A stretch of 64,000 nucleotides of DNA. Source: Bryoerythrophyllum caledonicum. Lineage: Eukaryota; Streptophyta; Bryopsida; Pottiales; Pottiaceae. Both the position numbers and the translations under genes were made by a program. A model generated the notes under the pieces. It ran no database searches. It saw nothing but the letters and a program-made list of their open reading frames with translations, and was not told the DNA's origin. Shown here one piece after another: positions 1 to 64,000 of this stretch (the first letter of the stretch is position 1; each line of letters begins with the position of its first letter). The stretch covers positions 22,888,462 to 22,952,461 of the forward strand of contig OZ020517.1 in NCBI GenBank assembly GCA_963971425.1. Direction: 5' to 3'.

Positions 1-192
1 AAAGGTACACCCTACCCAAAGGGTGCAAGTTCAACCCTTTTCCCATTATTTCCTTATTCTTGGATATGAATAGGTACTTTCCACTTAATTAACTACTTAG
101 TGTAACTTAATCATTAATTTTTTAATTCTTCATATATCTACAACCCTTTTTACACTTAATTTTGGAAAAAAGCTAATTTTGTCATTTTGGCT

Positions 193-1541
193 CTACAGGA
201 GGTCCACAGGTTCCTTCCCGGTAGGAGTTACCGGGAGGTTTCTTCTTCTCTCATAGACCTTCACATCCCACTCCTTAGAGGGTGGGGAATCCATCCTACT
301 CACCGGTGTTTGAGCAGGTGGACCATCCTCTTCCGAAGAAGAAGATTTGGTGTGGACCAATCTCCTCTTCTTCCGGGGTGAACCCCGATCTTGCAACGGT
401 GTGGTGGCACTTGGCCGCTTGGCAAGCTTCTTGGTCAATGATAGGATAGCTTCTTGGGACTGCGCCTTCGAGTCTCGGATCTCCTTCTGAGCGGCCCGGA
501 GATCTTTCTTCAACTTGGTCACTAGGTCTAACTTCTCCCAGGCTGCCGGTAAGATCTCCCGGTTGTCCTCCACTTCAAAGATCCTCCGAAGAGTCCTTTT
601 GAAACTCTTTGCCTCCTTTACTTCCATCTCCATCTCTTGGATCTCTCGGGTCACCTCCCGGGAGAACTTGGAGATGTTCTCCACGAGAGTAAGTTTCTTG
701 GATGCCCCGGTTGGTTGTGGTGGTCTCTCCCGGTGAGACCGGGAGGTCCTCTCCTTCCTTGGAATTGCTTGAGATGAGGAGGCTTCCCGGGGAGTCCCCG
801 GTAGAGTCGATCGATCCTCCGGTTGCGGAGGATCTCCGGGAGTTACCGGTAACATCAACCGGGTCTCCGGTTGCTGAGGAGGGCCCCGGGGAGGTTGATC
901 TAAAAGACCCATCGCATCTCTCCACATCTTCTGCTCATCCGGGTCCAGACAACGGTGGTGCTCATACAGATGCATGAGATAGGGGGTCAGAAAAGTCTTC
1001 GAGCCTCCACCTTGTCGAACCACCCGAATTTGAGGCAAGATTGCCTCTTCCAACAAGGATCCCCAATCTGGGGAGGATTCTTCGAAAAAGCCTCGATGTA
1101 GGCAGTGGCCAACCGGGTCGTGACTCTTTCACGACGGTTGGGATGGAGGATTGGGTTTAGAAACTCAACTGCCCTTCTCAACCGGTGATTCGTGAAGTGG
1201 TCGCTCCGGTAGCATTCTAAAGAGTTGTAAGGTTGTGATACGTGTTCCTCCAACAGCTCCCGGTTGAGTGCGGCTGACCACTCACTCTCTTGACGAAGAG
1301 AGTATACTTCGCGCCACACGTCCACGGTGTAAGACCGGTGATTTGTCCGGTAAGCTCTCCGGGAGTTCCCGGGAGGTTGCAACTCCGACACCGCATGTCC
1401 CTTCTGAAATACCCACGGCTTCTCGTAAAACCCCTGACACCCCATCCGGATGAGGTCTTCCTCCAACTGTATGCCCTTCGGAGTCTCCTCCCACTTGTTT
1501 GGATCTATCTTCGAAAGAGTCAGCGACACCGGTAGAGCCAT
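193..1541 (-). pseudogene. gag-like protein of a CCGG-rich retroelement-like unit, copy 1 (frameshifted)
   Basis: Two overlapping minus-strand frames form one broken gene. The first (1541-987) begins MALPVSLTL and has a globular domain with MGCQGFYEKPW and FLNPILHP motifs. The second (ending at 193) starts inside it with the DWGSLLEEA segment, then a HLYEHH motif, a Pro/Ser/Thr-rich linker, a Lys/Glu-rich coiled-coil-like stretch and a Ser/Lys-rich tail. The frames join at a run of five A (about 1085-1090), where a one-base loss explains the shift. A homologue with the same order lies at 31635-33440, so this is a dispersed repeat gene. No zinc knuckle, protease or polymerase was seen. The gag-like label is inferred from architecture and repetition; a transposon accessory protein is possible. 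Confidence 0.5.
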
Positions 1542-2169
1542 GTTGTCCGGGGTGGACAGAATTCTTGAAGTGCCTGTACTTCTACCAATCTCCCTATTAA
1601 CTTATCACAAACTCCGGTCCAGCCCGGAAACACAAGTCTACCGGTCAACCGGTAGACAACTCCGGAACACTTTGCTAGAGTATGTGGATATGGGTGTCTC
1701 ACACATCTAGCAACATACAAACAACACAAGGTCACATATAATGATAACGAGAGAAGACTTTGGAGACAAGGACTTAGAAAGAGGTTCTTCCCGGTTGACC
1801 GGAAAGACCGGGAAAAAGATAGGAATTGTGGGCAAGACCTAAAATGATATGAGGAGGGAGACAACTCAAGATAAAAACTTGCCACAAGGCTAGGACAATC
1901 GACAACAACTACACATGTAAACAACACAATGAGGTCTAGATGAAGTCCCCGGGGAGGACTTTTTCTCTAGACCGGGGAGGATATTACCGGAGAGTTACCC
2001 CGGTAGACAAGAGAGGAAAAGACTCACAAACAAGAAATTCTCACAAACAAAAGAAATCCAACATGGGCAAGAGTCACCTTTGTTGTTGCACCCGCAACCT
2101 CCTTCCTTTGTCTCTTTTATCTTCTCGCTTCGGCCACAAATCTCCTCCACTTCCACAAAACCCTAAAAT

Positions 2170-2365
2170 CTCCACCAAACCCTAGCTCGCGCACTTCTTC
2201 CACCAAACCCTAGCTCGCGCACCTCTTCCACCAAACCCTAGTTCGTGCACCTCTTCCACCAAACCGTAGTTCGCGCACCTCTTCCACCAAACCGTAGCTC
2301 GCGCACCTCTTCCACCAAACCCTAGTTCGTGCACCTCTTCCACCAAACCCTAGTCCGCGCACCTC
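2170..2365. repeat. 28-bp tandem repeat, 7 copies
   Basis: Seven head-to-tail 28-bp units of the form TTCCACCAAACCCTAG plus YTCGYGCACCTC, with a few point differences. 196 bp divides exactly into seven units. Since 28 is not a multiple of 3, it is unlikely to be coding. Each unit contains an AAACCCTAG or AAACCGTAG telo-box-like motif. Confidence 0.9.
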
Positions 2366-2473
2366 CAAGACACTTGAAAAGCCTCCTCTCCTTCTTCTTC
2401 TTCCTCCTTGTTGCACCACCTCTTCTTCACTCCTTTGACTACTTCTTCAAACCCCAATTCCAAAAAGACAAAA

Positions 2474-2518
2474 TAGAGAGAGAGAGAGAGAGAGAGAGAA
2501 CCTATGAGAGAGAGAGAA
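2474..2518. repeat. Short GA microsatellites
   Basis: Two (GA)n runs separated by a few bases, on the same strand sense as the purine-rich stretch that follows. Confidence 0.85.
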
Positions 2519-2675
2519 CTAGATAGGGAGATAGAGGAGAAAATTTGAGGGGGGGAGATTTTTAGAGAAGGAGGGGGAGGAGAGGAGAGTCCCTGGAGAG
2601 GAGAGAAAAACTTCTGTGGGAGAGAAATTTCGGGAAGGGGAATTTCGAGAAGGCCACTATTGGAGGCAGCTGGAG

Positions 2676-2765
2676 CTACCCGGGTGATACCCGGGTGCCA
2701 GGGTATCAGCCCATACCCGGGTTGGTACCCGGGCTAGTTCATACCCGGGTTGATACCCGGGTATG
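2676..2765. repeat. Cluster of TACCCGGGT palindromes
   Basis: Six CCCGGG hexamers in about 90 bp, mostly within ATACCCGGGT. Adjacent motifs are self-complementary and could form alternative hairpins. The sequence lies in the untranslated part of the CCGG-rich element. Confidence 0.8.
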
Positions 2766-3199
2766 TATTTTTTTTATTTTTGGAATTTTATTTTTGGAAT
2801 CTTTTTCTTTTCTTTTTCTTTTTCTTTTATCTTTTTCTATTTTGTCTTTTCTTTTCTTTTCTCTACCACTACTACTAATTCAAACAAGAATTAGCATCTA
2901 GAAGAACTCAACTACTTCTAACTACCTTCTAAACTCAACTAGTTAATTTAGATTTAAGTGGTGATTTTAGACTTACGTCCCGGGATATCTCCCAGGACTC
3001 TTTTGAAATTGTTTCCCGGGACTTAAATTAGTGATTTTAAGACCCGGTTTTATCACCACTATAAACCTAATTAACTACTTAAGCATTTCTCTATTTTCTC
3101 TATTGGCTATCTAATCTAATTTCACACAATACTAACTATTTTTCTAGTTAACTAATACTAAAAACCCTATTTTAACTAATTTTTTTGGTAGGGGCGACC

Positions 3200-5120
3200 A
3201 AGTGGGAGTTTTAGACTCCCACAAGTCTGCAGAGCACGTTGGCAATAGCAGGGGTTCCGGCGGTGTGCTTGAGGGGGGCTCCAGTAGTAAGGCCGGGACT
3301 TGGTGCGGTGGCGGTGGGGTTTGCGCTCCTTGGTCCACAGCATCGCGCTCAGCGGCGACTCTATTATCTCTACGGCGGTATCGTCTCGCTATTGATTGAC
3401 AACCTCTTGTTCCTTGTGGTAAGTGGTTTCTCGCTTCTCTCTCGTACCGCCTTGCTCTGCGTAGTCCCTGTTTTCCTTCGCATGGGTATGGTCGGGAAGT
3501 ATGTGCGTGATTTTCTCCTCTCTTTTCAGGTGCAAGTCCTTCTGGTCTTCCTTGTGCCCACCTTTGTTATGCTCCTCTTGTACCATCGTGTGTTGACGAT
3601 GGCTTTGATATGTATTGTTGGTGCTGTTGGTTTTGTTGACAAGTTTCGAACTGTTGATGCTGAAACCTTGTTTTCTCACTACACACAAGCAGAGCTTCCG
3701 CACGTCATTCCGCTCTACAGTTCTAGGTGCGTTTTTTGGATTTCTAGTGTTTGTATTATTATTGATAGAATTTGTGATTTTGTTGTGTCTAAGTTGTGTG
3801 TGTATGGCAAGATGTGTTTAGATGACATAAATGTGTCTAAGTTGTGTAATTGCGACTAGATGTGTTCTAAAGAAGAGATTCGATAAAACTTGACTGCATG
3901 GGGATAGAAATCAAGCCTGATGATAGTGCGTGTGTTCTTGTTGGTCGATCTGCCCTCTTCATAATTTGTTGTCGTCCTCTTGCCCGAGTCTTGGTGATGA
4001 ATTTCTACTAGGTGGCGGGTTTGATGCAATTCGATGCTTGTCTTCTTCAATCTGGACTCTTGAGTTCTTCTTGGGAGTGCACAACTCACTTGTGACGTTA
4101 ATCCAGATAAGAAAGTAGGTTGAACGAACTAGTCTATGGTTTTGTTACAGAATGGCAGCTTCTAGTGATGCATTCTAGCAAATGGTGGCTAATAGTTGAT
4201 TGTGATTGTGAGTCAACTGATCTGTAGCAAGAGAGAGAGGGGGTAGGAGTGTTTATCTGTTGTGTTTGAACTATTGAGTGGGAAGGGATGTTGACGATCA
4301 GCGAACACAGATTCGGACGTTGCTGAGTGATCTAGATTCGGTGATGGTCTTGATGTAGCTTAAGTCGCTGGTGGATTTTGGAAGGTGGACTCGGTAGAGC
4401 TTTGTTTCTGTTAGCTTAAAGAACTTGCTGGACTTCGTTTTTCTTTGTTTGATTCTGCAATAAAATTTCAAGAGCTTCCGCCTACCACTTGCATGTTTTG
4501 GTGATTGGCTTCTTTTAGATCTATTGTGTACAGTTATGAGCGCGTTCCTACTTCTAGAGTGTGTGTGTTGTAATGAAATATGAGCAAATATGTAACTTTA
4601 ATATCACTAATATCGCTACACCAATGAGGATGAAGATTTGAGGGTTAGGAGGGTGTATCTAATATTACGGTGAATGCTCGTAGTGGTCCAGGGGCACGTC
4701 TTGAGCTTCTTCGTCCAGCTTATGTGTTTGATGAAACCGGATATGGGCTACTGCGGTGTTGAGATCTGAGTTTGGACGTTATGGCACTCTTGTGGAAGTC
4801 CGATCTACTGTTGTTTCTACTGTTCCTGGTTGTGTGCATCTAGATCTGGTTCCAACACTATGGACCGGCTCTCATCAGTTTTCCCACCCTGATCTACACA
4901 CGACAGCTCCGAAACTAAGCACAATAATAGATCAGAACTTTTCAGCACCCTCCCAATACAAAAAACGTCTCCCCCGAAACTCAGATCATCCAGATCGAAT
5001 GTGCAAAGGGGGGGTGTGACAGGTCCAACACTCCTGAAACCTTCGCACTGTGATTCTGCGACTAACACCGTAGTGCCCCTCACCGGTTTAAGCGGAGCGT
5101 TCAGTAGTCCATTCCCTCTG
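3200..5120. other. No supported gene
   Basis: A 206-codon plus-strand frame (3239-3859) encodes a hydrophobic, Val/Leu/Phe-rich product with no recognisable domain, and opposing frames are also open. T-rich stretches and donor-like GTAAGT sites occur, so a spliced untranslated transcript is possible. Nothing here supports a protein call. Confidence 0.4.
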
Positions 5121-5127
5121 ATTCATT

Positions 5128-6005
5128 TACTAAGGGTCTTGACTAGTAGCAAACCTCCATTTAGAACTGAGTTGGTGAGAATGGGATGGAAGTCTAAGGT
5201 TGGATATAAGACAAGTCCTAAACCGACAAGTTAAGGAATGTGCATATATGGAGAGAAGAGATAATTTTACTATTATTTTCCAGTGATAGCCAGTAGAATT
5301 ACAATTCCAACCCAAGTGATTTCATATTTTTTTGATGAAAGTTGAATTAGTTTTGAATTTTCAAACTGTGCATCCATGTTTAGTGGGTGGCCAGTGGTAG
5401 GTACCCTCCATAACCAACAACCAAAAGTAAGGGTCTTGACAAATAGTAAACCTCTATTTGAAGCTGAGTTGGTGGTTGTTGGGATAGACACCCATTAACT
5501 CCCGAGAGTTAAAGCTCAAGTGGCGGCTCCACCTCAGAGTACGGTTCCCACCCAATTAACAGGTGCATGTACTTACTATCTATATAACTATACCCCTTGG
5601 TTGTGAATTCAAATCCCCATGCCGGCGTGGTGCCTACCACCATAGTCCACCCAACTATGGTGGGGGGTGTTGAGACCTCGTTGTATGGGTACCCAAAAAG
5701 CCCTTGGGGGGATGACATGTCAGTTCTCTTCAAGGCACTTAGTGTAGAAAAATGTTTACCTTCAAAAGGGGGAAGTAGCTCTAGATTCACTACCCAATGT
5801 CCGGTGGCCATGGGACTAGTGAATAGAATGAACAAACACTATATTCACGCCGGTCACTTCGGGGCCGGAGTTCTTCTTCTTCACTATACCCCTTCCCGGG
5901 GATACCCAAGTATTATCCTTCAACAAAGGTAATGGGATGGAAGAGGGTTGGATATACCCCAATTTTATAGGCGTTGGCTGTGGGTTTCCGTTGGTTGTGG
6001 GGGAG
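5128..6005 (+). mobile_element. MITE family M, copy 1, interrupted by a SINE
   Basis: Core 5215-5490 carries the family hallmarks: AAGGAATGTGCATATATGG, then AGTGATAGCCAGTAGAATTAC, then CAACCCAAGTGATTTCATAT. The tail resumes at 5932 (GGATGGAAG, then ATACCCCAATTTTATAG). A second tail piece lies directly upstream (5128-5205), so two copies abut head to tail. Other copies are at 12.3, 23.3, 25.0 and 25.7 kb. No ORF of its own; non-autonomous. Confidence 0.7.
5490..5925 (+). mobile_element. tRNA-headed SINE sharing the LINE 3' tail
   Basis: The 5' part resembles a tRNA gene with pol III boxes: an A-box-like AGCTCAAGTGGC near 5513 and a B-box-like GAATTCAAATCC near 5605. The 3' part (about 5770-5885) is clearly similar to the end of the LINE at 56460-56577, sharing CCGGTGG, ACGCCGG, CTTCGGGG and CCGGAGTTCTTCT in order. 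It interrupts a MITE copy; the flanks TGGGATAGA and TGGGATGGA look like a diverged target duplication. It is probably mobilised by the LINE. Confidence 0.6.
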
Positions 6006-6027
6006 GTCAGCTGACATTGTCAGTTAA

Positions 6028-6928
6028 GTGAATCGCGGTCGAGGAGTATTAGCCGCCCGCGCGGGCCTGTTCCCCCGGTCGCCGTCCGCCGTTCCCCGTT
6101 CCCCGTTCCCCGTTCCCCGTTCGCATCCCCCCATTGCGAGCCTCGTCCAGACCTCGGCGCGTCTGCCGTGGCCTTCAGCCGCGCTGCGCCGCTGCCTGCG
6201 GCTTGTTGCGCCGTCCTCCGCAGCTGCAACGCCTTCTGCAAAACCATCGTCCCTCCCCAAAACTCCCCCAAAACTCCAACCTCGACCACTGAATTCATAC
6301 CCAATTTGTGGCGAGTGCCGCTGCCGCTTCTTCCTCACACCCTGCATTCTCACTCTGCTCCACTTCAGCCTCTCCACACCACGAGTTCTCTCCGTTTCCG
6401 GGGAGGAGGGAGAGAGCGAGCGGACGAGGTGGCCAGCAGATTCGATCAACGAAAGTTTACACTTTTCCTGTCTGGAGCGTCAGATTCTTAGTTGCAGACT
6501 ACGGGATTCGGACAGGTAGCTTCTTCTCGCTGCCTCGGTGCTTAAGGAAGCGAGTGAGGAGTTTTCCAGGAGTTTCGTTTTTTGTTTTTATGTTTTTAGT
6601 TAGACTAGAAGCTGGTGTGAACGTGTTGGCAGGACATAGCCGCCTAACCTAATGCGGTGTTTGTTGTTTGTTTTAGGGGTTCGATCAGTTTAACTGGGCA
6701 CGCAGAAGGTTGGTTGATTGATGCGACAGGGTTTTACGGTTTCTTCATGCTCAGGCTGGAGTGGAGGAATACTACGCCCTTTCTGTCCTAATTCTTTACC
6801 CCTAGTAAGGCTCTTCCCTATTTCTCTGATGTTGAATTTTCCCTCCCTTGTCCATGTGTTTGATGTTCTCGTTTTTGGATTTGAACAGAAGTGGTCACTG
6901 GTTCATTCGCTGGCAAGGGTAGTCAGCA
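6028..6928 (+). promoter_or_regulatory. GC-rich leader / 5' UTR region of the 6929 gene
   Basis: A local GC-rich island upstream of the gene with a GTTCCCC heptamer repeated five times (6091-6122), many C-rich stretches and donor- or acceptor-like sites (for example TTTTAG at 6672-6677). Competing open frames on both strands look composition-driven. A spliced 5' UTR and promoter are inferred; no clear TATA box was chosen. Confidence 0.4.
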
Positions 6929-8130
6929 ATGGCAAGCAGCTCAAATGGCGCCAAGTACGTAGTCCATCTTCTGAGTTTTCGTCTTGTATGAGTCGCCCTT
7001 TCTCATTTTTTGAAAACAAATTCTGGTTTAGTTTGAGTAAGGCTCAGAGTTCTGAAGTTTCCTTCCAAGGATAAAACAATTGAAACGGTTGTTATGAGGT
7101 AATTACGTCGGGTGAGGTAGTTTCATATAATCTCGAGATGAATGAATGAACTTGCTTGCTTTCGTATGTATGGGTTTTCTATGTAAGCTTTCGCACCATT
7201 TTCGACATTCTTGTTACGTTTTACAATGGTCTACACTAGAGGAAATGGTTTCTTACCTCAGGGTTGTTTTCAGAGTCGGTGTTAAAGCAGTTGAAGAAAA
7301 GGTTTCTTTCGATGTGGATAATGGCTTAGCTGATCACACTGCATCACAAAGCCATGTATATGATAACTTGGAGGTCCATGACCCTACATATCCGTTGATG
7401 CCGGCGACGGATCTTCTTCAGACTTCACAGGATGGAGACTTGGCCTCGGCAACTTTTGCGTTTGGGCAGCTCGTGGACGAGGCTGCACAGAAGGAGAATC
7501 TGGAGCTAGCGGGTAAGTACGTTATATTATGGTGAACCAATGATGTATAATTTCTCTTAATTTGATATGGCGTGTACTTCACCAGGATCTTCTGTCACTC
7601 TTTTGTGCCTGGAATGTTACTCTTCTATCTAGTGCTGCCATTTCCAGTTGTGTTTATTTGTGACCAATATTGCCTGGTAATGATGGACTGAATACATCTC
7701 CTTGTACATGGCAGCTCTCAAAGTGATATATCCGAACGCCGAAGTGAAAACCCGTCGCATCACCACCATGCACTACATGGTTGTGATGAAAATGTTTCTA
7801 TGGGACTTGTTTTTTTCAGAGTCCTGTATCAGTGGAGTGCCGCACCCAAAAGAATATGCTCTCCTGCTGAGCCGCTTGAGTGGGGAGCTGGGAACGTACT
7901 CCTTTGAAGACGCAGATTCCTTGCTGGACCCTGCTGCTGGCGTTGCTGAATGTCTGGGAGAGATGCTCACAGACATGGACGAGACTTTGAAGGTGCTCGA
8001 GAGGGATGGTGAACTCATGAAAGGACTGAGAGAAGCATGGGGTCCAGATGTTGTGGTTTATGTCCGTAGGGCGACTGACAACTACGCCCAATGCTTGCTG
8101 GGTGCGGCTGATGCGCTGAACCAGTGCTGA
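6929..8130 (+). CDS. Unrecognised plant protein, 226 aa, three coding exons (paralogue of 10829-11787)
   Basis: Modelled as 6929-6954, 7274-7512 and 7715-8130, total 681 bp. Each junction has GT-AG ends (GTACGT, GTAAGT donors; TTTTCAG, GGCAG acceptors) and phase closes. The start MASSSNGAK is the only ATG that splices in frame to exon 2. The N-terminal third is acidic and probably disordered. The C-terminal part is a compact helical domain with VIYPNAEVK, GVPHPKEYALLLSRLSGEL, CLGEML and YVRRATDNYAQ motifs. The same motifs and intron phases recur in the minus-strand gene at 10.8-11.8 kb. No signal peptide or membrane segment. Function unknown. A GTAAAA donor just after the stop hints at a 3' UTR intron or an alternative C-terminus. 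Confidence 0.7.
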
Positions 8131-10320
8131 GGTAAAACAAGCAGCTTATAACTCTTCAGTTATAGTCCTTGTTTGTTGTAATTTCACTCTCTGGATTATT
8201 TGTTGTTCGAAATTGCTTGCTGTAATGAGTGGTCATGCAGGTGAGTGGATGTTCTACGCAACACACATGGCGAGTGTTACAGATCAGGGGCAAATGACAC
8301 TGCGAGTACCCGCTAGGATTTTTGTAGATTATTGTGATGGCGCAGTCTTTTACAACGTATATTATAGTACCTGGTACTTTGAGATGTATCTTGGGAAGTT
8401 TTTGTTCTACATTAGAGTTATTTGTAAAGTCACCCAAAGTTTGAATAAGACACCCCCTCTTTTTGAGTTATTATGCTACTCTTTCCTCTCTCATTAGTTA
8501 TTATTTGAATAGAAGAGCTTAGGTGGTCTCTCATTAGGCATGGACCTATAAATCGTGGTGTTCAGTAAACTTTTGAGTTATTGCACAAGTTCTAGCTATC
8601 TTTCCTTTCCCAGAAAGTATGAGATTCCTCGATGAATATTAGCTGGCTTTCTCTCCTTCACATTAAGTGTGAAGTATTTAGAGGCGGTTTTAGTTTCATT
8701 CAAAATGAGAGAAGAGGGGGTAGCTTACTCATACTTGAGGTGACTGTAGAGTTTTTTTTCAAAGTCACCCAAAGCTTCAACCAATCATTTGATCTGTAAT
8801 ATTAGTATCTACTCACTCTTGACAGCGATTAGATCAATGGAAGAGCTAATGGGAGAGAGGTCATTGATTGTACCAAGAGTCTTAGCCACCATTCTCCTAT
8901 TTTTGCTGATGATAGAAATCGAGAGCTATTTAGGACTGATCCAAAAAAAAGAGAAAAGAGTGGTATCTTTGTACAAATAACTCTAATGTGAAGCACTCTC
9001 CTGTCATCTATCCATGCACACACGCACTGTCTATCCTCTTTGTAAGTACGAAAGTGCACAACAAACAGAGGTACCAAGTTTGTGATCTGTGAAACTTGTC
9101 CCAACTCATGCAATCTCTTTGTCTCACATCTTGAAGCATGATCTGTAACCTATAATCAAACTGAGTGCATGTTTCAGCCGGAGTATATCATGTGATCATG
9201 TATATCTATGACCACATCCTACGCAACTGGTTTCCTGAAGGTCACAAATCACAGATAGACAGTTGTGTTTGCTGTGAAGAGAGTGTGTTTATATCCCGGG
9301 CCCCCATTACAATCAGAAGCCTCACCTTGCACCCTAAAAGTCAAGCTTCGCCTGCAAACATGGGATTCGGTAGCAGCTTGACCATATCATATCCGGACAA
9401 AGCAACCTTAACAAGCCATTAAGGAGGAAGGAAGAAAGTTCGACGCGTGACCGCTTCTTGTACAGACAACTGAACAATATAATATTGGCTGCAGCAAGCA
9501 GACTTTTGTATAAAATATTGAAGGGATACGTAACGGACTCGAACATTTTCAACCCTCCCTTCGAGAAAATGAACACGGAGGCCAAGGAAGCTGGGTCAAG
9601 GCTTCTGTTAGCGACGTGTTCACTTGATCTCTGGAGCAAGTCATGGAGCCATTTGTCGCTTTGTGCAGACAATATAACAGTTGTTAGTTTCGTTTGTCTG
9701 TGTAACGGCTAGACTTCCTTATATTTTATTTATCTGTACAACTGATCATGGCACGATGACTTGCTCCCAGAAAACACTGCGACATGATCACGCAATTTTG
9801 CGGTCGGAGCTTGACTTCCTTGCCCTTTGAGAAGGTCCTCCAATGACTCCAACCCTTTGGTGTATATAACCCAACCCTCCAGCTTCAGACCAAGGTGCAT
9901 CACCTTAAGGTGATGCAGCATGGCCTTGGCAGCTTATTTATATCTAGGAGAGTCACACTTAGGATGAGATGTGCATACGAGTGTAGAAGTGTATTCACAT
10001 GTTTGTCAGTTGACAGGTAATGTGTGAGAAAGTGGGCTATCGCTGTGGAATTTTGGTGTAACCACAACGCCACGAATATCATTTGTGCACTATCACATCT
10101 TAGGCGAGAAAGAGCAGAGTTCAAATAGACAGTTTTCCATGCGTATGTACGTCATAGTTCACAGGAGATTGTTCTACCAATACTGAGTAAATAACAGGTT
10201 TGTGCTTGCCAAAATGAGAATTTCAGTCGTGATATTTACAGTACACTCAATAATTGGCTTTATGGTCCAGAACATGTTTCTGCGAAACCAAGAGTTGTGC
10301 TGATTTTTTTCTTGGATGTA
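8131..10320. other. Spacer between convergent paralogues; no supported gene
   Basis: This is 3' flanking DNA of the plus-strand gene. The phrase AGTCACCCAAAG occurs near 8430 and 8763 (and its reverse complement at 59.9 kb), so dispersed repeats are present. All frames under 115 codons lack motifs. Confidence 0.5.
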
Positions 10321-10354
10321 ATTCTGATGGAAATACAATGTCAAATTTTAGTAT

Positions 10355-10612
10355 CTAACTTTGGGGAAGATTTTCACAACATCCATTGATGGGAGTAGAT
10401 TATAGTGGTTGAAGTTATACTAGAAGTGAAAATTTTTGGATTTTGAAGATTGTACTACTTTACCAATCAATAGTCTGAATCTTACAAGAAAGTTTATACT
10501 GTGAATGGAAGAGGTACTCTGTTGATAGCTTCACATGCACATACGACATGTGAAGTAAACATTTATGCATGAATTCTCATCGTCAGTACACAAAGATGTT
10601 CCAAATCAAAAG
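10355..10612. repeat. Dispersed repeat R, copy 1
   Basis: About 260 bp match 59127-59415 in the same orientation. Shared landmarks in order are CTTTGGGG, CACAACATCCA, TACTACTTTACCAAT, GTAAACATTTATGCATGA and ACAAAGATGTTCC. No coding frame and no obvious terminal repeats. Confidence 0.7.
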
Positions 10613-10828
10613 ATAAGTTTTGTATTGTGGTGAGAGAGATCAACAATCACAAGACAATGCAGAGTCTCCTACAAACAAATTTCCTGAGTGTAAGAAAGGG
10701 CGACGAACCAGCGCCACCACTATTATTCTCTGCTTCCACCTACCTAGGCTACAAAAACCAATACAAAATTATGTATGGAAAAACATGCTCAAAGTAAGCT
10801 GATCGAATGATCAATGTTGTAGTACTGA

Positions 10829-11787
10829 TCAAAATGCCGGAGATTTGTAAATTGTCAGATAGTCATGCACCTCAGAAACCTGTGAAGAGACCATACCAAA
10901 TATAGAGCTTAGCATACCATACCATGCCATACTATCAGAATTATTCATACCATTAGAGTTTATGAAAGATGCCACAAGATAAATCTGGGTACTGGTGCTT
11001 TTACCTGATGAAATGGGAGAATGATTAAGAGCAGCAGCCGCAGCAAGCAGAGACTGCGCGTATGTGTCGGTTTCCCTGCGGACATACACATATCCATCCA
11101 GCAATGATCCTGTGTCCGCCATGGTTTTGATGTAGTCCACCATGTCTTTCAGCATCTCACCTAGACATCCGTCGTAATCAGTGGGATCTGAAAACTCATC
11201 CGACAGAGGGACTGATTCAAACGATGGCACGGAAATCAGCTCTCTGCTTAACCGGCACAGAAGGCGAGCAAACTCTTCCCGGTGAGGCACTCCTCGGAAG
11301 CCGTTCTCCGATATCTTCAGGTTATACAAGAACAGCTTCACAACGATAATGAAATGGAATGGTGTGATGCACTTGCCTTTGACTTTGGCCCTCGGATGTA
11401 CCAACAGAAGATCTGCATCATCCAACGACCATCACAGAGTCATGTCCTCTGTAACCAAATGAAAAGGCAAATCAGAAATACCAGTGTGAGTACTAAAAAA
11501 GAAGAGGGATATTACAACCCACTTCAAAGCCTTCATACCATCAACAAGAGGATAAAGTCAGAAAAAGAAGAAGGTTCATCATACTTACCGGACTTCTCCT
11601 GTTCATCCTGATTCAAGAGCTGCATGGGGACAACATTTGCAGCATCGACATGCTCTGGTTCAATCTGAAACAAGTCAGTGGGTGTTGTGGGAGATGGGGG
11701 AACCTCCAAGTGCTCGTAAAGCAAAAGCTCATCTCTCCGAAGTGCATTGCCAGATGAGCCAGCTTGATTCAAGTCAAAAACAGACAT
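10829..11787 (-). CDS. Unrecognised plant protein, about 260 aa (paralogue of 6929-8130)
   Basis: Coding exons 11787-11589 and 11412-10829, joined by a GTAAGT donor and a GATGCAG acceptor in phase 1, the same place and phase as in the plus-strand paralogue. Motifs match: LLLVHPRAKVK, FRGVPHREEFARLLCRLSREL, CLGEMLKDM and YVRRETDTYAQSLLAAAAALN. The chosen start gives MSVFDLNQAG. That exon may begin earlier, because a TTTTGCAG acceptor precedes it at 11797 and a 5' exon could exist. The last 60 residues are uncertain: a GTAAAAG donor follows ALNHSPISSG, so a further exon may replace them. Function unknown. Confidence 0.6.
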
Positions 11788-12299
11788 TATGGCCACCTGC
11801 AAAACCCACCTCTTGCTACTTCAAAACAAGCTCTTCTAAAACATGTGTGAAGATCAAGAAGCAAAATATCATCTGCACTAACTAGTTACGAGGAAACCGA
11901 ATGACATGAGGTTTTGTGGAAGAGAATTCCTACTAGAAGATTAAGAAGTTACAGAAAGGAAGGAGGCTACAACAGACACCGAATACTGAGTGTCTCCATC
12001 AGGTCTACTAAACTTTGATTGAATTTTTTAAAGAAAGAAAGCTGATTTCACTCAACCAACTCTTGAACCAATCTTTCTAGCTACACCGTCGTTGATAGAG
12101 AATCCAACCCGAGGCAACCACCAGCACATCCATTTACTCTGCCTATCTAGAATGCATAGAGAAGATCCCTCTGAGCAGAATGTAGCACCTCGTCGAAGAA
12201 ACGCCTCTCGGAGAACAAACCCCTAGAGAAGAAACTGAGGCGTTAGAGCTTCAGGAGAACCTCTTCCTCCTTCTCCTTCTCCTTCCTTCTTCTCCTCCC

Positions 12300-12622
12300 T
12301 AAAGTAACACCCATAACTTGCACCTGTAAAATTTGGGGTATACTTAACCCACTTCCATCCCATTTCCATCCGTTCAGCTCCATCCAAATATTTTCTGTTG
12401 GTCACGACCCCCAACTTTTGGTCCAAGCTTATGGGGTACCTATTGGCAGCCATTGGCTAAACATAGCAGCACACTCAGGAAATTCATAACTAATCCACAT
12501 TTCATTGGAAAAGTATGAAATCACTTGGGTTGGAATTGTGATTCTTTTGGCTATATTATTTGTTCTCTCCATATATGCACATTGCTTAACTTGTCGGGAA
12601 TGGGGGGTTTATAGAGCTTTGA
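12300..12622 (-). mobile_element. MITE family M, copy 2
   Basis: Reverse-orientation copy: GGGGTATACTTAACCC and CCACTTCCATCCC at the left, then GAAATCACTTGGGTTGGAATTG and CCATATATGCACATTGC at the right. No ORF of significance. Confidence 0.75.
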
Positions 12623-12986
12623 AAAGAGGAGGGTTAGTGTCACAAGTGAAGGAACCCAAAAAAAAAATGAAAATCCTTACAGAGAAGCACATTAAAGATC
12701 AGTTTAGATTTTGTAAGGAGATTATCGGGAGAGTGTTATTTTCTAACCGTTCGAATCAAGATGGGCCTCCAATGACCATGACCCAACTATTGACATCATT
12801 GTACACACAATAACAATTAATCAAAAGCACGCAGCCCATCTCAAAACCACTTTGCAGATTGATCTCGAAAGAAGAGACCTTATCTATTGAACAAGGGTCT
12901 ACATCATCATAATCATACATACGACGACGACAACAACAACAGCACAACATGATCTATGTGGGATATCAAGTGCATTGACCTACTAC

Positions 12987-16022
<3,036 letters not shown>

Positions 16023-17237
16023 CGCAGTTCTCGACTTCAACCAAGTGCAGCCTCTATCAAAAGCCTAGCTAGTACACAGAAAAAGTTGCATCATGTGTAC
16101 TACGTTCAGACTTGTCTGCTCCTCTGACTAGTCCTCTTCACTTACACCTCGTTGGGTCATGTTATGGACTCAGATCTACTAAAGACAAGACTTGTGAGCG
16201 TGAAGGATAAGATGCATAGCTAGATACAGAGGATGTTACTCAGGCAAAACCACAGTATGGCAGGTCCAAAACAGGCAAGAACTTACATTTAACTCGGACC
16301 CGGCTGATACTTCGTGTGGCGCAGCAGCAGCAGCAGCTTGTCATGCGTCGGTACTGCGATAGAACGCCACCATCATCAGAAACACTCTAGATCTACTCAT
16401 ACAATACCAGATCAGAGAAAGTAAAGTGGTCCTCTAACATTTTCCAAGTTCTCGTTGCAGGAACAACTCAATGCATCACAGGCAACCCGTAGGATGCAGC
16501 TTCTGCTGTAACCTCTCAAACATGACGTCTCCAAAACGGCACAGTACTCGTTGAGAAGCTAAAAACCTGCTCACAACGTCACCACTTCTATGACAGCTCC
16601 ATTTGTACCACTCCGGATAAACACTAGATCGAATACTGCAGCTTACCATGCACTTTGATGTGAAACCACCTCGAAGAAGCAATATTTCATGGCAGCACCT
16701 GATCTAGTCCTCCCCTGAATTCAGATCAGCATGAAAAAACCAACTTGCCTGATCGTCAAACAGGTGAAAAGATCATCTAGACAAACCAAAGAGAGAGGTC
16801 AGAAACTACTTCCGCTGCACAAGAACGTTAGTTCACCGAACTTAACCTTGAGAAAAGCAAAAGTGGAGGATATCGTCGAATGTGATATGATATTCTCTCA
16901 TGTTGAAGTAGTGACTACAGAAGAAGGGAACTAGAAGAGTGGGTGACGACGTCCATGGCTACGAGTGGCACACGAGTACTACAGGAATACTAGCTCACGC
17001 CCTTTGAGCTTCAGGGAAATGGATCAACAACAGTTGAGCTGGCGTCCACTTCAGGAGCAACGAGCATGGTGATTATGGCGCTGTAATTTGGGTACACGTG
17101 TCTCTCACCGACTTCCAGACCATTTGTACTGTACGGTGGGCGTTACGTAGAAAGTTGAAACATACGGAGTCGTATGTCACTGAAAGCTGTACCAGTGCAG
17201 ATATTCACAATTTTAGTTTCATTTTCTGAAATTACCG
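16023..17237. other. Region upstream of the IQD gene; no further gene
   Basis: Presumed IQD promoter and leader. A short CAG run occurs near 16325. No motif-bearing frame. Confidence 0.45.
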
Positions 17238-17583
17238 TAGGTGAACCTCTAGTTCGGCACCTCCATGCCGAATAATTAATTAAAGTGAGAAAAGGCCATT
17301 CAAAATGAAAATTGATTCATTTTCGGCAAGAAATCACATAGTAATGTATTTGGCGACCGTGGGGCTTGAACCTAAGACCTTGGGGTTCTATATCAAAGCC
17401 TCCATGCATGTACGACCTTGAAGGGAGGCTTTTCCAAGCTCCCACTCTCCTTTGATGTCCTCTACTGTGACAAAATCTGTGAATATAGAGTTTCTCTAGT
17501 TTCGGCAAATTCATTAAATATTTCCCCACATAATTCCGCAAGCATTTTTCTAATTAATAAACGCCAAACTAGAGGTTCACCTA
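17238..17583. mobile_element. MITE with 19-bp TIRs and TA target duplication
   Basis: The left terminus GGTGAACCTCTAGTTCGGC and the inverted right terminus (18 of 19 identical) are each flanked by TA, fitting a Tc1/mariner-type non-autonomous element. Internal minus-strand sequence has GGTTCAAGCCCC, a B-box-like motif, suggesting a captured or nested tRNA-derived piece. Confidence 0.75.
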
Positions 17584-17749
17584 TGGTAGACTTGCTTTTT
17601 ATCTTGAGGCGCTTTACGGTTTGTAATTTGAATCATTATTGATCCTCCTATAGCATTTTGATATCATTTGCCGAAAAGATAAAATTCTTAGTTTCTGAGG
17701 TCTTAGTATGACATTAACTCTTAACCCTTAAACATCAGTTGGAAACCGT

Positions 17750-19005
17750 ATATAGATGCGTGTTTTTTTACTCTCTAGTATGTAAAAAATGTATTCAAGT
17801 GTAGCAAGGCATTCACCTTTGGATTGGAGATTTTTCACCTAGCATTTTCCATTTCAATATCTCAACCTTGTCGTGTTCAAATACGACACCGTACATGTAG
17901 AATATTGTGGCCACTAGTAACACCTTCTGACCTTTAACTCCTAACGGATCGGGCTTTGTGCTTCATTAAAACCACCCACAACTACCACTTTGAGATGAGA
18001 TATTATCAAACTTGTTCAAACAACTTTTTACTATTTCAACTATTGGATCTTCAAGATATCTAGGAGAAGAAACCCTAAATTTTTTTGTAAACTTTGACCA
18101 TATGGATTGAAAGATATATGCATTTGAAGAGTGCAAAATTGTTTATTTCTATTGTGCCAGGACAAGTTTAGCGTACTTTGACTCAAGATTATGGCATATT
18201 TTCTATTATACATTGCATAAACTCAATGGATCTATGTTCTACCTTGTGTTAAATCATTGCACACCAAAAATCACAAGTAATGGAGGTGTTACAATAAGAA
18301 AAATGGACCTGCAACGACTAGAGGTATAGAAAGTGGCCCTTTACTTTGGAAAGAAATTTTATTTTTCAAATAGAGAAATATTTGTTGGATCTAAAATCCA
18401 AACAGTATATAGAATTACTATGACTTAATCCAAAAATAGAAGAAAATTTTATATTAATAAAAATTCCTATACGTATTTAAGTGAAAACAATGAAGGTTGC
18501 ATGGAACATTCTTTCACTACTACCCGCCTCAAAAAAGTGCAAATGTCAACTTTATAGTAGCACCATTCATCTCTATAGTACCCTGCCCAGCTGCCAAAAG
18601 ATTCAAGCTTTTTATGTTTGAAGCACCATAACCTTTTTCCTGTAAATCCAAAACAAAACAAAAAAAATTCTGCAAAGATAATCCATATTCATACATGGAG
18701 TAAAAATTTCAAGAAGAAATCTTCAAAAATGGACTTCTAGGAACTTGCCCAAAATTGATGTGTCCCTTCTAGGAACAAATTATCCTTTAGGGGTTAAGGG
18801 TTAAACATTAGAATGAGCCCCAGGTGACCAGTATCCTACATGCATAATGTCGTATTTGGACATGATAAGGTTCAGAGTGATTGAAATGACCTCCAAATGA
18901 AAGATGTTGATTGAAGAATCTTCAACCCTAAGGTGTATGTCTTGCTAAACTTGTATATGTTTTTTGTACCCTATTGAGTAAAATACACACCTATATATAT
19001 ATATA
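17750..19005. mobile_element. Foldback-like element with about 200-bp diverged inverted arms
   Basis: The left arm 17750-17950 and right arm 18780-19000 are inverted copies. The outer ends read TATATAGATGCGTG against TATATAGGTGTGTA; further in, CAAATACGACA and CTTAACCC blocks match in reverse order. About 0.8 kb of AT-rich spacer has no coding frame. Confidence 0.65.
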
Positions 19006-21475
19006 TAGTTCCGGACTGACGTTGAATGGTTAAACCACATTATGTACGACCCCCTTTCATTTCATAACAGAAACGTATCGTACGTTTTGCGTCGGATGTG
19101 TATGTACGTTTGCGTCTGCGGTGGGGGCATGTGAGGTACCTACTAAATTGCCATCATCTCCAGCTGGTGATGTCGTGCAGATGAGGCATGTGAGTCCGCC
19201 TGCAAAGCAAGTTGTAACTTCAGCTGTGGCAGAGTCCACCATGATTGCCTGTTTGTTTGTTGCGGACAGGCTTCCTTCGAGTCACTCTTTTACAAGCAAA
19301 ATCTCACTCACCTAATAATTTATTATACATTTAAAGAATGAGGCCATTGATGGATTCAGTTGTCATGCACAACACTAATTACGATATTTAGTGTTGGCAA
19401 TATTACGGGCTGCTCGTAATGACCAAAGTTCTAGAGGGTGTCAAATTCCACCAATTAGATTTTGCAAAAGTCCTTCACATTAGAGGTCAAAGTCTAAAGT
19501 CCGTCACCTTGCATTGTGCGTGAATGGTATTGCTTTAAAAGAGTTGTAGTGCCAAGACAACATCCCCTCGAGCAAAACTTGGGTCGCCTGATGTCATTCT
19601 TGGCCAACCCAAACTTCCTCCGTGAGTCTATTAATTTTTGTGATAAAAAAATCAAAATTTGAGAAGATCTTTATCGTTAGATGAAAAAAGTGTTTTCTTC
19701 AAGGAATAAAGTGGGAAATGATTAGAGTTTTTGCAAATGGTGTGGGGCTCATATATACACTCTGAACTTGGTCATAGTGCAAAGCGGCCTTAAGACAAAC
19801 ACAAATACTAAATATCAAAAAAGCCCAAAGGCCTAAATGTGGCCGACACCATATATAAATCTAACACTTTTTGTGAACTTCGATAAAAAAAAATAAAAAA
19901 TTACATGTGTACAATGAATGATTTTTATTGAAAATTAGAAATCAGGAAATTAGTTTTTTTAGGAGCAATCCTATTCGAAAAAGCAGTAGTTAATTGTTCA
20001 AAAGTGGATATCATTATTCTATGGTGTAATGATATCTCATAAATATAATTACATGCAGAAAGTCCCATTCAAGTGTAAATTTCATCAACCTGTGCAAAGG
20101 GACTATGTCAGTTTGTAGTACAAAATTAATTCAAAATGCCCTTGTCCAAATCCTTAGACCATATTAATGTACAAAGTTTTGAGTGAAGTATAAGATGCCT
20201 AAACTACCATAAGCACAGCAAGGTTAAGGTTCAATTTCAAGAAAAATCAAGTTTTTTCATAATCTTAAAGATACTTAAGCCTTTAAGGCCTAGCGTCCAT
20301 TTTTGGGTTATTTGGGCATGTTAAGCTTTGTAGCAAGCGCTTCATACCACCTCCAAGGAAAATTTAAGGAGAATTTACAGGCAAAGCAAGATGAGGAATT
20401 TCCGGAATTGGCGCCACCAAAATCGATGCAAGCATTGGCGAGCGACAATAATTTCTCTTAAGTGGGGTCACAATGAATGAACTAGATAGGTAGACAATGT
20501 TTTGCATCATCTATTTCACTTGTAGATTCTCCCCACCTTGTGAGCCTATAGGCCTTAACCCTTTGACGCCCATGAGACCCAAAATGGGATGATTTAGGTG
20601 TTTAAACTCAATTTTCATGAAATCCATGAGGAATTTGGTTGTGAAATGTTAAGTTCAGATTTTTTTGCACACATTACACGAACACTCTGCAAAAAAAACA
20701 GATCATGATTTGGAGTTATACAACTCATGGAAAAGCCAAGAATACAACACAAAATACAGCAAAATACAATGAATACCATGCCGCATACTATGTTGTATTT
20801 CATACACATGGAAAAAAAAAATTGGTCTTAAATTTTGATTGAAATTTGTCTTTAAAAGATTCTTCATTGTTTTGTGATTGTTGATCTCTCTCATCGCGTA
20901 CAAAACTTTCGTTTTAATTTGTGTAAGTTTGGAACATTTTTGTATACAATCAAATAGACAAAAGTAAAAAAATCATCAATAATCATGTATAAATGTTTTC
21001 TTCACATGTGATATGTCAATGCAAAGCTATCAACCTAGAGCATATGTGAACCTCTTTTATTCAAAATACAAAAATTCTTGCAAGAATCTATTGATGGATA
21101 AAGTAGTATACCCTCCAAAGTCTACAATTTTCATTACCAATTACAGTAACTTCAAACATTATAATCTTTCCCATCAACCGTTGGATGTTGTGCAAAACTT
21201 TCCCAAAGTTTAGGTCATGGTTTGAGTTCAATTTTGTAAGGTTGGATACTAAAATAGGCATTGTATCTCCATAAAAGTTAGCTCAAAGAATAAAATCAGC
21301 ACATTTCTTGATTCTGAGGAAACATGAACTGGGCACGATGATGAAGGGTATTCCTAAACTAAAAAGGGCCTAAATGTAAATTAAATGTAATCTATTTTGA
21401 TACTTTGGTGGTGAAATGGACACCTCCTTAGTACTTACAGTAATGTTGCAGGAGGTTGTTACAAGCAGTCTGGGC
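19006..21475. other. AT-rich intergenic DNA; no supported gene
   Basis: Short frames only. A weak inverted resemblance between GGCCTAGCGTCC at 20288 and GGCCTTAACCCTTTGACGCC at 20551 was seen but is too short to define an element. Confidence 0.5.
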
Positions 21476-22811
21476 TTGTACAGTACCCTCACACAAGTAT
21501 ACGTACTTTTTTTGATTTTGTACGTTTCCACACTACACTGTTGCCAACTTTGGCACCCTCCTGAGGGCTGAAAAATTGTCAATTTACAATGAAATTTTTG
21601 GCACAAGATCACCTTTATGTTGACAACATGTGTGCCACATTTCAAGGCCAGAAAATAAATTAAAAAAAGATATTCAAAATCTACCAAGATGTGTAGTTGT
21701 GAGCCATTCACAGCTAACCAACTTTGACACCCTCCCAAGGATTGAAAGAATTTTTTTGCCCATGGAATTTTTAGCATGAGACCACCTCTATGTTTATAAT
21801 AAGTGTGCCAAATTCCAAGGCCACATGATGAATAGAAAAAAGGATATTCAAAATTGTTTCTCGTAGCTACATATTTTGGTAGATTTTGAAGATGGTTCTT
21901 TATATTCATTATCTGGCCTTGAATTTTGGCACACATGTTATCAACATGAAGGTGATATTGTGCCAAAAATTTCATGGTCAATTAACAATTTTTCCGACCT
22001 AGGGAGGGTGCCAAAGTTGACAATAGTGAAATGGTTTCGCTGATTGTTTCTCACAACTACACATGTTGGTAGATTTAGATTTGTTTCTTTTCTTTTGTGG
22101 GTCTTTTGGACTTGAAATTAAGCACATGTATAACCAACATAGATACGGTCTTATGTCTAGAATATCATGGGAAAAAATAAAAAATTGAATCCTTAGGAGG
22201 GTGTCAAAGTTGGCAGCAGTGAAATGTTTCTCACAACAATACATGTTGGTAGATTTCAAAAATATTTTGATATGTAGATATTTTGGCCTTCAAATTTGGC
22301 ACGCATGTGATCAACATAGAGATAGTCTCATGTCAAAATTTCATGGGAAAATACCGAAAAATCCAATCCTTGGGAGTGTGTCAAAGTCGGCTAGGAGTGA
22401 AATGTTTCTCACAACTACACATGTTGCTAGCTTTTGATGTAGTTTTAATTGTGTGGATCTTTTGAACTTCAAATTTTTCACACATATAATCAACATAGAG
22501 GTCGTCTCATGCTAAAAATTACATGGGCAAAAAAAATTCTTTCAATCCTTGAAAGGGTGTCAAAGTTGGCAGCTCTGAAACTTTTCTTACACCTACCCCA
22601 TGTTGGTAAATCTTGGATATCTTTTTTTGTATGAGTCTTCTGGCCTTGAAATTTGGCATACGTTACCAACATAAAAGTGATCTTGTGCCAAAAATTTCAT
22701 GGAAAATTCACGAATTTTTAGCCCTCATGACGGTGCCAAAGTTGGCAGGAGTGTAGTGTGGAAACGTACAAAAGGAAAAAGTACGTATACTTGTGTGAGG
22801 GTACTGTACAA
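21476..22811. mobile_element. TIR element made of about 180-bp subrepeats in opposed orientation
   Basis: Long inverted termini (about 85 bp) begin TTGTACAGTACCCTCACACA at both ends. Between them are seven diverged units of about 175-190 bp marked by GTGCCAAAGTTGGCA, TGGCCTTGAAATTTGGCAC and ACATGTTGGTAGATTTT. The first two units run one way; the other five run the opposite way, with the switch near 21865. No coding frame. It resembles foldback elements. Confidence 0.8.
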
Positions 22812-23034
22812 CAAATTGATGTCCGAGTTGTGGCACGAGTCATGTCACGAAGGAAAGACTCAAGAGGTTCGGCAAAGTGAAAAGCATGGTCAGATTGGAT
22901 GTACAAATGCCTGGCTTGTAACAGTGTACCAGAGTTTGTACATCACAGACGCATCATGGTCATTCACGAGTGCTGGACAATGTACAATGTGTTACCGTAT
23001 GTAAAAACATTACATAAATGTGTACTGTACGTGT

Positions 23035-23155
23035 GGGTTGGTTTCTTACATAATTCATTTACAATAGAGAATGTCCACAAAAAAAATGGAAATTTCAAGA
23101 GATTTGTCTAGGTGGTATCCATGTAATACCTAGATGATACCCATTGTGTCTTTAG
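23035..23155. repeat. Dispersed repeat with GATACCCATGTAATGCC-type mini-repeats, copy 1
   Basis: Shares AATGTCCA, TTTCAAGAGATTTGTCTAGG and WACCYATGTAATACC with 25430-25620. Confidence 0.6.
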
Positions 23156-23261
23156 ATGTCTGCGAAAGGGAAAAACAATTATTTCATCAGCTAGATGTTG
23201 TAGTTGACTCAAACGTATCGTTTCTGGTTTTGTTGCTTGAATTTAGATAAATTAGTTGAGG

Positions 23262-23625
23262 CAAACCCCCCCTTTTTACCGAGAACTTAAGCAATGTGCA
23301 TATATAGAGAGGAGAAAGAATCATACATTTCTTTATTAGTGATAGCCAATAGAATTACAATTTCAACCCAAGTGATTTCATATTTTTCCAATGAAATGTA
23401 AATTAGTCATGAATTTCAAATTGTGCAGCCATGTTTAGCTGTTGGCTGTCAATACTTATCCCCCATAAGACCCAATCAAAAGCAAGGGGTCTTGGCTAAT
23501 AGCAAACATCCATTTGGATGGGTGAATGGGTGGTAATAGGATGGAAGTCGGGTGAATATACCCCAATTTCATAGGTATCAATTATGAGTTTTAGTTTGTT
23601 ACCAAGGGGGTATACCTTTATGCGA
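23262..23625 (+). mobile_element. MITE family M, copy 3
   Basis: Carries GCAATGTGCATATATAGAG, GTGATAGCCAATAGAATTAC, CAACCCAAGTGATTTCATAT and ATATACCCCAATTTCATAGG in order, between C-rich and G-rich inverted ends. Confidence 0.75.
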
Positions 23626-25007
23626 CTAATATATGCGCATTTTAATACTAAAATCCACCTTGTATTTGCAACTCATATCCAAGCACCCAGTTCTTGCCGC
23701 CGACCTCCCAACTTGTAAAGACTTCTCCAATCTAGAACGCAAGGATGTTTTTGCCCAGATTTGACAATGTTAGACCACCTCCGTCTCAAGCCCTAGTGTG
23801 GGTGGATTGTGCACCGTACAGTCTAAACTCTTCATATGTTACCTCTTTAAGTGTTATATCTCATATATGTAATGAAAATTACGCTCCCAAACAATTTACT
23901 CCATCAAGTGCTATGAGATGCCTCGCTCCCTACTTCATAAATTATACTTCTAGAAGTACTAAATTTGGAAAAATTGGAGGAATTATGGAGCACTAGGTAG
24001 GAGTAGAGGCAATAAAATGTAGTATGGGGGAGTATAAATGGCCACGTAAAATGCAATTTAGGATTCAGGGTGACTACTTAGGATGAATACTAGCCCAATG
24101 AATGAAAATATTGAATGAAAATATAAATGTTATCAATTATTGATGTCAATTTTTTATAAGTGTATATGTTAAAACACTATACGTGTTATGATTTTTCTGC
24201 TCCCAACTTGTAACGTACCAAGAGTTTACACTGTAAGTGCTACAACTACAATCAGACGGCATTATAATCATCGCCTTGCCATTATGGGCATCATAGCATG
24301 GCCATCATAGCTTGTAAGTCTGTCACTTGACCCACACTCCCGGACAATCTTCCCAGCGAGGCATGTAGGCCCACGTCCGACCAGAGACTGTATGAAATAA
24401 AATCTACAGAAATGTAGATTTTCCACCTCATAATCTACGTCACTTGTACATTCAGCATTTGCTCTGGTGGCTGATCTGAAGTGGGCCTTGGGAAGGAGTG
24501 CAGGCATTGTCACATGCTGTTTGCACATGCCTGTGTTCTGGTGCCATTTCTGTCACTCCTCACTCAAAAAGTGTGCCACTTCACTCGCGGAGAGTGCGGA
24601 AACCAGCCCTTATTTTTTCGTTTTTGTGGGATAACCACAGTGGCTACAGAAGCCAGGGAGCTACAGCACTTCTGGCTTTCTCCTGAAACCAAACAAAATC
24701 AAATTTTCTCCATAAATATCCATTTTTGAAAATTGATCTCCATAAACATAGAATTGTACATCCTTTTTGGCGATAGGATGGAGTCCCGGTTGTTCATTAG
24801 TGGCAATATGGCGATATAGCAACGGCCATCAATGAAGTTTTGGCGACATGAAATAAATTAAAATCCACTTTTTTGGGAATATTTCTTTTTCTCAAATTTT
24901 TTTTGCAGTTTGGCTCCAGTTTGACAAAAAAATAAGGGCTGGCGGAAACGCTAGCCTCCTTTTTCTAGTTCTTTCTAACCAAATTGACTCATTGGCAGGG
25001 TGGTCAC
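23626..25007. other. No supported gene
   Basis: Small frames without motifs; ordinary intergenic DNA, possibly with decayed repeats. Confidence 0.45.
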
Positions 25008-25405
25008 AATAAGGTACTAAGGTAATCCCCCCACAACTGACAAGTTTAGCAATGTGCATATATGGAGAGAAAAAATATAAATAGTTATATTTTTCATTGA
25101 TAGCCAAAAAATTACAATTTCAACCCAACTGATTTCATATTTTCCTGATGAAAATTGAATTAGTTATATATTTTCAAAGTGTGCAGTCATGTTTGGTGGG
25201 TTGTGACCAATAGGCAACCCCATTGCTTGCAATAGGCAACCCCCTACAAGCAATGACCAATTGAAAGGGGTTCTGACTAATAGCAAATCTCCATTTGGAG
25301 CTAAATGGATGGTAACAAGGTGGAAGTGGGTTGGATACACCTCAATTTTATAGATGTTGGTTATGAGATTTGGTTGGTTATGGGGGGGCTTACATTAATA
25401 CCCTA
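25008..25405 (+). mobile_element. MITE family M, copy 4 (best ends)
   Basis: The ends are imperfect inverted repeats: GGTACTAAGGTAATCCCCCC at the left against GGTATTAATGTAAGCCCCCC on the complement of the right. The full set of internal family landmarks is present. Best copy for defining the family, about 400 bp. Confidence 0.75.
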
Positions 25406-25424
25406 TGCATTGGTCGGTTTTGTA

Positions 25425-25625
25425 CATAATTAATTCACAATGGAAAATGTCCAAAAAATTTGGAAAATTCAAGAAATTTGTCTAGGTGATACCCATGTAA
25501 TGTTGAAGTAATACCCATGTAATGCCTATGTTATACCCGTGTAATGCCTATGTTGTATCCGCAATGTCTAGTTGATACCCATGTAATACCTAGGTGATAC
25601 ATGTTGTGTATGTAATTTGGAAAAA
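25425..25625. repeat. Dispersed repeat with ACCCATGTAATGCC mini-repeats, copy 2
   Basis: Head matches 23035. The GATACCCATGTAATGCCTA motif is then repeated about six times with drift. Confidence 0.65.
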
Positions 25626-25664
25626 TTAATAATTTGGAGAGAGTGTCCAAAAGTGCCCAATGCA

Positions 25665-25995
25665 TACAATATCCTCTCCAATAAACGACCAGTTAAGGAA
25701 TATGCATATATGGAGAGAAAAAATATACTACATTTTTTTTAGTGATAGCCAATAGAATTTATAATTTCAACCCAACTGATTTCATATTTTTCCAATGAAT
25801 CTGAGTTAGTTAAGAATTTTCAAAGTGTATTGTCATGTTTTGCTTATGACCACTAATAGGTACCTCCAATAAGCGCCAATCAAAAGTAAGGGGTCTTAAT
25901 TGATAGCAAACCGCCATTTGGAGTGGGTTGGATACTCTTCAATTTTATAAGTGTTGGTTATGAGTTTTGGTTGATTACCTGGGAGGTTACCATGA
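25665..25995 (+). mobile_element. MITE family M, copy 5
   Basis: Carries AGGAATATGCATATATGG, GTGATAGCCAATAGAATT and CAACCCAACTGATTTCATAT, ending with TGGTTGATTACCTGGGAGG. Confidence 0.7.
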
Positions 25996-27597
25996 ATGGA
26001 TTAGTCCCTCTAGTTGTCTTTTTGATTGCATCTAAATTAGGGCTTTTGTCAAATTGTCTAGTTATAGACATTTAAAAGAGTATCCAAGAAGAAGAAGAAG
26101 AACTCCAATCATTAGTGGAGGCCGGCGTGAATAGAGTGTCCAAACAAGTCAATGCCCATCGGACAAAGGATTAGAAGTATGGAACTACTTCCTTCTCACA
26201 AGGGTAGAGACTATAAAAAAATTCAAACTATTAACTTGTAGATCCTTATTTAATTTGATAAATGTTTATTTGTTAAAATTGGTCAAGTGCCAAAGCAACA
26301 ATTTAAACCATAGTCTAACATTGATCTACTTTCTTAATATTTTAATCAGATGGTACTTTGAAAGTTAATCATAAATTTTCCCATTTTGAAAGAACATACC
26401 CATGTATTTCTCTTCTTTAAGAGCATTTCCAAAGATACCAAGTTTGCCCAAAGAAAACTCACAATGTATGTAATTTAATGTTATCACAAGCAAAAAATAC
26501 ATTAAATTCACACTATAAACTATTGCAATTGTGTTGTTGTGCACAATATTGATATTTTCTTCTATTTTACAAGAATTTTAGTATACTTATTGTTTTAAAG
26601 TTATGGTTGGTTGTCTTTAAAATCAAATCCACACTCAAATCCACTAGTATATTAATCCAAATTAACTTGTGGCACTAATTTCTAAATACTAGTTTGTTTG
26701 TTCTTTACCTTACTATTGGGTGAATTTACAATCTGAACCCTTTACGGATGAGCAATTGTGTAAGGAAAGTGAAATGTATCCGTTGCCTTCAAGGTGATGT
26801 TTTCCAAAATCTGTTATAATTATAGATTCTTCCATTGTCCAAATTTTGCTCATTCGTAAAGGATTAATATGGTGGTCCTGGATTTGCTCACAAGTGAAAT
26901 TAAGAACACTAAAATCTGGACATTAAAAAACTAGGGCTTAAACATAAATTAGAAATTACTTCGTACTTTAGATTTTTAAATGAAATTGATAATTCAAATT
27001 ACACATTGCAAATTTTTACATCCTTATTAAAACATTCTTTTAAAAAGCATGTCTTTTTTGCATAATTAGCTTTATAAAAAATAAGCCAAATGCTTAAATT
27101 GGTAGCTTGAAGGCTACCAACTTGATTTTTTATTGGAATTTATTTATCATTAAAAAAAATGATTCTACCAATTTTCAATGTATTTTTTGAAGGTCGTATA
27201 ATGATAAGATATGATTTTATAAAATGTATTTTAGATGTGTCTAATTTTATCCTGAATGTTTAGTTTTTGGATTGTATAGATCATTGTCATTAGTATTTAT
27301 ATATCTTAAAAGTTTGTTTCAGATTTGCTACTATCTAAAAACAAGTATGTGGTAGGGTGGACAAAGATAGAGTGTATGTTTGTTTCGCCAATAAGTAGAT
27401 GCCCACCAAACAAAGGATTAGTAGTATGGAATTACTTTCTCCTCTTGAGGGTATACACTATGAGTTTTTAAAAAGTAATATACATCCATTTGTAACCGAA
27501 ATTTAAAAATATATATATATGTATATATATAATACCATACAAAAGAAGTTGTTATGTAGACTTACAATCTTCAAATTGAATTGTAAAATAAAATAAA
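25996..27597. other. AT-rich DNA with a spaced direct repeat; no gene
   Basis: About 80 bp at 26145-26225 recur at 27390-27470 in the same orientation (ACAAAGGATTAGWAGTATGGAA, then ACTATRA). Nothing coding was seen between them. Confidence 0.5.
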
Positions 27598-27711
27598 GTT
27601 GTTGTGTAAACGAAGATTGCTAAACACAACACATCAAGAATCACCAACCAATATCAAATAAACAAAAAATATAGCCAAACACAACTATGCAAAGCACACC
27701 TTCAAAGAGAA
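27598..27711. repeat. LTR-adjacent segment A, copy 1
   Basis: Matches 28925-29045 in the same orientation (TGTAAACRAAGATYG, AAACACAACA, ATCAAATAAAC, ATAGCCAAAYACAACTATG). The two copies flank the left LTR-like repeat on both sides. Confidence 0.6.
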
Positions 27712-28918
27712 TGTTGTGAATCCGAAGAGTAGTCAAGTGTCTTGCACTTTACAAAAGGGGGAATCAACGAGTGCGAGCGAAACTAAAGAATGCGGAGCCT
27801 ATACTAATGATAACTCATCAATTACAAACAAAGGTAAGTCACTAAGCATTCTCTAAACACACGGACAAAGCTTGACTTGACAAAGATATCAAGTCAAGCG
27901 CGTACATGCCGCTATACACACACAAAGTAGAAGTCGACAAGAGGGTGTACATTTTGGGCAAAAATGATATACTCCATAGGATGTTTGTTTTGAAGCCCTT
28001 TGATAAATTGTTGTTGAATGCCAACCGCCCATTGATTAGGTATAAAGAAATCATGGCCAACAAAATGTTAGGTGAACATAAAATATCTTGAACAAAGTGC
28101 TAAATTTTGGGACTTTGTGTTGTCATAACACATGTTTCTCTATAAGTGGTCCAACCCTTTCCCGAGGTGAGAATACTACATACTACAGAGACTGAAAATA
28201 TACCAAACATACTACACACTATATATGCTGAATCAAGACACCAAAGACTAGGTTTTGAAGAAAATGATGGAAAAAACAGTATTTTTGAAAACACTTTATA
28301 TTTTAAGATAGATTTTTGTATGCTAAAGAAGGTTTGACTAAAATTTGGAGCAAAAATCAACATTTAATCCCCATTTTAAGTGCTTCTAAAAAATCAGCCC
28401 ATTTTTTACTGTTACAAGCAAATTTAAGCCTCAGATCATCATTTTTCATTTGAAATGACCAAAAAGAACATGTTGTGCATGTAATCTGAAAGTTTTGTAG
28501 AATTGTGAACTTCTGATCTTCCACAAGAAGTATATTTGTTACATTTTAAAAACTGTGTCAAGTATATAGTATGAACAAATATACTTCTTCTCATTGAACT
28601 GTAGGCCGGTTTGCTGAAAATTTACAATATGTGTGATGGCATGGAAGTCGGGACTCACATTTTGTAGACCAACATCTGAAATCAAAAGCAAATTGGGCAT
28701 GTGATGCGAAAGAGCAGTGTGTCATGGCTCCATGCCGTTTGTGAGAGTTTTTTGTACCACCTTAGTCGACTATCACCCCACACGCGTAAAACCCTAGCAG
28801 ATGAAATACATCGATTGGACGGATGTAGTTTGGCGGACGTACATCACTAACAAACGTAGATTAGAACAATCTAATTTACGCTAACACTACGCGATGTGAT
28901 GCGGTCCTCGACACCACA
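27712..28918 (-). mobile_element. Left LTR-like repeat of the gypsy element, with an internal insertion
   Basis: Begins TGTTGTGAATC and ends ACACCACA. It matches the split repeat at 43292-56824 (AGTAGTCAAG, AATGCGGAGC, ACTAATGATAA, CTTGACTTGACAA, GAAATACATC, TGCGGTCCTCGAC). About 0.84 kb of foreign sequence (roughly 27930-28770), with short inverted ends containing GTCGAC, interrupts this copy. LTR status is inferred from the paired direct copies around gypsy coding remnants. No PBS or flanking 5-bp duplication was confirmed. Confidence 0.55.
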
Positions 28919-28924
28919 TCTTGT

Positions 28925-29045
28925 GAGAGTTGTCGTGTAAACAAAGATCGTTAAACACAACAAATCGAGAATTTCAACCAAGATCAAATAAACGAAAGGC
29001 ATAGCCAAATACAACTATGTTAAGCACACCCTCAACTTTCAAGTG
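28925..29045. repeat. LTR-adjacent segment A, copy 2
   Basis: Second copy of the 27598-27711 segment, directly inside the left LTR-like repeat. Confidence 0.6.
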
Positions 29046-29412
29046 CCCTTCTCGCTAAAAAAGAGCCCCTCCAACCAACTAGGACAATAGCACTAAAATG
29101 ACTTTCATCACAATGATGTCGCTGCAAGAACTATACCCATCGAAGCAGAGATGTCGTCCCTTGTCCAATCAATAAACGTATGAAGAAGTAATAAAGAGAG
29201 GGTAGGCCGGGTGCAATGTGAGCCCCATCTTTAATAGCCTTAGACAATTTTGTTGCCACTTCCTTGGTCAATCTCCACATTGTCTATCCCTGAAACGAAA
29301 CCAAAAACTCCAATTGGATGGTAGCGCACCACATAGTGACAAGTCCACGATGAATTCAAGTCCTTTCACTGGATGAAACGTGGCTCAAAGACCTTTGTAA
29401 ACAAGGGCAAGT

Positions 29413-30105
29413 TTAATCCTTGGACGGTAGAGTACAAAGAGGCGGCGTCAAGCAAGCCAAATGCCAAGCACGCTCACAATGATCACAAAGCAACATGGTA
29501 GCCGTGCTTTCCTTCTCACCACATACGAAACATGGAAGACCGTCTGGCACCACGGCCAACTCGGGATGAACGGAGCCATCAATGAGTAAATGGCAGGGAG
29601 CACAATTCTTAGAGTGTTCTTGATACTCCCGACCGTCCTTGCCTTCCAACAAAAAAATACCACTTGGTAACACATCCTTCACACGAAGAATAGTGTCTCT
29701 TAACCTTGACGTCCAACGACGTAGGCGCCACACGCTCCAGATAAACATAATTCCTATAGGAAAACGCTGCAACTGAGGTCGATAGGCTCCGCTACGAATA
29801 CGAGCGTACCGCAATGTGTCACGGTGCTAAGCAATGAATAAGTTCTTCATGGTTATTGATATGGCCTACTTGAAGAACTCCGCCCAATCTCCAAGACACT
29901 AGGCCCACACCTCTATATCATCCAAATCCACAATCGAAGCCATCTTTTCCAAACAAAACACAATAAAATTGGCTCCCGCTTGTATAACAATTGATATAGG
30001 TTGAAAGCAACCAATGAAGCGTGTTGGCTTATCCGATACTCCATGGCGATCCATATTATCATCAGATCACAATCACGATGGCCATTTGTTGCAGTTTGTA
30101 GAGAG
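29413..30105 (-). pseudogene. Ty3/gypsy integrase C-terminus with fused PHD finger, decayed
   Basis: Minus-strand pieces read in order: IAMEYRISQHASL, YQLLYKREPIL (integrase core end), a linker with several TAG stops, LRYARIRSGAYRPQLQRF, ILRVKDVLPSGIFLLEGKDG and NCAPCHLLIDG. These are followed by a PHD finger with CFVCG, CDHCERAWHLAC and PPL. The reading frame ends with TAA where the conserved Trp before the last Cys pair is expected; cysteines continue beyond it. One frameshift lies near 29950. Chromatin-reading modules downstream of integrase are known in gypsy-like elements and could bias insertion. Confidence 0.65.
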
Positions 30106-33100
30106 AGTATCCCTCCGGAATGCACCCAATCATCACTAAGCGCTTTCCAAAGTAACCGCTCCGGTTTCGTTCCCACAGAGATCTAATGTTATTTTCCAAA
30201 TACTCCGGATTACTAAACTTATCACAACAATTCGTTTACAAGTTAGCTATCATCTTTACTTATGTAGGGTAGATCCGGATCCTTCCGGAGCCGGATGTTA
30301 TACAGCCGTGTCCGGAATGTAATTTTCGGAACGCCGAAGGGTAGTTTGATTTATCTCTGGTCCTCCTCACAGAGTCTTTTGGAGTTTTTAAACGAGTGGC
30401 CGGAGTCCACTAATCCTGTTTTGTGTAAGTGGCTGGATTTCCCACTGCCCTCTGACTTTAAGTGGCTAGGCACCCACTGTTCGGAACTTACAGTGACTGA
30501 ACACCACTCTCCCTATTCTGCTAGCTGGTGATTTGATTGCTGATGGCAGACGTAGACTCTCACGACATCCGGAAGGCCTTCCGGATGCGGTCACATAGAG
30601 ACAAGTCCGGACTACAACGACATTCCGGTGGGTACGGTTGCAATTCTCCGGAACAAAGGTTCACCGTTCACTATGGGTATTCCGTCTAGATATTGGTATC
30701 AAGCTTTTTCCTATCTTGAGGGAGAACTCCGGCATTGACCGGAATCCAGTTTTACACGGATTCTTCCGTGAACTAGAGATTACCAGGAACACCTCTGCAG
30801 TTCATCTCTTCCCCTCCTGGCTACTTCCGGACCCTGGAGACTACCAGGAACACCTCTGCAATAGCTCTCTCCAGCTCTCCCAGGCAATCTCCTAACACCG
30901 ACCTAGATAGTTTTCCCCCTCCGGCAAAACAACTAAGTTACACTATTCCGGAAGAATCACTCATACAACCACACCCACAAGAATGGATCCGTCGCTCACA
31001 AGTTCCACACATCACACCAAGACATGAGGTAGCAAGTCTAGTGCAAATAGGTAACGTATATTTCCAAGTGAGAAGAACAAGATGAAACGGTTTTTCCCAA
31101 AACCTCCCTACTAAGTACTAACTAAGTTCCTTCTGAATTTAGCTTTTCTCCTAGCTATCCGCCAGATCTTATCTAAAAGATCCGAGAAATCCGGAAAAGT
31201 TCCAAATCGGATCTCAGATCTTAAAATCTCGGAACAGTTTCGCCTCCGGAATTTCTACTCTAACTACAAAACTGGCCGTTGATTTCGTCAGCAGCCGGGT
31301 GTACTTGGGGCCCCATCGTTAATTGTTGTTGATCCGGAATCTAAAACCCTAAGAGAAATACAAAAACCTAACTAACCTAAGTCGGAGCACCTGGGCCCCG
31401 ATTTCTCTCACTCCTGTAGGAGGGGGAGATCTCCACCGGAGTGCGCTGCTTGCCCTTCGCCTTCTTCGACGTTGCAGGCAAAAGGTTGGTCTTCCGGGTC
31501 GATGGTCCGGTCGTTGAAGTAACACCAGCCACCGGAGTCCTGGCGTCCGGCGGTAGAGGGGGTTGTTCCGGTGATCCTTCCGGAACCGTCGGTGCTGGCA
31601 GTTCTGTCGCGGAAGTTGACCTGGTCTCCTGGACCTAATCTCGGTAGCTTCCGGACGGACTCCTGGGTCCGGGCGCCAACCTCCGGGACACAGACTTGGG
31701 GGGTACCGGAAACTCGCCTTCAGACGGAGGATCTGACAGGTGCATATTCGATGGCGACAGAAGATCCGGAAGCTTCTTCAGGATCTCACTCGTACTCGGA
31801 TTGGGAAGTACGATACCCTCCGTTGGTGTCCGCGGTGACGGAGTGTCAAGAGACTCCGGATTTGCTGAGGTGCCCGGAGCTGGAGTGGTCTTGGTCGGTG
31901 GTTCTGGAGGGACCGTTGTTTGTGTTGGGGTCGTGGTGCCTTCCGGTCCAGGTGCTGCCGGGTCTTCCGGAAGCTCCTCGGTGATGTTGTCGATGAGCAA
32001 CTTCATCTGCTCCCATGTCCGCCCCATCTTCTCCGCTTGGTCTAAGAGAAACCGGATGATGTTGGCCCTGGTGACCTTTTCTTTCTTCTCCACCAATTTG
32101 GTGAAGAGCCGGCTCCGGTTGATCACATCCACCGGGAATTCCAGGGCCGCCCGGACCTCTATCAGGGCCGCTGCGGACGCATTGGCTTTCGCCTCAACTA
32201 GTTTCCAGGCCGTCACCGCCAGGGCTGCCTCCGCGAGGTACTGCTTTATCTTCCTCTCCATCTCCGTACTGGCCTTGTACATGGAGGAGATCTGGGTGTG
32301 CAACGCCTTCGTGCCCACCTCCCGCCTCCGGAGTTCCTCCACCCTGTTGATGGCGTCCTCTAGCCGGTTGACATCCAAACTCCAGAAGATTTGCTCCACG
32401 TTGGTGGTGATGATGAAGTTGGTCTCCTTGAGGATCCCAACTCTCCAGCCGATATCGCGTGTGAGCCCATCCATTAGTTTGAGCTCACCCTTGCAGTCGT
32501 CCCGGTCAACCTTTCCCTTCTTCCGGCTGGTCCCTCCTGAGGGTCTCGACTCGTCTTCTCTGGATGATGTGGAGGAGCTGCGGATGCCCGGACTCTCCGC
32601 CTCGGGCTCCTTCCCCCGAGGTCTCTTTGGCGCCTTCCGACCTTCCGGAGTGCCTATGGGTGTTGCTTCCGGCACAGGCTCCTTCTCTCCGGACTCTTCT
32701 TCCTCCGACTCATCCCCTCCATACCTCTAGAAGATAAGGACTTCGTCATACTTCCGGATTTCCGCCTGAGTTAGCTGCTGGTGGTGAGCATAGAGGTGCA
32801 CCACATACGAGGCCAAAGGTGTTGCGGATTTTTTCACCTTCTAGAGATTGGCCACGAGGCGGTTGATTATCTCGATCATCAGCGTTCCCTAGTCGACGAC
32901 AATCTTCCCCCGGAGTGCTCCGAGGAAAGTGTAGGCCCACTTCGCCACTACCTGTCTCGGCTTTTCCGGATGGCAGAAAGGGTTTAAAAACCCTAGCACG
33001 AGTTGGGCATCCAGGCACCGAAGGTCTTGGAGGTTGTAGCCATCCTTCGGGTCCGCTTGTCCTCTGAACTCCTCCGCCAGAAACTCGTCCCGTCTTTCCA

Positions 33101-33933
33101 CCACCTTGGTGCGGCCGGGCCGGAAGTCGTATGCCTGAGACCACTCCGGGACTCCCCAGACTTCCGGATGGGCTCTCATCAGTCCCTTGTATTTATCGTC
33201 CGGTGTCCCTATAAGCTCCCGGATGTAGACCTCCTCCCGGACGCCCCAAGGGACCTCGAGCAAACCCTCACAACCCATATACTTCAAGCTATCCTTCAGC
33301 ATGCTGAGTTCGTCTGCGTCTTCTGGGATTTCCGAGAGAACGCGAGTTAAGAGAGGGAGTGCAATTGCCGGCTCCGTATCTCTCCAGCCGTGCCCATCTC
33401 TGTCCCTTTGCTTCTTCTTGGCCATGGGGACCGTCTTCATCGAGTTGACCTAAGTCCTTACTTTCTCTCAATGTTGTCTCGGCACGCACCGTCCTCGCCA
33501 AAACTCTCCCTAACAGACACACGTCCGTTCTAACTGTCTAAGCTCCAAACTCTAACGGCCAGCAGTTAGAAAACCGTAAGAGAGAGAAGGGAGAAAGAGA
33601 AAGGGAGAGATGAACCTTAACACGAAAGAAGAAATGAAAGAAAGAGTTTTCCCACCAAACCCCAGCCTTAAGTAGTCTGGCCGTTAGTACGGCTCATAAT
33701 GATAGTTGGGGGTGACAGCTCTGGCTGACGACTCTGGATAACTGACTACCCCGGAATTCCGGTAACTGCTCCGGCTCCGCTTTTAACAGCTTTAGGCTTA
33801 ATTAGGGTTTGCAGTCCGGCCCATCCGACTTTATTTTTACCTGAAGACTATAGGTTGTATCCTAGCGCGAACTATCATAACTAATTAACTAATTTTTTTT
33901 GTTTTGGCCGGAATTTAAGGTTAACTTCCAACA
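30106..33933 (-). mobile_element. CCGG-rich retroelement-like unit, copy 2, inserted in gypsy integrase
   Basis: Dense TCCGGA or CCGG motifs begin near 30105 and end near 33915, exactly the stretch that separates two parts of one integrase gene. On the minus strand the unit could begin TGTTGGAAG at 33933 and end AATAACA at 30187, but no matching target duplication or LTR pair was found. It contains the gag-like pseudogene at 31635-33440. A long leader and trailer are non-coding. Confidence 0.5.
31635..33440 (-). pseudogene. gag-like protein of CCGG-rich element, copy 2 (three TAG stops)
   Basis: One minus-strand frame runs from 33440 to 31635 and is broken only by TAG at 32889, 32841 and 32727. 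The order matches copy 1: an N-terminal domain with MGCEGLLEVPW and FLNPFCHP, a HLYAHH motif, an acidic/Pro-rich linker, a helical region with NRLEDAINRVEELRRREVG and a Pro/Thr-rich end. Copy 1 has Trp (TGG) at the position of the first TAG, so that stop reflects TGG-to-TAG change. The N-terminus has a basic MAKKKQRDRD start option at about 33425. No enzyme domain was seen. Confidence 0.55.
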
Positions 33934-33939
33934 CCATGT

Positions 33940-34790
33940 GGGAACGGAGTCCCACACCATTCTGAAGTAATCCATACTTCTCCATACTTCTATAGGCCAC
34001 ACTTGACAGTCTAAACCACTCCCTCCACCAATATGTCCGCTTCTGGGTGATTCCGAGAAGTAGTATGGTTATCAATCAAAGCTTAGAGAGCCCCAAAGAA
34101 CTCACGCGTTTGGTCAACCAACATCCCAACATGGGCTCCAAAATAAGCCAACACCTGGTCAAGGAATGTCATGGCCGCCAACTCCAAAGAATTTTGTGGT
34201 AGTGCTACAAACTCAATCCACTTGTTGAAATGCTCCTCCATGACCAACACATATTGGCTCCACACGGGGTGACAACAAGTGGCTTGGCAAAATCCAAGGA
34301 CCAACAGTAGTCCAATCCCATAATGAGCAAAGGTTGCAGCTATGGTGACAAGGTGTTGAAGTTGGATTGAACCCGATTACACACTTTACACCGAGAAACA
34401 AACATGGCAACCTGTTGATACATGTCGGTCCACGAGTAATGGCCACGCAATACCGAATGAGTTAGCCGCATACCAAAATGTCATGGATCTTCGTGTACCT
34501 GTCGTTCACCAAAATGTCTTAGATCTTCATGTCCTTGCCGTACATCACAATGTCTTGGATCTTCGTTGTCTTGGATCTTCGTGTACAACCTGGAAGTCAT
34601 ACTCCTGAAGAAACAAAGCCCACCTGATAAGCTTGTTAGTAAGCTTGTCTGACTCCATGAGCCACTTCAAAGATTCATGGTTGGTTACTGACATAGAACC
34701 TTGCACATATTAATAGGGCCTAAAATGAGCTATGGCTCAAACTGTGGCTAAAGCCTCCCTCTCATAGGATAAATAGTTGGACCCCCCTTT
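33940..34790 (-). pseudogene. Ty3/gypsy RNase H end and integrase core, decayed
   Basis: Reading down the minus strand: LSYEREALATV, HESLKWLMESDKLTNKLIRW and ALFLQEYDFQVVH (RNase H end of gypsy RT). Next come MYQQVAMFVSRCKVCN (integrase zinc region) and YVLVMEEHFNKWIEFVALPQ, DQTREFFGAL and NHPEAD (integrase core). Several stops and frame changes show it is dead. The RT core expected upstream is missing. The piece continues at 30105 beyond the inserted CCGG-rich element. Confidence 0.75.
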
Positions 34791-34800
34791 GTTGTTACTC

Positions 34801-35299
34801 CTAGAAGAAATTGCCGCAACGTACTTCCGTCCTTTCGCATCTTTCTGAGTTATTATTGGAAGAATCTAGTGAGAGATGTGGAGTATCATGTGGGGGAAGT
34901 GGATCCTTGCAATGACGTGCAGGGATGTCCACTAGTGAGTGCTCAAGTGATTCCGCTAGCCCCAACGTAAATGCATGTCTTTTCCAAAAGTGTTGAACCT
35001 TATGGCAAATTTGATGCCAACGCACTACAACCGAACATAGCGTCCGCCATGGGCGTAACCGCGCGAGTTGCAAAGACTACCAGAATGAGCTCCTTTCTAC
35101 CATCACCGGCAGACCACCTATGCCTAATCAAGGCCTCCTTCGTCCAGTAATCTACTCTGAAACCAAGTAGATAAAGCGTCTGCTCATCCACCATAATATG
35201 TAGTTAGTGGCACTAGTCACTGTGCACTAAAAAGATACGTGGGGGATCAATGGATCCAATCCCACATCCAACATCAACTACAACAAATGTCAAGTGCAT
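34801..35299. other. Unassigned segment between gypsy and the long-TIR element
   Basis: Two overlapping minus-strand frames (34801-35073 and 35000-35194) look like parts of one coding remnant but match no family I recognise. The gypsy RT would be expected here and is not visible. Confidence 0.35.
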
Positions 35300-38200
35300 G
35301 GTTGTCATGATGGCCGGATCAAGGTCATCAGACAAGACGGTCGTACGAGACCGGACGGACGGACAGTCTAGATTGCTTTTCTCAAGTAGGCCTTGTAATT
35401 TGTCCACGGTTAGAACATATGGCTGTACATGACACTTCACTTTGTGACATGTCATTCCACGCTCAAACTATGGCGCAAACGTGGAGATCTGGGGGAAACG
35501 GAAGGTTTTGGCACGACGTTTGCGTCAGTGCGCAAACATCTAGGCGCGGATGGAAGGTCAAGATGCGGATGGAAAGACATGGCGTAGATGAAGGGCGCGA
35601 ACGAAAGTAGAAGGGGTGGATTTGGGGCATAGACAGAATGCAGGGTGTAGGTCACAAAAGTGTAACGCACGGACATAAGGCTAGGGCACAGACAAATGGC
35701 CTTTATGTAGACATCTTGTTTGGGCGTGGACTAAACCGATTCAACAAAGGAGGCAAGCGGGGCTAGGCATGCCTTTGAAATGCACTTGGGCCCTGGCCAT
35801 GGCATTCCCCGTTTCCATGGATTTGAAAAAACATTAATTGAAGGCAACTCTTATTTTTAGTTCTGACAAGATCTTGACATACCTCAAAAAAAACATTGAT
35901 TTTGTCTTTGCTAAGAAATGGGAAAGAAATCTGTATTCAAAGTATGACTTTGGACCTTGGATCTCAATATTGAGGTTGCACAAGGTATTTCGGGGAGGTG
36001 GGCCCTCATCTTATTGGCACCCTCTCAATTTAGGAGGTCCAGAGTCTCTTTTTAGCATTTTAGAGGAAATTTGGGGCATATGGCTCCAAATAACTCTTGG
36101 AGGCTCTTTCAGCTATTAATACACCACATGCAAAAATAAAATAGAAGCTAGGTTTTACTCCACCTTCCTCCTCCAATGGCTCATGGCATCACGCAAACTC
36201 AAAATTGAGATCCTTGGACCTCAAACCGTAAGCTCTTGATAAAAAGCATCTCAATCATCTCTCCATATTTTTCCGGGCCCATGTAAGTCACTAAAAATGA
36301 ATCCAATGTTACTAGGGAAATAGGAAGAGAAATGAAAAGGTTCAAAAATTTAAAAAGTATCGCACGTGTTAGAGAACTAAGATTAAAATGAAAACCATTT
36401 AACATCAGCGTAAAAACGACTTTTCTATGTTTCAAATAGACTACATATACAAAGACCAATAAAAAGGGAATGTAAAAGTTTCCAATTAAACGTAAAGAAA
36501 TTGGCTTTCCCATTTTATTTGTACAAAATATATGAATAATACAAAACACGTTCAAAATTATTTTTATTTAGGAAAATAATTGAATACAAACCATATAAAA
36601 CTCTCTCGTTATTCTATATAGAAATAAAATTAAGAAAAAAGTTAATAGTTGTGTTTAATATCGCTAGAAATTTTGCTAGAAGTTTCTATTGACACTTAGA
36701 TTGTTTGTACATGCAGAGAATATTACCTTCTTTCAAGACATTAAAAAATAATTCATGTCTATAGTGTAAAGAAACACTCTAATCCAAGTAAAAAAAATGC
36801 ACACATTAGGGGGAAAAAGAACTTCATCTTTTTGACTTAAAACATAGAGATCTTCATATTTTTCACATTTTATTTTTTTAATAACAATATGTGGTAAAAA
36901 TCTTTTTAATAGCTGTTTGGATTATCATTCTGATACACATCGAGTTCACAAAATAAATTGTCAAATGGCAATTTTTGAACCTCCACTCCTTGTACACTCT
37001 TTTTGTATATGCTACACCCCTTTACTACTTCAAAAAATTGATGTGTACAGAACTAACATCATGATTAACACAATGGTAAAAGATTTGGACAAAACTTTGA
37101 TACCAAGTGAAATCAAAGTTTGCTAATCCAATCAGCGTAGGGAAAGAATGATCCATTTTTCCTGACCTCAAATACTATAATCATTCAATCCATGCATTGG
37201 ATGGCAACTCAAAAATAATTGTAAGTTCAAACTAAAGTCTTTTTTGAGATCCTACGTTCAAAAGTCATATATTTTTTTGCCACTTTTTGGGCGTGGAATT
37301 TGTGGAGTGTTTCTTGACTAAGAAATATCTTAGGCTCTTAGGGGTATCAATAATTGAATATTTGAAAAAGATATTTCACTATAATTAAAATTGTGATTAT
37401 ACCTTCATATTATATTGACATGTATAAATTCATATGAAATGAGTAGATCCATAAATCACACATGCAATATTGGGTAGGAGAGATACTTCAGTTAATATTT
37501 ATTTCATATGCGTCATGTAATACAAAATTAAAAAAAATACGTGACATGGTTGTCAAGACACCACCAAAATATCCATGTGTCGGTGTCTCTAGAGTTTAGT
37601 TTATAGTAGTTAGGGAATAATTCTACAAGCCTCTATTATGCTAAGTGCTATAGTATTTTGAATTTTTTTAATGTGCTACATTAAACACTCAAAAGAACAC
37701 CTAGTTGATATTTATTGGGCTATGAGCGGTGCCACTTGGGCCTGCCTTGTTGTTGTGCGTCCATGCTCGCATTGGGAGGTCTTTGTTCGAGCCCAAACAA
37801 AGTCTACGAGCAACTGATTGAGTTCTCCCCGCTGGTCCATCTTCCTCCAACACAACCATCAAGATCTATGATTGCATGAGGTGGTGAAGAGATTGCCGAG
37901 TTCTCCAAAAGTGTTGTTGGAGCAAAAAGTCCATCCTCTTGTCTTCACTCTGATTCCGATAATTGTCTGAATTCTGTAGGTACAGGTTGGTCAACATCGT
38001 TCACAATACGAGCTCCGTTGTTGTCAGTGATACGGACTCCATCTCCGCCCCTTTCCCCTCAAAGTTTCTAGCCGATTGCCTTCGTGTGATTATCTTGTGA
38101 GAAGGTTGTCATTGTTGTACTAGGAAATATTAATTTAATTGGCCCATATTACTAGAACCCAACTCTTCCCTCACTCCATTACATCATCCTCCCTTAAGTT

Positions 38201-39493
38201 TGATATCAACTCAAATACAGGGGAGCAATATCGGGGCAAGCGCCACCATCCTCTCAGCGGCGCCCGAGCAATTCATTCATTAAGCATGTATGCAGCTCAA
38301 CTGGTTATCTGAGTTTTAATGCTCGACCAAGTATTCATCACGACAGAAAAGGGCCAAAATTGACGGGCTTATAGGCTACATGTGATCGTACGTTAGAACT
38401 GTCTCCACATTATTATCATTCCTCCACTTGCCGCGAAGTCAAGAGTTTACGGTTAGTGGTCCAAGGATCTCAATTTTGAGGCTGCATGAGCCAATAGAGG
38501 GGAGAAGTGGGGTAAAACCTGGCTTCTATTTTACTTTTGGATAGATGATCTATTAAAAGCCAAAATGGCCCTTTGAGAGTAACTTGGGGCCACATACTCT
38601 AAATTTGCCAAACAAATTTCTTAAAAAGGCCTCTAGAGTCTAGACCCCCTAAAATGAGAGGGTGCCATTAAATACCTTGTGCAACCTCAATATTGAGATC
38701 CGAGGTCCAAAAATATACTTACATGTGGAATTTCTTCCCACTTCTTTGTTTTTTGAGATACGTCAAAATCTTGTCGGAACTAAAAATAAGAGATGTCTGC
38801 ATTTAATGGTTTTTCCAATCCATGGAAAAGAAGAACGCCATGGCCAAGGCCCAAATGCATTCAAAAGGTCCGCCTAGCCCCGCTTGCCTACTTTGTTGAG
38901 TCGGTTAACTCCACGTCCAAACACGACGTCCACACTAGGGCCATCCGTCTGCGCCTTAGCCTTGTATCCGTGCCCTACATTCCGTCCATGCCCTAACCAT
39001 TTATCCGTGCCCTGCACTTTGGTCTGCCCCTAACATCTGTGCCCTGCACTTTGATCTGCCCCTAACATCCGTGCCCTCTCTATTCATCCGCGCCTTGTCC
39101 TTTATCCGCACCCTATCTTTCCGTTCGTGCTTAGATGGAGACGTCCGGGCCTTGACCTTCTATCCGCACCCTACCCTTCCGTCCCCACCCGACGTCCGCG
39201 CCCTTCCGTCCACGTCCTGCCCTTCCGTCCGCAACTAGATGTAGACGTCAGGGCTCTAACCTTCTGTCCATACCCAACAAAAATCGCGTCTGCGCCATGT
39301 CTTCTATTGGCGCCATGTCCACGTCCCCACCAATTTTGTCCCCGCTTAGCATCCTTTTTGGCAACCAAGTGGTGTCAACGTGGCAGTCACATCGTTTTTT
39401 TTACCTTATCAAACAATCAACTTTTTTTTTACTATATCGGACAAGGACCTATACCGGACGATCGAATCGGACGTCCGCCCAGTATGACAACCC
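35300..39493. mobile_element. Long-TIR foldback element, about 4.2 kb
   Basis: The left arm 35300-36238 and right arm 38440-39493 are inverted copies along almost their whole length. Matching blocks include GGTTGTCAT at the tips, GGCAAGCGGGGCTAGGC, TTATTTTTAGTTC, CAATATTGAGGTTGCAC and CAAAATTGAGATCCTTGGA. The outer arm parts hold degenerate repeats of a GCGCGGACGGAAGG-like word. The 2.2-kb AT-rich spacer has no transposase. Tips and size would fit a MULE-like or foldback element. A target duplication was not recognised. Confidence 0.75.
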
Positions 39494-40299
39494 TAGTTGA
39501 GTGTACTCCATGGCCTTCTCCATGTCCCCAAGTGATGTGACAATTGTAAATGGGCAACGCTCGAGGTTCAAAGCACCTAGATCCAAATCCTAGGCTAGCT
39601 GCTTGGCAATTATCACTAGTTGAGCCCAAGAGGCTAATATAACATGGAAGAGGATAGCTCAAGTGGACTTGCCATCCGTACGGCCAACCATTGTGACTCC
39701 CTCATCGTTCATCAAGTGTACCAGCCCTGGATGCACACTATGTTGCTCTCGTGCCAACCGAGCCGCAATGTCAGATAAATAAGCCACCTCTGAGAGCAAT
39801 GACTGTTCCCTGAAAGACTGCTTTGTAGGTGTGGAAGCGGCATACGACTTAAATGCGGAAATAGCCTCCGTGGACCGCCGCCAACTTGGCCCACATTGCC
39901 ATCAAGTCTTCCTTGGTGGATGGAGCCATCACTGCCAACGACAGCTCGAGTAATGGCATGGGCACCTTGCCCTCCAACATGCTACCCGCCAATTGGAACA
40001 CATCGGATGGTTGAAAATCTGGTGTTAGAAAGTCTACACCAGCAAACACCGACAACTGCAACACCTTATACATCAAGGAGTGTGCAACATCTTTCTAAGT
40101 GGAGAAAATCGATGGGAGCGGCCTAGGAAGTAGGACCATCCGCAATGTTGAACGAAAGCAGTAGCCAAGAGTGACCAATGTGGTCCGGAGAATGTACGTG
40201 GCGTAGACGACTACGACTATCTGGCACGGTGGAAGAAGGTATCACCGCCTGTGCGATAGATTGAGCACGAGTCGCCACCGTTGCCAGAACCTTCCCTTA
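39494..40299 (-). pseudogene. Gypsy-associated coding remnant, unassigned
   Basis: Minus-strand frames such as VFAGVDFLTPDFQPSD, then MAPSTKEDLMAMWAKLAAV, suggest old coding DNA in line with the gag remnants to the right. No protease or RT motif is visible. Confidence 0.3.
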
Positions 40300-41500
40300 A
40301 GCGCCATTGAAGTAGCAATCTAGGGCTGAAGATATGCCTTCACCTCCCATCGAAGGTTGTGTGTGTGTCACTTGCTCCAAAGACGCCATCGGCCTCATCT
40401 ACTTGTTCGGCTCAACCAATTCGGCCTGAAGTATCTTCACCACATCCGATCCAACAACTAAGAGCCTCAGCGCTTCTCCGAGTGAAGAGAAAAATAGTTC
40501 TCATCACTGACGTTAGACTTAGCACAATGAGAGCATGTCACAGGCTTCTTTCTCTTGCCTTCAACCTTCTCTTCAGGCTTGGCAGCCTCGGTCCTTGGCT
40601 TAGCCTTCACCGTGCTTGCTCCTTTCTTCTTGGAGCAATTATGGTCCCGATTGGATCAATTTCTCTACAATCTCAACAATGTATAATCTTCTCACGTTGT
40701 GCCTCCGCCAAGATACACGTTGTGGTGGCAAGCTTTTTGGGTTTGGGAGCCTCCAACATGGAGGTGATAAGGCCGGTGGCCTCCCTCACACCAATGGCCT
40801 TTTCCAGGTCCTCTATCTCAGCATATGCTTGAGTCAATGTCTCTTTGCCCTTGTACTTCAAGAGAAGGTGGCAATTGATAGCCTTCTATACTTTCTTCTC
40901 CTATTTGGACATGAAGATGTGCACCAACTAATGTTTGGTCAAAATGTCGCCCGCCTTCGCAGACAACCGTGCCAGCCGGGTGTATATAGTGTAGGAAGTA
41001 TCCTCCTTCTCCTAGCAGAAAACATGGATGCTCTGCATTTAAGCACGCCAAAATTTCATGTACTCTACTTCTAGATGCTCCAAGAACTGTGCTAGAGGGT
41101 CGAATGTTGGCGGATTGTCAACTGCCATCAATGCCGCGCGTGTTGCTACGGTCAAACGTGACATGGTTCTTATGTCAGACGGTTTGCCCACAACAACAAT
41201 GCCCTTGTCCCTAGAGTCCTCACTAGAGGAACTATCTTCTACCTTGGGCTGCTCGATGGAAGTTAGGAGTTAAACAACTACACCATCTTTGAACGCACTC
41301 ACCAACTTCTCAAACTGGCGCCAGCATTCCTCAATTGGACATTACTCTGCCTTGTGCTACGTAGTCCACCTCCCATATGTCTGAAGGACCTCCAACTCTA
41401 AATATTGGAGCTACAACTTGAATGCATGCTAGGCGTTAGACGACGGTGTCCGCTGGTGCTTCTCCTTCATTCAAGTCTAGGATTGGAACCACCAGATAGG
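40300..41500 (-). pseudogene. Ty3/gypsy gag remnant
   Basis: Minus-strand fragments read as a gag capsid region: PPTFDPLAQFLEHLEVEYMK, YTIYTRLARLSAKAGDILTK, LVHIFMSK and YKGKETLTQAYAEIEDLEKA. They are interrupted by at least five stops, mostly TAG. Order and strand agree with the integrase pieces at 34 and 30 kb, so these are taken as one element. Confidence 0.55.
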
Positions 41501-43291
41501 CAGAAAAATGCCCCTATCCCGTCACGAGAACCTATTCTGCACGGGTTTAGGGTGATCGTCCTCCATGTCTTCAAACGTACTCACACCACATACTCAAAGC
41601 CTACAATTGGTATCCAACTTCAATATAGGCTCAAAAGCCTTGTCTGTATCTGACCATGGCCCAAAATCTGTGGTGGAAGCACTCTCTAGGTGGTCTAGTG
41701 AGGGAAAATGGTAATACCAACTTCTGGTACTCATTATAAACACAATTGCCTTGGAAAACTATCTATAGGTACTATCTAAAGGATAAGGGTAAGAACGGGC
41801 AACTTGTACCTGTAAAATCACCAAACTGTGTGGTGCACCGGTCATCACCTCTCGCTATCAAAGGTCCAATCACAATCTTCGACATAGAAAGTCCATATTA
41901 GTCCTCACCTTAGCTTCCCCTCTATGGTACTCTATCTCAATCTAGTACAACAATAAACGGGGCTATTGAGAAAACTTCGGTAATAATAGCCCACAATACG
42001 GGGGAGGTATCATAAACGGAATCCAGAAATTCAAAATTGGATTCTCTCCCCCAACAACAGAAAAATAGTATTGAAAAGGTCAAAACCACTAGTACACGCG
42101 TGCAGTGGATGGCCCCAAGTTGCAATACCTACAAAGCAAAGGAAAACACTAAACGTATTCCCTCCAATGTCTAAACTAAAGTAGAATTGGGACAATTGAC
42201 CATGGTATTCAAAAACAAAAACCCCTCCAATACAATTGATGAAATGGATGATTTAATGCATCAATAAGCGAATTCAATACTAAAATTGGATTAAATGGCA
42301 AAATCCCCAACTAAAGGCGCAAATTTCACTCACATCCGAGTCAAATTGCCCTCGCAAACTTCCTCCGAAGTTTAGACACTAATCTTTTTTTAGAAAGCCA
42401 CATAAAAGGTGATTTTTCAAAGTTGTGAAAACTAAAAAAATTTACCACCACTAGTCTTATAATTCCTCTACAAACTCAAATCCCGGATCCGTAGTTGGAA
42501 TCGCAAAATAACTAAAATTGCAAAAATTGGGTATTTGAAGTGCTCCTTCCAGGGATGATATGAAATTTTGCACAAAATAGAGTCTTTTAGAGGCCGTGGC
42601 ACGGTCTTGGGTATTTGTAAGTTTTGTGTGTCTGCCGCAATTTGGCTCTCGTGGACTTGCCCGTTGTCTACGTCACATTTTGATCACTAGCGCCCTTAGG
42701 CATCTGTTGCACATAGTCGCCCTAGCCCCTTGAGCGCGCAAGTGATCATATCCTGCACCCACCAACTGTCCCCGATGACTGCGCCGAGAATGGGCCTTGG
42801 TCAACGGCCACAAGCGCACCTGCCACAAGATCTTGTGCTCAGCTAGATCACCCTATTGATGATGGGCATATCCTCTCACGTATGCCTCAATCGAGATTCT
42901 CCATCGCCTTGGCTGTTGCCTCATTGTTCCGAGATTTGCCCTTGCAGCTTCGAACTCACGCCTTGCTTTCATATCAAGGGTTACGCAGGTTGACTAGCGT
43001 CAACGTCCATTGCCGCCTAATAAGCGCCCATCTTACCGCGTACGACCCGAGGTTGCCCGCCGCGCAGACCTGCGGACAAAACGGAACGACACTTTAGCAC
43101 AGAGACTCCAACAATCTCTCCAAAACTGTCAAATTTTGCTTCTAAATTTCTAGTTCTTGCACACAAAAAAAGAAAACATAGAACTACGGCTACCCACTCT
43201 TTCTCTACTTTCTTATCATTATTCCACAAACTCCAATGCAAAAATGGTATGAAAATGAGAGAAATATGAGAGGGTCTTTGTCAAGTGAGAC
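41501..43291. other. No supported gene; probable gypsy leader
   Basis: Lies between the gag remnant and the right LTR-like repeat. Short frames without motifs. Confidence 0.4.
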
Positions 43292-43386
43292 TGTTGTGAA
43301 TCACAAGAGTAGTCAAGCGTCTCGTACTCCACAAGGAGAGAATTAAGGAGTGCAAGCAAAACTAGAGAATGCGGAGCATTTACTAA

Positions 43387-43398
43387 TGATAATTCATC
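43387..43398. repeat. Left target-site duplication of the LINE
   Basis: TGATAATTCATC, identical to 56578-56589. The uninterrupted LTR copy at 27817 has TGATAACTCATC once. Confidence 0.9.
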
Positions 43399-43806
43399 GA
43401 CAACGGGCCGCAATGCTTAGAGAGTAGCTCCGTAAAATCTGGTGAGGAGGGGTCTTAGGTGTTAGGCGCAAAAACGAAGCACAAGGCAATGAGAGATGCT
43501 GGATCTCATTGCAAATCCCGTTGTGCACCTCGTTTTTGTTGCTAGAAGTTGTCTCTAAGTTGTGAAGAGTGTTGGCAGGGATTGCAAGATCTTGATTTGC
43601 TGTCATAAGTTTGAATGGGCTGCAATGGATCTAGCACTAGAATGGGAGAGTAGATCTGAAGTGGGGCTCTGTGTTGGCCTAGATCTAGCTCTAGATCCTG
43701 CACTACCCACATCAAACATGCACAAGTAGATCTAGATCTGGATACCATATCACAACTAGAAACATTACACCTAGCACCTCCTCAACCAGAACACAAGCAC
43801 ATACAC

Positions 43807-46800
43807 ATGAAGATCGACTGCTGCCAACAATATGCACGAGACCGAAGCCAAGATACAAGATTTTCCCACAAGGACAGACATTCTCAAGGATCAGCTAAGT
43901 TTCATATATGTATTCAGTACTTAGGAAAGTCTCAACATTGTTCTTACAAACGTAGTAGGTACATGCTAGAAATTGTTAATGCTGCTGCTATATGCATGTC
44001 TAATCCCTATTGCAAGAAGTCACAAAAGCAGCCCAAGCAGATCTACACTGGTACGCAGAGACTCCCGAGGACAACGCACGAAGCAGCAACACTGAGGGAA
44101 AAACGCCAAGCCACCTGCAACACAAGCAACAAATCAATGGAGGCACTCTGTAATCAACAAGTTCATCACCTGCTGCTGATCAGCACTAAAGCACAGGGAC
44201 CCACGCCCCCCGAGGACAACGTAATGAGCAACAATCGTCAAGTCCATCACATACCGCAGCCCGAGCAAATCAGCACTATACTGAACTACAGGAATCAACA
44301 CTCACGAGGGCAACGAAAGGAGCAGCAGCACACAATCACCTGCCGCAGCCCGAATAGACCAACACTGGAAAGCAGGTACCAACACTCCCGAGGACAACGT
44401 AGCGAGCAGCAACACCCAAGAAAAAATGCCAAGCCACCTACTACACAACTTTGTGACACAAACCAACGGCAGCACTCAGCAATCAACATGGTCATCACCG
44501 AAGGCAAGACACAGAACAACAATGACTCGACTCCCCTTCTGGCCAAGGTACGTATCTCAAACCCTCACTTGACCATTATTTGCTTGTTATTCCTTGACTT
44601 CAGATGGACAGCGAGAAAAAGAGAGGTACGACGTTACAACAAGAAGAAGCTGGAAAGATACGAAACACTGGAACATGAAGATCCAACAAAACCAAGAAAG
44701 AAGGAAGTACAGGCCCATGGACTTAGCATCTGGAGAAGCCTCACGTCAAGACCAACACAACGTCAACACCACCGCATATACCAAGCTCATCAACACACAC
44801 CAAGACCATCACAACATCAACGCCACTTTCAATACCAAGAACACCATCAGCATGAAGACAAGACTTCAAGACATCAAGCGAGCACCAGGTATGTACACGC
44901 CAAGGTAAGCAACCCTACCACCACCCCACTTCCCTTCCTCCATGCCAATAAATCCATACTAATTTATGACAGGAGCTCTGGAAAGACTAAGTACAAGCAA
45001 CACATAGGGAAGCAGGACCAGCCACAAATACGAAGACAAAACCCTAGCCGCCATAAAAATGACGAACCTACGGAAGAGCAAGTTCTACAACTCCATCCAA
45101 GACAACATAATCGACAAGATACAACCCAACGGCTCCACGAGGTAGCCAAACCTAAACATCCAAAAGCCCTAAAACAAAGACGTTCATCGACAACAACCAC
45201 ATCCATCAAACAACTCTACACAAGGTATAAAGCACGCCCTCACTATCCTCTCAAACCCTCTTACACTGCTCTACTGCGTAGACATCCACTTCATGTATTG
45301 TGGAACCAGTACGACACCTGCTTAGTTCATGCAGAAGTTACGGACCTGAGTGGAGATGTGAAGCGAAGACGAAGGAGAGAGTCGCATCTTCCACGCCCAA
45401 CTTGGACACGTCTAGACAGTGAAGAGCAACCTACCCTTTTTCTCACAAAATTATTGACTTTTGTTTGTATTTATTTTGCACAGCTCCACATTAACTTATT
45501 GTTGGCATGCTCCGCGCAGAGAACACAGCACCCGCAGCAGATCCACACGTGGAAGACGATTAACCTGGTTAGCACCACAACAAACGCGGTCAGGAGACGA
45601 AGGAAGAACCGGGAATACACAACTCGTAGATCAGACACAACCAGTCGAAGAAGACACCTGGAACCTACAGCAAGCAGCCGAACGAGCAAGATCATCAAGA
45701 CCGGTAGACCGCATGTGGAAGACAGCCGACGGCGCAGAAGATCGGAAACCCAAGGCCGTAGCCCAGCAGCCCCTTTCGAGAAGAAGCCCGCACTCCGCCT
45801 GAGCTCACAAGCAGTAGTCCAGAACGTGGACGTACCTGGTGGAAAGTCGCGCAGCCAGGCCTTGTGCGAACTTGCACGGACGAGTCCGAACTTTCACAAA
45901 CGCGCCCTCTGTCACCCAGCTCGAACCCTTACAGACGAAGAACATGCGAAGCCCCTAACGGCGAGTTACCAACGGACGCTGCCCGAGACGCAATCGGACC
46001 GAAGCCCTGCCCTACGCTCTGTCCGCATGCACAAGAGGAGGACGCCCCATCAACAGCTAATCCAGGCCACATCGGCAATTACCAAGGTTGGACTTACAAG
46101 GAAAGCCGACACCTACAGAGCGAAGAGCCTCGCCCGAATTCTGCAACTGGCATTCGGTACCTACCGCCACCACTCCACAGCCGCTAATCGCCGAGCACGA
46201 ACAGCCTGGAGCCAACCTGTTTGCGCTACCCAACGGCACATCGTGTCTTTCTCAAAGACGACACAGGGAGCCACTCGAAGTCAAGTGGCCGACAAGGTAC
46301 TCGAGAAGGAATCTTCCCTGACGTCGAACCTTCCTAGCCGACTACTGAACCCAAGCTGCAGTGTAGATACCCCTGAACAGTGCCCCCCTAAACCCGTGGA
46401 CGTCGATCCAAGAGTCCCGTCCAAGTTAGACGTGCGAGTGCAACCACGAGCTTGGACCAGATTAGTCAGCAAGCAAGGAAGGGAAGCCACGGGTAATCAG
46501 CTCAAGGATCAACCACACAACTCCCAAGTGGTCACTGGATATTCAGGTCATATTCTCCCCTCACCTTCGTCACTACTTTATGTTCTTTGTTGTCTACTGG
46601 TTTATTTTGGAAACCAATGGGCACACAATCTTACCTTAATATCAAAATTTCTTTCTCTGAGAGGTGACCAATTTTCTGGCACCTCTCGTGTATGTGTATA
46701 TGTAGTAATTAAACAACATAACCCTAACCTCTCCTATCTTCGAATCTTAGGAATCTTGCATGTTATTTTGCATGTTATTCATATTGTATGTTATCCCGTA

Positions 46801-46974
46801 TGTTATCAAATCCTACATGCTAGCTATATTGATACTTTCTACTTCTTAAAAACCTTAACATCAACAAGCCCTCAACGTACGTTGAGAGGAGATGTTAAGA
46901 ACAAGAAGGAAAGAAGGAAAGTTGAAGTGACAAGCTATAGATCACATAGTAACACTCTCTTCTTTTTCTACAGC
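43807..46974 (+). other. Long open leader in frame with LINE ORF1, with intron-like signals
   Basis: 1056 codons without a stop run in frame into ORF1, rich in Arg, His, Gln, Thr and Ser, with no domain. The DNA is C/A-rich, which lowers but does not remove expected stops. Splice-like signals occur: GTACGT to TTCAG (44548-44603), GTAAGC to ACAG with TACTAAT (44905-44972), a GTATAA donor at 45225 with a TTTTGCACAG acceptor ending 45483, and TTTTTCTACAG ending 46973, one base before the ORF1 ATG. It could be a giant N-terminal extension or a spliced untranslated leader; the ATG just after the last acceptor favours the latter. Confidence 0.45.
44060..44440 (+). repeat. Diverged tandem monomers in the LINE leader
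   Basis: The phrase CTCCCGAGGACAACG plus GAGCAGCAAC recurs near 44067, 44210, 44300 and 44382, with shared intervening text (GCCAAGCCACCT, ATCAACAWGKTCATCACC). This gives about four units of 80-140 bp. Monomeric 5' UTR repeats act as promoters in some LINEs. Confidence 0.6.
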
Positions 46975-48561
46975 ATGTCTCAACAACAAACTACTGCCAC
47001 TTCCTCCAAACGCCTGTTTGTTGAAGTGCTTGAAGGTATTCCGAACCCTCTAAATGTGATGCAAAATGCCTTGGTTATTACAAGCTCCACCCAGAAAAAG
47101 GTGAAGGCAACAAGTTTGCCTTCCACCAAATACTGGCTAGGCTTCCAAACAATGAATATCATTGCAAAGAAGAATGGGGAAGAAAAAATACCTTTGGTTA
47201 CCATAGAAGAGTTGGTAAAATGTGGGTTAAATGAAAAGGAAGCATGTGAGAGTTTTGAGGCAATACCGTCATTTCCTTTTGTCATCCAAGAGGAATGGCC
47301 CTCTAAAAGGCATGATGGAAAGGTAGGAAATCATTTCAATCTCACCCAACTTCCAAGTGAAGTTGAGGTGGATGAAGACGGCTTTGCCTTGGACTACCAA
47401 ATTTCCATTCATTTTGACTTGGCGAATCAAGTATGGTCAAAAAATGTGGTACTAGACATGGTGAAAACACGACTGCAAGAAATGGAGATACCTACAGGAA
47501 CACGCATTGGTGAACCAATAGCCGTGTTTTGTCACCACCAGTCCGACAATTGGACTGGTGTGGTGAAACTGCACCTAAAAAACCCGGTTATCGATGCGAA
47601 AGGCTTATTGGGAGGGCTAAGGCCGTTCATCCTCATTTTGAATGAAGGAATCCCACACCAAGGAAAAGTATGCAAAGCATACGACTCCTTGGCCTTCTCA
47701 CATCTCTTATCGGTGAAAATATCAAGCCCAAGTCTTGTTAATGTAGATCCATACCACTTACATGCGGAGATTGTAAAAGATGGTTTTGCAAGGAGTTATG
47801 ATTTCGAGGTAACGGGAGTAGAAAAGAAAAGCTCTTCAGATTTTGCATGGGTCAAAACTCCCTCCCCGGAACAAGCTGCTAAAATAAAAGACTATAAAGT
47901 CTCATTTTGTAATGAGATTTTTATGCCTGTTTTTGCAACCCGGAAAATGGATGAGGATGAGATCGCAAAAAAGAACTGTCTAATTCTCATTGCAAAAAAC
48001 CTTAACAAAACAAAAAACGAAAAAGAATTGGTAGAAGGAATAAAATCCATAATTGGGGAAGAAAATGTAGTTGACACATACTTCAAACTGGAATACGGAC
48101 GACATGTAGGGACTTGCAATATTGAATGTTTAAATGCGGCCGTCTATAAAAAATTTGTTAAACAAAGTAAAAAATTACACGGAAAATACATTATGTTTAC
48201 CCCTCACCCCAAGAGTCTAGACGGCAGCAACAAACCGAGCGCAGAAGAACTAACGAGACTAGGTTTTTCGGATGTAAACGCGGCCGTAGCTAACGCGATG
48301 ATTGCCATGGAGAACGAACCAAATAAAGGTCATGGAGTTACCCTACAACAACTACGCAAAGAAATGAAGACCATGAAAGGAGAAATCGTAGACGAAGCAA
48401 GGCAATATGCGGACATGGTACAGGCGAACACGGTCAAATCCCTAAGGGGAGAAATGTCAACCCTTCGATCCCAACTCATTGCAACCATCATGGCGGCGGA
48501 AACTCAAGCATCGGAACGGGAGCAAAGAGTCATTGAGAACAAGATGGACATGTCAAACTAA
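46975..48561 (+). CDS. LINE ORF1 protein, 528 aa (RNA-binding-like, coiled-coil C-terminus)
   Basis: Starts MSQQQTTATSSKR directly after an acceptor-like TTTTTCTACAG. Residues 1-330 form a globular region I do not recognise. Residues about 333-412 look like an RRM fold (NCLILIAKNLNKTKNEKEL as the first strand and helix, then EYGRHVGTCNIECLNAAVYK). The last 80 residues are heptad-rich and charged (LRKEMKTMKGEIVDEARQYA onwards), likely a coiled coil for oligomerisation. ORF1 proteins of LINEs usually coat the element RNA. No CCHC knuckle here. It ends TAA TAG. RRM is a by-eye assignment; LINE ORF1 identity rests on position. Confidence 0.75.
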   Translation: MSQQQTTATSSKRLFVEVLEGIPNPLNVMQNALVITSSTQKKVKATSLPSTKYWLGFQTMNIIAKKNGEEKIPLVTIEELVKCGLNEKEACESFEAIPSFPFVIQEEWPSKRHDGKVGNHFNLTQLPSEVEVDEDGFALDYQISIHFDLANQVWSKNVVLDMVKTRLQEMEIPTGTRIGEPIAVFCHHQSDNWTGVVKLHLKNPVIDAKGLLGGLRPFILILNEGIPHQGKVCKAYDSLAFSHLLSVKISSPSLVNVDPYHLHAEIVKDGFARSYDFEVTGVEKKSSSDFAWVKTPSPEQAAKIKDYKVSFCNEIFMPVFATRKMDEDEIAKKNCLILIAKNLNKTKNEKELVEGIKSIIGEENVVDTYFKLEYGRHVGTCNIECLNAAVYKKFVKQSKKLHGKYIMFTPHPKSLDGSNKPSAEELTRLGFSDVNAAVANAMIAMENEPNKGHGVTLQQLRKEMKTMKGEIVDEARQYADMVQANTVKSLRGEMSTLRSQLIATIMAAETQASEREQRVIENKMDMSN

Positions 48562-48695
48562 TAGCGTCAAACAACGCTACAACCAAAAATAATATAGTAT
48601 ATATATATACTAAAATACAAAGCCAAAAAATATATAAAAATATAAATAGGAAAAAAGATAAAAATATCAAAATATATCTATATACTATCATATTT
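48562..48695 (+). other. AT-rich intercistronic sequence
   Basis: Stop-dense AT-rich stretch (ATATATATAC and similar) between the ORF1 stop and the AAC repeat; it would prevent a fusion of the two ORFs by readthrough. Confidence 0.5.
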
Positions 48696-49076
<381 letters not shown>

Positions 49077-49103
49077 CACCACCACCAAAAGATAAAGCCC
49101 CCA

Positions 49104-52100
49104 ATGACATCAAAACCAACAGCAACAACAACAACAATAACAACAACAACATCAACAATAATAAACCCCCAAAGACACCAACAACAACAAAAACCCCAAC
49201 AACTCCAACCACCCAAACAACCCCTACAAAACCTAAAACCCCAACAACATCACTACCCTACCACAATCTACCTCTGTAAAATACTAATACTTCTCAGCGG
49301 TGACATTGAAAAAAACCCAGGCCCCATGCCAAACATAATAAAAACACACCCCGCAGCTCATAAAAAACGCGCAAAAATGTACTTCATCCCTAGTACTATA
49401 AAACTACACCCCGAGTATCAACACCTTGCTAACACATTTTCACCACTACTAAAGAACACACATGAACTACATAACTCACATAACATGACCTACCCGCATA
49501 TAGCACAATTCATTGAACAAAAAACTACACATCCCCCATCACATATCCTATATGCTTTAATTATTACAGTACACCCCTCTCTAGAAGAGTGCAACCAAAT
49601 ATTAGCCCTACAAAATACCAATACCACAAATTGGACCAACACTCTCCTTAACAACTTAATCACTCTACATAACCCACCCGAAAGACATATTAATACGAAA
49701 CACCCGTATACAAGTTTCCTAGCAGAAAATCAAAATATTATCCAACATAGAGACTCCATACACAAAGAAATATATGATTTCGTACACAGTCAAACCTCAC
49801 CCCCCACACAAAACACTATCCAACTACACTTCCCATTCCTGCCACATGAACTAACTAAAGAAATAACGAGATGCTTTGAGCCAATCCTAGAATACACATT
49901 CCCATCCCCACCAACCCCATATATACCACCTGTAAATCATAACGAAAACACCAGAGACATCAATACATACATCTTAACATGGAACGCTGCATCCCTAAAC
50001 ACTGCTCTCCCATGCCTCCATAATCTATCTACCCACACCAACACACCACCCGCCATAATTGCTATACAAGAAACTAAATTAACCGCTACTAAATCCACAA
50101 AATACATCCAAAAAACATTCCCCGACTACAAACTTATATTTAATAACACTCATGCCCTTACAAGATGCATCCAACAACGTATGCCATATACACCAACGAG
50201 AGGAGGCCTCCTTATGCTCATACACCAATCATATGCCTTCCCTGGGAATATCACTAAAATTCCTACTCCGGCTAATATATCACCATACCTCCAAATTATT
50301 AAAATTACTAACCGACCCCTCCAACCATGGCTCATTCTTCACCTATACATGCCATCGCACATAGAAGACTCTAGGCTTATTCCGGAAATCCAAAATTCCA
50401 TCACTTCACAAATTAATACGCACACTAACCATACAATAATACTTTGTGGAGACTTTAACCGAGATATTGCCCTTATTGGACGACAAAACGGAGAGACCTT
50501 CACCACCCCACGTGATATAGACTATCAATGGCGAAATTACACAGATAATCTAGAATTATATCTGATCCCAACCGATACACAATACTCTCGTCAAGGAGGA
50601 CTTAATTACACACACACTAGCCTAATTGATGGATTTTACATTAAAACACCTAACCATACCCAATACACATCTATCACCAATACCTCAACCAACTTAAACT
50701 CGGACCACTTCCCGATCCAACTAAATATACCTCATAACATCCTTATAAGTAGACCCCCCACCAAAACAAACTCAAATGATATCAAAATACTAAACCCCAT
50801 CCCAAAAGAAAACCTTGACAACTTTAATACAATATTCTTTGAAAAAAACTCACTACAGATAGACTCCCTTACAGAAATTCTATCCAACCACCAACACCTA
50901 ACACACATACAATGGCAAGAAGCCTGCACCTCTCTTGACAAAATTATTAATGAAATTTCTACTACATTAGAAAAGACATGCAAAGCACCTCCGACCCCAC
51001 AACTCACACCTAGAACCTCGAATCAAGGGGGGTATCTCCCGAGAAAACTAGCCAAAAAGTGGAAACAACATCTTGTTACATACCACAATATTCGGAAAAC
51101 AATTTACATCGCTAAAACTAATCAAAATTGGCGAACCCACCCCATACTCTCTGAACTACAAAACCTTCGCCATCCCCAAATCCCACAAGTACCACCGCTC
51201 AACAACCCTCACGAAGATTGGCTAAAAGACATTGCAGTCATTGCAAAAACCGCCAATAAACAAGCTCGGAAAATTACTACAAAATATACAAGAGAATGTA
51301 TCAGAAAAGCCATTTCTAAGTATCGTCAGCTATACGAATCTAGCCCAAAAAAGATTAATAGAAAAGTTTTTAAAAACAACACAAACTTACCATTAGATTG
51401 CATTCTAGATCAAAACAATAATATTCTAACCAGCCCAAATGACATTGCAAACGAAATACATTTTCAACAATCCATAAACAATAGGCCATCCACCCCCTCA
51501 TGTCACTTCCAACCACAACATACACCAACATGCACATGCGGGGTTAGACAATACCCGTGGCATGATCTTGACGGATTCACCATTGATAAAAGAGGAGAAC
51601 CCACGACTCCTCTCCACACATATTATAACAGAGACACATATAACATGTGCCTAAAAAATCTGGGAACCAACAAAGCTCCCGGACCGGACTATATACCTAA
51701 CTCAATTCTAAAAAACATGCCTCCGAGATTCCATGACCTTCTATCATTATTTTTCCTCCATTGTTACAAACAAAAAGCAATTCCTGCATCCTGGAAAACA
51801 AGTTTAACAATCTTATTATACAAAAAAGGCAACCCAACCGAGCTACCTAATCACCAACCTATTGCCTTAGCCAACGCCATTTACAAACTGTACACTAGCA
51901 CATTAACATCAATACTATCGGCCTACGGGGAAAAACACCAAATACTACATGAAAGCCAAGAAGGGTTTAGAGCTGAAAGAAGTACCACACGGCAAATCCA
52001 AACTATCATCGCCGCTCTTGAGGATGCAAAATTCACTAATAAAGACATTTACATACTCTACATTGATTTCAAAAACGCTTTCGGTTCCATTGACCATCCT

Positions 52101-55100
52101 CGCTTGCTAACCATTATGAGCGATCTTGGATACCCGTGCGACGCGGTCACACTGGTTGGCAATATATACTCCCAATCTACCACTACATACGTTGGAGAAT
52201 TCTTTGGTAAAACACGCCCTATCCCTATTCAACGAGGGACCATCCAAGGCGATACATTGAGTCCATACCTCTTCATTATTTTTCTGGAACCCCTACTGAG
52301 ATGGCTTCAAAGAGGGAATAATGGCTACACATTTGGCACCTCAAAAGTTACCATAAACTCGGCCGCATATGCTGACGATCTTGCGGCCATCTCCGGACGC
52401 CTCAAATCACTCAAAACTCAATTGGACAAAATAGACAAATTCTGTCTATGGTCCGGGATGGAACTTGGGGTCCAAAAGTGTGCCATAACCGGATGTCCAA
52501 ACAAATCTAAAACAAACCCGACCGCCTTCAAAGCCCTTATTCAAGCTAACAATATCCACTATCGTAACCAACCAATCCCGGTTCTAAACCAAAACCAACC
52601 CTATATATACCTTGGAATAAACCTAGTCCCATCTTTAAAATGGAAAATTCAAATTCATGCTACTACTACAAAACTTATTAAACAATGCAAGGAACTTATA
52701 CTTTGTCCGGCCACATTGCAACAAAAAATAAAAATGATTGATACCGTCATACGACCGGGTATCTCATACAGTTTCTATGCGGTCCCTTATTCCATGCCCG
52801 CCATAAATAAACTCGATAAGAAAATCATAGCCATACAAAAGAAAGTATGCGGGCTCCCCAATTGTACGCCTAATATCATAACACAACTTCCCCATGAACT
52901 ATTCGGATTAGAAGCTTTCTCCCTCAAAAATGCCTACTTACGTTGCATTGGAGAACAACTCCAGAATGCACTTAACAATAAAGGACGACTAGGACTAATT
53001 TACAGTGGACTCCTTCGGCACATCCTTGCCATTTATGGAGGAGCACAATACCTCCAAAGACTTAAAAAATCTGATTGTCTTCGGTCCCCCATTACCCGCA
53101 CACTTTTTCTACTTAAAACAGAAGGTCAAATATTTCTAAAAAGCACACTAGAAGATTTCCTACTAGACCCCGCACCACTTGAACAAAATTGGGCAAATGA
53201 AATTCATAACCTCCCTAGACTTGACCGACAATTATCCGACAAACTCCTACAAAAACTCTTCTCTGCAAACATTACTGATCTAAAACAAATTACACTACCA
53301 AATGGAACACACCTTATGGACGACAAGAGCTACAAAACACTCTATGGTACCCCTCATAAATTAATAAAAAGTGCACTAAACATTGCCAAACAATTATTTT
53401 GTCACCCTCCATGTCTCCCTACATGCCCCAACCCTTGCGCCAATCACGCCCCACCGTACACACTTAAAGACTCATATATCATCAATCACAATGACATCCA
53501 CCCCAACACCAACCCCCCACTAATTCCCCCAAACCCACCACACTCACGACCATATGCCCCTCCACCACATATATTAAAAAACCCTTCCATACACCCAATA
53601 AATAACATAACCACGCACAGACATAATAAACACATTGACTCCAACAAAATAAGTAAACAATATACGACGTACCTATGCCACTGGTCCCACAATAACAACA
53701 CCTACGCCAAATGGCTCCCACAAAGAAATCTTTTCCCTTGGCACAACCCAAATACTTCCTTACATAACACCGAAATCCTCACACAATACTACCTTAGAAC
53801 TCAAAATAGTCATTACCTAAATATCATACAAATACACCACCCCCAAGCACAACTTCGAGATAGAAGATTTGTCACACCACCCCTTATTATCCCCCTTCTT
53901 AACATCTTTACAACTGAATGCAACCCAGAAACGGACATCCGAGCACAAACAAATACAATCAAAATACAACAAGACAATGCCCACATATACGAAGGTAATG
54001 GTAGACATCTAATAACCATACCACTCGCTAGACTACAATGGCTGTGGAACCAATATCACAACGCACTACTAACCCCCATTAACATCGAATCAATACCCCA
54101 AACATTTGAAACCGAAATTGTTTGGCTATACCAAAGATACAACTACCGAACACCCAAAAATGACCCCCTCAAAAATGCACACTACACATTACCTGATCCT
54201 ATCTTAGACTACCTTATTACATCCCTGAATATCACACATTCATACTTCTCATCCCCCGTTACATGCTCCACAAAAATCTCAAAATTTTACTCTCCATTCA
54301 AACGCGATAAGATTTTTGGGTCTCTTGGAAAAGCCTTTGATTATAAGTGGAGTGGAATAGGCCTCGCACACCCTCACAACGAAGAAGAAACACAACAAGC
54401 AATACATTGGGCACGCCTAGCGGCAAATAATGACCCCAACCACAATATCACCATCATTATCACTCCCGACACTCATTGGTACCACAACCCTAACCCACAA
54501 TTAGGCCCATTCCCGGACTCCCACATCATAGTACTATTTGAAGCCGATTCCATGACTTACAAAGAACCCACTATACCACCGCAAATACAAACACCCCCCC
54601 TTGAACCAGCAACCCTACGTATCCTATGTATACACCAACAAACTCGTGAAATAGGTAATCTAGAAATCTTCAATCATCTCACTTTGATAGCAAAAAATCT
54701 AAACATTAACAAGGTATACACTGCAATTGCCCCCCCCACGCCCATATCAACCCGTGTAAACCGCAACAAAAAATGGTCTAAAACCCCCCACACAAACATC
54801 TCCACGTCACCAATTACCGAACTAAGCCTCCCCCTCTCTTACTACCAAATTAATATAGACCTTAAATTTGACCCCAACTTTAGCTACTACACTGACGGCT
54901 CTTTCAAAGAACCAACCGAAGTAAGCTCGGGACATTGGCACCGGGAGAAAGCCGGTTATGGGATATACAATTCTACCAAACAAATTAAATTAGGTAAAAG
55001 ACTACATGGACTCCAGAATATTCTAAGAGCCGAAATGATGGCTATACACAAAACCCTCAAAATAATCACCACCCAATACCCAAACGAACCGGCTCACATT

Positions 55101-56351
55101 TTTACAGATTGCATAAATGTATTATATCTCCTTAATACACATATTAAACACCCTACTTTACACAATAGTCATCCGGATAAAACTATCCTTCAATCTATGG
55201 TTGAAATGCTCCAAAACCGTACACAGATTACTACACTCCATAAAGTCCGTGCTCATGCTAATATCGACGGCAATGAACAAGCCGACAAACTAGCAAAGGA
55301 AGGGAGAGAAAAAACCCACAAGAATGCCGAACACCCATACGAACACGCTCATGCTACCCCATACTACTTTCATAGACATGAATGGCCCTCTATGGGTGAA
55401 ACTCCCGATAAAGGCCCCGTACGATTCTTGGACAAATACCTCAACAAACATGATCTTCTAAATAACTTAGAAAAACTTACAGAAAACTTCCCCAATATTG
55501 ATAAATGGACTGGCAACCCAAATATTCATAATGTACTATCCAATAATTTTTGGAAAAACCCCACTATAACGGATCCACAAATCACATGCCTAATCAAATT
55601 CCGCACCGGACAATACATGGGCAATGCCCGCAAACAACTCTTCTTTGGAATAGAAAGATTTCCTACAATAACATGTCCAATTTGCAACACCACAGACCCG
55701 GACACATGGCTACATGTCCTACTCAAGTGCCAAAACCCCCATATACATTCACTAATTGTTAAAAGACATAACAAAGCCGTATGGGCTATTCGTAAACTAC
55801 TTATATCATCAACTAAATCCCGTTGCTTCGTTCTCATGAATGCCGGAACCTTTAATGACAATCCACAAGAAAATACGGTCCCCCCTTGGCTATTACCATG
55901 CACATGTTGCACTCAAAGATGCCATTGTAATGCAAGATTCAAACCGGACCTACTATGTGTTAGAGGACTTTCATACAAAGACCCCCCTCCAAACCACATA
56001 GATCCTAATCTCACTATTCAGTTTATTGAATTCACATATTGCAATGATAGATTCTCTCCGGACACTATTGCTAACAAAACAAACAAGTACCAACCACTAC
56101 TTGATGATATTCAAGCACTAGGATGGAAAGTAGACCCCCTCATTGTAATCACCGCGGGTGCCAGAGCCACCACCTTCATTCCCTCAATGACAACCCTTGA
56201 AGAAACATTTAAAATCCCCATCACTTCAATCAAAACCACCTTCTCAAATATTAACACTATTGCAATTCAACATGCTATGTCAATACTCCTGCATAAACGG
56301 AAACTTGAAAACAACCAACCCCTTCCTGATACATCAAACCTCCCTCCATAA
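49104..56351 (+). CDS. LINE ORF2 polyprotein, 2415 aa: 2A, APE, RT, RNase H, CCHC, restriction-like endonuclease
   Basis: Low-complexity Thr/Gln/Pro start, then a hydrophobic patch and 2A motif (GDIEKNPGP, residues 66-74). AP endonuclease about 288-545: WNAAS (W293), QETK (E323), GDFNRD (D450) and SDH (534-535). Reverse transcriptase about 830-1110: D988 in YIDFKNAFGS, GTIQGDTLSPYLF and YADD at 1089-1092. A long linker follows. RNase H about 1925-2070 with D1931, E1977, D2002 and D2061 all present. CCHC knuckle C2191, C2194, H2204, C2209. C-terminal restriction-like endonuclease signature: KPD (2280-2282), IEFTY (E2309) and KTNKYQPL (2325-2332), then GWKVDPLIVITAGA. First-strand nicking, target-primed reverse transcription and RNA removal are the expected roles. 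All key residues seen are intact. Confidence 0.88.
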   Translation: MTSKPTATTTTITTTTSTIINPQRHQQQQKPQQLQPPKQPLQNLKPQQHHYPTTIYLCKILILLSGDIEKNPGPMPNIIKTHPAAHKKRAKMYFIPSTIKLHPEYQHLANTFSPLLKNTHELHNSHNMTYPHIAQFIEQKTTHPPSHILYALIITVHPSLEECNQILALQNTNTTNWTNTLLNNLITLHNPPERHINTKHPYTSFLAENQNIIQHRDSIHKEIYDFVHSQTSPPTQNTIQLHFPFLPHELTKEITRCFEPILEYTFPSPPTPYIPPVNHNENTRDINTYILTWNAASLNTALPCLHNLSTHTNTPPAIIAIQETKLTATKSTKYIQKTFPDYKLIFNNTHALTRCIQQRMPYTPTRGGLLMLIHQSYAFPGNITKIPTPANISPYLQIIKITNRPLQPWLILHLYMPSHIEDSRLIPEIQNSITSQINTHTNHTIILCGDFNRDIALIGRQNGETFTTPRDIDYQWRNYTDNLELYLIPTDTQYSRQGGLNYTHTSLIDGFYIKTPNHTQYTSITNTSTNLNSDHFPIQLNIPHNILISRPPTKTNSNDIKILNPIPKENLDNFNTIFFEKNSLQIDSLTEILSNHQHLTHIQWQEACTSLDKIINEISTTLEKTCKAPPTPQLTPRTSNQGGYLPRKLAKKWKQHLVTYHNIRKTIYIAKTNQNWRTHPILSELQNLRHPQIPQVPPLNNPHEDWLKDIAVIAKTANKQARKITTKYTRECIRKAISKYRQLYESSPKKINRKVFKNNTNLPLDCILDQNNNILTSPNDIANEIHFQQSINNRPSTPSCHFQPQHTPTCTCGVRQYPWHDLDGFTIDKRGEPTTPLHTYYNRDTYNMCLKNLGTNKAPGPDYIPNSILKNMPPRFHDLLSLFFLHCYKQKAIPASWKTSLTILLYKKGNPTELPNHQPIALANAIYKLYTSTLTSILSAYGEKHQILHESQEGFRAERSTTRQIQTIIAALEDAKFTNKDIYILYIDFKNAFGSIDHPRLLTIMSDLGYPCDAVTLVGNIYSQSTTTYVGEFFGKTRPIPIQRGTIQGDTLSPYLFIIFLEPLLRWLQRGNNGYTFGTSKVTINSAAYADDLAAISGRLKSLKTQLDKIDKFCLWSGMELGVQKCAITGCPNKSKTNPTAFKALIQANNIHYRNQPIPVLNQNQPYIYLGINLVPSLKWKIQIHATTTKLIKQCKELILCPATLQQKIKMIDTVIRPGISYSFYAVPYSMPAINKLDKKIIAIQKKVCGLPNCTPNIITQLPHELFGLEAFSLKNAYLRCIGEQLQNALNNKGRLGLIYSGLLRHILAIYGGAQYLQRLKKSDCLRSPITRTLFLLKTEGQIFLKSTLEDFLLDPAPLEQNWANEIHNLPRLDRQLSDKLLQKLFSANITDLKQITLPNGTHLMDDKSYKTLYGTPHKLIKSALNIAKQLFCHPPCLPTCPNPCANHAPPYTLKDSYIINHNDIHPNTNPPLIPPNPPHSRPYAPPPHILKNPSIHPINNITTHRHNKHIDSNKISKQYTTYLCHWSHNNNTYAKWLPQRNLFPWHNPNTSLHNTEILTQYYLRTQNSHYLNIIQIHHPQAQLRDRRFVTPPLIIPLLNIFTTECNPETDIRAQTNTIKIQQDNAHIYEGNGRHLITIPLARLQWLWNQYHNALLTPINIESIPQTFETEIVWLYQRYNYRTPKNDPLKNAHYTLPDPILDYLITSLNITHSYFSSPVTCSTKISKFYSPFKRDKIFGSLGKAFDYKWSGIGLAHPHNEEETQQAIHWARLAANNDPNHNITIIITPDTHWYHNPNPQLGPFPDSHIIVLFEADSMTYKEPTIPPQIQTPPLEPATLRILCIHQQTREIGNLEIFNHLTLIAKNLNINKVYTAIAPPTPISTRVNRNKKWSKTPHTNISTSPITELSLPLSYYQINIDLKFDPNFSYYTDGSFKEPTEVSSGHWHREKAGYGIYNSTKQIKLGKRLHGLQNILRAEMMAIHKTLKIITTQYPNEPAHIFTDCINVLYLLNTHIKHPTLHNSHPDKTILQSMVEMLQNRTQITTLHKVRAHANIDGNEQADKLAKEGREKTHKNAEHPYEHAHATPYYFHRHEWPSMGETPDKGPVRFLDKYLNKHDLLNNLEKLTENFPNIDKWTGNPNIHNVLSNNFWKNPTITDPQITCLIKFRTGQYMGNARKQLFFGIERFPTITCPICNTTDPDTWLHVLLKCQNPHIHSLIVKRHNKAVWAIRKLLISSTKSRCFVLMNAGTFNDNPQENTVPPWLLPCTCCTQRCHCNARFKPDLLCVRGLSYKDPPPNHIDPNLTIQFIEFTYCNDRFSPDTIANKTNKYQPLLDDIQALGWKVDPLIVITAGARATTFIPSMTTLEETFKIPITSIKTTFSNINTIAIQHAMSILLHKRKLENNQPLPDTSNLPP
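49287..49325 (+). other. 2A-like ribosome-skipping motif in ORF2
   Basis: ILILLSGDIEKNPGP fits the D-(V/I)-E-x-N-P-G-P consensus exactly with the usual hydrophobic lead-in. Skipping would release residues 1-73 and start the main protein at Pro74, with Met75 next. Confidence 0.85.
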
Positions 56352-56577
56352 ACCTGCACTTGCATTTTACCGTACACACCCTCCCTTTCTTAGAGACTTT
56401 TGGGTACTTGGGTCCCTTTGTATTGGTCACTTGTTACTGGGTACATAGTGTCCACCCTCGAAAGAGGGGAGTAGTTCCATACTACTAACCCATGCCCGGT
56501 GGGCATGGACTTAGTGGTGGAATGAACGGACACTTTATCCACGCCGGCCCCCCTTCGGGGACCGGAGTTCTTCTCTC
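56352..56577 (+). promoter_or_regulatory. LINE 3' UTR, conserved with the SINE tail
   Basis: Contains hairpins (CCATGCCCGGTGGGCATGG near 56490; CCGGCCCCCCTTCGGGGACCGG near 56545) and ends TTCTTCTCTC. The last 115 bp match the SINE tail at 5770-5885. Likely the RT recognition element. Confidence 0.65.
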
Positions 56578-56589
56578 TGATAATTCATC
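56578..56589. repeat. Right target-site duplication of the LINE
   Basis: TGATAATTCATC, identical to 43387-43398. Confidence 0.9.
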
Positions 56590-56824
56590 ACTTACAAGCA
56601 AAGACACCTCCCTAAACACTCTCTAATTACTCTCACAAAGCTTGACTTGACAATGACGTCAAGTCAAGCGCATACACGCTACTACACACACACAAAACCC
56701 TAATAAATGAAATACATCCATTGGACAGATGAGGTTTGGTGGACATACATCTCTAGCAAATGTAGAGTAAAATAATCTAATCTAAGCTGACACTACGCAA
56801 TTTGGTGCGGTCCTCGACGCCACA

Positions 56825-57515
56825 TCCGGTGTCAAAGTAGTTGAGAATAGAAATAATAATTAATCATTAATATGTATAATTCACTAAAGAAAAAGAAAAA
56901 TATTTGAATGTGCTACATCTAAACATTCAATAAAAAAACTCCAAGGAAATTAACGACCAAAAAAAACATTGGAATATTATAATAATCATTAGTCACTTAA
57001 AGAAATCTGAGCTCCAAAGTTGTCTAAATTGTATATAATATTGCATCATAGAAAATCATACAAATAGATTTTTCTTTCTTATAAGTTGATATTTTGTAAA
57101 ATGAATGAAATTGTAAGTTGGGGGTGGTTCACTACCTCATTTTGGTTAGTTGTTTGTTAGTGTGTGATTCAAGTTGATTGGTTCTTTTATGTACATCTTA
57201 GAGCTGTTAATAATACATAAAATCTAATCAATGGTTCATTCAATATGATTGGTTTAAATTAGTACTCATTGATAATTATGTATATGATTTTCAAATAATT
57301 GATGGTTTATTAATATTAATTGATCTTTTCATGATCCTTTATACTTAAAGGCGTGATATCAGTTGGTGAATATCCACTCCGTGATCTATGGCGATTGATA
57401 TTCATTGCATCGTTTAAATTGTCTAATTGTTCAAAGCGTGATTCATGCAGATAGACAATCTAATGTATGGTCCAAGACAATTGATATGAAGGTAGATAAT
57501 TTACAGCAAGCCATG
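56825..57515. other. AT-rich DNA; no gene seen
   Basis: Short frames only; flank of the gypsy element. Confidence 0.5.
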
Positions 57516-57519
57516 TTCC

Positions 57520-57895
57520 AAGTTGGTCCATGTTTAAAGTTAGTGGATAGTTCAATCCATGTTCTATGCTGATCCACGTTAGTCTAGGCCAGTTACATTC
57601 GAGGTTAGTGGATAGTTTAGTTCATGTTATGGGCCAGTCCACCTTAGTCTAGGCCAAGTCATATTATAGGTTGGTGGATAGTTCATTCCATGTTCTGTGT
57701 CAAGTTATGTGTCAGTCCACGTTAGTCTAAGCCATGTTTTGTGTCATGTTCTATGTCAGTCCACGTTACTCTAGGCCAGTCCACAATTTAGGCCGGTGGA
57801 TAGTTGAGTTCACATGTTATATGTCATGTTCTATGTCAGTACACATTAGTCTAGGCCAGTCCACAATTTAGGCCGGTGGATAGTTGAGTTCAAGT
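57520..57895. repeat. Diverged tandem repeat, about 75-85 bp units
   Basis: Roughly five units marked by TCAGTCCACGTTAGTCTAGGCC and GGTGGATAGTTSAGTTCA. The last two units are closest to each other. Confidence 0.75.
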
Positions 57896-59120
57896 TCCAA
57901 ACATGTTGTCAGTGCTTGCATATTCTTGACTAATTTGATTGACAATTAGGTTTTTGTCCTCAAATGCCCTATGTGTTGGTCAGTTTTATACATGATTAAT
58001 TTACAATGGAGAATTGAACAAATTGAACGTAACCCCTAAAGGACCAAGTGTCCCTTGAGGGACAATTTTGATTTTGGACAAGTTTCTAAAACTATATAAA
58101 ATAAAATTATACTAAAATTGTCCCTAATAAGAGCTTTGTGGAGGTATGTTTTTATTTTTTTGGATTCATGGTTTGAAAGTTAGTACCACTTAATGTTGGA
58201 ATTGGGGATAGCGAACAACATGGGCACCCGTGTGAAGCAATGAAACTCAAGTGCCAAAGAGGAGCAGTAAGTAGGGGCACAAAGGGTGGAAAAAGGATGG
58301 AGCGCAAAGGGTGGCAGAAGGGTGGGGCACCCCAAATCATGTGAGAGAAAAGTACAAGGAAAGACCCCTCAAAGTCCAAGAAATATGGACCATTTAAAAG
58401 TAGATAAAAAGGGAATGTTCTTGACTTGAAGTCAAATTTCACTTCTAGGGGGAGTTGGTGAATGACGTGACCTTTTATTTCATGAAAGGTCCCCAATTTC
58501 AAGCCATGGCTTCTCACATAAAGCTTGAATAATTCCATAAATTCATGAAAAATAGATATTCAACTATTTTTTTTTAATTATTTTTCTAAAACTAGTAGAA
58601 ATAGAAATGCCACACATAAGCTACCACACATGAGCTGTTGGGATTCTCAAATTTGTAAAAGTTGATGTGGTAAGGAATGTTTTACCACTATTGAACTCAT
58701 TCTTATGGTTTTATACCCCCTTTTACTAAAGTATTTATTTCCACAAGTTACTCCTTGCTTTGACCCCAAATTTAGCAAACAATCAGTAGACAACATATGG
58801 ATCATATTGGTAATGGTTTTGAACACACTTTAGCATAAATGTTACAAGATATGCAAAGTCAAAGTGTGCTGCTTTTGCTGGGCAAGGGGAAAAAAAACCA
58901 TTTCTTGTACTTCAAAAGCTATAATCTTCGTATCTATGCAATTGATTGCTACTGAAAAAATACGGCATATTTGTATGCGTCTATTTTAAGATCTTACGGT
59001 TAAAATTTCAAAATGTCACTTGAAATTGTGATTGTTCTGCCTCTTTTTGACAGTGGTAACCTTGAACTAGTTTTTGAGAGAAATTATCAAGGAACTTTAG
59101 GGCTTAATCCATGATTTAAT
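57896..59120. other. No supported gene
   Basis: A 128-codon minus-strand frame (58152-58538) has no motif. A fragment of the TACATGATTAATTTACAATGG repeat lies near 57990. Confidence 0.45.
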
Positions 59121-59126
59121 CTTTGG

Positions 59127-59415
59127 GGAAAATTTGCACAACATCCAATAATGATGGAATAGTTTATAGTGTTTGAAGTCAACATATAATGATAGTGAGA
59201 GTTGTGGATTTTAGAGGGTATACTACTTTACCAATGACTGAAATCTTGCTAGAAAATTCATACTTTCAAATAACCAAGGTCCAAAAACACACTATCAACT
59301 TGGATAGCTTAGCATTGGCATACAAAAATTGAGGTAAACATTTATGCATGAGTTTTTACAGGTTTTCATCTTTTGTCTACCTGATTATATACAAAGATGT
59401 TCCAAAACTTATATG
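59127..59415. repeat. Dispersed repeat R, copy 2
   Basis: Same-orientation partner of 10355-10612, sharing five ordered landmarks. Confidence 0.7.
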
Positions 59416-59991
59416 AATTAGAACAAAAGTTTTTTCTGTCATTAGGACAATAAGCATCCACAAAACATTGGAGAGCCTATGTGAACATGACAAGGTCTTG
59501 GACATTTTAGGACCAGATTCACCATTTATGCCACTCAAAGTGCCTAAACCCTAGACCCTAAATCCATGTTAATTATCCCATATCTTAAACTAAATCAAGA
59601 TCACCCCCAAAATTAACATCAAAGATACCTTTTTCATTTAGAAATTTAATTAAAATCATTTAATCTAAAATTCGCTCAAAGGAGAGAAAGGTGGCTAACA
59701 TTCATAGTGTTGATCTCATGCAAACTCTTTCAAAGACAACGGCTGAAAATGCTGGACGTTAAGTTTAATAAAGACCACAATTGAAGGATAAGACCAGCAA
59801 GCTCTTCTATTGATTGAATAGCTATACTTCAGAGTGAAGTAAAATAAATTAAAAGAAGACGGGTATCTTCTCAAAACTTTGGGTGACTTTAGAAAGAACT
59901 CTGAAGTGACTTTGATAAGGGAAATTAAAAAAACATGAAAATCATATTACCTGTTAAGAATAAATAAATGGTGGAGGAGTAGGTTACTTAC

Positions 59992-60980
59992 CACGGCTTT
60001 GATGACACAGGAAAGGGCAATTACAGGCCCATCTTTTTCCATACTCTTCAAATAGCGAATGGGAGTTGCCTTCACAGATTCCACGCTTGGCTTGGAAAGT
60101 AAGTACTTGTGGACTTCTGTGGTGATATTGTGCACCAGGAATATATGCCTGTTGTTCAGCTGAAAGGATGCCTCAAGCATCTTGGTCTTCGCCCTTGGGA
60201 AGTGGGTGAATACCTGCAATATCACACAGGAAATCAATGTGTGAGAGTTTCAAAGGTGTCTAAACAATCATTTGAGGTGTAAAACAAGGTATCCTGGGCA
60301 ACCTCTAGTTATTTCTAGAAGGACAAGAGGTTCACATCAGATGTAGTTTGGCTTGTAACTCTGGCAGTTTAGGAAGAAGACCTGTCTACACATGAACATG
60401 CAGTGTATTGATTTCCATTGGATTGGTATATAACGAACTGAGATGCATATGAAACACGTACCAGAGACTCCACCAACTACAAGACCTTGATGGCCTTCTC
60501 CTTCACTTCAAAGCTTCGGTGGTCTCTAAACTCATGTCAAACTAAGCATGAAGCAGAGACGCCATCACCAACACCAGTCACCACACTACTCGATCAAGTT
60601 GCAACTGATCTTCAAAAACGTCATCAGGACATGACTGCATCGGCAAAGAAAAAACGTCACCAAAAGAGCATCCTGAACAAAGAAACAAGCTCCATCAGAA
60701 TGAACTGTAAGAATCTAGGGCTAAAGTGAAACGAATGAGCGCCCTGCAAGAGCTGCATTAAAAGGATGCTGCATTCAGTACAAAACTACTACTGAGCCGA
60801 TCAACCAAGCCCAGTCTTCCTCTTCCCAACACTCCACTGAGCCAATTAATATACTAATCAACCATGACAGAAACGAGAAACAGTACTCAAGATTCCATGA
60901 GGAGCTAGAAACACTTACCCGTCACAGTCATTGGCCAAAATACAGACAGTTCACCATAGTCAAGCTTCAGGACCTTCACC
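59992..60980 (-). pseudogene. Exons of an unrecognised gene, possibly broken
   Basis: Three splice-bounded minus-strand blocks. 60980-60919 reads VKVLKLDYGELSVFWPMTVT and ends at GTAAGTG. 60525-60462 reads DHRSFEVKEKAIKVL, stop, LVESL, ending at GTACGT. 60213-59992 (222 bp, phase 0 to 0, GTAAGT donor) reads VFTHFPRAKTKMLEASFQLN through VHKYLLSKPSVESVKATP to VIKAV. The second and third join in frame, which supports a real gene. The TAG in the middle block suggests decay or a wrong exon choice. The join from the first block is unproven. Family not recognised. Confidence 0.4.
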
Positions 60981-61868
60981 TGAAAATACAAGATTTTGAA
61001 TCGCTCCAGAGTGAGCATATCTTCAGCAAGACGCCAGAGATTGGACGATCGGCTGTGAAATTTGTCCATCGGAAGATGAATGAGGCCCACTTCCGAGCAA
61101 CGACTGGACGTGAGCCAAATCTGTCGATGCTGTTCTGCATAATCTACTCCTATCGTCGATTTCTATTAGGCCCTGATTCTCTGACTCGCCAGCTCAAAGG
61201 CACCACTTGCCAGAGTTTAGTCCATAATTTGTTGGAGGAACCAAGTCCACGCTTTGCCCATGTACTGAGCTGTGATAGGTGCACCTAGAAAAGACGAGAT
61301 AGCCTTTGTTTTTTGTTGTTTTGTTTTATTGTTTTTTCTTTTGGCACAAAAACAAAACGAATTTTGAATTGCAAAGGACCGAGGAACCAACATAAGAAAA
61401 ACACAGGCACGCCATCACGTGCAACTTGCAAGCTCTGCTAAAGATTCTTGAGCACCAACTCACCAGCCATTGAGCTTGGAAATTAAGGTGAAGGCCATGC
61501 TTCTTCAACCTCACAAACCTGGAGACACGCAGTTTTGTGGTTGCCTAAATTAGGGCTACGAGGTTCTACACAATGGGTTCACAATACAGAGGTTTATAGG
61601 GTTTAGGATTTAGGGTCGTTGTGCGTCCAATCTACAGAGGTAGAACTTGCCCATTATGAATCAAATGCACAGAGGAAGAATTAGGGCTACAAGATCTACA
61701 CGCTACAGCCAATATACGACACCCTGGATTCTGAACCACGACAAAGCGAGAGTCGCTGTGAATCAAATGTACAGAGAAAGAATTACAAGATGTACACACT
61801 ACACTTACAAAACACTAAACCTAATGCACAGAGGTAGAATCAGGCTTACACCCACACTCTCTCACACC

Positions 61869-62411
61869 CTAATCCAGGTTGAGCTGCGTCGCGACCACCA
61901 CACCTCCCACCACAGACCCGAAGAGCAACCCCGGCATGAGCGGCCCCCCAGCGCGATACATAGGCCCCACAACCGGCAACCGCTTGGCACACAAGTCCGC
62001 AACCAGAACCGCCAGGGTGCCCAGAGGAACATACAAGGCCAGCCGGTGCCGCGCCGTCGCCAAGCCCATATCCCGGAACAGCACGACAGAGAGCACCCTG
62101 AACTCGTCAATCGCCACCGTCCTCTTGAGGCGCTCCTTCCTCACAACGGCGTCGACCTGCGCCTGAGTCGGGGGATGCGGCAGCCAGCGCTGCTTGAAGC
62201 GCGAGAGCCTGGCGTCGTCGTCGGAGGAGGACGGGAAAGGGATCTTGTCGTAGACGCGGCGCGAGGCGTCCAGGAGCTGGTACAGCTGCAGCCCCGCGAA
62301 GGCGTGTTGCGAGAGCGCCATGCATTCCTCGAAGCTTGCGTCCACAGCCGCGTGGAAGGAAGGTGACGCGGACAGTGTCTCCTCGACTCGCTTGGATGGA
62401 GATTGCCCCAT
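61869..62411 (-). CDS. Small conserved-looking plant protein, 180 aa, likely N-myristoylated, two C-terminal hydrophobic segments
   Basis: Single exon, GC-rich and coding-biased, starting MGQSPSKRVEETL and ending TQLNLD then TAG. Gly2 with Ser6 fits the N-myristoylation signal. Residues 10-100 are helical and soluble (ECMALSQHAFAGLQLYQLLD; WLPHPPTQAQVDAVVRKERL). Two hydrophobic stretches follow: LALYVPLGTLAVLVADLCA (about 128-146) and GPLMPGLLFGSVVGGVVVAT (about 156-175). Membrane association is inferred. I do not recognise the family. The leader carries AAACCCTAA telo-box motifs and a duplicated start. Confidence 0.75.
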   Translation of the reverse strand: MGQSPSKRVEETLSASPSFHAAVDASFEECMALSQHAFAGLQLYQLLDASRRVYDKIPFPSSSDDDARLSRFKQRWLPHPPTQAQVDAVVRKERLKRTVAIDEFRVLSVVLFRDMGLATARHRLALYVPLGTLAVLVADLCAKRLPVVGPMYRAGGPLMPGLLFGSVVGGVVVATQLNLD

Positions 62412-62722
62412 CGAGAAACCCTAAACCCTAAACCTTAAACCTAGACCGCGATCCGTCACGATCTCTCGGGAATTTGCGGCGTGTGAGGTCTGAGATTGCG
62501 AAATCCTAAGGTTGAATTCAACACAAAACCACCCACTGACCTAAAACCACCAACTTCTATGATGGAGATTGCCCCATCGATAAACCCTAAACCCTAAACC
62601 CTAAACCTAAACCTAGACCACGATCTCTCGGGAATTTGCGTCGTGTGAGGTCTGAGATTGTGAAGGTGTTGAATTCAACAGAAAATCACCCACTGACCTA
62701 AAACCACCAACTTCTATGATTT
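62395..62722. repeat. Tandem duplication of the start region and leader (about 166 bp x 2)
   Basis: Units 62395-62560 and 62561-62722 share GATGGAGATTGCCCCATCGA, the AAACCCTAA run, CTCTCGGGAATTTGCG, GTGTGAGGTCTGAGATTG and CCACCAACTTCTATGAT. The outer unit keeps the gene's ATG. Confidence 0.9.
62557..62577 (-). promoter_or_regulatory. Six-codon upstream ORF (MGQSPS) copied from the gene's own start
   Basis: In the duplicated leader unit the minus strand reads ATG GGG CAA TCT CCA TCA and then TAG. It is identical in protein to the first six residues of the gene 166 bp downstream. Confidence 0.7.
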
Positions 62723-62794
62723 CAGGGTGTAATCTAAGACGTGTAAATTCAATGATCAATGCGTAGCACATGAAGACGGAAAATGATGTTTACG

Positions 62795-63310
62795 GTACAC
62801 TGAACATCACATTTAGTGTAGTCACATAAATAGTGTAATTACCCTACTACACTATTTGCGAACTTGTTCACAATTAGTGTTAGTTGCGGCAAGCTTTTTC
62901 ATACACTACTAGTATTTTATTCACTGCGGCAAGCTTATACAGCTACACTAATTGTGTACAAGTAAAAAAAAAAACCACCCATTTTCACATATAGTGTAAT
63001 GTTTCACATTTAGTGTAATGTTTCACATTTAGTGTAATGTTGTGTCGTTACACTAATTGTAATTCTTCCTTTTAGTGTAAGGGTTCGTATTTAGTGTAGA
63101 CGACACTAAATGCAATGTTTAGTGTAGTGTATCCACACTATGTGATTTTGTTGTTTTACTTTTGATGAATATTTTTCACCAAGAGCACAACTATCTATAT
63201 CACTCAAAGAGACAGATCGTTGCAGACATTGATGGTAAAAATATTCATCACGGGTGAAAATTTATAGCATTTTCAATTCAATTAGTGTGGATACACTTAT
63301 TGTGACCATA
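62795..63310. repeat. Cluster of TTAGTGTA motifs in both orientations
   Basis: The words TTAGTGTA or TACACTAA and close variants occur more than a dozen times, including CACATTTAGTGTAATGTTT repeated in tandem near 62995-63045. GCGGCAAGCTT occurs twice. Looks like a hairpin-rich, MITE-like patch. Confidence 0.6.
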
Positions 63311-63312
63311 TC

Positions 63313-64000
63313 TCCTTGAATTTTGATCCCGCATATGCTCACTACATAGATGGTTCCTTCAAAGAACCAACAGAAACAAGCCCCGGACATTGGCATAGGG
63401 AAAAAGCAAGATATGGCATATATAACTTCACCAAAGGAATAAAAATATCCAAAAGACTATATGGACTTCAAAATATCCTTAGAGCATAAATGATGGCCCT
63501 CTATAAAATCCTCCAAATTATCACTACACAATACACTAATGAACCCCTAGTGCGCATCTTTACATATTGTATAAACGTCTTGTATCTATTAAATATACAA
63601 ATAACACATCCTACCATCCATAATAGCCACCTTGATCAAATCATACTAACATTTATGGTTCAAATGCTACAAGACCGCACACAAATTACAACCCTCCATA
63701 TAGTTAGAGCACATGTCACTATAGAAGGAAATGAACAAGCGGAAAAACTAGTTAAAGAAAGATTAGACAAATTCCATAGAAATGCCAAACACCCGCATGA
63801 ACATGCCCACGCTACCCCATTCTACTTCCAAAGAGAAAGTTGGTCTTCTATGGAAGACACCCTAGATAAAGGCCCTATAAGATTTTTGGATAAATATCTC
63901 AAAAAACAAAATCTAGTTAACAACCCGGATTTAATCTCATAATGTTTCCCTAATAGACAAATGGACCGATACCAACAACATTGATAACAAACTCTCTACA
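63313..64000 (+). pseudogene. 5'-truncated, decayed second LINE copy (RNase H region onward)
   Basis: Aligns with ORF2 from nucleotide 54861 on (IDGSFKEPTE, RLYGLQNILRA, HAHATPFYFQ, KGPIRFLDKYL). Catalytic Glu1977 is a TAA stop, Asp2002 is Tyr and Asp2061 is Glu. The copy runs past the window edge. Similarity starts abruptly at about 63313, the mark of 5' truncation. Confidence 0.85.

Follow-up and report, generated by a model that had tools for sequence, protein, structure and literature searches.

Most clades of LINEs rely on one nuclease. The question raised by this locus is whether one LINE protein carries two, an AP endonuclease (APE) and a C-terminal restriction-like endonuclease (REL), and whether such an element resides in a land plant. 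The locus lies in a 64-kb stretch of DNA from the moss Bryoerythrophyllum caledonicum (64,000 nucleotides; hereafter the window), in which an earlier, sequence-only reading had suggested a land-plant member of the Dualen/RandI group of green algae. The whole is, with high probability, best explained as a two-ORF non-LTR retrotransposon of Dualen/RandI type in the moss genome, with the mechanism proposed below included. The large second ORF has matches to profiles and motifs in the order 2A-APE-RT-PCIF-RNH-REL, where RT is reverse transcriptase, PCIF a PCIF1/CAPAM-like domain and RNH RNase H. Its parts are as follows (residues are those of ORF2):

49104..56351, + strand: ORF2, 2415 aa, intact from ATG to stop
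49272..49325, + strand: 2A-like sequence LCKILILLSGDIEKNPGP, residues 57-74
49974..50717, + strand: AP endonuclease, residues 291-538; Pfam PF14529 and PF03372, both just under cut-off
51846..52622, + strand: reverse transcriptase core, residues 915-1173; Pfam PF00078
53946..54695, + strand: PCIF1/CAPAM-like methyltransferase-fold domain, residues ~1615-1864, with H1756-P-H-N in place of the NPPF loop
54882..55307, + strand: RNase H, residues 1927-2068; Pfam PF00075; D1931, E1977, D2002, H2051, D2061
55674..55730, + strand: CCHC knuckle, C2191, C2194, H2204, C2209, aligned to R2's own knuckle
55659..56327, + strand: REL domain including the knuckle, residues ~2186-2408; K2280-P-D2282, E2309, K2325

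The sequence-only reading had placed both nucleases in one intact protein, with RT, RNase H and a CCHC knuckle between them and with intact catalytic residues. ORF2 has no internal stops, and the present analysis bears this out. The RT core matches RVT_1 (E 1.3e-26) and retains the RT aspartates, and its nearest PDB match is R2 (E 1.1e-30), followed by L1 (E 4.9e-20). The RNase H region matches RNase_H (E 1.5e-12). The RT residues are common to 12 of 12 aligned relatives, and the RNase H residues listed above to 11 of 12. For the APE, Exo_endo_phos_2 aligns with residues 410-538 (E 4.5e-6, 0.4 bit below the curated cut-off) and Exo_endo_phos with residues 291-465 (E 3.5e-4, also below cut-off), and the top PDB sequence match of the region is a weak one to the L1 endonuclease (E 0.012). 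The region contains N294, E323, Y415, D450, N452, D509, D534 and H535, which we take to be catalytic; each of the APE residues examined is common to 7-10 of 12 aligned relatives, the remainder being mostly gaps.

For the REL, the profile side of the check gave nothing: Pfam has no match anywhere in residues 2153-2415, and a PDB search with the single ORF2 sequence returned RNase H only and no REL. The structural side agreed with the sequence-only reading, as an AlphaFold2 model of residues 2180-2415 matches R2 endonuclease structures. As modelled, the ORF2 C-terminus is an R2-type REL fold, and the family alignment locates the K2280-P-D2282/E2309/K2325 triad within it.

Relatives were collected with two LINE searches (22 of 22 proteins, and the best 120 of 228), from which 134 distinct proteins were kept; the counts that follow hold among these matches listed. 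The named relatives are Haematococcus lacustris, Parachlorella kessleri and Leptosia nina, the last outside the family group of the tree, and the proteins nearest to the window are P0110, P0112, P0123 and P0126. APE, RT and REL occur together in 83 of 135 sequences, all 83 of which also have the PCIF1-like domain and RNase H; APE, RT and REL without a PCIF1-like domain were found in 0 of the 135. The full APE-RT-PCIF-RNH-REL order is present in 66 sequences and in a further 17, the window included, that also have the 2A-like motif. One or more domains are missing in 52, of which 32 are shorter than 2000 aa. As far as seen here, the combination of APE, REL and PCIF1-like domain appears elsewhere to be confined to green-algal and environmental relatives. 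A nested insertion, by which two LINEs would have been fused in one frame by chance, is refuted by the recurrence of this arrangement of domains in a further 82 sequences; nothing was found in its favour, and its probability is close to nil. Several relatives (P0002, P0010, P0011 and others) have extra domains, namely OTU and Ulp1 proteases, PHD fingers and a C5 cytosine DNA methylase.

In 106 rows of the matches listed, P2281 is conserved in 103, D2282 in 106 and E2309 in 96. These counts, the presence in the window of all APE residues examined, and the joint occurrence of both domains in the 83 sequences (with short length common among those lacking a domain) make it rather unlikely that the APE alone cuts, with the REL retained for DNA binding or for structure, or that the roles are the other way round. 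Such an arrangement would agree with the habit of most LINE clades and with the K2325 column, which has K in 56 of the 106 rows, being 56 of 68 outside Haematococcus and 0 of 38 within it; 25 of the 38 have A there, where an alignment shift is possible. The reading in which both nucleases act is preferred.

RTs could be extracted from 127 of the 135 sequences, the match being too short in the other 8; the RT tree comprised 68 of these RTs, two R2 sequences and one human L1. The RTs in the tree are mutually less than 62% identical, and this filter removed P0110, P0123, P0126 and all Haematococcus rows save P0009. The window RT, whose identity to the rows of the filtered tree does not exceed 43%, falls inside a 61-row group with Haematococcus and Parachlorella/metagenomic rows, with values of 97/97 for the group as a whole. 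R2, human L1 and the REL-only rows P0013-P0017, P0019 and P0020 lie outside. The branches of L1, P0019 and P0020 are long, and the amino-acid make-up of the window was flagged as unusual. Regarding the clade, the proposal of the sequence-only reading is supported within the range of the references used, R2 and human L1: the window clusters with dual-endonuclease proteins of green algae rather than with human L1. Of the two outcomes named beforehand as telling against the proposal, neither a grouping with L1, as judged by human L1, nor a C-terminus lacking the nuclease fold was observed. According to one report, Dualen encodes both APE and RLE, and RNase H is listed in Dualen/RandI (PMC4640811).

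The sequence-only reading had overlooked two parts of ORF2, its PCIF1-like domain and its 2A-like motif. PCIF1_WW (PF12237) matches residues 1665-1788 above the curated cut-off (E 4.3e-9). Searched by itself against the PDB, this region of the window hits PCIF1 at no better than E 0.21, a family profile of the domain matches it at E 1.4e-13, and the predicted structure matches human PCIF1 residues 417-668. On the basis of Pfam, the family profile and the structure model, ORF2 holds a Rossmann methyltransferase domain of PCIF1 type, and the domain is an old part of this LINE family, present throughout it. No description of such a domain in the family was found in the openly licensed literature, in which the listed matches that mention PCIF1 with retrotransposons are, by title, immunity or cancer reviews.

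The FASPLN and D..FG positions of the domain are retained. The catalytic NPPF motif is absent from the window, which has HPHN in its place, and relative P0112 has HPHS. Among the matches listed, NPEY, which is near NPPF, occurs in 24 of 109 rows and PPF or NPP in a few, and all 38 Haematococcus rows have WNVPA or WNIPA at this position. In two reports, changes of N553 and F556 made PCIF1 inactive (PMC10544176) or lowered its activity (PMC6318281). Because the NPPF loop has been lost, the moss domain most likely handles RNA without acting as a catalyst. It is improbable that the domain is an active adenosine-N6 methyltransferase on the element RNA, the moss copy included: the fold, the retained positions and the NPEY, PPF or NPP rows would suit such an enzyme, whereas the HPHN and HPHS loops, the effects of the N553 and F556 changes and the Haematococcus rows speak against it. 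As to origin, we advance only tentatively, and at low probability, that an ancestor of the LINE family captured a PCIF1/CAPAM domain as a module handling the RNA 5' end, with catalysis lost and binding kept in the moss. If so, the module could bind or mark the cap region so that RT finishes full-length copies, or could shield the RNA from the host. The presence of the domain throughout the family suggests recruitment of an mRNA-cap enzyme fold by a retrotransposon.

The 2A-like motif GDIEKNPGP occupies residues 66-74, preceded by a hydrophobic stretch, with DxExNPGP at 67-74. It is present in 18 of the 134 relatives among the matches listed, 15 of them Haematococcus. An APE is also found downstream in 16 of these 18 (17 of 19 counting the window), and the APE follows the motif after ~221 residues in the window, compared with 358-590 for the other sequences.

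The remaining parts of the element, and related copies in the window, are:

46975..48561, + strand: candidate ORF1, codon-structured and without a Pfam match; 528 aa, counted from the ATG at 46975
48696..49203, + strand: (AAC)n tract, filling much of the spacer and running into the first ORF2 codons
56352..56826, + strand: 3' UTR, RNA-structured, with a probable 3' terminus at or near 56826 and no poly(A)
56640..56669, + strand: 12-bp stem-loop in the 3' UTR, of which an 11-bp stem is retained, by eye, in the copy at 27808-27926
28750..28920, + strand: 5'-truncated relative, similar from 28779 on, whose end resembles the 3' end of the element
63298..63954, + strand: RNase H region in a second copy, degraded, with 67% aa identity

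The ORF1 claimed earlier is present as this candidate, whose codon periodicity is clear (G 70.8 vs 4.8-6.9 in two controls); Pfam finds no known domain in it. The spacer that separates the stop of ORF1 from the start of ORF2 contains no ATG. Upstream of ORF1, 1105 codons (43660-46974, + strand) are stop-free in the frame of ORF1, with 41 and 51 stops in the other + frames; 300 Markov simulations never gave fewer than 15 in their best frame. Yet the codon periodicity of this region is close to background level, and its internal repeats occupy different frames.

Folding of the 3' UTR beats 100 shuffles (z -4.12). A 3' terminus lacking poly(A), at 56826 or close to it, is suggested for the element because the truncated copy ends at 28920 with the element's ACATC and is flanked, by eye, by an exact 11-bp direct repeat, TTGTGAGAGTT (28739-28749 and 28921-28931); the first 29 bases of that copy are unlike the LINE. 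Inspection of the flanks of the main copy found neither a target-site duplication nor a 5' boundary. Pieces of the 3' UTR recur at five places in the window, and the fragments at 26117-26214 (-), 27366-27462 (-), 5758-5877 (+) and 27808-27926 (+) may be truncated LINEs or SINE-like. The second RNase H copy differs from the main one at 32/190, 25/191 and 90/190 of codon positions 1, 2 and 3, and this third-position bias points to past purifying selection on the RNase H region. Other repeats in the window are a perfect (AG)150 microsatellite (14717-15016) and a tandem array with a unit of ~178 bp (22045-22707); a PHD-finger fragment (29413-29826, - strand, E 4.4e-7) possibly belongs to another transposon.

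Along its whole length, the gene at 61872-62411 (- strand) shares 83% identity with a protein of Physcomitrium patens; the other species-named matches are Marchantia paleacea (56%), Riccia sorocarpa (55%) and Diphasiastrum complanatum (55%). This one neighbouring moss-type gene in the same window supports the land-plant residence claimed by the sequence-only reading. Algal contamination or a chimeric contig could be proposed, since the nearest named relatives among the matches listed are green algae, but it is very improbable given the moss-type gene, the degraded element copy 0.9 kb past it, and the relatives of the 3' UTR across the window, one with its 11-bp flanking repeat. The low identity of the window RT to the tree rows also counts against it, as does the fact that the nearer relatives are the four P-numbered proteins above and not the named algae. 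No paper on Dualen in mosses or Physcomitrium was found among the matches listed from the openly licensed literature. With its residence in the moss, the range of dual-endonuclease LINEs grows beyond green algae to include a land plant, a point relevant to how LINEs exchanged the older restriction-like enzyme for the AP endonuclease.

Target-primed reverse transcription is established for relatives and, judging from its domains, is most likely how the moss element moves. The ORF2 protein would bind the structured 3' UTR of the element RNA, one endonuclease would nick the target, RT would prime from the nick and RNase H would remove the template. We infer that the other nick is made, or its placement aided, by the second endonuclease, which is most likely the R2-type REL next to the CCHC knuckle. 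The 2A-like sequence probably causes the ribosome to release a 73-aa leader ahead of the enzymatic part, and the PCIF1-like domain most likely handles RNA non-catalytically in the moss copy.

Several known systems share features with the element. The moss domain folds like human PCIF1/CAPAM residues 417-668, but it lacks NPPF and is embedded in a LINE protein, and the structural match, which begins at human residue 417, includes no helical cap-binding domain. 2A sequences also occur in animal and trypanosome LINEs, where DxExNPGP is likewise close to the start of the RT-bearing ORF, although those elements belong to a different LINE family. R2 shares the REL fold and CCHC knuckle and is the best PDB match of the moss RT. 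To our knowledge, R2 has neither APE nor RNase H; the moss element has an APE, so the REL is not its sole nuclease, and the RTs separate in the tree. The L1 clade differs in that the moss element has a REL, so the APE is not its sole nuclease. Dualen/RandI is alike in having, in one ORF, an APE before RT, RNase H after it and a C-terminal REL with CCHC knuckle, and, against the two R2 and one human L1 references, the moss RT groups with Haematococcus and Parachlorella proteins; the moss host is a difference, and the PCIF1-like domain and 2A-like motif described here may be others.
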